A stretch of 47,228 nt of DNA, from contig JAHBWH010000051.1 of assembly GCA_019637115.1 (NCBI GenBank), positions 1 through 47,228 of the forward strand. The letters are read 5' to 3'. Under the pieces are notes generated by a model. It made no database searches. It was not told the origin of the DNA and saw only the letters and a program-made list of their open reading frames with translations. Positions 1-47,228 of this stretch are shown here, in pieces (the stretch's first letter is position 1; each line of letters opens with the position of its first letter). Source of the stretch: Myxococcales bacterium (GTDB lineage Bacteria; Myxococcota_A; Polyangia; Polyangiales; Houyiibacteriaceae). Both the position numbers and the translations under genes were made by a program.

Positions 1-572
1 GGTCCGGGGACCACCTCTTCTTCTGCGAGCTCGAGCACGGGCTTTGGGGGCGCGGCGGGAGGCGCCGCGGCCGGGGTCGGCACGGGCGGGGTCCCGAACG
101 CCATCGTGCGCTTGGCCGGACGAGGCGCGGGCGGGGCCGGGACCGCGGCCGCCGCGGGCGGGCTCGGTGCGGGCGCGGGCGCGCTCACGCCCACCTTCGC
201 CCGCGGCCGACGGAGGACCTCGACGACCTTGTCGAGCACGACCTGCGTGTCGAAGGGCTTGGCGACGTGATCGTCCACGCCCGAGTTGCGGCCCTTCGCC
301 TCGTCGTAGGGGTGATGCTGGCTCGCCAACAAAATCACCGCGGTCTCGGAGAGCGAAGCGTCGGACTTCAGCGCTTGCGCCAGGGCGTAGCCGTCGGTGC
401 CCGAGAGCGCCGCGTCCGCGAAGACCACGTCGGGTCGGAGCTGGCGCGCTTGCGCGACGGCCTCCGCGGCGCTCGCGACCGCGACGACCTCCGCGTCTTC
501 GCCCGCGAAGGTCATCCCCAGAATTTTACGCATCGTCGCGCTGTCGTCGACGGCCAGGATTTTCACCGTCAC
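1..572 (-). CDS. CheY-like response regulator, truncated by the window edge
   Basis: The reverse strand opens with GTG at 572, preceded 5-6 bases upstream by a CAGGAGG ribosome-binding site. It reads straight off the left edge, so the C-terminus is missing. Residues 1-120 form a receiver domain: ILAVDDSATMRKIL has the acidic pair and an RK pair after beta-1, followed by DVVFADAALSGTDGYAL with the phospho-acceptor Asp in the DVVFAD segment, and then HVAKPFD with the invariant Lys-Pro. A linker rich in Ala, Pro and Val follows, ending in a short acidic stretch. The receiver therefore probably carries a long disordered tail or another domain beyond the window. Such proteins receive phosphate from histidine kinases. 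The partner is unknown, and the kinase at about 37-38.7 kb is not adjacent. Confidence 0.8.
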   Translation of the reverse strand, partial: MTVKILAVDDSATMRKILGMTFAGEDAEVVAVASAAEAVAQARQLRPDVVFADAALSGTDGYALAQALKSDASLSETAVILLASQHHPYDEAKGRNSGVDDHVAKPFDTQVVLDKVVEVLRRPRAKVGVSAPAPAPSPPAAAAVPAPPAPRPAKRTMAFGTPPVPTPAAAPPAAPPKPVLELAEEEVVPG

Positions 573-662
573 CGCGGCCTCCTGCTGTCCAAGCCCCCGA
601 AAGCAGAGAGCTTCGAAGCAACACTGAAATACGCTAGGCGGGGCGTACGGGTCAAGAACGAG

Positions 663-3600
663 TCAAGGGAGCGCCACCATTTGCGCGCTCGCGGCGCCCT
701 CGATGATGCTGCGGGCGGCGGGGAGGTGCTTGGCCTCGGCCCAGGCGTTGCGCAGGATCTCTGCGGCTTCCTCGGTCCGGCCGAGCCCGTGGAGGATGCG
801 CGCGAGCTCCCCGGCCGCCGCCGCGTGGCCAGGGTTTGCCCGGACGGCTCGGCGGTAGTGCATCATCGCGAGCCCTCCGTTGTGGCCGTTCTTCGCCGTC
901 TCGGCCTCACGCGTCTCTCGCGCCGCGATCCCCCGCAAGGTCAACCCGCGGCGCTCCATGAGCCGGAACGCCTCGGCCGGTCGGCCGAGCGCCAGCGCGC
1001 ACTCGGCCGCGAGCTCGCCGACCGGAGCCGTGTCGAGCGCCGCCTCGGTGGCGGCCTCGAGCAGGGCGGCGCAGTCGGCCGCGGCGTAGGCGCCCGCGAC
1101 CCCGAGCGCGGCGGGGTGGACGGTGTCGCCGATCGACTCGGCGAGCGCCACGGCCTGGGCCGCCCGCTGGCGATCCCGCAGGGCGAGCGCCGCCTCGAGG
1201 AAGGGCTCGGCGCGGAGGGGGCGGGCGCGATCGGGCGTGTCCAGGCTGGCGAAGAGGTCGGCGAAGTGTCCCTCGGCGTGACGCAGGCGGTCGGCGCGAT
1301 CGGCTGCGCGGGTGTCGGCGCGCGCGCGATCGAAGGCGCGCAGCGCGGCGCCGACGTCGCCGCGCGCCTCCGCCAGCGCGCCGCGGACGAGGTCGAGCTC
1401 GAGGGGCGGCAGGCCGCTCCCGTCGAGGCTCGCCTCGACCCGCTCGAGCGCCGGGAGGCGCAGGCGCGCGTGCTCGATGCGCCGCAGGAAGACCTCGACG
1501 CGGAGGTCCGTTGGGACCTGCTGCAGGGCCGCCGCCGAGATCCACGGGATGGACCGCAGCGCGTGGTCGAGCGCTGCCTCGTTCAGTGATTGGTCGTGCG
1601 GGATGCGCGCGAGCTCGATCTCGAGGGTGGGGCGGTCGTCGCGCACGATGGGGGCGCCCTCGGAGAAGATCCGGGAGGCCTCGACGTCGAGCTCGAGCGT
1701 CGCGACGAAGTCGACGTGGTCGTCGAGCGCGAAGGGGCGGAGGAAGGGCTGGAGGCCCTCGCTCGAGACGCGCTCGCCGAAGCGCGCGTCGAGGGCGAGG
1801 GGGCCGTGCCCCGCGACGAGCACGAAGCTCGAGCTCTCGGTCACGAAGGCTTGCACGTTCTCGAAGACCTCGTGCAACGTGGCCACGATGCTGCGCAGGT
1901 GCCGAACGTGGATCCGGAAGAGGTTGGTCCAGAGCGCGAGCACCCCGCCAGGCCGCAGCGCGCGGTCGACCTCTTCGAAGAACTCTCGGGTGTAGAGGGC
2001 CGAGGAGCCCGCGAGCCAAGGGTGCGAGGGCTGGCTGACGACCGCGTCGTAGCTGTCCTCGGGCGCGAGCACGAGCTGCGCGCGCGCGTCGTCGACGATG
2101 AGCCGCACCCGCTCATCGTCGACCGGGAAGGGCTTCTCGCGCGCCTCGTAGAGGATCCTCGCCGCGCGGACCACGGACTCTTCGAGCTCGACGACGTCGA
2201 TCTGCTCCCAGGGGCCGCCGGTCATCACGGCGGCGGAGTGCCCGGCCCCGAGCCCGACGACCATCGCGCGCCCGTGCTCTTCGGCGAAGAGCGTCGAGAG
2301 CGAGCCCAGCAGCGCCAGCTCCTCGCCAAAGCCCGGCTCTCCCGTCAGCGAGATGCCCGACTCCGGGCGGCCGTCGTTGAACAGGCGCAGCGAGCCGCCG
2401 CGCTCGAGGATGGTCACGGTGGTGTTCCGGCCCTCCTCGAGGAACTTCACGTTCTGTCGGTAGTCCTCGCTCGGGCCGTTGATGAGGGCGCGCCCGGTGT
2501 CGTACCAGGCGTCGAGGAGGTAAGGCACGTGGAGGCTCGGCTGCGCCGAGAGGAGCGCCGCGCCGACCATGAGGGGCGCGGTGATCGCGAGCACCTTCGG
2601 GACGAGGCCTCGGACCACGCTGCGGAAGGCGATCGCGCTCGCGATCAGGTGCACGAAGATCACCACGAAGATCGCCGCCTCGATGCCGAGGAGCGGCACG
2701 AGCAAGAAGCCCGCGAGGAGGGAGCCGACGAGGCCGCCGAGCGTGTTCGTAGCGAGCACGCGCCCGGAGTGCTTCGCGGCTTCTTCCGCCGAGCCGCCCG
2801 CGATGCGCCACGCCAGGGGCACCGAGGTGCCGAGCACGAGCGCGAGCGGCAGAAGGAGCACCGCGCTCATCACCAGCACGACCCACGCCTCGTGCGGGAC
2901 CACCTGGTAGCGCTCCTGCAGGAGCATCGACAGGCGCGGCATCTGCGCGCCGACCAGCATGGCGAAGGCGCTGAGCAGCGCGAGCATGAGCTGGGTGACG
3001 CCGAAGAGCGTGCGCGGGTCGCGCCCCTTCGACATCAGGCGCTCGGCGACGAGCGAGCCGATCGCGATGCCGAGGAGGAAGTTGACGAGCATCGCCGCGA
3101 AGGCCTGGGTCGTCCCCTGGACGACCATGCGCAGCACGCGGGTCCAGAGGACCTCGCTCGCGAGCGAGGCGAAACCTGCGACCGCGGCGAGCACCATCGC
3201 GAGGCGCGCCGCGTTCGGGAGCCGGTCCGCGCTGGGGGGCGCCGCAGCTTCTGGGGTCGCGGTGGCTTGCAGCTCCGGGGCCGGCGCGGGCGCTTCGGTC
3301 GGCGCGGGCGCCTCGGCCGGGCGGCGGCTCCAGAAGGCGAGGATCACGACGGCGGCCCCGAAGCTCGCGAGCGCGGCGATGATGACGCTGGCCCGGGTGC
3401 CGAAGGTGGGCACGAGGTAGAGCCCCGTGAGGCCCGCGCCGGCCACCGCGCCGAGGGTGTTGGTCGCGTAGAGCCAGGTCGCGCTGGAGCTCCAGTGCAG
3501 GCCGTGGCGGGTCGCGGCGCGGATCAGGATGGGCAGCGTGGCGCCCATCAGGAGCGTCGGCGGCAAGAGGATGACCATCGCGAGGGCGAAGCGCAGCGCG

Positions 3601-3935
3601 GTCAGCGCGCCGAAGCCGAGGCCCGCGCCGATGCTCCCGTAGAGCGCGTGCAGGTTCGGGATCAGCAGCAGGGAGAGGAGCGCCCAGAGCCCGATGAGCA
3701 CCTCGAGCACACCGTAGACCAGCGCAGGGCGCTGGGTCCGGGAGGCGTAACGCCCGCCGAGCGCCGAGCCGAGGCCGAGGCCGAGGAAGAAGGTCCCGAG
3801 GACCGTGGCGATGGCGAGGTCGCTGACCCCGAAGACGCGCTGGAGCATGCGGCCCCACGTCGTCTGGTAGACGAGCGCGGCGGAGCCGGAGAGGAAGAGC
3901 GCGACGTAGAGGCTGGCGAGGCGGATGCGTTGCAA
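663..3935 (-). CDS. Membrane-embedded spermidine-synthase-like protein with C-terminal TPR-like region
   Basis: A protein of about 1090 residues in three parts. The first 520 residues hold many hydrophobic segments in two blocks separated by a Pro/Ala/Glu-rich loop, as in fused MFS/spermidine-synthase proteins. Residues about 555-700 are a Rossmann methyltransferase-type fold, with GLGAGHS (SAM-binding glycine loop), VVELEES (acidic ribose contact) and VSQPSHPW. True spermidine synthases have catalytic Asp residues in that last position, so aminopropyl transfer is doubtful. The remaining part is helical, Ala/Arg-rich and TPR-like. The reading frame extends upstream to 4121, but those residues are Arg/Ala-rich and unlike a transporter N-terminus. 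I prefer the TTG at 3935, just before the first membrane segment, although no strong ribosome-binding site marks it. The 246-base gap to the upstream activator gene holds three irregularly spaced copies of CTCGCGCCGCG (about 4077, 4121 and 4138). Function is unknown; the family assignment is fairly sure. Confidence 0.82.
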   Translation of the reverse strand: MQRIRLASLYVALFLSGSAALVYQTTWGRMLQRVFGVSDLAIATVLGTFFLGLGLGSALGGRYASRTQRPALVYGVLEVLIGLWALLSLLLIPNLHALYGSIGAGLGFGALTALRFALAMVILLPPTLLMGATLPILIRAATRHGLHWSSSATWLYATNTLGAVAGAGLTGLYLVPTFGTRASVIIAALASFGAAVVILAFWSRRPAEAPAPTEAPAPAPELQATATPEAAAPPSADRLPNAARLAMVLAAVAGFASLASEVLWTRVLRMVVQGTTQAFAAMLVNFLLGIAIGSLVAERLMSKGRDPRTLFGVTQLMLALLSAFAMLVGAQMPRLSMLLQERYQVVPHEAWVVLVMSAVLLLPLALVLGTSVPLAWRIAGGSAEEAAKHSGRVLATNTLGGLVGSLLAGFLLVPLLGIEAAIFVVIFVHLIASAIAFRSVVRGLVPKVLAITAPLMVGAALLSAQPSLHVPYLLDAWYDTGRALINGPSEDYRQNVKFLEEGRNTTVTILERGGSLRLFNDGRPESGISLTGEPGFGEELALLGSLSTLFAEEHGRAMVVGLGAGHSAAVMTGGPWEQIDVVELEESVVRAARILYEAREKPFPVDDERVRLIVDDARAQLVLAPEDSYDAVVSQPSHPWLAGSSALYTREFFEEVDRALRPGGVLALWTNLFRIHVRHLRSIVATLHEVFENVQAFVTESSSFVLVAGHGPLALDARFGERVSSEGLQPFLRPFALDDHVDFVATLELDVEASRIFSEGAPIVRDDRPTLEIELARIPHDQSLNEAALDHALRSIPWISAAALQQVPTDLRVEVFLRRIEHARLRLPALERVEASLDGSGLPPLELDLVRGALAEARGDVGAALRAFDRARADTRAADRADRLRHAEGHFADLFASLDTPDRARPLRAEPFLEAALALRDRQRAAQAVALAESIGDTVHPAALGVAGAYAAADCAALLEAATEAALDTAPVGELAAECALALGRPAEAFRLMERRGLTLRGIAARETREAETAKNGHNGGLAMMHYRRAVRANPGHAAAAGELARILHGLGRTEEAAEILRNAWAEAKHLPAARSIIEGAASAQMVALP

Positions 3936-4181
3936 AGCGGCGCTACCGTCGTCAACCGCCTGCCCCGCGTCAAGCCGCGCGGGTCCCGTCACGGGCGTGG
4001 CGCAGGTCGCGCTGGTCGACCGCCGCGCCAGGCTCCGGCTCACACGGCGCCAATCTGCTGAGTCTCCTGGCGAAGCCTCGCGCCGCGCCGGGCCCACACG
4101 AGAGCCCGCGCGGCGCCCCACTCGCGCCGCGAAGGGCTCGCGCCGCGCCTTTTTGACGGCCGCCTCGAGCTGCGCTGCGGC

Positions 4182-5765
4182 TCACGAGGAGCGGTCGTCG
4201 TTCGGCTCGTCGGTCGTCCCGCCCACGCGCGCAGCGGAGGAGCCCACGTAGGACCGCGCGCGCCGGATCCGGTCGCGCACGGTCGAGCGCGGGAGCCCCA
4301 GCGCGCGCGCGGCGGCCGAGACGTTCCCGTAGTGCGCGTGGACGACGCGCATCACCACGTCCGGCTCGTGCTCGACCAGCGCTCCACGAGACCGCAGGAT
4401 CGCCGCGCGGATGTCCTCCTTCGAGATTGTGCGGCACGGAGAGAGCGCCGCCGCGACCCAGACCACGTTCCGCAGCTCGCGGACGTTGCCTTGCCAGGGC
4501 TGCTGCCGCAGCAGGTCGATCGCATCGGGCTCGAGGTCGCGGGCGCCGACGTCGTCCAGGAGCTCGCGGACGAAGTGTCGGGCGAGGGGCTCGACGTCCT
4601 CCGGTCGCTCGCGCAGCGGCGGGACGGTGATGGCGAGCTGGTGGATTCGGTAGAAGAGATCCTCGCGGAACCGGCCTTCCTCGACCGCCAGCCGCAGATC
4701 CCGGTGGGTCGCGCAGACGAGTCGTACTCGGACGCGGCGGGACTCCTCGCCGCCCACCCGGCGGACCTCCCACGTCTCCAGGACCCGCAAGAGCCGAGCC
4801 TGCAGCGCGAGCGGGAGCTCGCCGATCTCGTCGAGGAAGAGGGTGCCGCCGTCGGCCTGCTCGAAGACGCCGCGGTGGGTCTGGTTCGCGCTGGTGAACG
4901 CGCCGCGCTCGTGACCGAAGAGCTCGCTCTCGATGGTCCCTTCGGGGAGCCCGCCCGCGTTCAACGCGACGAAGGGCCCGTCCGCCGCGCGGCCCCGTGC
5001 GTGGAGCGAGCGCGCGATCCCCTCCTTGCCGACGCCGCTCTCTCCGTAGATCACGATCGGCAGCGAGCAGCGCGCCATGCGCTCGACCTCCGAGAGGACC
5101 GCGAGCATGGCGGGCGACGCGGCCACCATCCCACCGACGCGCGCGTCGCCCGCGTCGCCGCGGGGGACGATGCGGACGTCGGTGCGCCCGATCCGGAACG
5201 TCGCGCCGGGGGCGAGCTCGATGAGCGCGACCCGCTGCCCGTCCACCCAGCAGCCGTTCCGTGAGCCGAGGTCTCGCAAGACGACGCCGCCCCGGGTCGG
5301 CTCGAGCCGGCAGTGCCGCTGACTGACATGGCGATCGGTGATCGTGACGTCGACGTCGCGCGCACTGCCGAGCACCAGCGAGCGGCCGTCGAGCGCGATG
5401 CACCGCAGGTCGGGGCCGGCGCCGATGAGGAGGCTGAGCGCGACCTCCACGGGTTGCATCGTCATCGGCTCGGTCCGGCCCGACGTCCGCAGCGGCGGCG
5501 CCTCGGTCCGCACACGCACCAAGGTGTGGTGGCGACCGAGCGTCAGCAGCTCCCCGAGCGGCAGCGGCATCGGCGGGTGCCCGTCGAGGAAGTCCACCGC
5601 GGGCTCGCCTTCGTGCCGCACGATTCGGCAGAGCCGATCGGGGACCGAGGCGTCGTGGACGACGATGTCGGACGTCGGGCTCTTGCCGACCTCGAGCGGG
5701 GCGGTCTCCACCACGAACTCTCGGAGGGGCTCGCCACGGAAGCGGAGGATGAGGGCGTCGTACAT
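4182..5765 (-). CDS. FHA-domain sigma-54-dependent transcriptional activator
   Basis: A regulator of 527 residues that should open sigma-54 RNA polymerase promoters. Residues about 120-180 are an FHA phosphothreonine-binding domain (VLGSARD, HVSQRHC, DLGSRNG), preceded by a possible degenerate FHA-like first 100 residues. The AAA+ domain follows: Walker A GESGVGKE (about 240), the sigma-54 contact loop reading GAFTSA rather than GAFTGA (about 288), Walker B TLFLDEIGE (about 308), and the NVREL sensor region. A Fis-type helix-turn-helix closes the protein (NVSAAARALGLPRSTV). The ATG at 5765 is preferred over an in-frame start at 5954 because the extra residues come from GC-rich repeat DNA. FHA-bearing activators are typical of myxobacteria, where Ser/Thr kinases feed sigma-54 control. 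The nearest sigma-54-like site I can see is at 12889-12902, but no link is shown. Confidence 0.92.
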   Translation of the reverse strand: MYDALILRFRGEPLREFVVETAPLEVGKSPTSDIVVHDASVPDRLCRIVRHEGEPAVDFLDGHPPMPLPLGELLTLGRHHTLVRVRTEAPPLRTSGRTEPMTMQPVEVALSLLIGAGPDLRCIALDGRSLVLGSARDVDVTITDRHVSQRHCRLEPTRGGVVLRDLGSRNGCWVDGQRVALIELAPGATFRIGRTDVRIVPRGDAGDARVGGMVAASPAMLAVLSEVERMARCSLPIVIYGESGVGKEGIARSLHARGRAADGPFVALNAGGLPEGTIESELFGHERGAFTSANQTHRGVFEQADGGTLFLDEIGELPLALQARLLRVLETWEVRRVGGEESRRVRVRLVCATHRDLRLAVEEGRFREDLFYRIHQLAITVPPLRERPEDVEPLARHFVRELLDDVGARDLEPDAIDLLRQQPWQGNVRELRNVVWVAAALSPCRTISKEDIRAAILRSRGALVEHEPDVVMRVVHAHYGNVSAAARALGLPRSTVRDRIRRARSYVGSSAARVGGTTDEPNDDRSS

Positions 5766-5868
5766 GGTGCTGGCCTTCTCGGAGCCGACGCCGTGCGGTT
5801 GCGTGCAAAATGCATCGATCGCGACACCGCGCGAGCGTCCCTCCAGGTTCGGGGGCTTGGCCTCGACG

Positions 5869-5934
5869 GCTCGACGTGGGCTCGACGCGGGCTCGACGCG
5901 GGCTCCACGCGGGCTCCACGCGGGCTCCACGCGC
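5869..5934. repeat. Tandem 11-bp repeat, six copies, between divergent genes
   Basis: Six head-to-tail copies of an 11-base unit. Three read GCTCGACG(T/C)GG and three read GCTCCACGCG(G/C). They end 40 bases before the start of the glycogen-synthase-like gene and lie 104 bases from the activator's ATG. The period is close to one helical turn. No protein reading is plausible. Confidence 0.9.
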
Positions 5935-5974
5935 GCTTCGCGCCCCTCGCGCAACCTGCTACGGTCCGCGCCGC

Positions 5975-7333
5975 ATGCACGTCTTGTTCGTCACTTCCGA
6001 GGTCGGCCCCTTCTCGGGCCGGAGCACCACCGCCGAGGTCTGCTCGGCTCTGCCGAAGGGGCTCCGGGCCCTCGGACACTCGGTCACCGTCCTCTCTCCG
6101 TTCTATCGCGGCATCGAGCCGGCGGCTCACTCGCTTGCGCGGCGGCTCTCGAAGATCGAGGTGGAGGTCGCGGGCGAGAAGGCCGCGTGCGAGGTCTACA
6201 CGGGTCGCACCGTCGCTGGCGTCGACCTGATCTTCCTCGGTCACGACGAGCTCGTCCGGGAGGTGGAGGATCTCGCGGTCGGCGACGACCTCGACCTCGT
6301 CGCGCGGCGCCACGCGCTCTTCGCGCGGGCGGCCGCCAGGGTGGTCCTCGAAGGCAAGACCCGGTTCGACGTCGTGCAGGGCCACGACCTCGTCGGCGCG
6401 TTGACGCTCGCTCACCTCGCCCAGTCCGAGAGCGCGCTCCCCCGCGTGCTCTGCCTCCACCGCGGGGCGAGCCACCTCCCGCGGTTCGGCCCGGAGCACG
6501 GGGCCGTGCTCGGGATCGACGGCCCGACGCTGGACGTCGGGGTTCGGGCCGCGGCCCGGACCATCGTCGCCTCCGAGAGCTTCGCGGCGTCGCTGCGGAC
6601 ACGCTTCCCGGCCGCGGACGTGGTGGGGGTCCCGAACGGGACCGACGCCTCGGTGTGGAACCCCCTGACCGACCCGCACCTCGCAGCGCGGTTCGACCCG
6701 GTCGACCTCTCGGGCAAGGCCCGGTGCAAAGAGTCGACCCAGCGCGCGCTCGACCTCCCGGTCCGCGCCGACGCTCCGTTGCTCTTCGTCGCCAAGGACG
6801 ACACCGGCGGAGGGACCCTCGCGGGCTTCGAAGCGGTCGCGTCAGAGATCCTCCGCAACGACGTGCAGCTCGTGGTCGAGCTGGGGGACGCGCACGACGC
6901 GCTCTGCGCCAGCCTCGAGTCGCTCCAAGAGCGATTCCCCGATCGCATCCAGGTGCGGCGCGCGTTCGACGAAGGCACGCGGCACCAGCTCTTGGCTGCG
7001 GCGGACCTCGCCCTCGCGGCGCCCGACGAGGCGCCGACCGGGGACGCCGTCATGCGGATGCACCGCTATGGCGCCGTCCCGGTCGTCCGCCGGGTCGGCG
7101 CGCTGGGCGACCTCGTCATCGACTGCGACGCCAAGCTCGCGACCGGGACGGGCTTCGTGTTCGAGGGCAACGACCCCGACGACTTGCTCGGCGGCGTGCG
7201 ACGTGGGCTCGCGGCGTTTCCTCGGGAGGCGTTCGGCGAGCTGCGCTCGCGCGTGATGCGCGTGGACCACAGCTGGGATCGCTCCGCCCGCCTCTACGAG
7301 CGCGCCTACGAGTCGTTGTTCGCGACGGAGTGA
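5975..7333 (+). CDS. Degenerate glycogen/starch-synthase-like (GT5) protein
   Basis: A protein of 452 residues that begins like glycogen synthase (MHVLFVTSEVGPF, then SALPKGL...GHSVTVLSPFYRG) and has the middle features HDLVGAL, VPNGTDASVWNP, DVVQGHD and HYSWDR-like DHSWDRSA near the end. The fold of the ADP-glucose-dependent GT5 family is therefore likely. Two hallmarks are missing. The KxGG ADP-glucose-binding loop expected after EVGPF reads SGRSTTAEV. The acceptor-side segment that normally contains SRFEPCGLTQ reads LAAPDEAPTGDAV, although PVVRRVGALGD follows as in real enzymes. I infer a protein that keeps the fold but probably not the classical reaction; altered specificity is the alternative. 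The ATG at 5975 gives the family N-terminus. The gene is divergent from the sigma-54 activator across a repeat tract. Confidence 0.8.
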   Translation: MHVLFVTSEVGPFSGRSTTAEVCSALPKGLRALGHSVTVLSPFYRGIEPAAHSLARRLSKIEVEVAGEKAACEVYTGRTVAGVDLIFLGHDELVREVEDLAVGDDLDLVARRHALFARAAARVVLEGKTRFDVVQGHDLVGALTLAHLAQSESALPRVLCLHRGASHLPRFGPEHGAVLGIDGPTLDVGVRAAARTIVASESFAASLRTRFPAADVVGVPNGTDASVWNPLTDPHLAARFDPVDLSGKARCKESTQRALDLPVRADAPLLFVAKDDTGGGTLAGFEAVASEILRNDVQLVVELGDAHDALCASLESLQERFPDRIQVRRAFDEGTRHQLLAAADLALAAPDEAPTGDAVMRMHRYGAVPVVRRVGALGDLVIDCDAKLATGTGFVFEGNDPDDLLGGVRRGLAAFPREAFGELRSRVMRVDHSWDRSARLYERAYESLFATE

Positions 7334-7395
7334 CGCCGCACCGTCACGAAGCGTCGGCGCGCGTCCCGTCCGAGCGGGCCCGCCGGGTCGGGGTC

Positions 7396-7911
7396 TCACG
7401 CGTCGGCGCGGGTTCCGGCGTCCGAGCGGGCGCGGCCCCAGAGCTCGCGCAGCACCTTCGCCTTGGCGGGGCGTCGCAGCGGACCGTCATAGAGGCTGAG
7501 CAGCTCGGCCATCAGCCGGTCTGCGCGAGGGCTGTCGAGCGGCTCTTCGGCGAGGCGGCGCCAGAGCAACTTCGCGAGCGCCTGCGGCCGCTGCGCGCGG
7601 CGCATCGTGCGCGAGAGGAGCGAGAGCCCCTCGTCGCTCGTGGGCTCGATGCGCTCCGCTCGGCGCGCGAAGGACGCCGCCAGGTTCGGGCGCTCGAGCT
7701 CGTCGAGCGCGATCGTCGCCGCTTCGCGCCACGCGGCGGCCTTCTCCGAGGCGGTCGACGCCGCCCGCGCGCGTTGCCGGCAGGCCGCGAGCTTCTTGCG
7801 CCCCTCGACGGCGTGCGGCGTGCGCGCGAAGGCCAGCCTCGACTTCAGCACGAGGAAGGCGACGAAGAGGACGACGGCCGCCAGGACGGCCCAGCGTACG
7901 GTGGGCGACAC
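7396..7911 (-). CDS. Small single-pass membrane protein of unknown function
   Basis: I do not recognise this 171-residue protein. Read from GTG 7911, it begins with one hydrophobic helix (residues 6-25: AVLAAVVLFVAFLVL), followed by an Ala/Arg/Leu-rich helical region of TPR-like character (AASFARRAERIEP, AKLLWRRLAEEP, AELLSLYDGPL). It may anchor a short solenoid to the inner membrane. Longer in-frame starts up to 8685 would run through the tandem-repeat tract and give improbable Gly/Pro/Arg/His-rich protein. The 62-base gap to the convergent glycogen-synthase-like gene is GC-rich without a clear terminator. Confidence 0.6.
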   Translation of the reverse strand: MSPTVRWAVLAAVVLFVAFLVLKSRLAFARTPHAVEGRKKLAACRQRARAASTASEKAAAWREAATIALDELERPNLAASFARRAERIEPTSDEGLSLLSRTMRRAQRPQALAKLLWRRLAEEPLDSPRADRLMAELLSLYDGPLRRPAKAKVLRELWGRARSDAGTRADA

Positions 7912-8009
7912 GCGGCGGAAGCTAATACAGCTCGTCCGAAAAGCGAGAGTTTCGCGCGAGACGGTTCGTTCGTGGTGTCCGGAGCCGGGTGCGTGAGGTG
8001 CGTGTTCGA

Positions 8010-8160
8010 GGCGGAGACCGGGTCCGAGACCGGGTCCGTGTCCGAGACCGGGGCCGCGTCCGTGTCCGAGACCGTGTGCGAGATTGGGTCCGCGTCCGTG
8101 ACGGGGCCGTCCGTGGGGGCCGGGTCCGTGGCAGGGGCCGGGGCCGCGTCCGAGCCGTGA
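8010..8160. repeat. Degenerate short tandem repeat tract (about 12-bp units, GTCCGAG/GACCGG core)
   Basis: The 304-base gap between two minus-strand genes (7912-8215) is mostly imperfect units such as GAGACCGGGTCC and GTGTCCGAGACC, drifting into GGGGCCGCGTCC. I see no gene, tRNA or clear terminator here. In transcription order the tract lies after the stop of the beta-propeller lipoprotein and before the start of the small membrane protein. Confidence 0.8.
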
Positions 8161-8215
8161 CCGGAGCCAGGGCTGGGCTGGGTGGCCGGGTGCGTGGGCC
8201 GAGGGTGGCGGGGGC

Positions 8216-10318
8216 TCAGCGCCGCAGGGTGTAGCGGACCTGCTCGCGTGCGTTCCGTCGATTCCCGAGGAACTGCGCGCTTCGCACGAGCGGCTCGATG
8301 CACTCCTGGAGGGTGGCCGGGGCGACCGTGACCCCGAGGAGCGTTCCGTCGCCTCGAAGATCGAGCACGAGGCGCGCGCTGGCGGCGTTCGCGCCCCCGA
8401 GGCATGCGCGGAGCGGGCCCATTGCGTCCGCCAGCGCGGCCTCGACGGCCTGCGCGCTCGTGTGGGGCGGGAGCCCTGGCGCGCCGCTCGCGGCGGGCGC
8501 GTCGTCGTCCGCGTCCGTCGCCTCCACGCTCGGCGGCGCTTCCTCGGCGGGCTCCTCGAGCATCGAGAGAGCCTGCCCCATGAGCCCACGGACGGCCTCG
8601 GGGGCGAGCTCATCGCGTTGCACCTCGCGGAGCGTCTCTTCGGCCGCCGGCCCCTGGAGGCGCACGAGCGCTCGCGCGACGGCACCGAGCCCCGCGGTCA
8701 GCGCGTCGCTCTCTCCGTCGGCGTGGTAGAGCCGGAGGAAGTCCGTGAGCGGGACCACGGCCTCGCGCGCGCCCAGCGCGGCGAGCGCGTCCGCCAGCGC
8801 GACGAGGTCGGCGGCCGGCGTCTCGGGATCTCGGAGGTGGGCGATGAGCAGCGGGACCGCGCGGCGCTCCTGCATGCGCACGGCGGCGCGTGCGAGGGCG
8901 CCGACGGGCGGCGCGGTCGTGCCCTCGAGGTAACGCGCGTGGCGCCCGAGCGCGCGGAGCACCTCCTCGGCCCCCTCGCTGCGCTCGGCGAGCGCGTCGC
9001 ACCCCGCGCGGCGGACCGTGGGGGGCGCCTGCGGGTCGTCGCAGATGCTGATCAGGTTCCTCGTCACGCCGTCGCCCGGCATCGCCGCGAGCGCCCCGAC
9101 GGCGAAGATGCGCGCGGGGACGAGGCGGGCGTCCGTGCTCAGCGCCGCTGCGAGGAGCTGGTCTTCGAGCGAGAGCGCGGCCTCCTGGGGGGCGCCACCG
9201 GCAGGCACGCCGTCCGCCCGGACGACGGCGACCACCGGCGAGACGCCGGCCACCTGCGCACTCCAACGGGTCGTGCCGTCGCTCGCGTCGAGGCGGTGGA
9301 GGCCGCCCGCGGCGTCGACGACGACCACGCCGCCCTCGATCACGTCGAGCCCGACGACGTCTTGCCCGTGCTCGTGGGCCCACCGCACCGTGCCGCTCGC
9401 GGCGTCGAGCGCGAAGACGAAGCGGTAGAAGAGCACGTAGAGGTTCCCGTCGGCGAGCGCGGTCGCGTCGCCCGCGCTCACGGGGCGCCACGCGTAGCGG
9501 AGCCGGTGGACGGCGTTCGAAGGCGCGGGCGCGGGGCGATAAGGGTCGATGAGGAACGCCGGGTCGCCCGGGATCGGCTGGCTCGGCGGCACGTAGGCGC
9601 CGGTGCCCTCGGCCGTTCCCGCGACCGCCCGCGGGCCGACGCGGGTCACCGCGCGCTGGCCGAAGAACACGTCGCCGCCGGCCCGCAGCGCGTGGCCGAC
9701 GGGCGAATCGGCCAGGCGCAAGCGCGCGAGCTCCGTCCCGCCTGCGTCGAGGACGCTGAGGTTCTGCGTGGCCCACGGCACGAAGACCAGGCCGCTGGCG
9801 ACGGCGGGCGCGCCCACGGCCTGCTCGAGGTTTCGCTTCCAGCGCACGGAGCCTCGGTCGAGGACCACGAGGCGCGAGCGCGCGCCGACGCCGCCGCCCG
9901 TGCTCAGCACGAGCGCCGCGAGGGCGCCTTCGCCGTCGGCGCCCGCGAGGTGCATCGCGTCGTCGGGCAAGGTGGTGCGGGTCGCGCCCGTCGCGAGGTC
10001 GCGCACGACGACGCCGCGCTGCTCGTGGAGGATGACGTAGTCGCCCGCGATGTGTGGCGCCGAGAGGGGCGAGACCACCGGCTCCGACCAGCGAATCGCG
10101 CCATCGGGTAGGCCGACCAGCACGAGCTTCGGCTCGGTGGTCAAGAGCGCGGCCACCGGGGGCGCCGCGCTGGGGCGGCCGAGCCGCGAGAGGACCGCGT
10201 CGAGATCGCTGGCCCGGTTGTCCGGGAAGCGCGTGTCGAACGAAGCTCCTCCACCGCAGGCCGTGAGGGCGAGGGCGAGCAGGAGGAGGCCGAGGCGTCG
10301 GGGCGGTTGCGTGGTCAT
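8216..10318 (-). CDS. Beta-propeller/HEAT-repeat lipoprotein
   Basis: An exported lipoprotein of 700 residues: hydrophobic signal LLLLALALTAC with the lipobox Cys near residue 21. Residues about 50-390 look like PQQ/BamB-type beta-propeller blades (GAIRWSEP, GSVRWKRNL, GTVRWAHEHG, GTTRWSAQV are the repeated WxxxL-like strand ends). Residues about 400-580 are HEAT-like helices typical of scaffold proteins. After a Glu/Ala/Pro linker, the last 80 residues contain two Cys (RACLGG and LQECIEPL) around a beta-rich domain. It resembles the C-terminal domain of myxobacterial gliding/TonB-like proteins such as AgmX, but this is a weak match by eye. ATG 10318 lies two bases past the upstream gene's stop, so the two are probably translated together. 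A role in outer-membrane protein assembly or motility is only an inference from the architecture. Confidence 0.78.
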   Translation of the reverse strand: MTTQPPRRLGLLLLALALTACGGGASFDTRFPDNRASDLDAVLSRLGRPSAAPPVAALLTTEPKLVLVGLPDGAIRWSEPVVSPLSAPHIAGDYVILHEQRGVVVRDLATGATRTTLPDDAMHLAGADGEGALAALVLSTGGGVGARSRLVVLDRGSVRWKRNLEQAVGAPAVASGLVFVPWATQNLSVLDAGGTELARLRLADSPVGHALRAGGDVFFGQRAVTRVGPRAVAGTAEGTGAYVPPSQPIPGDPAFLIDPYRPAPAPSNAVHRLRYAWRPVSAGDATALADGNLYVLFYRFVFALDAASGTVRWAHEHGQDVVGLDVIEGGVVVVDAAGGLHRLDASDGTTRWSAQVAGVSPVVAVVRADGVPAGGAPQEAALSLEDQLLAAALSTDARLVPARIFAVGALAAMPGDGVTRNLISICDDPQAPPTVRRAGCDALAERSEGAEEVLRALGRHARYLEGTTAPPVGALARAAVRMQERRAVPLLIAHLRDPETPAADLVALADALAALGAREAVVPLTDFLRLYHADGESDALTAGLGAVARALVRLQGPAAEETLREVQRDELAPEAVRGLMGQALSMLEEPAEEAPPSVEATDADDDAPAASGAPGLPPHTSAQAVEAALADAMGPLRACLGGANAASARLVLDLRGDGTLLGVTVAPATLQECIEPLVRSAQFLGNRRNAREQVRYTLRR

Positions 10319-10320
10319 GG

Positions 10321-11136
10321 TCAACCCGTGATCCGCTCGGCGGCGGCGGTGGCGGCTCGGCGGATGGCGCCGTCGGGCAGCGCGTCGGCGAGCTCGGTCA
10401 GGTAGGTCTTGACCTCGGGGGTCGCGAGGCCCTCGAGGCGGGCGATGATCGCGAGCTTCACGCGTTCGGGGATGTCCCGGCGGGCGAAGAGCTCGTCGAA
10501 CGCCGGGAAGAGCGCGTCGAAGGGGACGCGGCCGAGGAAGGTGAGCACTCGGTCCACGTCATCGGGCGTGACGACCTGGCCGAGCGCCGGGGCCGCCTCG
10601 AGCAGGCCCCGCTCCAGCGCCACGAAGAGCTGTGGCGCGGCGTCGCGTGCGCCGAGCTGACCGAGGCCGATCGCGGCCGCCCGGCGGACCTCGACGTTGG
10701 CGTCGGAGAGCGCCGCCGTGAGCGCGCGGTCGCCGCCGCGGGCGCGGACGGCGACGATCGCCTGGGCGGCCTGCGCGCGCACCTCGGCGCGTCGGTGGGA
10801 GAGCAGCTCGAAGAGGACGGGCCCCGCCTCCGGGCGCGCCAGCATCGAGAGCGTGTCGATGGCGCTCGCGAGGACGTCGGGGGGGAGTCCCCGCTGGATG
10901 CGTGCGGCGATGGGCGTGACCGCCCGGGCGCCCCCGACCTCGGCGAGGATCTCGAGGCCCATGCGGATGGCGTCGGCGTCCGCGGCCGCGAGCATCTCCT
11001 CGGCCTCCGCGAAGCGCGCGTTCGCCCCGCCCGGTGCGGCGCGGCGTTGCGCCTCCGCGGCGCTGGCGAGCCCGAGCACCAACAGCGCCGTCGCCAACGC
11101 GCGCGCGGTCCAGCCTGACGAAACCTCGACCCCCAT
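10321..11136 (-). CDS. Exported HEAT-repeat protein
   Basis: A protein of 271 residues with a Sec signal peptide (ALATALLVLGLASAAEAQ, cut likely after AEA). The mature part is made of HEAT-type helix pairs of about 30 residues, for example AVTPIAARIQRG, GPVLFELLSHRRAEVRAQAAQ and DRALTAALSDANVEVRRAAA. HEAT solenoids bind other proteins. The ATG at 11136 has a strong GGAGGAGAGG ribosome-binding site 4-5 bases upstream and defines the signal peptide; longer forms reaching 11271 read repeat DNA and are rejected. It is the first gene of a two-gene unit with the beta-propeller/HEAT lipoprotein (two-base gap), so the pair probably acts together in the periplasm. Confidence 0.82.
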   Translation of the reverse strand: MGVEVSSGWTARALATALLVLGLASAAEAQRRAAPGGANARFAEAEEMLAAADADAIRMGLEILAEVGGARAVTPIAARIQRGLPPDVLASAIDTLSMLARPEAGPVLFELLSHRRAEVRAQAAQAIVAVRARGGDRALTAALSDANVEVRRAAAIGLGQLGARDAAPQLFVALERGLLEAAPALGQVVTPDDVDRVLTFLGRVPFDALFPAFDELFARRDIPERVKLAIIARLEGLATPEVKTYLTELADALPDGAIRRAATAAAERITG

Positions 11137-11281
11137 GGCACCTCTCCTCCAGCGCGTGCCCGCGCCGTCCGCGTGGTATCGCGCCCTGCGCTGGGATTCA
11201 ACGACGAGAAAGCCGAACAGCAGTCCCCTGCCCGTGCCCGTGCCCCTGCCCCTGCCCACATCCACGACCAACGTCGTCCCC

Positions 11282-11469
11282 CTCGTCAGAGCCCCCTCGT
11301 CCGAGCCCCCTCGTCCGAGCCCCCTCGTCCGAGCCCCCTCGTCCGAGCCCCCTCGTCCGAGCCCCCTCGTCCGAGCCCCCTCGTCCGAGCCCCCTCGTCC
11401 GAGCTCCCTCGTCCGAGCTCCCTCGTCCGAGACCGTCGTCCGAGACCGTCGTCCGAGACCGTCGTCCGG
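11282..11469. repeat. Tandem 14-bp repeat (11 copies) changing to a 13-bp repeat (3 copies)
   Basis: From 11282 to about 11435 there are 11 near-identical units of 14 bases (CTCGTCCGAGCCCC type, the first two bases of the core varied in unit 1 and TCC in units 10-11). Three units of 13 bases (ACCGTCGTCCGAG) follow. The 357-base gap 11137-11493 holds nothing else I can recognise apart from a degenerate CCCGTGC/CCCTGCC run near 11220-11260. The tract lies between co-directional minus-strand genes. Confidence 0.95.
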
Positions 11470-11493
11470 GAGCCCACGCTGCGGCGACGCGTG

Positions 11494-12765
11494 TCAGCGC
11501 GCGCCCCAGCGCAGCTCCATCGTGTGCAGCCGCGCTTCGGGCGAGAGGCCGCTTGCCCGCTCGCCGACGAGGGTGATGAGCGTGCCATCCACGCAGGCGG
11601 CGTCAGCGCGGGTGAAGCGCGCGGCCCATTCGTAGATCTGCTGCTCGGCGACCCGCTTCTTCAGGTCGAGGTCGAGGAGATCGAGCCCGATCAGGGTGTC
11701 GTTGTCCCACGTCCGCGGCACGACGGCGACGAGCCCGCCGAGGCACGCCACGCCTCGCGCCCCCCGATCCGCGTCCGCCCGGGTGACGCGGGCCGGGCGC
11801 CCGCGCGGGCGGAGGTCGTCGCCGAGGCGCTGGGCAAAGAGCGAGGCGCGAGGGGAGGGGCGCCGGAGATCGCGGAAGAGGACGACGAGCCCCCGCTCAT
11901 CGGCGGCGACGCTCGGGGCCGGGGCTTCGTGATCGACGTCGGCGACGAGCGTCGGGCTCGGGCTGCGGCCGCGCGTCGCGAGGACGTGGCCGCGCGGGAA
12001 CCCGGCCTCCATCCACGTCTCGGCCCAGATCGCGATGGCTTCGCCCGCGTAGGTGACGAGCGCGGGCGAAGAGGCGGCGAGGTGAGGGGTCGAGAGCGGC
12101 TCGGGATCCACCTGCGGGGTGTCGCTCGCGCCGTGGCCGCTCCGGAGCCGGCCGCCTCGGAGATGGGGGACGCGGGCCCGCCACACCGTCCAGCGCTCTG
12201 GCGAGCCGTCATGCCAGAGCACCACCCAGTCCTCGCCCTCGCGGGCGAGCTCGATGCCGCGCGAGTCCCGCCCCAAACCGGCCAGGCGTCGCCGCGCGAC
12301 GACCTCGTCGTCCACGACCTCCAGCACCAACACCGCGCCTGGATCGCCCTTGTCGAGCCGCGGGCGGCGGGCGCATGCCACCACCAGCCCACCGTCGGTG
12401 GCATGCGCGGCGAGCCCGCCCTCGCAGCGGGGTCCGAGGTGCGCGGCGGCCCCCTCGGGCGCGCCGCGCGAACCGAGGCGCTGCAGCCGGAGCCCGGCTG
12501 GCGCGGACCAGAGCGCGACGGGACCGTCGCGGGTATCGACGAGCCGGAGGTCGTCCGCTTCCCACTCGAGGCGGGCGATCTCGTGTTGCTCTCCGAAGCG
12601 GGCGGTCTCGCGTGGCGCGGGAGCGCACGCGAGCGCCAGCGACGCGATGGTCGCCACCAGCGTCGGAAGCTCGAAGCGCCCGCGGTCCGAGGCCGTCGGC
12701 TCGGCTGGACTCAGACGACCTCGTCCGGCGACGCCGTGAAGAACGGGGGCGGTGAGAACGTCCAT
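11494..12765 (-). CDS. Lipoprotein of unknown function
   Basis: A protein of 423 residues starting at ATG 12765. A hydrophobic stretch LPTLVATIASLALAC puts a lipobox Cys near residue 47; the 30-residue polar lead before it is unusually long for a signal peptide, so the real start may lie further in. The rest is beta-rich, with repeated short strands such as GLVVACARR, WVVLWHDGS, AIAIWAETWM, GLVVLFRD and GLVAVVPRTWDND. Their spacing suggests a beta-propeller-like surface protein, but I recognise no named family. Transcription would run into the 14-bp repeat tract. It is divergent from the WXXGXW lipoprotein across a 200-base gap. Confidence 0.65.
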   Translation of the reverse strand: MDVLTAPVLHGVAGRGRLSPAEPTASDRGRFELPTLVATIASLALACAPAPRETARFGEQHEIARLEWEADDLRLVDTRDGPVALWSAPAGLRLQRLGSRGAPEGAAAHLGPRCEGGLAAHATDGGLVVACARRPRLDKGDPGAVLVLEVVDDEVVARRRLAGLGRDSRGIELAREGEDWVVLWHDGSPERWTVWRARVPHLRGGRLRSGHGASDTPQVDPEPLSTPHLAASSPALVTYAGEAIAIWAETWMEAGFPRGHVLATRGRSPSPTLVADVDHEAPAPSVAADERGLVVLFRDLRRPSPRASLFAQRLGDDLRPRGRPARVTRADADRGARGVACLGGLVAVVPRTWDNDTLIGLDLLDLDLKKRVAEQQIYEWAARFTRADAACVDGTLITLVGERASGLSPEARLHTMELRWGAR

Positions 12766-12888
12766 CGTCGTGTGAATCCTGGTACGCGGACCCAAGCACA
12801 TCGCCCCTGCCGCTGTCGAGCCGCGACAGGTGCAAAACTCCGCGGTTCACGGCATCCTGTGTCGGCGCTTCGGGGCACGAGAGGCTTC

Positions 12889-12902
12889 GGCACTCATCTT
12901 GC
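12889..12902 (+). promoter_or_regulatory. Candidate sigma-54 (-24/-12) promoter
   Basis: GGCAC at 12889-12893, five bases, then TTGC at 12899-12902 matches the sigma-54 pattern (GG at -24, GC at -12). The preceding base is C, not T, and the base after GGCAC is T rather than purine. It would start RNA near 12914, about 50 bases upstream of the 12966 gene. The 200-base gap also holds a small hairpin (CTGTCG, 5-base loop, CGACAG at 12813-12829). Confidence 0.45.
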
Positions 12903-12965
12903 TCCACCTCGGGCAACCCCTTCGTCACGGCTCCACGCGCCGCGGCCCACTCCTGGAGAACCATC

Positions 12966-13616
12966 ATGAAGCTGACCCTCATCGCGATCACCGCCGTGGC
13001 TCTCTCGGGCTGTGTGGTCCACTCCCGCCCGCGCGGCACGGTCGTCGCCCACCATGGCGTACAGGGCGGCGTGGTCGTCGCGCACGCCCCGCCTCCGCCT
13101 CGCGTGTCGGTTCGTCCGGCGGTCGCCCCGTACCACGGCGCGATCTGGATCGACGGCCACTGGGGCTGGGATGGCTACCAACACGTCTGGGTCGACGGCT
13201 ACTGGGAGCAACCGCGGGCAGGCTTCACCTACATCCAGCCCCGCTGGGAGCGCCGGGGCGGCGGTTACGTCTATGTCCAGGGCGGCTGGGGCCAGGGCGG
13301 CCGGGTCGTTCACCACGGGCGCACCACGGTGGTTCACCCGCGGGGCGGCGCGACCGTCGTCCAGCCGCGTGGGCGCGCGACGGTGGTCCACCAGCCGCGT
13401 GGCACGACGGTGGTACATGGCCACCATCGCGGTGGGACGACGGTCCGCACCGCACCGGCCCGAACGACGGTGGTGCAGCCGCGCGCGACGACCACGGTCC
13501 GCACGAGCCCGGCGCGCACGACCACGACCGTCCGCTCCGCCCCTTCGCGCTCGACGACCACCGTGCGCGGCGGCGGCGGCCGGGTCGGCGGCTCGGCGAC
13601 GGTCCGGGTGCGCTGA
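12966..13616 (+). CDS. WXXGXW/YXWGXGG-type repeat lipoprotein with low-complexity Thr-Val-Arg tail
   Basis: A 216-residue lipoprotein (MKLTLIAITAVALSGC; lipobox LSGC) with a GGAG ribosome-binding site before ATG 12966. Residues about 55-110 carry aromatic tandem motifs of the YXWGXGG family: WIDGHWGWDGYQHVW, VDGYWEQPRAG, WERRGGGYVYV. These occur in surface proteins with unclear function. The last 100 residues are low complexity: TTVV, ATVV and TTVR boxes every 10-12 residues, with Arg, Pro and His between. That tail comes from DNA repeats of about 33 bases and is probably disordered and basic. It may stick to the cell wall or outer membrane, but this is inference. Confidence 0.8.
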   Translation: MKLTLIAITAVALSGCVVHSRPRGTVVAHHGVQGGVVVAHAPPPPRVSVRPAVAPYHGAIWIDGHWGWDGYQHVWVDGYWEQPRAGFTYIQPRWERRGGGYVYVQGGWGQGGRVVHHGRTTVVHPRGGATVVQPRGRATVVHQPRGTTVVHGHHRGGTTVRTAPARTTVVQPRATTTVRTSPARTTTTVRSAPSRSTTTVRGGGGRVGGSATVRVR

Positions 13617-13712
13617 GACCTGGTGCGCGCCGGGCGGGCTCCGCCCCCCAACGTTTTTCGTCCTGGCGCGTCCAATGGCTCGTGAAGTTTGGTTCGCGGC
13701 GTGAACGAATGG

Positions 13713-13752
13713 TCTCGGGGAGCCGCGCGGCTCCCCGAGACGCGTACGCGTC
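13713..13752. repeat. Two adjacent perfect palindromes (28 bp and 14 bp)
   Basis: Positions 13713-13740 form a perfect 28-base palindrome whose left arm is TCTCGGGGAGCCGC. Overlapping its end by two bases, 13739-13752 is a second perfect palindrome, GACGCGTACGCGTC. They lie in the 274-base gap (13617-13890) between two plus-strand genes. The first could form a very strong hairpin (12 pairs plus a 4-base loop) that ends the upstream transcript, though no T-run follows it. A protein-binding site is the other possibility. I see nothing else in the gap. Confidence 0.85.
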
Positions 13753-13890
13753 GTCGCGTCAGTCCGCACAGGGCCTGCCAGGCCGGCGCGTGTGGCACGC
13801 CGCGGTGTGCTCCCCGGCCCACGGACGCTCCCCAGCTCGTGACGCGCGGGGGCTGGACAGGGGTCAACGCGTCGTGCATCCGGTGGGGCC

Positions 13891-15771
13891 GTGAGCCAGG
13901 AGGAGCGCCAACCCCTGCTGAAGCGCGACGACCCCGCGTTGCTGACGTTCCTCGTCGCGTTGGCGGGGTCCATGCTCGTGCACGGGCCGGTCTATGGCGT
14001 GCTCGGGATCTTGGCGGACGATCTCTTGGCGCCCGCGCCTCGTGCGGAGGCGCCTCGGGCCGAGCCCATCGAGCTCGAGCTCCAGCTCTCGGATCCCGAC
14101 CCAACCCCGACCACGGACGACGCAGTCGAGGTCGGCATCGTCGACGCGCAAGCGACGGAGGTCCCCACGGAAGAGCGGCTCCCCGAGGAGCGCCCCACGC
14201 CCCAGCGCGAGCAGCCGCGAGCCGAGCCGGAGCGAGAGCCCGAGCCGGAGCCGGCGGTCACGCCTCCGCCCCCCACGCCGCCCCGATCGGTGCCGCTCCC
14301 AGATCCCGAGCTGATGGCGATCGATCAACGCAGCCGGGATCCGAACGTAGAGCCGCCGCCCGACACCCAATACGTCGCGCAGGACAACCAACGCGTGGAA
14401 GAGGAGATGATCGCCGAGGAGCGCTCGGTGCACGGCAACCAGGACGAGAGCGCGCTCGAGATCCCGACCGACGATCCCGAGGCGTCGAGTGAGCGCGAGT
14501 CTGGAGCCGAGGAAGAGGTCATCGCCGAGCGCCGCGACGCCGAGGGCGCCGATCGCGGCCACGGCGTCGAGCGTCACGACGCGCAGCGAGAGGCCGAGCG
14601 GCGCGGCTCGGATCGTCGCGTTGCGTCACAGGGAGACGGCCGCGAGGAGTCGCCTGGGCAAGTGACGCGCGACGAGCGCGCGGGCGCTCGAGGCGTGCCC
14701 GCGCAGCGCGCGCCGCGCTACGAGACGGTCGTGATCCACGACGGGCTCGGCACGCTCGTCGTGCGGCGGCCGGTCGGTACGGGCGGGAGCGAGGCCTCCG
14801 AGCGCGAGGGGACGGTCGGGCGGGGCGCCGGAGAGCTCGGCGACGGCGGCGGACGACGGCGGCGTCGTGCATCGGGCCGTGGACGCGGACGCGGCGCCGA
14901 CGGGCCGGACCTGCAACTGAGCTGGAACGACTTCGAGTCGATCATGGGCGAGGAGCAGCTGCGCGCCGATCGCGAGGCGGTGCTCCGCGAGCGCCAGAGC
15001 CGCTTGCGCGGTCGCCACGCCGAGCGCGCGCAGGCGTGGGCGGACTTCCGCGCGGCCATCGAGAATTTCACGAGCAACGTGCGCTCGGGCCACCAGACGG
15101 CGCTCAACGCGCGCGCCCATCCCTTCGCGGCCTACATCGCCGAGCTGCACCGTCGCCTCCACGACCACTACCACCTCTTCGTCGACAACATCCCCGCCGA
15201 CCCGAGCCACCCCTACAACCAGGGCCAGCTCTCGACGCGCCTCGAGCTCGCAGTACGCCCCGACGGGACGCTCGAGCGCGTGGGCGTGGTCCGCTCGAGC
15301 GGCCTCTCGGCCTTCGACTTCTCGGCGTGGAAAGCGGTGATGAACGCCCAGCCCTATCCGCCCTCTCCGGAGAACATCCGCAGCGTCGATGGGCTCGTCT
15401 ACCTGCACTACACGTTCTATCGCGATCAGCCCTTCTGCCATCAGGCGAACGCTTCTCCTTACATCCTCGACGCGATCCCGCCGCCGCGGCGTCGCGATCA
15501 GGCGGCGCCGGCCCAGGGGCCGGACGGGGAGCGTGTCGTGCCTCAGGGGGCGCGCGCGTGGCGCAGCGAGGGCCGAGTGGAGGGCGCCGTGGCAGGCGAG
15601 GGCAGCCACGAGGGCACCCGCGAGGCCGTGGAAGAGCCGCCGAGCGCGCCGCCGCGGCACCGCGAGGAGACGCCGAGCCGCCGGTCGCGAGGCTCCGAGG
15701 CGCCCCGAGACGAGCCCGCCGAGGGCGGCGACGAGGAGGGCGCCCGCGAGCGTGGGCGGGGCAGCGAGTGA
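13891..15771 (+). CDS. TonB-domain-like membrane protein with long charged linker and tail
   Basis: A protein of 626 residues from GTG 13891. A single membrane segment (about 17-42, LTFLVALAGSMLVHGP...) is followed by a Pro/Glu-rich linker. Residues about 55-380 are acidic then Arg/Gly/Glu-rich, with RRRRRASGRGRGRG. At about 405-540 there is a TonB/TolA C-terminal-type domain (STRLELAVRPDGTLERVGVVRSSG, then AWKAVMNAQPYPPSP). TonB proteins carry proton-motive-force energy to outer-membrane receptors. Unusually, about 100 charged, low-complexity residues follow the domain, so it is not at the extreme C-terminus. The last four bases overlap the queG start (GTGA). No ExbB or ExbD gene is visible nearby. 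Confidence 0.8.
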   Translation: MSQEERQPLLKRDDPALLTFLVALAGSMLVHGPVYGVLGILADDLLAPAPRAEAPRAEPIELELQLSDPDPTPTTDDAVEVGIVDAQATEVPTEERLPEERPTPQREQPRAEPEREPEPEPAVTPPPPTPPRSVPLPDPELMAIDQRSRDPNVEPPPDTQYVAQDNQRVEEEMIAEERSVHGNQDESALEIPTDDPEASSERESGAEEEVIAERRDAEGADRGHGVERHDAQREAERRGSDRRVASQGDGREESPGQVTRDERAGARGVPAQRAPRYETVVIHDGLGTLVVRRPVGTGGSEASEREGTVGRGAGELGDGGGRRRRRASGRGRGRGADGPDLQLSWNDFESIMGEEQLRADREAVLRERQSRLRGRHAERAQAWADFRAAIENFTSNVRSGHQTALNARAHPFAAYIAELHRRLHDHYHLFVDNIPADPSHPYNQGQLSTRLELAVRPDGTLERVGVVRSSGLSAFDFSAWKAVMNAQPYPPSPENIRSVDGLVYLHYTFYRDQPFCHQANASPYILDAIPPPRRRDQAAPAQGPDGERVVPQGARAWRSEGRVEGAVAGEGSHEGTREAVEEPPSAPPRHREETPSRRSRGSEAPRDEPAEGGDEEGARERGRGSE

Positions 15772-16841
15772 ACGACGCGCCGGGCATCGCGGCGCTGACC
15801 GCGGAGGTGAAGGCGCGGGCGCTCGCGCTCGGCTTCGCGCGGGTGGGGATCGCTCGGGCCGATCGGCTCGAGCCCGAGGGCGCGCAGCTTCGCGCGTACG
15901 TCGAGGCGGGCCGGCACGGGCAGATGGGGTGGCTCGCCGACACCGCGGAGGTGCGCGCCGAGCCTCGGGAGATGGTGCCCGACGCCGCGAGCGTCATCGT
16001 CGTCGCGCTGCCCTTCGCGCGCTCGGACGGCGCGCGGCAGGCGCCAGAGCTCGCCCGCATCGCGCGCTACGCGCAGGGGCGCGACTATCACAACGTCGTG
16101 CAGCGGAAGCTTCGCAAGCTCGAGGCGTGGCTGCGCGGGCTCGGTCACGATGCGCGCTGGAGCGTCGACGCGCGGCCCGTGCTCGAGCGGGCCTGGGCCG
16201 CGCGCGCTGGGGTCGGCTTCGTCGGGAAGAACTGCTGCCTCATCGTGCCCGGCCTCGGGAGCCACGTCTTCCTCGGGACGGTGATCACGAGCGCGACGCT
16301 CGACGTCGACGCGCCCATCGCCGCGGGATGCGGCGAGTGCGCGCGCTGCTTGGACGCCTGCCCGACGCGCGCGTTCGTCGCGCCGCGCGAGCTCGACGCG
16401 CGTCGCTGCGTCTCCTACCTCACGATCGAGCACGAGGGGCCGATCGACGAGTCCCTGCGCGAAGGCGTCGGTGAGTGGCTCTTTGGCTGCGACGTCTGCC
16501 AGGACGTCTGCCCCTACAACGGCGCGCTCGAGGTCGGCCGCCTGCCGCGCGCCGTCGACGCACGCCTGACCGATCCCTTCGCGCCCGATCCTCAACACGA
16601 CGCGCTCGATCTCGGCGCGGTGCTGACCCAGGACGCCGAGGCCCACGAGGCGTGGACGGCGGCGACGCCGCTGAGGCGCCCCGGGCGCGCGCGCCTCGCG
16701 CGGAACGCCGCGATCGTGCTCGGCAACCGCGGCGGGCGGAGGCATCTGCCCGTGCTCGACGAGCGCGCGGCGCGGGACGAGGACGCGACCGTGCGGGAGG
16801 CGGCCGCTTGGGCGGCCGCCGCGATCCGCCGCAGAGGATGA
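15768..16841 (+). CDS. queG: Epoxyqueuosine reductase
   Basis: A protein of 357 residues, close to the family length. It makes queuosine in tRNA by removing the epoxide from epoxyqueuosine with a cobalamin and two [4Fe-4S] clusters. Visible marks are the N-terminal domain GFARVGIARAD, GHGQMGWLAD-type RHGQMGWLAD, RYAQGRDYHNVV, the QueG stretch WAARAGVGFVGKN, and the ferredoxin part CGECARCLDACPTRAF followed by CDVCQDVCPYN. The C-terminus has a HEAT-like tail (RARLARNAAIVLGN). The start is GTG 15768, inside the upstream stop codon (4-base overlap), so translation is coupled to the TonB-like gene although no functional tie is known. In-frame upstream starts would cover the TonB gene and are rejected. 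Confidence 0.96.
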   Translation: MNDAPGIAALTAEVKARALALGFARVGIARADRLEPEGAQLRAYVEAGRHGQMGWLADTAEVRAEPREMVPDAASVIVVALPFARSDGARQAPELARIARYAQGRDYHNVVQRKLRKLEAWLRGLGHDARWSVDARPVLERAWAARAGVGFVGKNCCLIVPGLGSHVFLGTVITSATLDVDAPIAAGCGECARCLDACPTRAFVAPRELDARRCVSYLTIEHEGPIDESLREGVGEWLFGCDVCQDVCPYNGALEVGRLPRAVDARLTDPFAPDPQHDALDLGAVLTQDAEAHEAWTAATPLRRPGRARLARNAAIVLGNRGGRRHLPVLDERAARDEDATVREAAAWAAAAIRRRG

Positions 16842-16973
16842 GCTCGCGCTCGTTCGCCGCTGACGCGGGCCGCGCGTGGGGAGCACAGCCGCCTCACGGG
16901 TGGACGGGTCGGAGAGACACGGCCCGACGCCTCGAAAGTCGCGTCGAGCCGCGGGCGCGGGTAGGGTGGGTCC

Positions 16974-17930
16974 GTGTCCGCCCTCGACGACCAGATCGAC
17001 GCCTTCCTCGTCTACCTCGGGGCGGAGCGGCGGGCCTCGCCCCGGACGTGCGCGAGCTACCGACGCGACCTCGAGGGGTTCCGCGACTGGCTCGAGGGTG
17101 AGCGCCTCCCGCTCGACGCGAAGCGGCACGAGCTGATCGTGCTCAGGCGGTGGCTCGCGAGCCTCTTCGGGAAGGTGGCCCCCGCGACGATGGCCCGCCG
17201 AATCTCGACCCTGCGGAGCTTCTACCGCTTCCTGCTCCGCAAGGGGGTGATCCGGCAGAGCCCCGCCGCGCTCCTCCAGAGCCCGAAGACGCCGAAGGGG
17301 CTCCCGCGCTTCTTGACGGTCGAGGACGCCTTCCGGGTGGTCGAAGCGCCGGAAGCCGACGAACCGCGCGCGCCGAAGCTGCGCGTGCGTGATCGCGCCT
17401 TGCTGGAGCTGCTCTACGGCAGCGGGCTCCGCGTCAGCGAGCTCGCGACCCTCACGCTACGCCAGCTCGACCTCGGCGCCCGAGAGGCCCGCGTGATTGG
17501 CAAGGGCGACAAGGAGCGCGTGGTGCCGCTCGGGCGCGAGGCGTTCGCGGCGCTGCAAGAGTACCTCGCCATCCGCGGGCAATTCGCGCCCCGCGGCGAG
17601 GAGCGCGACGCAAACGATCCTCGCCCGCACCCAGAGATCGTCTTCGTTGGTCAGTTCGGAACGCCGCTCACGCCGCGGCAGGTGCAGAACATCGTCCGCC
17701 GCTATGGGATCCTCGGCGCGGGGCGCAGCGACCTGCACCCTCACGCGCTCCGGCACACCTGCGCGACGCACCTGCTCGACGCGGGCGCGGACCTGCGCTC
17801 GATCCAGGAGCTGCTCGGCCACGCGAGCCTCTCGACCACGCAGCGCTACACGCACGTGAGCATCGACCGCCTGATGGAGGTCTACGACACCGCGCACCCG
17901 CTCGCGAAGAAAAAGTCGGGCGGAAGCTGA
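16974..17930 (+). CDS. xerC: Tyrosine recombinase XerC/XerD type
   Basis: A protein of 318 residues from GTG 16974, full length for XerC/D. It would resolve chromosome dimers at dif by cutting and joining DNA through a phosphotyrosine. The N-terminal SAM-like DNA-binding half is present (SPRTCASYRRDLEGF). The catalytic half has GSGLRVSEL (Arg), HPHALRHTCATHLL (His-x-x-Arg), LGHASLSTTQRYTH (final His and Tyr). The gene faces hslU convergently. In Firmicutes a xerC-like gene heads the clpQ/clpY operon, and here the pairing is convergent instead. Which Xer paralogue it is cannot be settled from the window, and no dif-like site was found. Confidence 0.93.
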   Translation: MSALDDQIDAFLVYLGAERRASPRTCASYRRDLEGFRDWLEGERLPLDAKRHELIVLRRWLASLFGKVAPATMARRISTLRSFYRFLLRKGVIRQSPAALLQSPKTPKGLPRFLTVEDAFRVVEAPEADEPRAPKLRVRDRALLELLYGSGLRVSELATLTLRQLDLGAREARVIGKGDKERVVPLGREAFAALQEYLAIRGQFAPRGEERDANDPRPHPEIVFVGQFGTPLTPRQVQNIVRRYGILGAGRSDLHPHALRHTCATHLLDAGADLRSIQELLGHASLSTTQRYTHVSIDRLMEVYDTAHPLAKKKSGGS

Positions 17931-17947
17931 GGCTCCCAGGGGACGCA

Positions 17948-17969
17948 TTCACCCCGTCGCGGGGGTGAA
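17948..17969. terminator. Bidirectional hairpin between convergent xerC and hslU
   Basis: Perfect 8-base arms TTCACCCC (17948-17955) and GGGGTGAA (17962-17969) around a 6-base loop, in the 45-base gap between the two stop codons. There is no strong T-run, so intrinsic strength is uncertain. It could serve both genes. Confidence 0.6.
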
Positions 17970-17975
17970 ACGCGG

Positions 17976-19385
<1,410 letters not shown>

Positions 19386-19396
19386 CTCGACTTCCT

Positions 19397-19984
19397 TCAC
19401 GCCGGCCCGCTCGCGCCCGGGAGCTCGCCCGGAAGATCCGGGAGGCTCTCGAGCACGATCGAGGCGTTGGTGTACACGCAGATCTCGCCTGCGATGCGGA
19501 GCGACTCCTCGGCGATCTCGCGGGCCGATTTGTCGGTGTTTCGAAGCAGCGCGCGCGCCGCGGCGAGGGCGTAGCTCCCGCCGCTGCCGATGGCGATGAC
19601 GCCCTCGTCGGGCTCGACGACGTCGCCCGTGCCGCTCATCAGGAGCGTCGTGTCGGCGTCCATGACGAGCAGCATCGCCTCGAGGCGGCGGAGGTAGCGG
19701 TCGGTCCGCCAGTCCTTGGCGAGCTCGACCGCCGCGCGGTGCAGGCCGCCGCGGTGCTCCTTGAGCTTGGCCTCGAAGCGCTCGAGCAGCGTGAAAGCGT
19801 CGGCCGTGGCGCCCGCGAAGCCGACGACCACCTTCCCGTCGGCGATGCGCCGGACCTTCTTGGCGGAGCCCTTCAGGACGGTGGCGCCGAGGCTGACCTG
19901 ACCGTCGCCGGCCATCGCGGCCTGGCCGTCCCGGCGGACGGCGACGATGGTCGTGGAACGAAAGCGATTCTCTTCTTGGCTCAC
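19397..19984 (-). CDS. hslV: ATP-dependent protease proteolytic subunit HslV
   Basis: The 195-residue peptidase subunit of the HslUV protease. The family N-terminal catalytic threonine is in TTIVAVRR at about residue 11. Ten residues ([10 protein letters not shown]) precede it and would have to be cut to expose the threonine. Other marks are [20 protein letters not shown] and [16 protein letters not shown]. The start is GTG 19984 with AAGGAG 6-7 bases upstream; longer in-frame extensions up to 20377 read through repeat DNA and are rejected. It is followed by hslU. Confidence 0.95.
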
Positions 19985-20136
19985 GAGCGCTCCTTGGGGT
20001 CGCCCCGCGGGCCGCGGGGGCGACGCTTGCCGCAGCCGACGTCGGCCGCGTGGGTGGGGGGCTCGTCGAGCTCCCGGCGCTCCAACAGTCCGTCGTAGGT
20101 CTTGTTCCGCGGGCTGGTGGGGCTGGCTGAGCGGCG

Positions 20137-20164
20137 AAGCTAAGGCGGAGGGGCGGCGTCGCAA
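20137..20164 (-). promoter_or_regulatory. Candidate sigma-70-type promoter for hslVU
   Basis: On the reverse strand TTGCGA (20164-20159) and TAGCTT (20142-20137) are separated by 16 bases. The same TAGCTT box occurs in the groES promoter. Transcription would start near 20130, leaving a leader of about 145 bases before the hslV GTG. It sits just downstream (in transcription order) of the repeat tract. Confidence 0.45.
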
Positions 20165-20214
20165 CCCTAGCTTCGTTGGCGTGTACGGCGGTGTCCGGAG
20201 TCGCGAGGCCGGGA

Positions 20215-20375
20215 CCTGTCCGTGGCAGTGTCCGTGTCGCGGCCGTGTCCGTGGCCGGGACCGGGACCGGGACCGTGGCCGGGACCGTGGCCGGAACCGT
20301 GGCCGGAACCGTGGCCGCGTCGGTGGCCAAGACCGCGTCCGTGGCCGGGACCGCGTCCGTGGCCGCGGCCCGGAC
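20215..20375. repeat. Degenerate tandem repeat of 12-bp units (GTGGCCGGGACC type)
   Basis: Imperfect head-to-tail 12-base units (GTGGCCGGGACC, GTGGCCGGAACC, GTGGCCGCGTCC) lie in the 447-base gap between the CBM9-like lipoprotein stop (20432) and hslV (19984). The rest of the gap holds the candidate hslVU promoter and leader; I see no gene. Confidence 0.85.
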
Positions 20376-20431
20376 ATCCGTGTTGGTGTCCGGTTTCGGT
20401 GGCAGGCAGGGGCAGGGGGGCGTGAGCGCGA

Positions 20432-21901
20432 TCAGCGCGGGGCGCCCTCGATGGGTTCGTTGCCCTGCCGCTGGTCGACGTCGCGGCGGCGCTCGATGCC
20501 CTGGAGCGCAGCGGCGGCCTCGGGGCGAATTTGCACGAGCGGCCGGGGGGTGGGCACCGGCGGCGCGGCGGCCGGCGCGGCGCGCTCTTCGGCCGCGAGG
20601 TCGGCCTGCAGCGCGCCGAGCGCGCGCATCACCTCCTCGGTGCGCTCGAGCGCGCGCGCTGTCGGCGCGACGAAGGTCACCCGGCCGAAGCGGTCGGGGA
20701 CGTGGAAGTCGCCCACCCGCGGCGGAGACCAGCCGCTCGCGCGCTGGCCACGCTGGCGCGCGTCCATCACGTAGAAGTTCATGCGCCACGTGTCGCCTGC
20801 GGACGGTTTGGTCGCCGGCGGCGTCCCCGTCGCGAAGCTCGACCAGCGGATCGCGAGTTCCACCGTGTAGCCCTCGTCGGCGCGGGTGTCGTCGATCGTT
20901 CCCCGCACGGCGACCGCGGAGCGGATGTCAGCGTTCCAGTCGGCGTGGCCGATCGGCTGCGGCACGCGGCGGCTGTCGTAGCGCGTGTCGAAGATCTGGT
21001 TGCGGGGCGAGACCTGCAGCTCGAAGTAGTTCCGGCCGTCGCCGTCCGGGTCGATCATGATCTCGACCGCGTCGGCCTCCCAGAGGTGGTCGTCGCGGCT
21101 GCGGAACGGGCTCTTCAAGAAGTCGTCCTCGACCTCGAACCCGACGTAGAGCCACTCGTCGTCCCAGAGCACCTTCGCCTCGGCGCGGAACTCGGCGGGC
21201 CCGCCGCTCATCGTGTTCACGAAGCGGCCGGTCGAGGGCGTCGCGGCCCAGGACGGCTCGTCGAGGCGGCCGTCGATCGTGATGCTCTCGGCGCGGCGCG
21301 CCATGAGCGAGGGGAGGTCGTCGCCCTGCGTGGGGTTCGCGCGGACCTCGCCGCCGCCGCCCGCGCGCGTCGGGATGCTGAGCGGGCGCGCGCGGTTGTC
21401 GCCGTCGTTGGGGCCGCGGATGACACGGAGCCGGTGCGGGCCGTTCCAGAAGCCGAGGTAGAACGTCGCCTCGCTGGCGGACCAATCGGCGGGCAGCGTG
21501 ATCTGCTGCTCGTCGCGGATGTACTCGCCTACCTTCCACTGCCCGGGGGGGTAGAGCTGCCGGACGGTGCCCGTGCTGTCCTCGTTGAGCCGGTTCGTGG
21601 TGCCGTCCGCCACGTGGGTGAAGGCGAGCCAGCCGTCCTCGAGGCTGCGGAGGACCTTCCAATGCCACGTGACGGTGAGGGTCGCGCCCGGCGCCCAGCT
21701 CTCCGCGCTCACGTCGTAGCCGATGAGCTCGAGCTTGTTCTCGAAGGAGATCTCGAGCGGGTGCTGTGGGGAGGGGGCCTGCTGCGAGACGAAGCGCGAG
21801 AGTTGCTCACGCTCGGCGGCGCTGAGGGTGCGGGATTTCTCGACGCAGCCTCCGAGGGCAGACGCGAGGAGCAGCGGGAGGACGACGAAGCGAAGGTTCA
21901 T
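20432..21901 (-). CDS. Lipoprotein with CBM9-like domain
   Basis: A 489-residue lipoprotein. From ATG 21901 (GGAG site 5-8 bases upstream) the signal [17 protein letters not shown] has a lipobox Cys at about residue 19. Residues about 50-170 form a beta-rich domain with [11 protein letters not shown]. At about 200-380 a CBM9-like domain (as in DOMON/EbsC-like ligand-binding modules) is suggested by [60 protein letters not shown] and [11 protein letters not shown]. Such domains bind carbohydrates or similar ligands, and no catalytic motif was recognised. The C-terminus is Ala/Pro-rich. The gene starts 35 bases after the ffh stop on the same strand, so co-transcription with ffh is possible but functionally unexplained. 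Confidence 0.78.
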
Positions 21902-21936
21902 GGGAGCTCCATTGACGTGGGCCCGTCGACGCGGGG

Positions 21937-23586
21937 TCATTTGCGGCTCTTGCGGCGGGACTTCTTCTGCATCTTGGTCTTGGACTTCTTCTTGTCCTTG
22001 TCGATCTTCTTCGGCGCGCGGGCGGCGGCTGCGCCTCCGAAGCCGGGCATGCCGGGCATCCCGCCCATGCCGGGGAAGCCACCGGGGAAGCCTCCTGGCA
22101 TGCCGCCGGGCCCCCCCTCGGCGACCGCCGCCTCGAGCAGCTGCTCCGCGAGCTGCGCCATCATCGGGTTCTGCTCGAGGCCGCCCGTTTTGACCGCGCT
22201 GCGCAGGCGGTTGGCCTGGGCGAGCTGCTTGAAGCCCGGGATCTTCGAGAGCATCCCGGCCTGCTTGCCGATGTCCCCCATCATGTTGCGCATGAAGAGG
22301 AAGCGCTGGAGGAGCTCGGCGACCTCCTTCGCGGTCCGGCCCGAGCCCTTCGCCACGCGCTCCATGCGCTTGGGCTCGTCGCGGAAGAGCGTGATGTTCG
22401 TGCGCTCGGCCTTCGTCATCGACGAGACCAGCGCCTTGGTCCGGATCAGCTCGCGCTCGTCGACCTGGAAGCCCTCCGGCATCGAGTCGGCCATGAAGGG
22501 GAGCTTCTCGAAGAGGTCCTGCAGCGGACCCATCTTCTGGATCATCTCGATCTGCTCGAGGAAGTCGTCGAGCGAGAAGTCCCCTTGGAGCATGCGCTTG
22601 GCGTCGTCCTCCGCCTTGCGCTCGTCGACGACGCCCTCGAAGTCCTTCATCAGGCCGACGACGTCGCCCATCCCGAGGATTCGGCTGGCCATGCCCTCGG
22701 GTCGGAAGACCTCGAGCTTGTCCATCTGCTCGCCGACGCCGACGAACTTCACCGGCGCGCCCGTGACCTCCTTGATGGAGAGCGCGGCGCCGCCGCGTGC
22801 GTCACCGTCGAGCTTGGTGACGACGACGCCCGAGAGCCCGAGCCGGTCGTGGAAGGCCTTGGCCGTCTTGACCGAGTCCTGGCCGATCATCGCGTCGACC
22901 ACGAGGAAGACGTTGTGCGGCTTCGTGTGGTCGCGGATCGTCGCGACCTCGCCCATCAGCTGCTCGTCGATCGCGAGGCGACCGGCGGTGTCGAAGATGA
23001 CCGTGTCCCGCTTGATGGACTTACAGTGCTTGAGGCCCTTGTCGCAGATCTCGACGGGGTCTCCGCCCGGGATCGAGAAGACCGGGACGTCGATCTGCTG
23101 ACCGAGGACCTGGAGCTGCTCGATGGCGCCCGGTCGCGCGACGTCGGCGGCGACGAGGAGCACCTTGCGCCCGTTCTCGCGCTCGAGGAGCCGCGCGAGC
23201 TTCGCCGCGGACGTCGTCTTGCCGGAGCCCTGCAGGCCGACCACCATGACGCCCGTGATGCCGCTCTCGGCGAAGGTCACGGGCGGGCCGTCCCAGGCCA
23301 TCATGGCCTCGAGCTCGTCCTGACAGACCTTCACGAATTGCTCGACGGGGCCGACCTTGATCTTGCGGCCCGCGACGACGACCGCCGAGCTCTGGACGGT
23401 CTGACCGACCGCCTTCTCCTTCACTCGGCCGAGGAAGGTCTTGACGACCGAGAACTCGACGTCGGCCTCGAGCAGGGAGAGGCGGACGTCGCGGAGCGCC
23501 GGATCGATGTTCTCGGCGGTCAGCTCGGTCACGCCTGCGAGGCGGTTCTTGGCGGCTCGAAAGCCTTTTTGCAGTGTTTCGAACAT
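21937..23586 (-). CDS. ffh: Signal recognition particle protein Ffh (SRP54)
   Basis: A GTPase that binds 4.5S RNA and signal peptides, delivering nascent chains to FtsY. It is 549 residues, longer than the usual 440-460. The NG domain has GLQGSGKTT, DVARPGAIEQL, FDTAGRL and TKLDGDARGGAALS. The M domain has FLEQIEMIQKMGPLQDLFEKLP, MTKAERTN, and the RNA-binding GSGRTAKEVAELLQRF. After the M domain comes a Gly/Met/Pro/Phe tail (GGFPGGFPGMGGMPGMPG) and a Lys/Arg-rich end (KKIDKDKKKSK...SRRKSRK). Such basic tails occur in some Ffh proteins, but here they add about 80 residues. ATG 23586 gives the standard MFETLQKGF start. It is divergent from polA across 129 bases. Confidence 0.97.
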   Translation of the reverse strand: MFETLQKGFRAAKNRLAGVTELTAENIDPALRDVRLSLLEADVEFSVVKTFLGRVKEKAVGQTVQSSAVVVAGRKIKVGPVEQFVKVCQDELEAMMAWDGPPVTFAESGITGVMVVGLQGSGKTTSAAKLARLLERENGRKVLLVAADVARPGAIEQLQVLGQQIDVPVFSIPGGDPVEICDKGLKHCKSIKRDTVIFDTAGRLAIDEQLMGEVATIRDHTKPHNVFLVVDAMIGQDSVKTAKAFHDRLGLSGVVVTKLDGDARGGAALSIKEVTGAPVKFVGVGEQMDKLEVFRPEGMASRILGMGDVVGLMKDFEGVVDERKAEDDAKRMLQGDFSLDDFLEQIEMIQKMGPLQDLFEKLPFMADSMPEGFQVDERELIRTKALVSSMTKAERTNITLFRDEPKRMERVAKGSGRTAKEVAELLQRFLFMRNMMGDIGKQAGMLSKIPGFKQLAQANRLRSAVKTGGLEQNPMMAQLAEQLLEAAVAEGGPGGMPGGFPGGFPGMGGMPGMPGFGGAAAARAPKKIDKDKKKSKTKMQKKSRRKSRK

Positions 23587-23605
23587 GGGGCTCTTCGGGA
23601 AAGGC

Positions 23606-23635
23606 GGCGTAGCACGCGCGTCCTTCGTTCGGCAA
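23606..23635 (-). promoter_or_regulatory. Candidate promoter for ffh
   Basis: On the reverse strand TTGCCG (23635-23630), 18 bases, TACGCC (23611-23606). Plausible but with a weak -10 box; it would give a short leader before ATG 23586. Confidence 0.35.
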
Positions 23636-23715
23636 CCGCGGCCCCGGCGGCGCGCGCGGCCGCGGCGGCCTGGCGGCTTGCCTCGGGCGCTGCCATTGGC
23701 GATGGTCGCGCCCGC

Positions 23716-26478
23716 ATGGCCGAGAGCACTCCCGCCGCGACGCTTCCGCCCCCGGGTGATCCCGACACCCTCTACGTGGTCGACATCAGCGGCTACGTCT
23801 TCCGCGCCTACCACGCGCTCCCGCCCATGAGCTCGAGCCGCGGCGAGCCCACGCACGCGGTGCGCGGGGTGACGAGCATGATGCTGAAGCTCCTCGAGGA
23901 GCGGCAACCGAAGCAGCTCTGCATCGCGCGCGACAGCCGCGCCTCGTGGCGCAAGGAGCGCTACCCCGCTTACAAGGCGAACCGCCCCGAGGCCCCGCCC
24001 GATCTCGTCCAGCAGATCCGGCGCGTCGGCGAGGTCCTCGCGGCGTTTCGCTTCCCGCAGCTCGGTGCCACGGGGTACGAGGCCGACGACGTCATCGCGT
24101 CCGTGGTCCACTGGGCACGGGCCGCGGGCAAGAAGGTCGTCATCGTCAGCGCCGACAAGGATCTCCTGCAGCTCGTCGGCGACGGCGTGGTGATGCTCGA
24201 CACGATGCGCGACCGGGTCTTCGGGCCCGCCGAGACCCTCGAGAAGTTCGGGGTGCCCCCGGCGCTCGTGCGGGACCTGCTCGCGCTCACGGGCGACAGC
24301 TCCGACAACGTGCCCGGTGTGCCGAGCGTGGGGCCGAAGACCGCGGCCAAGCTCCTCCTCGAGCACGGCGACCTCGACGGGCTCTATGCCCACCTCGACC
24401 AGGTGAAGGGGAAGGTGAAGGAGAAGCTCGCGGAGCACCGCGAGGCTGCGTATCTCTCGCGCGAGCTCGTCACCTTGGAGCAGGGCCTCGTGCGCTTCGC
24501 GACCGACGGCCAAGGGGCGACGGATGTCACCGAGACGCCGAGCGGGCCCGAGCGGGCGATCGACGAGCTCGACCTGCACGTCGACGGCGGGGACGCTCAC
24601 GCGCTCCGCGCGCTCTTCACCGAGCTCGAGTTCACGAGGCTGCTCACGCAGCTCGAGACGGCGCCGCAGGTCGAGGGCAGGGTGGAGGTGGTGCTCGAGC
24701 GGGAGGTGCTCGAGCGCTACGCCGCGGCGATCCGCGACGCGGGGGAGCTCGCCATCCGCGGCGTGCTGGCGGGCGACGACGCGCTGCGCGACGATCTCGT
24801 CGGGGTGGCCCTCGCCTGGGTGGAGGGCCTGAGCCTCTACGTCCCCTTCGCCCATCGCTACATCGGCGCGCCGGCCCAGATGGGCAAAGAGGCGGCCCTC
24901 GAGGTCCTCCGGCCGCTGCTCGAGAACTCGCTCTTTCCGAAGCTCGCCGCGGACCTCAAGCGCGAGGACCTGATCTTCGCGCGCGAGGGCGTGCGTTTCC
25001 GCGGAGGGCGCTTCGACGTCGCCATCGCGAGCTATCTCTATGACCCCGGGCGCCACGCGCACGGCCTCGTCGAGGTCGCCCGGGCGGAGCTCGACGCGGA
25101 GCTGCCGTCGCTCGAGCCGCTGCTCAAGCCCAAGCGCGGGGCGCGCCGCGCGGTGGACGAGCTCGAGGTCGAGGCGGTGGCCGAGGTGGTCGGCGCGGAG
25201 GCCGACTACGTCGCGCGGCTCGCGCACCTGCTCGGGCCGCGGATGGACCAGGGCGACTTCCGCGCGCTCTACCACGCGCTCGAGCTGCCGCTCTCACGGG
25301 TGCTCGCGGACATGGAGCGCGTCGGCGTGCGGGTGGACACCTCGCTCCTCGCCCAGATGAGCCGGGACGCGGAGAAGGATCTGACGCGGCTCGAGGCGAA
25401 GGCGGTCGAGATCGTCGGTCACGAGCTCAACCTCGGATCGCCGAAGCAGCTCGAGGCGGTGCTCTTCGACGAGCTCGGCCTGCGCGTCGTCAAGCGCACG
25501 AAGACGGGCCGCAGCACCGACGCGAGCGTGCTCGAGGAGCTGGCGTCCGAGCACCCGCTGCCGGACGTGATCCTCGAGCACCGGATGATCTCGAAGCTCA
25601 AGGGGACGTACCTCGACGCGCTCCCTGCCGCGGTGCACCCGGCCACGGGGAGGGTGCACACCCGCTACAACCAATACGTCGCGGCGACGGGGCGCCTGAG
25701 CTCATCGGATCCGAACCTGCAGAACATCCCGATCCGCACCGACCTCGGCCGGCGGATCCGCGACGCCTTCGTGCCGGCCGACGGCATGACGCTCCTGAGC
25801 GCCGACTACTCGCAGATCGAGCTCCGGGTGCTGGCGCACCTGAGCCGAGACCCCGAGCTGGTGGACGCCTACACGCGGGGCGAGGACGTCCACGTGCGGA
25901 CCGCGACGGCGCTCTTCGACGTGAAGCCCGAAGAGGTCACGCGCGAGATGCGCGGGCAGGCGAAGACGGTGAACTTCGCGGTGATCTACGGCCAGACGCA
26001 GTGGGCGCTCGCGCAGAACCTGCGGATCACGAAGACGGAGGCCAAGCGCTACATCGACGCCTTCTTCGAGCGCTACCGCGGCATCGCGGCCTTCATGGAG
26101 GACGTGGTCGAGCAGGCGCGGACGACGGGGTACGTCACGACCCTGCTCGGGCGACGTCGGGCGGTCGCGGACATCCGCAGCCGCAACCCGGCGCTGCGCC
26201 ACGCGGCCGAGCGGATCGCGCAGAACACGCCGATTCAGGGCACGGCGGCGGACATCATCAAGGTGGCGATGGTGCGGATCCACGAGGCGCTGCGGCGAGG
26301 CCGGTTTGGCGCGCGGATGATCCTGACGGTGCACGACGAGCTGGTGCTCGAGGTCCCGCACGCGGAGCAGGACGCGGTCGGCGCGTTGGTGCGCGCGGAG
26401 ATGGAGGGGGCGATCGCCCTCGACGTGCCGCTCGTGGCCGAGGTGGGCTTCGGCGCTTCGTGGGGCGCGGCGCACTGA
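23716..26478 (+). CDS. polA: DNA polymerase I
   Basis: A 920-residue enzyme for Okazaki-fragment processing and repair. Residues 1-300 form the 5'-3' nuclease: VVDISGYVFRAYHALPPM, GYEADDVIAS, IVSADKDLLQLV, LLALTGDSSDNVPGV, GPKTAAKLL. The middle 3'-5' exonuclease domain is degenerate: where DTE is expected it reads AIRGVLAGDDAL, and the metal-binding Asp of NLKYD reads DLKRED. The polymerase part is intact: GRLSSSDPNLQNIP, LSADYSQIELRVLAHL (Asp), the O-helix GQAKTVNFAVIYGQT (Arg-Lys-Phe-Tyr set), and TVHDELVLEV (Asp). ATG 23716 gives the family N-terminus; longer forms to 22585 overlap ffh in antisense. No clear promoter was seen in the 129-base divergent gap. Confidence 0.97.
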   Translation: MAESTPAATLPPPGDPDTLYVVDISGYVFRAYHALPPMSSSRGEPTHAVRGVTSMMLKLLEERQPKQLCIARDSRASWRKERYPAYKANRPEAPPDLVQQIRRVGEVLAAFRFPQLGATGYEADDVIASVVHWARAAGKKVVIVSADKDLLQLVGDGVVMLDTMRDRVFGPAETLEKFGVPPALVRDLLALTGDSSDNVPGVPSVGPKTAAKLLLEHGDLDGLYAHLDQVKGKVKEKLAEHREAAYLSRELVTLEQGLVRFATDGQGATDVTETPSGPERAIDELDLHVDGGDAHALRALFTELEFTRLLTQLETAPQVEGRVEVVLEREVLERYAAAIRDAGELAIRGVLAGDDALRDDLVGVALAWVEGLSLYVPFAHRYIGAPAQMGKEAALEVLRPLLENSLFPKLAADLKREDLIFAREGVRFRGGRFDVAIASYLYDPGRHAHGLVEVARAELDAELPSLEPLLKPKRGARRAVDELEVEAVAEVVGAEADYVARLAHLLGPRMDQGDFRALYHALELPLSRVLADMERVGVRVDTSLLAQMSRDAEKDLTRLEAKAVEIVGHELNLGSPKQLEAVLFDELGLRVVKRTKTGRSTDASVLEELASEHPLPDVILEHRMISKLKGTYLDALPAAVHPATGRVHTRYNQYVAATGRLSSSDPNLQNIPIRTDLGRRIRDAFVPADGMTLLSADYSQIELRVLAHLSRDPELVDAYTRGEDVHVRTATALFDVKPEEVTREMRGQAKTVNFAVIYGQTQWALAQNLRITKTEAKRYIDAFFERYRGIAAFMEDVVEQARTTGYVTTLLGRRRAVADIRSRNPALRHAAERIAQNTPIQGTAADIIKVAMVRIHEALRRGRFGARMILTVHDELVLEVPHAEQDAVGALVRAEMEGAIALDVPLVAEVGFGASWGAAH

Positions 26479-26626
26479 GGGTCGCCGCGCGCGGCAGCCC
26501 GCACGGGGCCCGAAGCGGTGGCTGGTCGGCGCGACCGGATGGCGGCCCCCCGGCCTGCGGTCCGCGCAGAGCTCGGAGCGGCACGCGGTCCGCAACGCGC
26601 TGAGGGCTGTGGCTAGCGCGCGGAGC

Positions 26627-27484
26627 TCAGAGCGGCGGCTCGCCGCGCACGACGATCATGCCGACGTCCTCGGCGACGCCAGGGGTCGGGACCACGACGA
26701 AGCCGTACCAGCGCTGGTAGGCCTGGAACTCGCCCGTGAAGCCACCTGGGCTTCGGGTCAGGCCCGCGGCGCGCGCGGTGGCGTCGGGGAGGAACTCGTT
26801 GAGCTCGGGAGGCGCGTCGAGGCTCGAGAAGACGCGGTCGCCCTTGTAGAGGTAGGCCCAGAGGGTGAGGCCGCGCTCGATCTCGGGCGCGTGGTCGACG
26901 CGGAGCTGGCGGGAGATGCGCTGCGCGGAGCGCCAGAGCGGGATGCCGGCGACGACCGCGCCGACGACGCGGCCCTCGTGGCGGGCCGGAGCGACGAAGA
27001 GCATCGACCAGCTCGACGGCTCTCCCTCCTCGACCGACGCGAATTCGCCGAGCGCGTAGCCGCGCGCGCCGGTCTCGAGCGCCGCGCGCACGACGGGGTA
27101 GCGCTCGCCGAAGTCGAGCCCCTTCATGGCGTCTTCGTCGCTGTCGCGCGCGATGACGATCCCGTCGGTGCCGACCGCGGCGAGGAAGGTCATCGGCGAC
27201 GCCACGAAGTGAGGGACGTTTCCGCGCGCGGCGGGCTCTTGGATGCGTCGGAGCACCGTCCGCATCTGCCGCTCCCGCGTCTCTGGATCCTCGACGAGGA
27301 AGCCGCGCGCGACCAGGTCGGCCGCGACCACGATCCCTTGGTGGTGTCGCTGGCGATCCTGTTGGAGGATGTTCTTGATCCGCGGGACGTGCTCCGAGAG
27401 CAGCGCCGCGCGTGAGGCGGGCGCGCCATCGGGGCCACACCCGAGCGAGACCATCAACGACACCCAAGCGATCAGCGCGCGCAT
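26627..27484 (-). CDS. Lipoprotein with Cache-like periplasmic sensor domain
   Basis: A 285-residue lipoprotein. From ATG 27484 (GGAGG six bases upstream; another ATG lies at 27490) the signal MRALIAWVSLMVSLGC carries a lipobox Cys at about residue 16. The mature part is alpha/beta, with FVASPMTFLAAVGTDGIVIARD, SMLFVAPARHEGRVVGAVVAGIPL and a YGFVVVPTPG strand. It resembles dCache-like sensor ectodomains, but lacks transmembrane and output domains, so it may pass a signal to another envelope protein or be a binding protein. It is convergent with polA (148-base GC-rich gap, direct repeat GCGGTCCGC but no clear hairpin) and downstream of groEL. Confidence 0.7.
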   Translation of the reverse strand: MRALIAWVSLMVSLGCGPDGAPASRAALLSEHVPRIKNILQQDRQRHHQGIVVAADLVARGFLVEDPETRERQMRTVLRRIQEPAARGNVPHFVASPMTFLAAVGTDGIVIARDSDEDAMKGLDFGERYPVVRAALETGARGYALGEFASVEEGEPSSWSMLFVAPARHEGRVVGAVVAGIPLWRSAQRISRQLRVDHAPEIERGLTLWAYLYKGDRVFSSLDAPPELNEFLPDATARAAGLTRSPGGFTGEFQAYQRWYGFVVVPTPGVAEDVGMIVVRGEPPL

Positions 27485-27580
27485 CCACATCCTCCGGGTC
27501 ACGAACCTACCACCAGCCGACCGCGGCACGCCGAAGAAGTTCCGGTTTCGGAGCTCGCGCACCGCCTCCGTCCAGGGGCT

Positions 27581-27625
27581 CGGACTCGGTCTTCGGACTC
27601 GGTCTTCGGACTCGGTCGTCGGACG
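27581..27625. repeat. Tandem 13-bp repeat (3.3 copies) between groEL and the Cache-like lipoprotein gene
   Basis: Units CGGACTCGGTCTT at 27581-27593 and 27594-27606, then CGGACTCGGTCGT and a partial. In transcription order they come after the groEL terminator and before the lipoprotein gene. Confidence 0.9.
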
Positions 27626-27635
27626 GAAAGCGAAA

Positions 27636-27658
27636 CGCCGACCCCGTCGGGGCCGGCG
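27636..27658 (-). terminator. Rho-independent terminator of groES-groEL
   Basis: On the reverse strand CGCCGGCCCC pairs with GGGGTCGGCG around a 3-base loop (one G-U pair), followed by a T-biased GTTTCGCTTTCC. It lies 25 bases after the groEL stop. Confidence 0.75.
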
Positions 27659-27682
27659 TCTCGCCGAAGGGTCAGCGCTGGA

Positions 27683-29326
<1,644 letters not shown>

Positions 29327-29370
29327 GTCTTCTTCCGTTTCTGCTGAGAAAGTGAGCTAGTTGCGGTGGA

Positions 29371-29658
29371 TCACTCGACGATGCCGAGGATGTCGTCCTC
29401 GCGCAGGATGAGGTGCTCCTCACCGTCGATCTTGACCTCGGTCCCGGCGTACTTGCCGAAGAGGACGCGGTCGCCCTTCTTGACGTCGAGGCCGTGGACC
29501 TTGCCGTCCTCGGTGCGCTTGCCGTTGCCGACCGCGATCACCTTGCCCTCGATGGGCTTCTCCTTGGCCGAGTCCGGGATGATGATCCCGCCCTTGGTCA
29601 TGTCCTCTTCCTTCACGCGCTTCACGAGCACGCGGTCACCGAGCGGTCGAATCGCCAT
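29371..29658 (-). CDS. groS: Co-chaperonin GroES (Hsp10)
   Basis: A 95-residue lid of the GroEL chamber. Full-length and typical: [13 protein letters not shown], mobile loop [58 protein letters not shown] strong AGGAGG site precedes ATG 29658. It is the first gene of the groES-groEL operon, controlled from the CIRCE-bearing promoter 50-110 bases upstream. Confidence 0.99.
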
Positions 29659-29703
29659 TTGCGTTTTCCTCCTGCGGGCCTCCGGATGGGCCCTGGTGTT
29701 TTG

Positions 29704-29730
29704 TTAGCACTCGCCCCCTGGGAGTGCTGA
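29704..29730. promoter_or_regulatory. CIRCE operator (HrcA site) of groES-groEL
   Basis: TTAGCACTC, nine bases, GAGTGCTGA: matches the CIRCE consensus TTAGCACTC-N9-GAGTGCTAA with one change. It sits at the predicted RNA start, so HrcA would block transcription until heat stress. hrcA is not in this window. Confidence 0.93.
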
Positions 29731-29739
29731 CGCGGCGGG

Positions 29740-29767
29740 AAGCTAAAACGTCGTGATGGGGAGTCAA
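29740..29767 (-). promoter_or_regulatory. Promoter of groES-groEL
   Basis: On the reverse strand TTGACT (29767-29762), 16 bases, TAGCTT (29745-29740). Start point predicted near 29733, at the edge of the CIRCE site. The fit to a sigma-70 promoter is good. Confidence 0.7.
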
Positions 29768-29824
29768 TCGGCGCGAGCATCGCGTGCGTGAGCGCTCTCA
29801 CATTCTCCAGCGATTCCGATGGAT

Positions 29825-29883
29825 TGGCACTCGGCGCGCGGGAGCGCCAGCGGGCACGCAGCGCTCGGGTGTGGCGAGTGCCA
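29825..29883. repeat. Inverted repeat with CIRCE-like arms
   Basis: TGGCACTCG at 29825-29833 and CGAGTGCCA at 29875-29883, separated by 41 bases. The arms differ from CIRCE halves mainly at one base, but the spacer is 41 rather than 9. It lies in the 310-base region (29659-29968) between groES and the 29969 gene, whose remainder is the promoter and CIRCE. Confidence 0.6.
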
Positions 29884-29968
29884 GCTGGGCCGAAAGGGTA
29901 ACGAAAACGGCGGGATCCCGCGTCGCACGAAGTGGGGGGAGCATCCCTCGCTCGGGTATGCTCGAAAC

Positions 29969-30538
29969 ATGCACATCGAGGCGCACGCGGACTTGCGAGA
30001 CTACTTCCACGACCGGCTGAAGAAGGCGCTCGGGCGGCTGCAGCAATCGGCCAGCCCCGCAACCGAGCTCTACCTCCTCGAGCTCCTCGCCGCCGGACGT
30101 GGACAAGCCCTCGCCACGCCGGACCAGCCCCTCGTCGACCGGCTCCGGGCGGCGGTGGAGGCCGAGGATCTGCGCGAGCGGCTCCGCAGCTTCCGGGATG
30201 CTGGCGACGCGGCCCTGTACACCTGCGGTTTCTTCCCCGAGCACCTCGACCGCCGAGGGATGAGCCGGGACTACTACCACGCGATCGGGGGTCGCGCGTA
30301 TCACGCGGCGAGCGAGCTCGACACCCGCCACGCTGGGACCTTCGTGGAGCTGGCGCGAGGTTTCTCTGACTTCACCCTCGTGCTCGAAGAGGTGCGAGAG
30401 GAGACCGTCCTCCGCACCCCGCAGGACATCGTGAAGCTCTACGATCGCTGGCGTCGGACGCGATCCCCGCAGCTCGCCGCGCGCCTGCATGCGGCCGGGG
30501 TCTTCCCTCAGGTGCCCAAGGGAGAGGTCATCCATTGA
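29969..30538 (+). CDS. Conserved-looking cytoplasmic protein of unknown function
   Basis: I do not recognise this 189-residue protein. It begins MHIEAHADLRDYFHDRLKKAL at ATG 29969 and is mostly helical: ELLAAGRGQALATPDQPLVDRLR, AGDAALYTCGFFPEHLDRRGM, FVELARGFSDFTLVLEEVRE. It has no signal, membrane helix or metal-binding motif. Its TTGA stop/start overlap with the next gene shows translational coupling. Longer in-frame forms (to 29819) are only upstream GC-rich sequence. The gene is read away from groES, with the CIRCE-like inverted repeat in its leader. Confidence 0.7.
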   Translation: MHIEAHADLRDYFHDRLKKALGRLQQSASPATELYLLELLAAGRGQALATPDQPLVDRLRAAVEAEDLRERLRSFRDAGDAALYTCGFFPEHLDRRGMSRDYYHAIGGRAYHAASELDTRHAGTFVELARGFSDFTLVLEEVREETVLRTPQDIVKLYDRWRRTRSPQLAARLHAAGVFPQVPKGEVIH

Positions 30539-31200
30539 GCGCGGCTCACGGCGAGATGCGGCGCATCGCCGCCGACCTCACGACGCTCTACGACCTCGAC
30601 GCCCTCGACGTCGCCCCTTTCCTTTGTGACGTCGAGACCGCCCGCGCTGCGGTGGGGGACGAGGTCCATCGGGGCGAGGTCCTGATGGTGGCCGAGGAGG
30701 AGGACGGCGTCTCGGTTGGGCTGTACGTGGAACAGCGCGCGCTCGACGCGCTCGCGAACGAGGCCCACGGGACCCCGGCCCGGGAACGCGCCTGGGAGCT
30801 GGCGGCCGAGGGGGTGAGCCACCTCGTCTACCTCGACTTCCGCGCGCGCAACGACGAGCGAGTCAGCGTGCTCGAGCTCGAGCTGCAGGCTGAGGTCGAC
30901 AAATGGGCCGTCCGCCTGCTCGGCGCGGGCGACGCCTCGCTGCTCTCGGGGTGGGGCGCGCCGCTCGTCCAGGCGCGCAGCCGGGCCATCCGGCGCCGCC
31001 TCTTCACGGAGGCCTCGTTCCTCGATCCCCAGGGGAGCCCAGAAGGCGAGCGCTATCGCCTCGCCAGCCGCGCGGCAGCGCGCTACACGGCGCGTCTCGA
31101 GGCGACCTTCCTCGAGGGACGCTCACAGGGCCTCGTCAGCGCGCTGCGCCGGTTCTACAGGCTCGGGCCGCACGACAAGCTGCGGGAGGCGCGGACCTGA
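30535..31200 (+). CDS. Unknown protein, coupled to the 29969 gene
   Basis: A 221-residue protein I cannot assign. TTG 30535 lies within the upstream TGA (TTGA) and has AGGGAGAGG 8-10 bases upstream, which decides the start. It is helical and acidic, with MVAEEEDGVSVGLYVEQRALDAL, SHLVYLDFRARNDERVSVLELELQAEVDKW, and a basic C-terminus (ARYTARLEATFLEGRSQGLVSALRRFY). No catalytic motif was seen. The tight pairing suggests the two proteins work together. It faces rpoZ convergently, with stop codons 7 bases apart. Confidence 0.7.
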   Translation: MSAAHGEMRRIAADLTTLYDLDALDVAPFLCDVETARAAVGDEVHRGEVLMVAEEEDGVSVGLYVEQRALDALANEAHGTPARERAWELAAEGVSHLVYLDFRARNDERVSVLELELQAEVDKWAVRLLGAGDASLLSGWGAPLVQARSRAIRRRLFTEASFLDPQGSPEGERYRLASRAAARYTARLEATFLEGRSQGLVSALRRFYRLGPHDKLREART

Positions 31201-31207
31201 ACGAGCG

Positions 31208-31450
31208 TCAGCGGATCTCGGCGTTCCGCGTCTCGACGATGAACTCCTCGACGGCCTCGCGGACGGGGCGGTGGAAGCGCACCTTCTGGTCGGCGATCTC
31301 GCGGAGGGCCGTGACGGCCGCGCGGTTCTTGCTCGACACGAGCGCGGGGGCGCCCTTCATCAACTGGCGCGTCCGACGCGAGGCGAGGACGACGAGGGCG
31401 AAGCGGTTTTCCTCGTGCTCGAGGCAATCTTCAACGGTGACGCGGGCCAT
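31208..31450 (-). CDS. rpoZ: RNA polymerase omega subunit
   Basis: An 80-residue RNA polymerase subunit that helps fold beta-prime. Visible: [30 protein letters not shown], then [19 protein letters not shown], as expected. GGAGAGG lies five bases before ATG 31450. It has its own candidate promoter at 31499-31527 and does not appear to be followed by spoT within the window; the next gene is the convergent 30535 protein. Confidence 0.95.
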
Positions 31451-31498
31451 GCAACCTCTCCGGGACCTCGGTGCGCCAGCGTGGCGCGAGGGGGGCGG

Positions 31499-31527
31499 AG
31501 GCTAGCAAGCGCACACGTCCGGGGCAA
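31499..31527 (-). promoter_or_regulatory. Candidate promoter for rpoZ
   Basis: Reverse strand TTGCCC (31527-31522), 17 bases, TAGCCT (31504-31499). The start point near 31492 would give a leader of about 40 bases. Confidence 0.45.
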
Positions 31528-31575
31528 GGGCCTGTCAGGGGCGGCAAGGATTGGGCCAGCCGCCGCGCTTCGCCC

Positions 31576-31604
31576 TTGTCTCGTCGGGGTCCGATCGATA
31601 GCAT
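31576..31604 (+). promoter_or_regulatory. Candidate promoter for the FHA-GAF-cyclase gene
   Basis: TTGTCT (31576-31581), 17 bases, TAGCAT (31599-31604). The start point near 31611 would leave a leader of about 12 bases before ATG 31623, with a GAGG-like site at 31607-31610. It is divergent from the rpoZ promoter. Confidence 0.45.
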
Positions 31605-31622
31605 CGCGAGGCGACGGCGACC

Positions 31623-33311
31623 ATGGCGCGCATCACCATCATCAGCCCGGACGGCCGCCAGGAGCGGGAGCTCGGAGCCCACAACTCGTTGGGCCGGCAC
31701 CCGAACAACACGCACCAGGTCCTCGACCGGATCGTGTCGAAGGAGCACTGCCACATCGACCTCGTCAACGGGCGCTACGTCCTCAAGGACCTGGGCTCGT
31801 TGAACGGCACGTTCGTCAACGGTGAGCGGGTCTCCGAGAAGCTCCTCGAGCCGGGCGACGAGATCACTCTCGGCTCGACTCGGATCCTCTTCCAAGAGGA
31901 CGGGCGCGCGAGCTCGGGTGGGCCCCAACCGCGCTCGCCTTCGGCCGACGCCGCCGCACCCGTGCCGCGGCCGAGCGCCCCGATGCCGCCGACCTCGAAG
32001 GTGACGATCGCGCCGGGGATGGTCGAGAGCCACATCCGGACCAAGCTCGCGCCGCTGCTCGATCAGAGCTTCCTGCCCGAGCGGCTCGTGCAGGACAACG
32101 ACGCCCTCCGGCGCGACTACGAGAAGCTGCGCGCGAGCTACGAGCTCATGCAGGCCATCGGCGTCGAGCTCGACGTCGACCGCTTGCTCGCCAAGATCGT
32201 CGACGCCGCGTTCCAGATCCTGCCCGCCGACCGCGGCGTCGTCCTCCTCTACGACGACGACCGTCAGCTCAAGCCGCGCTGCGTACGCACCAAGCAGACG
32301 AAGGCCGCCGGCGAGGAGGTCGTGCTGTCCACGACCATCATCGAGGAGGTGCTGCGCGACAAGGCCGCCGTGCTCTCGAGCGACGCCTCCGTCGACTCGC
32401 GTTTTCAAGGCGCGCACTCGATCATCATGCAGGGGATCCGCTCGTCGATGGCGGTGCCGCTGATCCATGGCAACGAGGTCTTCGGCATCATGATGCTGGA
32501 CTCGCAGATCGCCGCGAATGCATTCACCGAGAAGGATCTGCAGCTCTTCCAGAACGTCGCGAACCAGGCCGCGATCGCCGTGCAGAACTCGCTCTACGCG
32601 CGCAAGCTCCAGGCCGAGGCCGTCACGCGCGAGCGCTTCCAGCGCTTGCTCTCGCCCGCGATCGCCGAGCAGGTCATCAGCGGCAAGCTCGAGGTGAAGA
32701 AGGGCGGGGAGCTCCGCGAGACGACCGTGCTCTTCAGCGACATCCGCGGCTTCACCTCGATGTCCGAGAGCATCCCGGCGCAGGACGTCGTCCACATGCT
32801 CAACGACTACTTCGAGCTGATGGTGGAGCTCATCTTCGAGAACGAGGGTACGCTCGACAAATTCGTCGGCGACGAGATCATGGCGCTCTTCGGCGCCCCG
32901 GTCGGGCACGCAGACGACGCGCTGCGCGCCGTCCGGACCGCGATGAAGATGCTCCAGGTGCTCGAGCGGGAGTTCAACGCGCCGCGGCGCGCCCAGGGCA
33001 AGCCCACCTTCGAGATCGGGATCGGCATCAACACCGGTGAAGTCGTCGCGGGCTACCTCGGGAGCAGCAAGGCGCTCGAGTACACGGTCATCGGCGACAC
33101 CGTGAACACTGGCGCGCGTCTCTGCTCGGTCGCGAAGGCCGGCCAGTGCATCATCAGCGAGTTCACCTTTGAGAAGGTGAAGGATCATTTCGACGTCGAA
33201 GAGCTCCCGCCCCAGCAGGTCAAGGGCAAGGCGAAGGCGCTGAAGATCTACAACGTCCTCGGCTTCCGCGACGTCGCGCGCGCCTGGGACGACCGTACGC
33301 GCCCCTCCTGA
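31623..33311 (+). CDS. FHA-GAF-class III adenylate cyclase
   Basis: A 562-residue soluble signalling enzyme. Residues about 20-90 are an FHA domain (LGRHPNNTHQVLDRIVSKEHCHI, DLGSLNGTFVNGER) that would bind phosphothreonine. A Pro/Ser linker follows, then a GAF sensor domain (about 175-330: LDVDRLLAKIVDAAFQILPADRG, VLSTTIIEEVLRDKAAVL, SMAVPLIHG). The C-terminus is a class III nucleotide cyclase: FSDIRGFTS (metal Asp about 374), GDEIMALFGAP (second Asp), EYTVIGDTVNTGARL (Asn-Arg). It should make cAMP; cGMP specificity is not excluded because the Lys/Asp pair was not checked by structure. Such FHA-cyclase proteins fit myxobacterial phospho-Thr networks; a PP2C phosphatase is in the same window at 38898-39677. 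Confidence 0.95.
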   Translation: MARITIISPDGRQERELGAHNSLGRHPNNTHQVLDRIVSKEHCHIDLVNGRYVLKDLGSLNGTFVNGERVSEKLLEPGDEITLGSTRILFQEDGRASSGGPQPRSPSADAAAPVPRPSAPMPPTSKVTIAPGMVESHIRTKLAPLLDQSFLPERLVQDNDALRRDYEKLRASYELMQAIGVELDVDRLLAKIVDAAFQILPADRGVVLLYDDDRQLKPRCVRTKQTKAAGEEVVLSTTIIEEVLRDKAAVLSSDASVDSRFQGAHSIIMQGIRSSMAVPLIHGNEVFGIMMLDSQIAANAFTEKDLQLFQNVANQAAIAVQNSLYARKLQAEAVTRERFQRLLSPAIAEQVISGKLEVKKGGELRETTVLFSDIRGFTSMSESIPAQDVVHMLNDYFELMVELIFENEGTLDKFVGDEIMALFGAPVGHADDALRAVRTAMKMLQVLEREFNAPRRAQGKPTFEIGIGINTGEVVAGYLGSSKALEYTVIGDTVNTGARLCSVAKAGQCIISEFTFEKVKDHFDVEELPPQQVKGKAKALKIYNVLGFRDVARAWDDRTRPS

Positions 33312-33402
33312 GCCCCGTCGTGAGGCTTCGCGTCGACGACGGACGCGGCGTTGCTATGCCTGCCGCCGCCCAAGACGTCTTCCCACCCGAGTTGAGTAGG
33401 CC

Positions 33403-34350
33403 GTGGCACACCTGGACTTCGAGAAACCCCTGGTCGAGCTCGAGCGTCGCATCCGCGACCTCGAGGAGGCGTCCGACGGGCTCGGCGGCTTCGAGCCGCA
33501 GATCCGAGAGCTGAAGGGGCGCGCGCAGGCGCTGCAGCGCGACCTCTACGAGGGCCTGAGCGTCTGGCAGAAGGTCCTGCTCAGCCGCCACCCCGACCGG
33601 CCGTATTTCCTCGACTACTTGGGGAACGTCTTCGAGGACTTCGTCGAGCTACACGGCGATCGCGCGTTCGGCGACGACCCGGCGGTGGTCGCGGGCTTCG
33701 CCCGCTTCGACGGGCGTAGCGTCGCGGTGATCGGGCACCAAAAGGGCCGAAGCACCAAGGAGAAGGTGCGCCGCAATTTCGGCATGGCGCACCCCGAAGG
33801 CTACCGGAAGGCGATGCGGGTGATGGAGCTCGCGGAGCGCTTCGGGCGCCCGGTCTTCACCTTCGTCGACACCCCTGGCGCCTACCCGGGGCTCGAAGCC
33901 GAGGAGCGCGGTCAGAGCGAGGCCATCGGCCGCTCGCTCCTCGTGATGTCCGAGCTGCGCGTGCCCATCGTCGCGACGGTGATCGGGGAGGGCGGCTCCG
34001 GCGGCGCGCTCGCGCTCGGGGTCGCCGATCGCGTGCTGATGCTCCAATACTCCACCTACTCGGTGATCACGCCCGAGGGGTGCGCCTCGATCCTCTGGCG
34101 CGACGGCGCGCGTGGTCCCGAGGCCGCCGAGCAGCTCAAGCTCCTCGCCATGCACGCGCGGGCGAACGGCATCGTGGACGAGGTCGTCGAGGAGCCGGTC
34201 GGCGGCGCCCACCGTGACATCCCGGCGGCGTCGGCGCTCCTCGCAGAGGCGCTCCGCCGCAACCTCGCGATGGCCGACGCGCTCGACCCCGACGCACGGC
34301 TCGACGCCCGTTACGCGAAGTTCCGGGCCATGGGGCGGCACGCCGGGTAG
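33403..34350 (+). CDS. accA: Acetyl-CoA carboxylase carboxyltransferase subunit alpha
   Basis: A 315-residue alpha subunit that with AccD transfers carboxyl from biotin to acetyl-CoA, starting fatty-acid synthesis. The N-terminus is [18 protein letters not shown]; the core has [84 protein letters not shown] and [18 protein letters not shown]. Start is GTG 33403. accD is not in the window. The gene is followed by the GTCCGA-type repeat tract at 34357-34425, which precedes the CpoB-like promoter. Confidence 0.97.
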
Positions 34351-34356
34351 GGCTGC

Positions 34357-34425
34357 GGAATCGGACTCGCAGTCGGAGTCGGACCCCGGATCGGACCCTC
34401 AGCAGTCGGACCCGTCGGGCGTCCA
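34357..34425. repeat. Short degenerate repeat tract (TCGGACT/GTCGGA units)
   Basis: Repeated TCGGAC boxes (TCGGACTCG, GTCGGAGTCGGACC, GATCGGACC, AGTCGGACC) in the 138-base gap between accA and the CpoB-like gene, including the hairpin GACTC/GAGTC. It ends just before the promoter at 34441-34470. Confidence 0.7.
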
Positions 34426-34440
34426 GCCACCACGTGTTTT

Positions 34441-34470
34441 TTGACCTGATGTGGCGCGGATCTCTACTCT
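34441..34470 (+). promoter_or_regulatory. Promoter candidate for the CpoB-like/LysM pair
   Basis: TTGACC (34441-34446), 18 bases, TACTCT (34465-34470). A T-rich run precedes it. Start point near 34477 gives a leader of about 12 bases, with AGGA before GTG 34489. Confidence 0.5.
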
Positions 34471-34488
34471 GATCGCCGAGGAAGACTC

Positions 34489-35481
34489 GTGTCCTGGCGA
34501 CTCTGCATCCTGATCTCGATGATGGCGTTCGGCTGCGCGCGCAGCGCGACGCCGACCAGCACGACGGCGATCGACCAGGCCGAGCGGGATCGCCTCGCCG
34601 CTCTCGAGGTCGAGGTGCGCGAGCGGCGCGAGGCCGAGCGCGAGCTCCAGAGCCGCCTCGCGCTCGCGCGCGCGGAGCTCGATCGCCAGGCCCGCGAGGT
34701 GCCCCGACCCTTCGAGGAGACCGTCCGCATCGGCGGCAACACGGCCGAGGGGCGCGCGCTCCGGTTCTTCGACGACGAGGAGGCCGAGGGCGAGTGGGAC
34801 GAGCCGGTCGCTGACCTCGACGATGAGGACGAGCCCGACGATGGGCGTCCGCGGCCGGTCCTCCGCCTCTACGGCGCCCCGGTGGCCGCGCCACTCTCGG
34901 AGCTGGAGCCCGCGTACACGTCGAGCGACGGAACCGTGCCTGCCTCGGTCGCTGCGGGCGGCGGAACCGTCCGGCCATGGCGACCGCTGCCAGCGCCCGT
35001 GCCGGTCGCCGCCGTTCCGTCCGCGCCGGCCGCCTCTCTTGGCGTGCCCGGGTTCCCATCACCTCAGGTGACGCCCGCCCCACCGCCCACGCGCGTGGAG
35101 CCAGCCGTGCGCCCCGACGCAGGCGCCGCCGCGTACGAGCGCGCGCTCGGCTTGCTCCGGGAACGACGTGTCGCCGACGCGCTCCGCGCGTTCGAGACCT
35201 TCCTCGCCGACCACGAGCCGCACCCGCTGATGGGGAACGCGCGTTATTGGCGCGCGGAGTCCCTCTACGTGCTGCGCCGCTACGACGAGGCGCTCGCGGC
35301 CTTCGAGGCCTACCTCGACTCGCACCCGAACGCCGGCAAGGCGGCCGACGCGCTGCTCAAGGTGGGGCTCTGTCACGAGCGGATGGGCAACCGCGGGGCG
35401 GCGACGCGGACGTTCGAGCGTCTGCGCCGCGAGCATCCCAGCAGCGTCGCGGCGCGCCTCGCGTCGCGGGAGGACGCGTGA
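34489..35481 (+). CDS. CpoB/YbgF-like TPR lipoprotein
   Basis: A 330-residue lipoprotein (signal LCILISMMAFGC; Cys about 16). Residues about 25-75 form a heptad-like coiled coil (ERDRLAALEVEVRERREAERELQ), as in the trimerising N-terminus of YbgF. An acidic Asp/Glu and then Pro/Val linker leads to TPR units at the C-terminus (AAYERALGLLRERRVADALRAFETFL, NARYWRAESLYVLRRYDEALAAFEAYL, ADALLKVGLCHERMGNRGAATRTFERL). CpoB proteins work with Tol-Pal and septal peptidoglycan synthesis. No tol gene is adjacent, so the role is inferred. GTG 34489 follows AGGA. The stop overlaps the next ATG by one base (TGATG), so it is coupled to the LysM protein. Confidence 0.82.
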   Translation: MSWRLCILISMMAFGCARSATPTSTTAIDQAERDRLAALEVEVRERREAERELQSRLALARAELDRQAREVPRPFEETVRIGGNTAEGRALRFFDDEEAEGEWDEPVADLDDEDEPDDGRPRPVLRLYGAPVAAPLSELEPAYTSSDGTVPASVAAGGGTVRPWRPLPAPVPVAAVPSAPAASLGVPGFPSPQVTPAPPPTRVEPAVRPDAGAAAYERALGLLRERRVADALRAFETFLADHEPHPLMGNARYWRAESLYVLRRYDEALAAFEAYLDSHPNAGKAADALLKVGLCHERMGNRGAATRTFERLRREHPSSVAARLASREDA

Positions 35482-36593
35482 TGAAGAACGTGAGTCGTCG
35501 GGGGTCGCGCCGCGTGCGCTTGGCGCTGGTGCTCGGCCTGCTCGGGTTGCCGGTCGGCGGCGGCGCGCAGGATGGACTCGTCGTCGCGAGCCAGTCGCGT
35601 GATACGATCACGATCGGGCGGGGCCAGCGCGCCCCCGCGGCGTTCATTCCCGACGTGTACACGGTCGAGCGCGGGGACACGCTCTGGGACATCACGGGGC
35701 GCTTCTACGGCAACCCGTACGAGTGGCCGCGGGTGTGGTCGTACAACCCGGAGATCACGAACCCCCATTGGATCTACCCGCTCGATCGAATCCGGCTACG
35801 GGCCGAGGGGAGCGCGCCCGCCACGCTCGCGACCGACCCGACGTCCGTCCGCGCCCCGCGGCGTGCCGAGCGCGGGAGCGTGTGGCTGCGTGATCAGGGC
35901 TACCTCGACGAGGAGGCGCTCCGGAACACCGGTGTGATCATCGGCTCGCCCGAGGAGCAGATGCTGCTGTCGAACTTCGACGAGATCTACATTCGCTTCG
36001 ACGAAGGTGCGCAGGTCCAGGTCGGCCGCGAGTACACGATCTTCCGCGAGATCGAGCGGAGCCAGCGCGAGCCCGAGGAGCAGGGGACGCTCGTCCGGAT
36101 TTTCGGCGCGGCGCGGCTCCGAAGCTACGATCGCGACCGAAACATCGGTCGAGCGACCATCACTGAGGCGCTCGATCCGATCGAGCGCGGCTTCCACGTC
36201 GCGCCGATCGCGCGGCGCTTCGAGATGGTCGCCCCGCGGGAGAACACGCAGGACCTCCAGGCCGAGGTGATCGCGTCGCTGCGGCCCAACCGCATCCACG
36301 CGGATCAGCAGATCGTCTTCGTGAACGTCGGCCGCAACGAGAGCGTCCAGGTCGGCAACCGCTTCTTCGTCGTCCGAGTCGGCGACGAGTGGCGCGAGAG
36401 CCTCACGAACCGCCTCGACTACGGCCAGCAGGTGCGCCGCGCGCCGCAGGCAGCCGCGGACGAGTACCCGCCCGAGGTGATCGCAGAGGGTCGCGTGGTC
36501 GACGTGCGCGAGGAGACCGCGACGCTCTACATCACGGGCGCGACCCGCGAGGTGATCGTGGGCGACCGCGTGGAGATGCGCCGAGGGTTCTGA
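35481..36593 (+). CDS. LysM-domain exported protein
   Basis: A 370-residue protein with a signal peptide (residues about 10-30, VRLALVLGLLGLPVGGGAQ). A LysM peptidoglycan-binding domain follows: YTVERGDTLWDITGRFYGNPYEWPRVWSYNPEI. The long C-terminal part is beta-rich (EIYIRFDEGAQVQVGREYTIF, GRATITEALDPIERGFHVAP, QQIVFVNVGRNESVQVGNRFFVVR), probably a bespoke domain that I do not recognise. The gene is coupled to the CpoB-like lipoprotein (TGATG) with GGGAGG as ribosome-binding site. This suggests a shared role at the cell wall, but not a proven complex. Confidence 0.85.
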   Translation: MKNVSRRGSRRVRLALVLGLLGLPVGGGAQDGLVVASQSRDTITIGRGQRAPAAFIPDVYTVERGDTLWDITGRFYGNPYEWPRVWSYNPEITNPHWIYPLDRIRLRAEGSAPATLATDPTSVRAPRRAERGSVWLRDQGYLDEEALRNTGVIIGSPEEQMLLSNFDEIYIRFDEGAQVQVGREYTIFREIERSQREPEEQGTLVRIFGAARLRSYDRDRNIGRATITEALDPIERGFHVAPIARRFEMVAPRENTQDLQAEVIASLRPNRIHADQQIVFVNVGRNESVQVGNRFFVVRVGDEWRESLTNRLDYGQQVRRAPQAAADEYPPEVIAEGRVVDVREETATLYITGATREVIVGDRVEMRRGF

Positions 36594-36612
36594 GCCGCTG
36601 GAGCACGAGCGC

Positions 36613-36646
36613 TGCGCATGGACGGATGCGCATGGACGGATGCGCA
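36613..36646. repeat. Tandem 14-bp repeat (2.4 copies)
   Basis: Two copies of TGCGCATGGACGGA (36613-36626, 36627-36640) and a partial, in the 244-base gap between the LysM gene and the kinase. The remainder of the gap is GC-rich with no gene recognised. Confidence 0.85.
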
Positions 36647-36837
36647 GGAACCGCCGCAGCCGCTTCGCCGCAGCGTTTTCACCGCCGTGGCCGCTTCGCA
36701 AGGGTCGTCGCAGCGAGTGATGCGCCGCGACCGACGCGCTCGCGTCACACGCCGAGCGATACGATGGGAGGTGGGGCCCGGCGACGTAGGGATCGTCGCC
36801 GTTGATCCCGAGGGGCGTTCTCCAGGACACTGCCCAC

Positions 36838-38691
36838 GTGTCAGGCGAGCCCGAGGATCCGGCCGAAGATGCCCTCGCGACGCTCCGTCGCGAGATGGAG
36901 CGGGAGCGTGCGAAGCTCCGCGCGCTCCAAGAGATCGGCATGCTCCTGGGCACCACGCTCGACCTGAACGAGCTGCTCTCGCTGGTCCTCGAGAAGGTCA
37001 GCGCGGTCATGGATTGCGATCGGTCAACCCTCTACCTCCTCGACGACGACTCCGGGGAGCTCTGGTCGAAGGTCGCGCAGGGGGAAGCGTCCCACGAGAT
37101 CCGCCTCAAGCTCGGTGAGGGGCTCGCCGGGAGCGTGGCGAAGACGGGGCGCCCGCTGAACCTGAAGGATGCCTATCAGGACGTACGCTTCGACGCGGAG
37201 TGGGATCGCCGGACAGGGTACCGGACGCGGAGCGTGCTCTGCGTCCCGCTCCGCAACCAGCACCAGCGCACCATCGGGGTCATCCAATGCCTCAACAAGC
37301 GCCGAGGTGGGTGGTTCAGCGTCGACGACGAGGCGCTGCTCGGGGCCCTCGGTGCGCAGGCGGCCGTGAGCATCGAGAACTCGAAGCTCTTCCTCAGCGT
37401 CGTCGGGAAGAACATCGAGCTGCTCGAGACGCAGGAGCAGCTCCAGCGGAAGATCCGCGAGCTCGACGTGCTCTTCGAGATCGCGCAAGTGTCGGCGAGC
37501 GCGCTCGAGCTCGACGAGATGCTGCAGGGCCTCCTAGCTCGCACGATGCGCGCGGTCGACGCGGAGGCGGCGTCCATCCTTTTGGCGGACGACGTGACGG
37601 GGGACCTGCACTTTCGCGCGGCGATGGGGGGCGAGCCGCAGAAGGTCAGCAAGCTCCGGATCAAGTCCGGGCGCGGCATCAGCGGGTGGGTCGCGAAGAA
37701 CGGCGCGCCGCAGGTGGTCAACCAGGTCGACCAGGATCTTCGCCACAGCCGGCACATCGCCGACGAGGTCGGCTACCACCCGCGCAACGTGCTCTGCGTG
37801 CCGCTGCGCTGGAGCGAGGGCGATCGGCAGGGCATCGGCGCGGTCGAGCTGCTGAACAAGCAGCGCGGCCAGAGCGACTTCACGTCCGACGACGTGAAGC
37901 TCGCGACGGTGATCGCGGGGCACATCTCGACCGCGATCGAGCAGGCGCGAAGCCGTGAGCGGCGGGAGCGAGAGGAGCGCCTCTCGGCGCTCGGGCAGTT
38001 CCTCGCGAGCGTCCTGCACGACCTGAAGGCGCCGATGACGGTGATCAAGGGGTACGCTCGGATGCTCGAGTCGGAGGGCGACGCGGCCGTGCGCAAGGAG
38101 TACGTCGACTCGATCCTCACGCAGGTCGACGTCCTCGACGCGATGACGCGGGAGACCCTGGCGTTCGCGCGCGGTGATCGGAAGCTCTGGGTGCGCAAGG
38201 TCTACCTGCACGACTTCTTCGAGAAGCTCGGCGAGCAGCTCCGCCGCGCGCTCGGCGATCGCGTGACCATCGAGCTCGACCTCCGCGACCGCGGCGTCGC
38301 CCACTTCGACGCGCCGAAGGTCCAGCGGGCCGTCCACAACCTCGCCCGCAACGCAGCGGAGGCGATCGCCGCGCGCGCGGACGGGCAGGGGCCGCGCGGC
38401 ACGTTTCGACTGGTCGTGGACCGCGACGCGGCCGGCGCCATCGTCCTGCAATGCGTCGACGACGGTCCGGGCGTCCCCGAGGAGATCCGCGAGCGGCTCT
38501 TCGAGAGCTTCACGACCCATGGCAAGCAGGGAGGCACGGGGCTCGGGCTCGCGATCGTTCGGCAGATCGTCGAGGACCATGGGGGCGAGGTGGAGGTGGA
38601 GAGCGCGCCTGGGCGGACGGTCTTCACGCTCAGCCTCCCGCAGCCAGCCGACCGTGCGGCGAGCTCGAGCGGGGAGCAGCCGGCGGCCTAG
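36838..38691 (+). CDS. GAF-GAF sensor histidine kinase
   Basis: A 617-residue soluble kinase. Two tandem GAF domains (about 40-175 and 215-375; LLGTTLDLNELLSLVLEKVSAVM, RSVLCVPLRNQ and FEIAQVSASALELDEM, NVLCVPLRWSEGDR) sense a ligand or light/redox cue that I cannot name. The kinase core has the H-box ASVLHDLKAPMTVIKGY (His about 392), N-box NLARNAAEAI, G1 DDGPGVPEEI, and G2/F region ESFTTHGKQGGTGLGLAIV. GTG 36838 is preferred over a TTG at 36802, which adds 12 residues; neither has a strong ribosome-binding site. The C-terminus is Ser/Ala-rich. No cognate response regulator is adjacent. Confidence 0.92.
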   Translation: MSGEPEDPAEDALATLRREMERERAKLRALQEIGMLLGTTLDLNELLSLVLEKVSAVMDCDRSTLYLLDDDSGELWSKVAQGEASHEIRLKLGEGLAGSVAKTGRPLNLKDAYQDVRFDAEWDRRTGYRTRSVLCVPLRNQHQRTIGVIQCLNKRRGGWFSVDDEALLGALGAQAAVSIENSKLFLSVVGKNIELLETQEQLQRKIRELDVLFEIAQVSASALELDEMLQGLLARTMRAVDAEAASILLADDVTGDLHFRAAMGGEPQKVSKLRIKSGRGISGWVAKNGAPQVVNQVDQDLRHSRHIADEVGYHPRNVLCVPLRWSEGDRQGIGAVELLNKQRGQSDFTSDDVKLATVIAGHISTAIEQARSRERREREERLSALGQFLASVLHDLKAPMTVIKGYARMLESEGDAAVRKEYVDSILTQVDVLDAMTRETLAFARGDRKLWVRKVYLHDFFEKLGEQLRRALGDRVTIELDLRDRGVAHFDAPKVQRAVHNLARNAAEAIAARADGQGPRGTFRLVVDRDAAGAIVLQCVDDGPGVPEEIRERLFESFTTHGKQGGTGLGLAIVRQIVEDHGGEVEVESAPGRTVFTLSLPQPADRAASSSGEQPAA

Positions 38692-38897
38692 TACCCGCCG
38701 AAGCACCGCCTGGCCACGAACGTCGGGGCTATGGCCCGCGACACAGATCTCGCTCGTCCTCGAACGGACCTCACTGAAGCCGCGTCCGCGCCGCCCGTGC
38801 ACGCGCCTCTTGGGGGCGGTGCGCCCACTCGACGCGGATCTCGCTCGCCTCGGAGGCGCACGTCGCGACGTCGAACCGTGGGGTCGAAGGGCGCCGC

Positions 38898-39677
38898 TCA
38901 GCCGGTCCCGACGACCTTGGCGAGCACGACCGTCACGTTGTCGGGCCCGCCGTTGTCGTTCGCGCGCTCGATGAGCTTCGCGCAGGCGCCCTTGATGTCC
39001 TTGCCCTCGGCCAGGACGATCTCGCGGATCTCCTCGTCGCTGGCCGGACCGCAGAGCCCGTCGGTGCAGATCACGTAGATGTCACCGGGCTGCGGCTTGT
39101 CGAGCGTGGTGTCGACCTTGACCGACTCCTTCATGCCGAGCGCGCGGACGATGACGTTCTTGTGCGGGAAGTTCGCGATCTCCTCCTCGGAGAGGCGCTT
39201 CATCTTGATGTAGTCGTTGAGGAGCGAGTGGTCCTCGGTGAGCTGCTCGAGCTTGTCGCCGCGGAGCCGGTACGCCCGGCTGTCGCCGACGTGCGCGATG
39301 AGCACCCCGTCGTCGACCACGACCACACCCACGAGGGTGGTGCCCATGCCGCGGAGCTTCGGGTCGCGCTGGGCGGCCTCGAAGATGCGGAGGTTCGCGA
39401 GCTTCACGCTCGTGATGAGCCGGTTCTCCTCGTAGCCGCGCGCCTTGTCCATCTTATAAGGCCACGTGGCCTCCGGATCGGCGGCGGTTGCGCGAAAGAA
39501 TTCGCGCAAGGTGTCGATGGCCATCTGAGAGGCCACCTCGCCCGACGCGTGACCCCCCATGCCATCCGCGACGACGTAGAGGTGATCCTCGTCGTCGATG
39601 GCATAGTTGTCCTCGTTGTGGGCTCGCTTTTTGCCGACGTTGGTTTCGCCGGCTGCGATCACTCTTGCTCGGGCCAC
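38898..39677 (-). CDS. PP2C-family Ser/Thr protein phosphatase
   Basis: A 259-residue metal-dependent phosphatase that would reverse Ser/Thr kinase action. Motifs: GKKRAHNEDNYAI (metal Asp), VVADGMGGHASGEVAS, RGMGTTLVGVVV, AHVGDSRAYRLR, TEDHSLLNDYIK, ICTDGLCG, DNGGPDNVTVVLA. The last part gives the full set of metal ligands. GTG 39677 has GGAGG nine bases upstream; longer forms (to 40124) lie in antisense of the glycosylase repeats and are rejected. It is divergent from the glycosylase across 119 bases. With the two FHA proteins it points to phospho-Thr signalling, though no kinase gene is in the window. Confidence 0.95.
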   Translation of the reverse strand: MARARVIAAGETNVGKKRAHNEDNYAIDDEDHLYVVADGMGGHASGEVASQMAIDTLREFFRATAADPEATWPYKMDKARGYEENRLITSVKLANLRIFEAAQRDPKLRGMGTTLVGVVVVDDGVLIAHVGDSRAYRLRGDKLEQLTEDHSLLNDYIKMKRLSEEEIANFPHKNVIVRALGMKESVKVDTTLDKPQPGDIYVICTDGLCGPASDEEIREIVLAEGKDIKGACAKLIERANDNGGPDNVTVVLAKVVGTG

Positions 39678-39796
39678 CCGCTCAAGCCTCCCGGAATTCT
39701 TCGGGGAAACGTACGCGCCTCGGGACCCCGGAGTCAAACGAAACGCGCCACCCGGACGGCTTGCCCGGCAAAGCCTCTCCCGTGCAAGCTCCGGGC

Positions 39797-40843
39797 GTGA
39801 GCCAGGACGTGAGCGACGAGGGCGACGAGGTGCTCGATCCACATGCCGAGCTGCAGGCCCTGATGGCCAGCGCGCGAGCCTTGCTGGACTGGGAGGAGGA
39901 GCTCGGCGGCGTGGGTTTCCCGTCGGTGGAGCTGCTGCCCGCCGCGCAGCGGTTGGACGTGTCGGAGCGACCGCGCGTGTCGGAGCCGCGCGTGTCGGAG
40001 CCGGAGCCGCGCGTGTCGGAGCCGGAGCCGCGTGTGTCGGAGCCGCGTGTGTCGGAGCCGCGCGTGTCGGAGCCGGAGCCGCGCGTGTCTGAGCCGCGCG
40101 TGTCGGAGCCGCCGGTGCAACCACCGAGCGAGGCCGAAGCGTCGACGCGTCCCGCGCCCGCGCCGAACCAAGGCGCGGTGTGGAGCGACCGAGGCGCGCG
40201 GGCCGAGACCGAGCTGGCGGAGCCAGCTTCGTCGCACGCGGTCGACGCGGGGCTCACGGCGGACGAGAGGGTGGGGCGGCTCCAGGTGCTCGCGGAGCGA
40301 GCGGCGTCGTGCACGGCATGTCGACTGCACGAGGGGCGCACGAGGAGCGTCTTCGCCCGCGGGAGCGCGAGCGCCGAGCTCGCCTTCGTCGGCGAAGGGC
40401 CCGGGTATCACGAGGACCAGCAGGGCCTCCCCTTCGTCGGCGACGCGGGCCAGCTGCTCGACAAGATGATCGTCGCGATGGGCTTCGGACGCGACGACGT
40501 CTACATCTGCAACGTGGTCAAGTGCCGGCCGCCCAAGAATCGCACGCCGGAGGCCGACGAGGCGCTGGCCTGCAGCGCGTTCCTCCGCGGCCAGCTCGAG
40601 CTCGTCCGCCCGCGCGTGATCGTCGCGCTCGGGCGATCGGCCTCGGAGGGGCTCGGTGTGACCGAGCCTGGCGCGCGCGGTTGGCGCGGGCGCTGGGGGA
40701 CGTGGGAAGGCGTCCCGGTGATGTCGACCTTCCACCCGGCGTACCTGCTCCGGAGCCCCGAGCAGAAGCGACCCGTGTGGGAGGACCTCCAGGCGGTGGT
40801 CGCGCGGCTCGGCCGGACTCTGCCCGCGAAGCAGCGACGGTGA
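39797..40843 (+). CDS. Family 4 uracil-DNA glycosylase with repetitive N-terminal linker
   Basis: A 348-residue [4Fe-4S] enzyme that removes uracil from DNA. The C-terminal 200 residues are complete: CTACRLHEGRTRSV (two cluster Cys, about 173), ELAFVGEGPGYHEDQQGLPFVGDAGQLLD, NVVKCRPPKNRTPEADE (Cys), LACSAFLRGQLEL (fourth Cys), MSTFHPAYLLRSPE (catalytic His motif). The first 50 residues form a short helix; then about residues 55-105 are tandem RVSEP and RVSEPEP units. Family 4 enzymes are usually near 200-230 residues, so the extension is unusual. GTG 39797 is chosen by position only, without a strong ribosome-binding site. One base separates the stop from the cupin gene. Confidence 0.92.
   Translation: MSQDVSDEGDEVLDPHAELQALMASARALLDWEEELGGVGFPSVELLPAAQRLDVSERPRVSEPRVSEPEPRVSEPEPRVSEPRVSEPRVSEPEPRVSEPRVSEPPVQPPSEAEASTRPAPAPNQGAVWSDRGARAETELAEPASSHAVDAGLTADERVGRLQVLAERAASCTACRLHEGRTRSVFARGSASAELAFVGEGPGYHEDQQGLPFVGDAGQLLDKMIVAMGFGRDDVYICNVVKCRPPKNRTPEADEALACSAFLRGQLELVRPRVIVALGRSASEGLGVTEPGARGWRGRWGTWEGVPVMSTFHPAYLLRSPEQKRPVWEDLQAVVARLGRTLPAKQRR
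39960..40112 (+). repeat. In-frame tandem repeat coding RVSEP/RVSEPEP units
   Basis: Nine VSE-containing units of 15 or 21 bases (GCGTGTCGGAGCC type) lie in frame inside the glycosylase gene. The core GTGTCGGAGCC resembles the intergenic repeats, but both lengths keep the reading frame. Confidence 0.9.
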
Positions 40844-40844
40844 G

Positions 40845-41660
40845 ATGCGGACGTCTCCTCGTTCGTCCGGCCTCCTCTGGGTCCTGGGCCTAGCGTGTGG
40901 AGCGTGCGGAGAGCCCGCCGCCCCGATCCCGCGCGAAGTTGTGGCGGAGCCCGCCCCGCCCGAGGTCCCGAGCTCCATGCCGATCGATCTCGCAGGATTC
41001 GCCGGCGGGCCGGTGGTGCGCCTCGGTCGCCTCGCGCTCAAGGACGGAGAGCGTCGGCGCGTCCCCGCGGATCCCTGCACGGAGGTCTTCGTACACGTCG
41101 AGTCTGGGCGCCTCGACGACGCAGACGAGGGCGACACGCTCTTCGGCCGGGCGCCCTTCGAGATCCTGGCGCGGGCCGAAACACGCGTCGTCGTCGCCGC
41201 AGCCCGCGAGGTGAACCGTCCTTTCGGGGCGCCCTGTCCGACACGCGCGGTCGACGCCCCCGCACGCCGTGTCCTCGCGGAGGGCGTGCCGCGGCTGCCC
41301 TTCGCGGGCGGCAAGCTGCACGTGCGCATCTTCGCCGACGAGAGCGCGGGCGCGCGCCACGGAGCGTTCTCGCTCCTCGACGGCGACGACGATCTCCCCG
41401 TGCCCCCGCACGTTCACGACGCGAGTGTGGAGACGCTCTACGTCGTCGAAGGCGACGGAACGATGCTCCTCGGCGAGACGGAGAGCCCGCTCTCGCCCGA
41501 GCGCGTCATCGACGTACCCGCGGGCGTGCGTCACGGGTACGAGCCTGGTACCACGCGCCTCGTCGCCTACCAGGTGTACGCCCCACCGGGCCCCGAGCAG
41601 CGCTTCCGCCAACCCCCGACGCCCCCGGCGTTTCAGCCGCCGGCCGATCGCTCCCCATGA
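40845..41660 (+). CDS. Cupin-domain lipoprotein
   Basis: A 271-residue lipoprotein with the signal GLLWVLGLACGAC and a lipobox Cys near residue 18 (GAC). The mature part has two beta-barrel-like halves. The second is a cupin with PPHVHDASVETLYVVEGDG and later VIDVPAGVRHGYEPG, so the His/Glu metal ligands appear present. The first half (EVFVHVESGRL, RAPFEILARAETRVVVAAARE) looks like a degenerate cupin. No substrate is known. ATG 40845 follows the glycosylase stop by one base, and the stop overlaps the next ATG (ATGA), so three genes form one coupled string. Confidence 0.82.
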   Translation: MRTSPRSSGLLWVLGLACGACGEPAAPIPREVVAEPAPPEVPSSMPIDLAGFAGGPVVRLGRLALKDGERRRVPADPCTEVFVHVESGRLDDADEGDTLFGRAPFEILARAETRVVVAAAREVNRPFGAPCPTRAVDAPARRVLAEGVPRLPFAGGKLHVRIFADESAGARHGAFSLLDGDDDLPVPPHVHDASVETLYVVEGDGTMLLGETESPLSPERVIDVPAGVRHGYEPGTTRLVAYQVYAPPGPEQRFRQPPTPPAFQPPADRSP

Positions 41661-42592
41661 ACCTCACGCTCCCCTCGCTGCACGCCGACATCGTCGAGCT
41701 CGTCCGCCGCTTCGCGGCGAGCGAGCTCAGCCCTCGCGCGGGGGCGATCGACGAAGGGGCGCTCGAGCCTGGCGTCGTACGGGGCTTCGCGGAGCTGGAC
41801 CTCTGGGGTCTGACGTTGCCCGAGGGGCGAGGGGGGGCGGGGCTCGACGCGCTCGCGTTCGGGCTCGTGGTCGAGGCGCTCGCGGCGGCTTCGCCCTCGT
41901 TCGCGTGGCGCTACGCCGCGCACGCGGGGCCGGCGTGCGCGGCGTTGGGGCAGACCTCGCACGACCTCTCGCGGGTCACGGCGGGCGAGCTCGCGAGCTT
42001 CGCGCTGGCCGATTCGTGGGCGCCCGCGCCGGAGAGCTTCTTCGTGCGCGGCGAGGCGGGGGCGTGCGAGGTCTTCGCGGCGGACGAGATCGCGGTCGAC
42101 CCCGTGTCGACGATGGGGCTTCGCGGCGCCGGGCTCGCGCGAATCGCGACGCGCGGCGCGGGCGTCGCGGCGGGAGACGTCACGGCGTGGCTCGACCTCG
42201 CGGCGGCCGCGACCATGGTGGGGGCGGCCACGGGCGCGACGCAGGCGGCCGCCGACTACGTGAAGGAGCGGAAGCAATTCGGCCAGCCGCTCGCGTCTTT
42301 CCAGGCCGTCGCGTTCGCGATCGCCGACGCCCGAGTGGGGCTCGAGGCGGCGAGCCTCTTGGTGAGACGGGCCTCGGTCGCGCTCGACGCGGGCGACCCA
42401 AACGAAGCGAGCGTCGCGCGACGCTTCGCCGCCCGCGCGGCGTCGTCGGCGACGAGCAGCGCCCTGCAGCTCCACGGCGGGTACGGTTACACGAAGGAGT
42501 ACCCGGTCGAGCGGCAGCTGCGCGCGGTGCGGATGTTGGCGGCCGACGGAGAGCGGAGCACGGGAGCGATCGCCGCGCGCGCGTTCGGGTGA
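41657..42592 (+). CDS. Short acyl-CoA-dehydrogenase-like protein
   Basis: A 311-residue protein with the acyl-CoA dehydrogenase fold. N-terminal helices: LHADIVELVRRFAASELSP, ELDLWGLTLPEGRGGAGLDALAFGLVVE. C-terminal helices: GATQAAADYVKERKQFGQPLASFQAV, ATSSALQLHGGYGYTKEYPVERQLRAVRML. Two things are odd. It is about 70 residues shorter than typical (380), the middle beta-domain being shrunk (ESFFVRGEAGACEVFAADEIA). The usual catalytic-region text YEGTSEIQR reads ADGERSTGA, so the catalytic Glu is probably an Asp here. A flavin-binding but catalytically changed protein is possible. ATG 41657 overlaps the cupin stop by four bases. Confidence 0.8.
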   Translation: MNLTLPSLHADIVELVRRFAASELSPRAGAIDEGALEPGVVRGFAELDLWGLTLPEGRGGAGLDALAFGLVVEALAAASPSFAWRYAAHAGPACAALGQTSHDLSRVTAGELASFALADSWAPAPESFFVRGEAGACEVFAADEIAVDPVSTMGLRGAGLARIATRGAGVAAGDVTAWLDLAAAATMVGAATGATQAAADYVKERKQFGQPLASFQAVAFAIADARVGLEAASLLVRRASVALDAGDPNEASVARRFAARAASSATSSALQLHGGYGYTKEYPVERQLRAVRMLAADGERSTGAIAARAFG

Positions 42593-42653
42593 GGCGGCTT
42601 CGTTTGGCGGGGGTCTCCCGTCGTGGGGCGTCTCCTTGCCTGGGTTGCGTCGG

Positions 42654-43181
42654 TCAGCGCCCGATCCGGAGGATCTCCGCGCGGATCGGGATGACACCCG
42701 CGCGGATCATGTCGAGCGCCTCCGCCGCGGCGCGGCTCAGGTCGAGGATGCGAGAGTGATCACGGAAGGGGCCGCGATCGTTGACGCGCACGGTCACGCT
42801 GGCGACGCTCTGGCCCGCGCCGTCGAGGCGGTGCACGCGGACGAGGCTGCCGAAAGGGAGATCCCGGCTCGCGGCGGTGAGCGCGCGCGGATCGTAGGGT
42901 TCGCCGCTAGCCGTCGAGCGACCAGCGAGCCGGTCCGAATAATAGCTCGCGCGACCCTCGCGGATCTCGATCGGCGCCTCGGGGCGTTCCGGCTCCGGGC
43001 TCGCGGGGCGCTCACCTCCGGCGGTGGTGGCTGCCGCGGTGTGAGGGCGGGTGGCGGGTGAGGGGTGGCGGGAGCTGGCGCAGCTCGCGACGAACGCACC
43101 GACGAGGACGAAGACGACGCTGGTGCGCAGGCCGCGGCGGCCAGGGCCGTCGTTCGCGCTGTCGGTCAAGCGTCCTCCCAT
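42654..43181 (-). CDS. rlpA: RlpA-like septal lipoprotein
   Basis: A 175-residue lipoprotein: RTSVVFVLVGAFVASC with the lipobox Cys at about residue 34. The mature part, after a Pro/Ala/Thr linker, is a double-psi beta-barrel: EGRASYYSDRLAGRSTASGEPYDP, ALTAASRDLPFGSLVRV, VRVNDRGPFRDHSRILDLSRAAAE. RlpA proteins are lytic transglycosylases or peptidoglycan binders at the septum; the Asp in NDRGPF is conserved. No SPOR domain is present, so localisation may differ from E. coli. ATG 43181 has no clear ribosome-binding site; an upstream in-frame start at 43220 extends into repeat DNA. Confidence 0.9.
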   Translation of the reverse strand: MGGRLTDSANDGPGRRGLRTSVVFVLVGAFVASCASSRHPSPATRPHTAAATTAGGERPASPEPERPEAPIEIREGRASYYSDRLAGRSTASGEPYDPRALTAASRDLPFGSLVRVHRLDGAGQSVASVTVRVNDRGPFRDHSRILDLSRAAAEALDMIRAGVIPIRAEILRIGR

Positions 43182-43229
43182 CGCGACGGTGTGGCCCCGT
43201 CGCTCGGCCTCGCGACGCACCGCGCTCGC

Positions 43230-43430
43230 GTCGTGCCGGTGGGCTTTGCGCCGCGCTGCGCCGCTCGCGTCGTGCCGGTGGGCTTCGCGCCGCGCTGCGC
43301 CGCTCGCGTCGTGCCGGTTGGCTTCGCGCCGCGCTGCGCCGCTTGGGTCGTTCCGGTTGGCTTCGCGCCGCGCTGCGCCGCTTGGGTCGTGCCGGTGGCC
43401 CTGCCCGCGGCTCGCGTCGATCCGGTGGGC
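43230..43430. repeat. Tandem 39-bp repeat (about 5 copies)
   Basis: Units of 39 bases beginning GTCGTGCCGGTGGGCTTTGC at about 43230, 43269, 43308, 43347 and 43386, degrading toward 43500 (GTGGGCCTCGCGCCC). The period keeps frame in both strands, so long antisense reading frames result. I read it as non-coding: it lies in the 322-base gap between the stop of the tetraheme gene (43504) and rlpA (43181), and no start with a ribosome-binding site precedes it. Confidence 0.85.
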
Positions 43431-43503
43431 GTCGCGCCCGCCAAACCCGTCGAACCGGTGGGCCTCGCGCCCGCCGAACCGGTGGGCCTTCCGCGCACAG
43501 CGC

Positions 43504-45114
43504 TCACTCCGCGGGCCTCCCGTGGCCGGGCACGAGCAGCGTGGCGCGATACGCCTCGTAGACGAATCGGTCGCTGTGCTCTTCGTTGTGGCAGCTGGTG
43601 CAGACGTGCGCGGGGGTGTCGCGCGCGAGCGAATTCTCGCGGGGATCGATCAGGTGGTCGCTGCCGGGCCCGTGACACGACTCGCACCCGACGTGCCGGA
43701 GCGCGCCCGCGTCGCCGAGCTGCGTCACGCTGGCGCCGCCCGGCCGCTCGTAACCCGTCACGTGGCAGCCCACGCAATCGAGATGAAACTCTTTGCGCCG
43801 GGTCGTCAAGGTGTCGTACGCGCGACCGTGCGGGTGCTGCTCCCACCACTGGTACGCGAGCGTGTGGCACGACTGACAACGCGTGGAGCCCACGAAGGTC
43901 GGCGCGCCCTCGTCGGCGGGTGGTGGCGCGCGGTCGGCGAGGGCGACGCGGTTGTGATCGTTGATGCGGCGGTCGAGCGCGTCGAGGCGGGCGCGCACCC
44001 CCGGATCTCGTGCGGCGTCTGGGTCGAGCGGCTCCCATCGGGCCGCGAAGGCCCGCCCCTCCGCTGGCAACGCGGGGGCCCGCAGACGCGCGAGCGCATC
44101 ACGCATCTCCTGCAGGCGCGCGCGCTGGGGTGCGAGCTCGGCCTCGCTTCGGCCCGCCGCGCTCCACTCGCCCAGGCGGGCCTCGAGCGTGCCCATCTCG
44201 GCGCGGTGTGACTCGCGCTCGGTCTCGACGCTCCACCGCGAGACATCCGTCCACGGGCCGCTGGCGGCGGGTCGGTAGAGATCGAGCACGAGCAGCCCTT
44301 GGCCGTGGCGGCCGCCGTGCAGCACCCAGCCGCTCCCCGCCTCGGAGGGGGGCATCGCGTCGACACGCGAGAGCCCGCCGAGCACGACGAAATCGATGCC
44401 ATCGGTCGACGCGACGTCTCGGGCGAGCCGACGGTCTCCGACGACGAGCGCGAGGCGGAGGCTCGGGTCGGGCGTGTCCGCTTCGAGCGCGTCGCGGAGG
44501 CGAGCGCGGGGGTCGTCCGAGAGGGTGGCGGAGAGTCCGAGCAGGTCGATGAGCGATTCGCCGCGTGTGACCCGGTGGACCCCGACAAGAGCGGGAGGGC
44601 CGTCGACGGGGCCTTCCTGCGGGGGCGCCGGAGCGGTGTCCGGGGCGCGCTGGGCAGGGAGGTCGGCGCCGAGGACGGGGGTCGCGAAGCGGGCTTCTTG
44701 GCGGAGCGCGAAGAAGACCTCGGGGCCGTCGCGCAGGTCGGTCGGGCCTGGGACGGCGGCGACGAGCCCGAGCTCGTCGAGGATCGCAGCGAGCGTCTCC
44801 GCGCGCCACCGCTCTTGGGTCGCGGCGTCCGCGCCGTGGGCGGCGGGGCCAAGCAAGAGATCGCCGGCCGCGACGAAGATGGTGGGGGCCTCGGTGGAGA
44901 GCGCGCGAAGACGCGCGGCCATCCGATCGACGCCGCCGAGCGGGCGGCTCGTGCAGCCGCAGGGCTCGAGGTAGCCCTCGAGGTCGGTGAGCGCGACGAC
45001 GCGGAGGTCGGGCGTGGGGAGGGTGGGCTCGGCGGGAGGCTCGGGGGGCGGGGCGCTCTTGTCGCCGCACGCCATCGCGAGCACGAGGACGGCGAGCATC
45101 GGGCGCGTGGACAT
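43504..45114 (-). CDS. Lipoprotein fusing a metallophosphatase-like domain to a tetraheme cytochrome c
   Basis: A 536-residue exported lipoprotein (signal MLAVLVLAMAC; Cys about 16). Residues about 35-285 look like a 5'-nucleotidase/calcineurin-type metallophosphatase: RVVALTDLEGYLEPCGCTSRPLGGVDRM, FVAAGDLLLG, GVHRVTRGE, IDFVVLGGLSRVD. The usual DxH start reads DLEG, so metal binding is uncertain. A helical spacer with coiled-coil character follows (RLGEWSAAGRSEAELAP). The last 140 residues carry four haem sites CQSCH, CVGCH, CESCH, CTSCH (about 413, 446, 476, 505), with extra His nearby for axial ligands, like cytochrome c554. The GYLEPCGC...LGG signature occurs in other multihaem proteins of this type. 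It probably transfers electrons at the outer surface of the periplasm; the substrate is unknown. ATG 45114 is preferred to 45126 (AGG site). Confidence 0.83.
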   Translation of the reverse strand: MSTRPMLAVLVLAMACGDKSAPPPEPPAEPTLPTPDLRVVALTDLEGYLEPCGCTSRPLGGVDRMAARLRALSTEAPTIFVAAGDLLLGPAAHGADAATQERWRAETLAAILDELGLVAAVPGPTDLRDGPEVFFALRQEARFATPVLGADLPAQRAPDTAPAPPQEGPVDGPPALVGVHRVTRGESLIDLLGLSATLSDDPRARLRDALEADTPDPSLRLALVVGDRRLARDVASTDGIDFVVLGGLSRVDAMPPSEAGSGWVLHGGRHGQGLLVLDLYRPAASGPWTDVSRWSVETERESHRAEMGTLEARLGEWSAAGRSEAELAPQRARLQEMRDALARLRAPALPAEGRAFAARWEPLDPDAARDPGVRARLDALDRRINDHNRVALADRAPPPADEGAPTFVGSTRCQSCHTLAYQWWEQHPHGRAYDTLTTRRKEFHLDCVGCHVTGYERPGGASVTQLGDAGALRHVGCESCHGPGSDHLIDPRENSLARDTPAHVCTSCHNEEHSDRFVYEAYRATLLVPGHGRPAE

Positions 45115-45242
45115 GGGTGCCTGCATAGCGTTCGTGGTCGTCGGATGCCAAATGGCCAGTCGCGCCCCCCTGCATCAGCGCTCCTCGAACGCGGACGCCC
45201 TTGGGCGAGGGCGGGGGCGGGGCGGGCACGGTCGGCGAGCTC

Positions 45243-45272
45243 TTGCACGCCGATGGTAGAGGTTGCTAGGTT
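45243..45272 (+). promoter_or_regulatory. Promoter candidate for gltA
   Basis: TTGCAC (45243-45248), 18 bases, TAGGTT (45267-45272), about 70 bases before ATG 45342 in the 227-base divergent gap. Confidence 0.4.
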
Positions 45273-45341
45273 CCGCGCCGCTCGGCGCCCTGGGGCGGTT
45301 TCCCCTACCGCTCTCGTGAGGCCGCCCCATGAAGGACTTCC

Positions 45342-46490
45342 ATGGCTGACTCGCCCGAATTCGCCCCCGGTCTCGCGGGGATCCCCGCTGCCCGATCCAG
45401 CGTCTGCCTCATCAACGGCGCCGCCGGCAAGCTGCAATATCGGGGCTATCCGGTCGAGCAGCTCGCGGAGCACTGCAACTACGAAGAGGTCACGTACCTC
45501 TTGCTTTTCGGCAGCCTCCCAACGCGTGATCAGCTTGCGGCGTTCACCGCCGAGCTCGCGGCGGAGCGGCACCTCAAGTTCCGCATCATCGACGTGCTCA
45601 AGCAGCTCCCGGAGAGCGGGCACCCGATGGACGCGCTCACCGCGGCGGTCGCCGTCATGGGCATGTTCTACGCCGAGGGCGACCACGTTGCGGATCCGGC
45701 GTTCCGACGCCTCTGCGCGGTGCGCCTCGTGGCCAAGCTGCCCACCGTGGTCGCGGCGTGGCACCGCATCCGCCGTGGCGACAACCCGATCGAGCCTCGC
45801 TCGGACCTGGGCCATGCCGCGAACTTCCTCTACATGCTCGAGGGCGAGGAGCCGGACGAGCTCGCCGCGCGCATCATGGACGCCGCCCTCGTGCTTCACG
45901 CCGAGCACTCCATGAACGCTTCGACCTTCACTTGCCGCGTCACCGCCTCGACGCTCGCCGACCCCTACGCTTCGGTCGCGTCTGCGATCGGCTCGCTCGC
46001 GGGGCCCCTCCACGGCGGCGCGAACGAAGTCGTGCTCGAGATGCTCCGCACCATCCCGGACTCGACGCCGGAGACCGTCCGCGTGTGGGCCGAGAACAAG
46101 CTCGCCCGCAAGGAAAAGATCATGGGGTTCGGGCACCGCGTCTACAAGGTCAAGGATCCGCGCGCGGACATCCTGCAGACACTCGCCACCCAGCTCTTCG
46201 ACAAACTCGGCTCGACGCCCATCTACGCGACCGCGATCGAGCTCGAGAAGCAGATGAAGGAGCTCGTGGGCCACAAGGGCATCGCGCCCAACGTCGACTT
46301 CTACTCTGGCATCGTCTACGAGAAGCTCGGCCTCGACACCGACAACTTCACGCCCGTCTTCGCCATCAGCCGTGTCGCGGGTTGGCTCGCCCACCTGCTC
46401 GAGCAGCTCGAAGACAACCGCATCTACCGTCCCTCGCAGATCTGGACGGGAACGGCAGATCGGACCGTCCCCACCATCGACGAGCGCTGA
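45342..46490 (+). CDS. gltA: Citrate synthase
   Basis: A 382-residue enzyme condensing oxaloacetate and acetyl-CoA, the entry step of the TCA cycle. Seen: CLINGAAGKLQYRGYPVEQLAE, HSMNASTFTCRVTASTLADPYASV, SLAGPLHGGANEVVLEML (catalytic His), MGFGHRVYKVKDPRA (second His), PNVDFYSGIVYEKLG (Asp), RVAGWLAHLLEQLEDNRIYRPSQIW. ATG 45342 is preceded by AAGGA. A seven-codon frame ATG-AAG-GAC-TTC-CAT-GGC-TGA (45329-45349) overlaps this start. Downstream, CCTTTGG (46525-46531) and CCAAAGG (46550-46556) could form a terminator hairpin with an 18-base loop. The length and shape fit the bacterial/archaeal type II group. Confidence 0.97.
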   Translation: MADSPEFAPGLAGIPAARSSVCLINGAAGKLQYRGYPVEQLAEHCNYEEVTYLLLFGSLPTRDQLAAFTAELAAERHLKFRIIDVLKQLPESGHPMDALTAAVAVMGMFYAEGDHVADPAFRRLCAVRLVAKLPTVVAAWHRIRRGDNPIEPRSDLGHAANFLYMLEGEEPDELAARIMDAALVLHAEHSMNASTFTCRVTASTLADPYASVASAIGSLAGPLHGGANEVVLEMLRTIPDSTPETVRVWAENKLARKEKIMGFGHRVYKVKDPRADILQTLATQLFDKLGSTPIYATAIELEKQMKELVGHKGIAPNVDFYSGIVYEKLGLDTDNFTPVFAISRVAGWLAHLLEQLEDNRIYRPSQIWTGTADRTVPTIDER

Positions 46491-46559
46491 CCCGTCGCAC
46501 GGCGGAACGATGGGGCGAACCGAGCCTTTGGAACCGCGCCCTGGGCAAACCAAAGGACG

Positions 46560-46830
46560 CCCGCACTGAGCGACCCAGGAGCCCACTGAGCGACCCAGGA
46601 GCCGGCCGAGCCGCGGAGCCGGGGCCTTCCGGAGCCGGCGAACCGAAGGACGGAGCGGACGGAGCCGGCGAACCGAAGGACGGCCTTGCGCGCGGCGAGG
46701 CGGAGCCGGCGAGGCGGAGCCGGCGAGGCGGAGCCGGCGAACCGAGGCGAGGCGGAGCCGGCGAACCGCGGAGCCGGCGAACCGACGGAGCCGGCGAACC
46801 GAAGGACGGCCTCGAGCGCGCGTAGCGCGC
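46560..46830. repeat. Mixed tandem repeats after gltA (20-bp duplicate and GAGCCGGCGA units)
   Basis: A perfect 20-base tandem duplicate (CACTGAGCGACCCAGGAGCC at 46564 and 46584) is followed by about eight irregular units of GGAGCCGGCGAACCG, GGAGCCGGCGAGGC and GAAGGACGG types. They lie in the 557-base gap 46491-47047 between convergent genes. The part after 46830 shows no repeats or recognisable gene. Confidence 0.85.
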
Positions 46831-47047
46831 GGTTAGCGCGAGGTTCAGTCGGAGCGGATGGTTCTCGCTCTGCGGTTCGCGCGGGTCGGCTCGGGCGCGG
46901 GCGTCGCGTTCGGTCGCGGCGGGTCGCGTCGGGCGACGGACGCACTTCGGCCTCGGCGTGGCCGGGGTGGGTCACGCGAGGCTCGGGGCGCAGTGGGGCC
47001 TTCCGGCGCTGGGGCATCCGGTGGGCTCCGTTGGAGTGGGTCGGGCG

Positions 47048-47228
47048 TTAGGTGGCGACGGGGAAGCCGAAGACCTTGGCCCAGCGGTAGGTGCCGGGAG
47101 GGAAGACGACTTCGTCGCCTTTCTTGAAGTTGGCGACGGCTTCGGCGTGGAGGGCCCAGAACTCGCGGAGGCGGTCGATGGCCTGCTCGCGCGCGGCCTT
47201 CTGGCCTCGGCCGGCCTTGATGCGGGGC
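47048..47228 (-). CDS. C-terminal fragment of an unknown protein, possibly transposase-like
   Basis: The reverse strand ends at a TAA at 47050-47048 and is open to the right edge, so only about 60 residues are visible. It reads as a basic, helical region (RGQKAAREQAIDRLREFWALHAE) followed by VANFKKGDEVVFPPGTYRW and KVFGFPVAT. The VVFPPGTY-type ending reminds me of C-termini of REP-associated/Y1 transposases, but this rests on memory of the ending and is not proven. Confidence 0.4.
   Translation of the reverse strand, partial: PRIKAGRGQKAAREQAIDRLREFWALHAEAVANFKKGDEVVFPPGTYRWAKVFGFPVAT

Follow-up and report, generated by a model that had tools for sequence, protein, structure and literature searches.

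At positions 5975-7333 of the 47,228-nucleotide stretch of myxobacterial DNA analysed here (the window), an open reading frame encodes a protein that resembles a glycogen synthase of the GT5 type but departs from it at the motifs that hold the sugar-nucleotide donor. The locus raises the question of whether this protein is a pseudoenzyme or an enzyme with a new sugar-nucleotide specificity, both of which the original prediction had proposed, and of why relatives retain it. Our analyses suggest that it is a GT5 pseudoenzyme, which has probably been maintained for binding or scaffolding rather than for catalysis.

A glycogen synthase fold without its donor site

The gene and the segments at which catalytic residues are missing, hereafter described as disarmed, are as follows.

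5975..7333, + strand: disarmed GT5 gene (glycogen-synthase fold), 452 amino acids; open reading frame, profile matches and AlphaFold2 model
6008..6040, + strand: P12-V22 (PFSGRSTTAEV), aligned to the KxGGLADV donor-binding loop, with the Lys and both Gly gone; alignment
6458..6463, + strand: H162-R163, in place of the strictly conserved His-Asn pair (H161-N162 in E. coli), with the Asn lost; alignment
6794..6817, + strand: loop KDDTGGGT, aligned to R300...K305 (donor phosphate binders), both lost, containing a stretch with pLDDT below 50; alignment and model
7022..7051, + strand: P350-V359 (PDEAPTGDAV), aligned to SRFEPCGLTQ, with Ala353 in place of catalytic Glu377; alignment

The protein matched the Pfam Glyco_transf_5 profile at 2.5e-21, and its best solved-structure match by sequence was barley starch synthase I. 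An AlphaFold2 model built from 11 sequences had a mean pLDDT of 89.4 and a pTM of 0.87. Its top structural neighbours were the glycogen synthases of E. coli (2QZS/3COP) and A. tumefaciens (1RZU), with Z scores of 42-43 and an rmsd of 2.5 over 437-442 residues. Thus, the model and the structure comparison place a GT-B fold of the GT5 type across the whole protein, and like bacterial GlgA it keeps the interdomain linker and the C-terminal motifs. Only at residues 276-280, in the loop that corresponds to Arg300 and Lys305, did the pLDDT of the model fall below 50.

Unlike bacterial GlgA, the protein lacks key residues of the donor site, which we scored by alignment to E. coli GlgA. The E. coli segment K15-T-G-G-L-A-D-V corresponds to G15-R-S-T-T-A-E-V, with Lys15 replaced by Gly15 and Gly17-Gly18 by Ser17-Thr18, so that GRST stands at the position of KxGG. 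Asn162 is replaced by R163, R300 by D275 and K305 by G280. In place of the segment R375-F-E377-P-C-G-L the protein has D351-E-A353-P-T-G-D, with the loss of the catalytic Glu377, changes at which affect the activity of E. coli GlgA. The equivalents of D137 and H161 persist (D138 and H162). Its score against the TIGR02095 glgA profile was 233.7 bits, where the curated cut-off is 328.45; this shortfall is weak evidence alone because an intact paralogue on contig C205 of the same genome also falls below the cut-off.

The profile search and structural modelling that the original prediction had proposed therefore confirmed a GT5 fold around missing donor-site residues. Its readings of the first loop as SGRSTTAEV and of the second segment as DEAPTGDAV were correct, and the losses of Asn162 and of the Arg/Lys pair had escaped it. 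Its description of the SRFEPCGL segment as an acceptor motif was mistaken: in structural work, the Glu, Cys and Gly of EPCGL touch the donor glucose, and the Arg and Lys (E. coli 300 and 305) hold the donor phosphates (PMC6086201). Because the donor site is lost, no glucan synthesis would be expected from the two-domain GT-B fold that remains.

The disarmed state is shared across a clade

Homologues of the protein were widespread: 54 of the 57 relatives gave a match at E 1e-10. Of 289 sampled genomes of the class, 251 were hit at 1e-30 by a family profile, which detects ordinary GT5s as well. In the window's own family (f1), 32 of 33 genomes had a GT5 match at 1e-20 and one of 33 had a match above the cut-off. 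Every f1 orthologue that we checked was disarmed. The original prediction had named intact KxGG in orthologues from close relatives as evidence against a pseudoenzyme; none was found among the f1 orthologues checked, intact homologues of the window copy occurred only in other families, and the pseudoenzyme reading stands. We consider that the losses are not due to chance because the fold match is confident and all of the checked f1 orthologues share them.

We built a tree of 86 rows by a short search, with the main catalytic-motif columns removed. Two short matches of one f6 genome (G037) and duplicates had been removed from the homologue set, and 15 of the 101 rows were left out of the tree: 11 near-copies from f1 genus g2, two f7 near-copies, and the poor rows L118 and L121. 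The window gene belonged to a 33-row clade with an SH-aLRT of 100, drawn from families f1, f3, f4, f9 and f10. This clade was nested among intact myxobacterial GT5s of f5, f12, f16 and f27, and 32 of its rows were scored as disarmed; the other, L072, was left without a group because it has Lys15, although it lacks the other five key residues. Three more disarmed groups lay nearby, in f7 (four rows), f12 (two rows) and f5 (one row). Forcing all 40 disarmed rows together cost 57.8 log units (p-AU 0.0228, for a group that was named after the tree had been seen). Several separate disarmings are favoured by this tree, but are not certain. The window gene probably descends from a second glycogen synthase copy of this myxobacterial order.

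Partial states were also observed: an f10 row keeps Lys305 and Glu377, and an f5 row keeps Glu377. The half-disarmed GT5s in which some catalytic residues are left, L070 (G041, f10), L113 (G055, f5), and L085 and L126 (both f12), form a natural series for the study of how catalysis is lost.

The disarmed protein persists without the glycogen pathway

GlgC was found in 102 of the 154 genomes of the order and in one of the 33 f1 genomes, where it adjoins that genome's one canonical GlgA. None of the 33 f1 genomes contained a GlgE domain, GlgB exceeded its cut-off in six, and a phosphorylase scored more than 1,000 bits in 14, with weaker matches in others. Nine f1 genomes of at least 90% completeness (G004, G005, G009, G010, G013, G015, G018, G024 and G027) keep the disarmed GT5, as confirmed by its motifs (for G005 through the matching record L039). 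In these nine we found neither GlgC nor an intact GT5, and likewise no GlgB match, GlgE domain or strong phosphorylase; they are drafts, in which single absences may be gaps. Weak phosphorylase matches were present in G009, G010, G015 and G018, where some alpha-glucan chemistry may persist. The window's own genome lies outside this group, as it has GlgB, GlgP and the divergent intact GT5 on C205, and lacks GlgC. The f3 genomes carry GlgC and intact GT5s alongside the disarmed copy, so disarming was not a consequence of pathway loss.

These distributions bear on the possibility that the protein works alongside active glycogen enzymes, as their regulator or as a glucan-anchoring partner, in the way that plant STARCH SYNTHASE 5 acts in granule initiation. 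That non-enzymatic starch-synthase-like protein offers a precedent (PMC10801857), and both the enzymes still present in the window's genome and the f3 genomes would provide partners. The nine f1 genomes, however, keep the disarmed protein with none of those enzymes beyond the weak phosphorylase matches in four of them, and we regard a glycogen-linked role as unlikely.

The divergent GT5 on C205 is a separate matter. This second GT5 was seen in the window's genome (G000; L002 and L032) and in G001 and G006 (L101 and L100), on a branch of 1.8 changes per column and with intact KGGGLGD and EPCGLP motifs. G000, G001, G006 and G008 are the f1 genomes with a full GlgB and a strong phosphorylase and without GlgC (GT5 motifs were checked in all except G008). 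From these motifs and this gene content, the C205-type GT5 is perhaps a glycogen synthase that uses a donor other than ADP-glucose.

Losses are centred on substrate contacts

We took 19 ligand-contact positions from a crystal-structure paper (PMC6086201), mapping their numbering to E. coli by motif, and used the 16 that reach 85% conservation or more among 46 intact GT5s. Across 45 disarmed rows, mean retention was 0.17 at these 16 columns versus 0.64 at 58 other equally conserved columns (p = 1.9e-06). For the window protein alone, the values were 0.31 and 0.57 (p = 0.036). R300, K305 and E377 were kept in 0.16, 0.02 and 0.02 of the 45 rows, and the commonest letters at these positions were R (0.16), D (0.24) and A (0.67), none of them a conserved charged substitute. 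In the D137 column of the disarmed rows, Gly was the common replacement (0.82).

An active glycosyltransferase whose catalytic site has been rebuilt for a different donor or acceptor would account for the preserved fold and hinge, for D138 and H162 and for the strong conservation outside the pocket. We nevertheless consider this improbable. A rebuilt sugar-nucleotide site is disfavoured because no charged substitute is conserved at 300, 305 or 377, and the model is least confident in the loop aligned to R300...K305. The proposal of a new sugar-nucleotide specificity in the original prediction is likewise unlikely, as no conserved replacement fills the pocket. Its pseudoenzyme proposal is well supported, by the disarmed state of all checked f1 orthologues, the concentration of losses at substrate contacts and the selection described below.

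The disarmed gene is under purifying selection

We estimated dN/dS by NG86, as YN00 failed for 10 of 16 pairs. The 12 disarmed pairs, two of which came from the groups disarmed separately, gave 0.05-0.38, and four intact control pairs gave 0.13-0.24. The highest value, 0.38, was that of the window gene and its nearest orthologue, from the same-genus genome G001. No stops were found inside the listed matches of relatives, f1 included, and many columns were invariant among sequences that are about 40% identical. The gene is present in almost all relatives and has a low dN/dS, so from these comparisons it evidently has a function. The locus thus presents a lost donor site within a GT5 fold kept by selection, as would be seen in a non-catalytic GT5 of the STARCH SYNTHASE 5 kind. 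A dying gene left over from a lost pathway would fit the pathway loss in f1 and the relatively high value for the window pair, but it is very improbable given the uninterrupted reading frames, a dN/dS well below 1 in every pair and the invariant columns.

A conserved signature shared with intact sister enzymes

Conserved features of the protein are listed here.

6137..6148, + strand: A55-R56-R57-L58, part of a signature common to intact sister GT5s; conservation
6656..6742, + strand: W228-Q256 linker (WNPLTDPHLAARFDPVDLSGKARCKESTQ), strongly conserved in the disarmed clade; conservation
6857..6859, + strand: N295, at 0.97 in the disarmed clade and in none of 46 intact GT5s; conservation

Conservation within the clade, including that of N295, was scored on 35 disarmed and 46 intact rows. 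The signature comprises 14 residues, six of which are arginines: H35, A55, R56, R57, L58, R78, R239, D241, Q256, P262, D383, L388, R426 and R436. Each occurs at a frequency of at least 0.91 in 44 disarmed rows and at least 0.85 in 13 intact sisters, versus at most 0.45 in 33 other intact GT5s. The seven separately disarmed rows retain most of them, with the exceptions of Q256 (0.00), P262 (0.43) and R78 (0.57).

This pattern suggests that the signature marks a second function common to active and dead forms, perhaps a binding surface. Alternatively, these may be no more than inherited packing residues, as conserved columns and dN/dS do not separate a binding role from structural need. The function of the protein is most likely non-catalytic, namely to bind a partner protein or, less likely, a ligand, probably through these 14 residues. 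We tentatively propose, with somewhat less than even confidence, that the sister copy had two jobs: a structural or signalling role under selection, carried by the shared residues, and catalysis, which was discarded about four times and left a stand-alone dead form that outlived the glycogen pathway. On the pseudoenzyme reading as such, we infer that the binding role came first, in a bifunctional enzyme, and that several lineages then gave up catalysis, for which they had a dedicated GlgC-GlgA pair; this pair would later have been lost itself in the window's family.

Precedents and implications

STARCH SYNTHASE 5 of Arabidopsis is the nearest known precedent. It is described in PMC10801857 as a noncanonical, non-enzymatic plastid protein of starch granule initiation that binds MRC. 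Compared by description, it and the window protein are both GT5-derived and thought to be non-catalytic. They differ in that the plant protein acts in the plastid, with starch granules and MRC, whereas the bacterial clade often lacks a glycogen-synthesis pathway. The pseudoglycosyltransferases VldE and ValL are likewise described as glycosyltransferase relatives that have departed from ordinary sugar transfer. Unlike the window protein, whose donor site itself is gone, they are active and make non-glycosidic bonds. A plant branching enzyme (PMC13172542) is a recent example of a glycogen-enzyme fold put to other use. Our literature searches turned up no paper on a bacterial glycogen-synthase pseudoenzyme family, which is not proof of absence, and the word 'pseudoenzyme' does not occur in the first 300,000 characters of a review, published in 2024, on the alpha-glucan enzymes of prokaryotes (PMC11046441).

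If our reading holds, the protein would be a bacterial counterpart of STARCH SYNTHASE 5, and a single order would offer intact, half-disarmed (f10, f12 and f5) and fully disarmed GT5s as a natural series for studying how an enzyme fold comes to serve another purpose. The two-job proposal, if true, would make this a bacterial, repeatedly evolved pseudoenzyme family derived from a central metabolic enzyme. The glycogen capacity of myxobacteria could also be overcalled, as family scans place the disarmed proteins nearest to glycogen synthase.

Genomic neighbourhood

Two features lie immediately upstream of the gene.

4182..5897, - strand: divergent neighbour encoding an FHA / sigma-54 activator / HTH protein with an uncertain start codon, not conserved next to orthologues; domain profiles and neighbourhood comparison
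5868..5937, no strand: 11-bp unit GGCTCSACGCG repeated 6.4 times in tandem, a short way upstream of the GT5 gene; repeat scan

The FHA/sigma-54 neighbour to which the original prediction drew attention is present, but its significance did not hold up: at E 1e-8 it had no match among the open reading frames of 41 neighbourhood loci (L039 and L048-L087), and in G001 a DUF1731 epimerase occupies that place. We therefore rejected a functional link to this regulator, which is probably incidental. The GT5 gene of many relatives in f1, f3 and f9 has a convergent TsaB on one side, with signal peptidase S26 and radical SAM genes after it, and on the other side a divergent DUF1731 epimerase or a different gene. 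G001 keeps TsaB adjoining the GT5, whereas in the window's genome the TsaB-type block is on another contig (C422) without a GT5. This arrangement suggests a relocation of the GT5 gene in the window's lineage, although the locus could instead contain an assembly join. We also rejected a functional meaning for the conserved synteny; these genes are housekeeping-like and lie on the opposite strand or beyond, and they support orthology only and indicate no binding partner.

Promoter and terminator scans returned no hits. Elsewhere in the window, the GGCTCSACGCG unit occurs in only two other forward and three reverse copies. Longer tandem arrays are found at 11278-11468 (14 bp x 13.9, 97% matches), 39958-40112 (36/51 bp) and 43223-43398 (39 bp x 4.5, 94% matches). 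At 21937-25275 (- strand), the SRP54 N, GTPase and signal-peptide-binding domains of a 1112-residue open reading frame begin only near residue 568; the long extension before them may be a genuine additional region or the result of a start misassigned in GC-rich DNA. At 663-4121 (- strand), a 1152-residue open reading frame joins MFS transporter-like, spermine-synthase-like and TPR parts.
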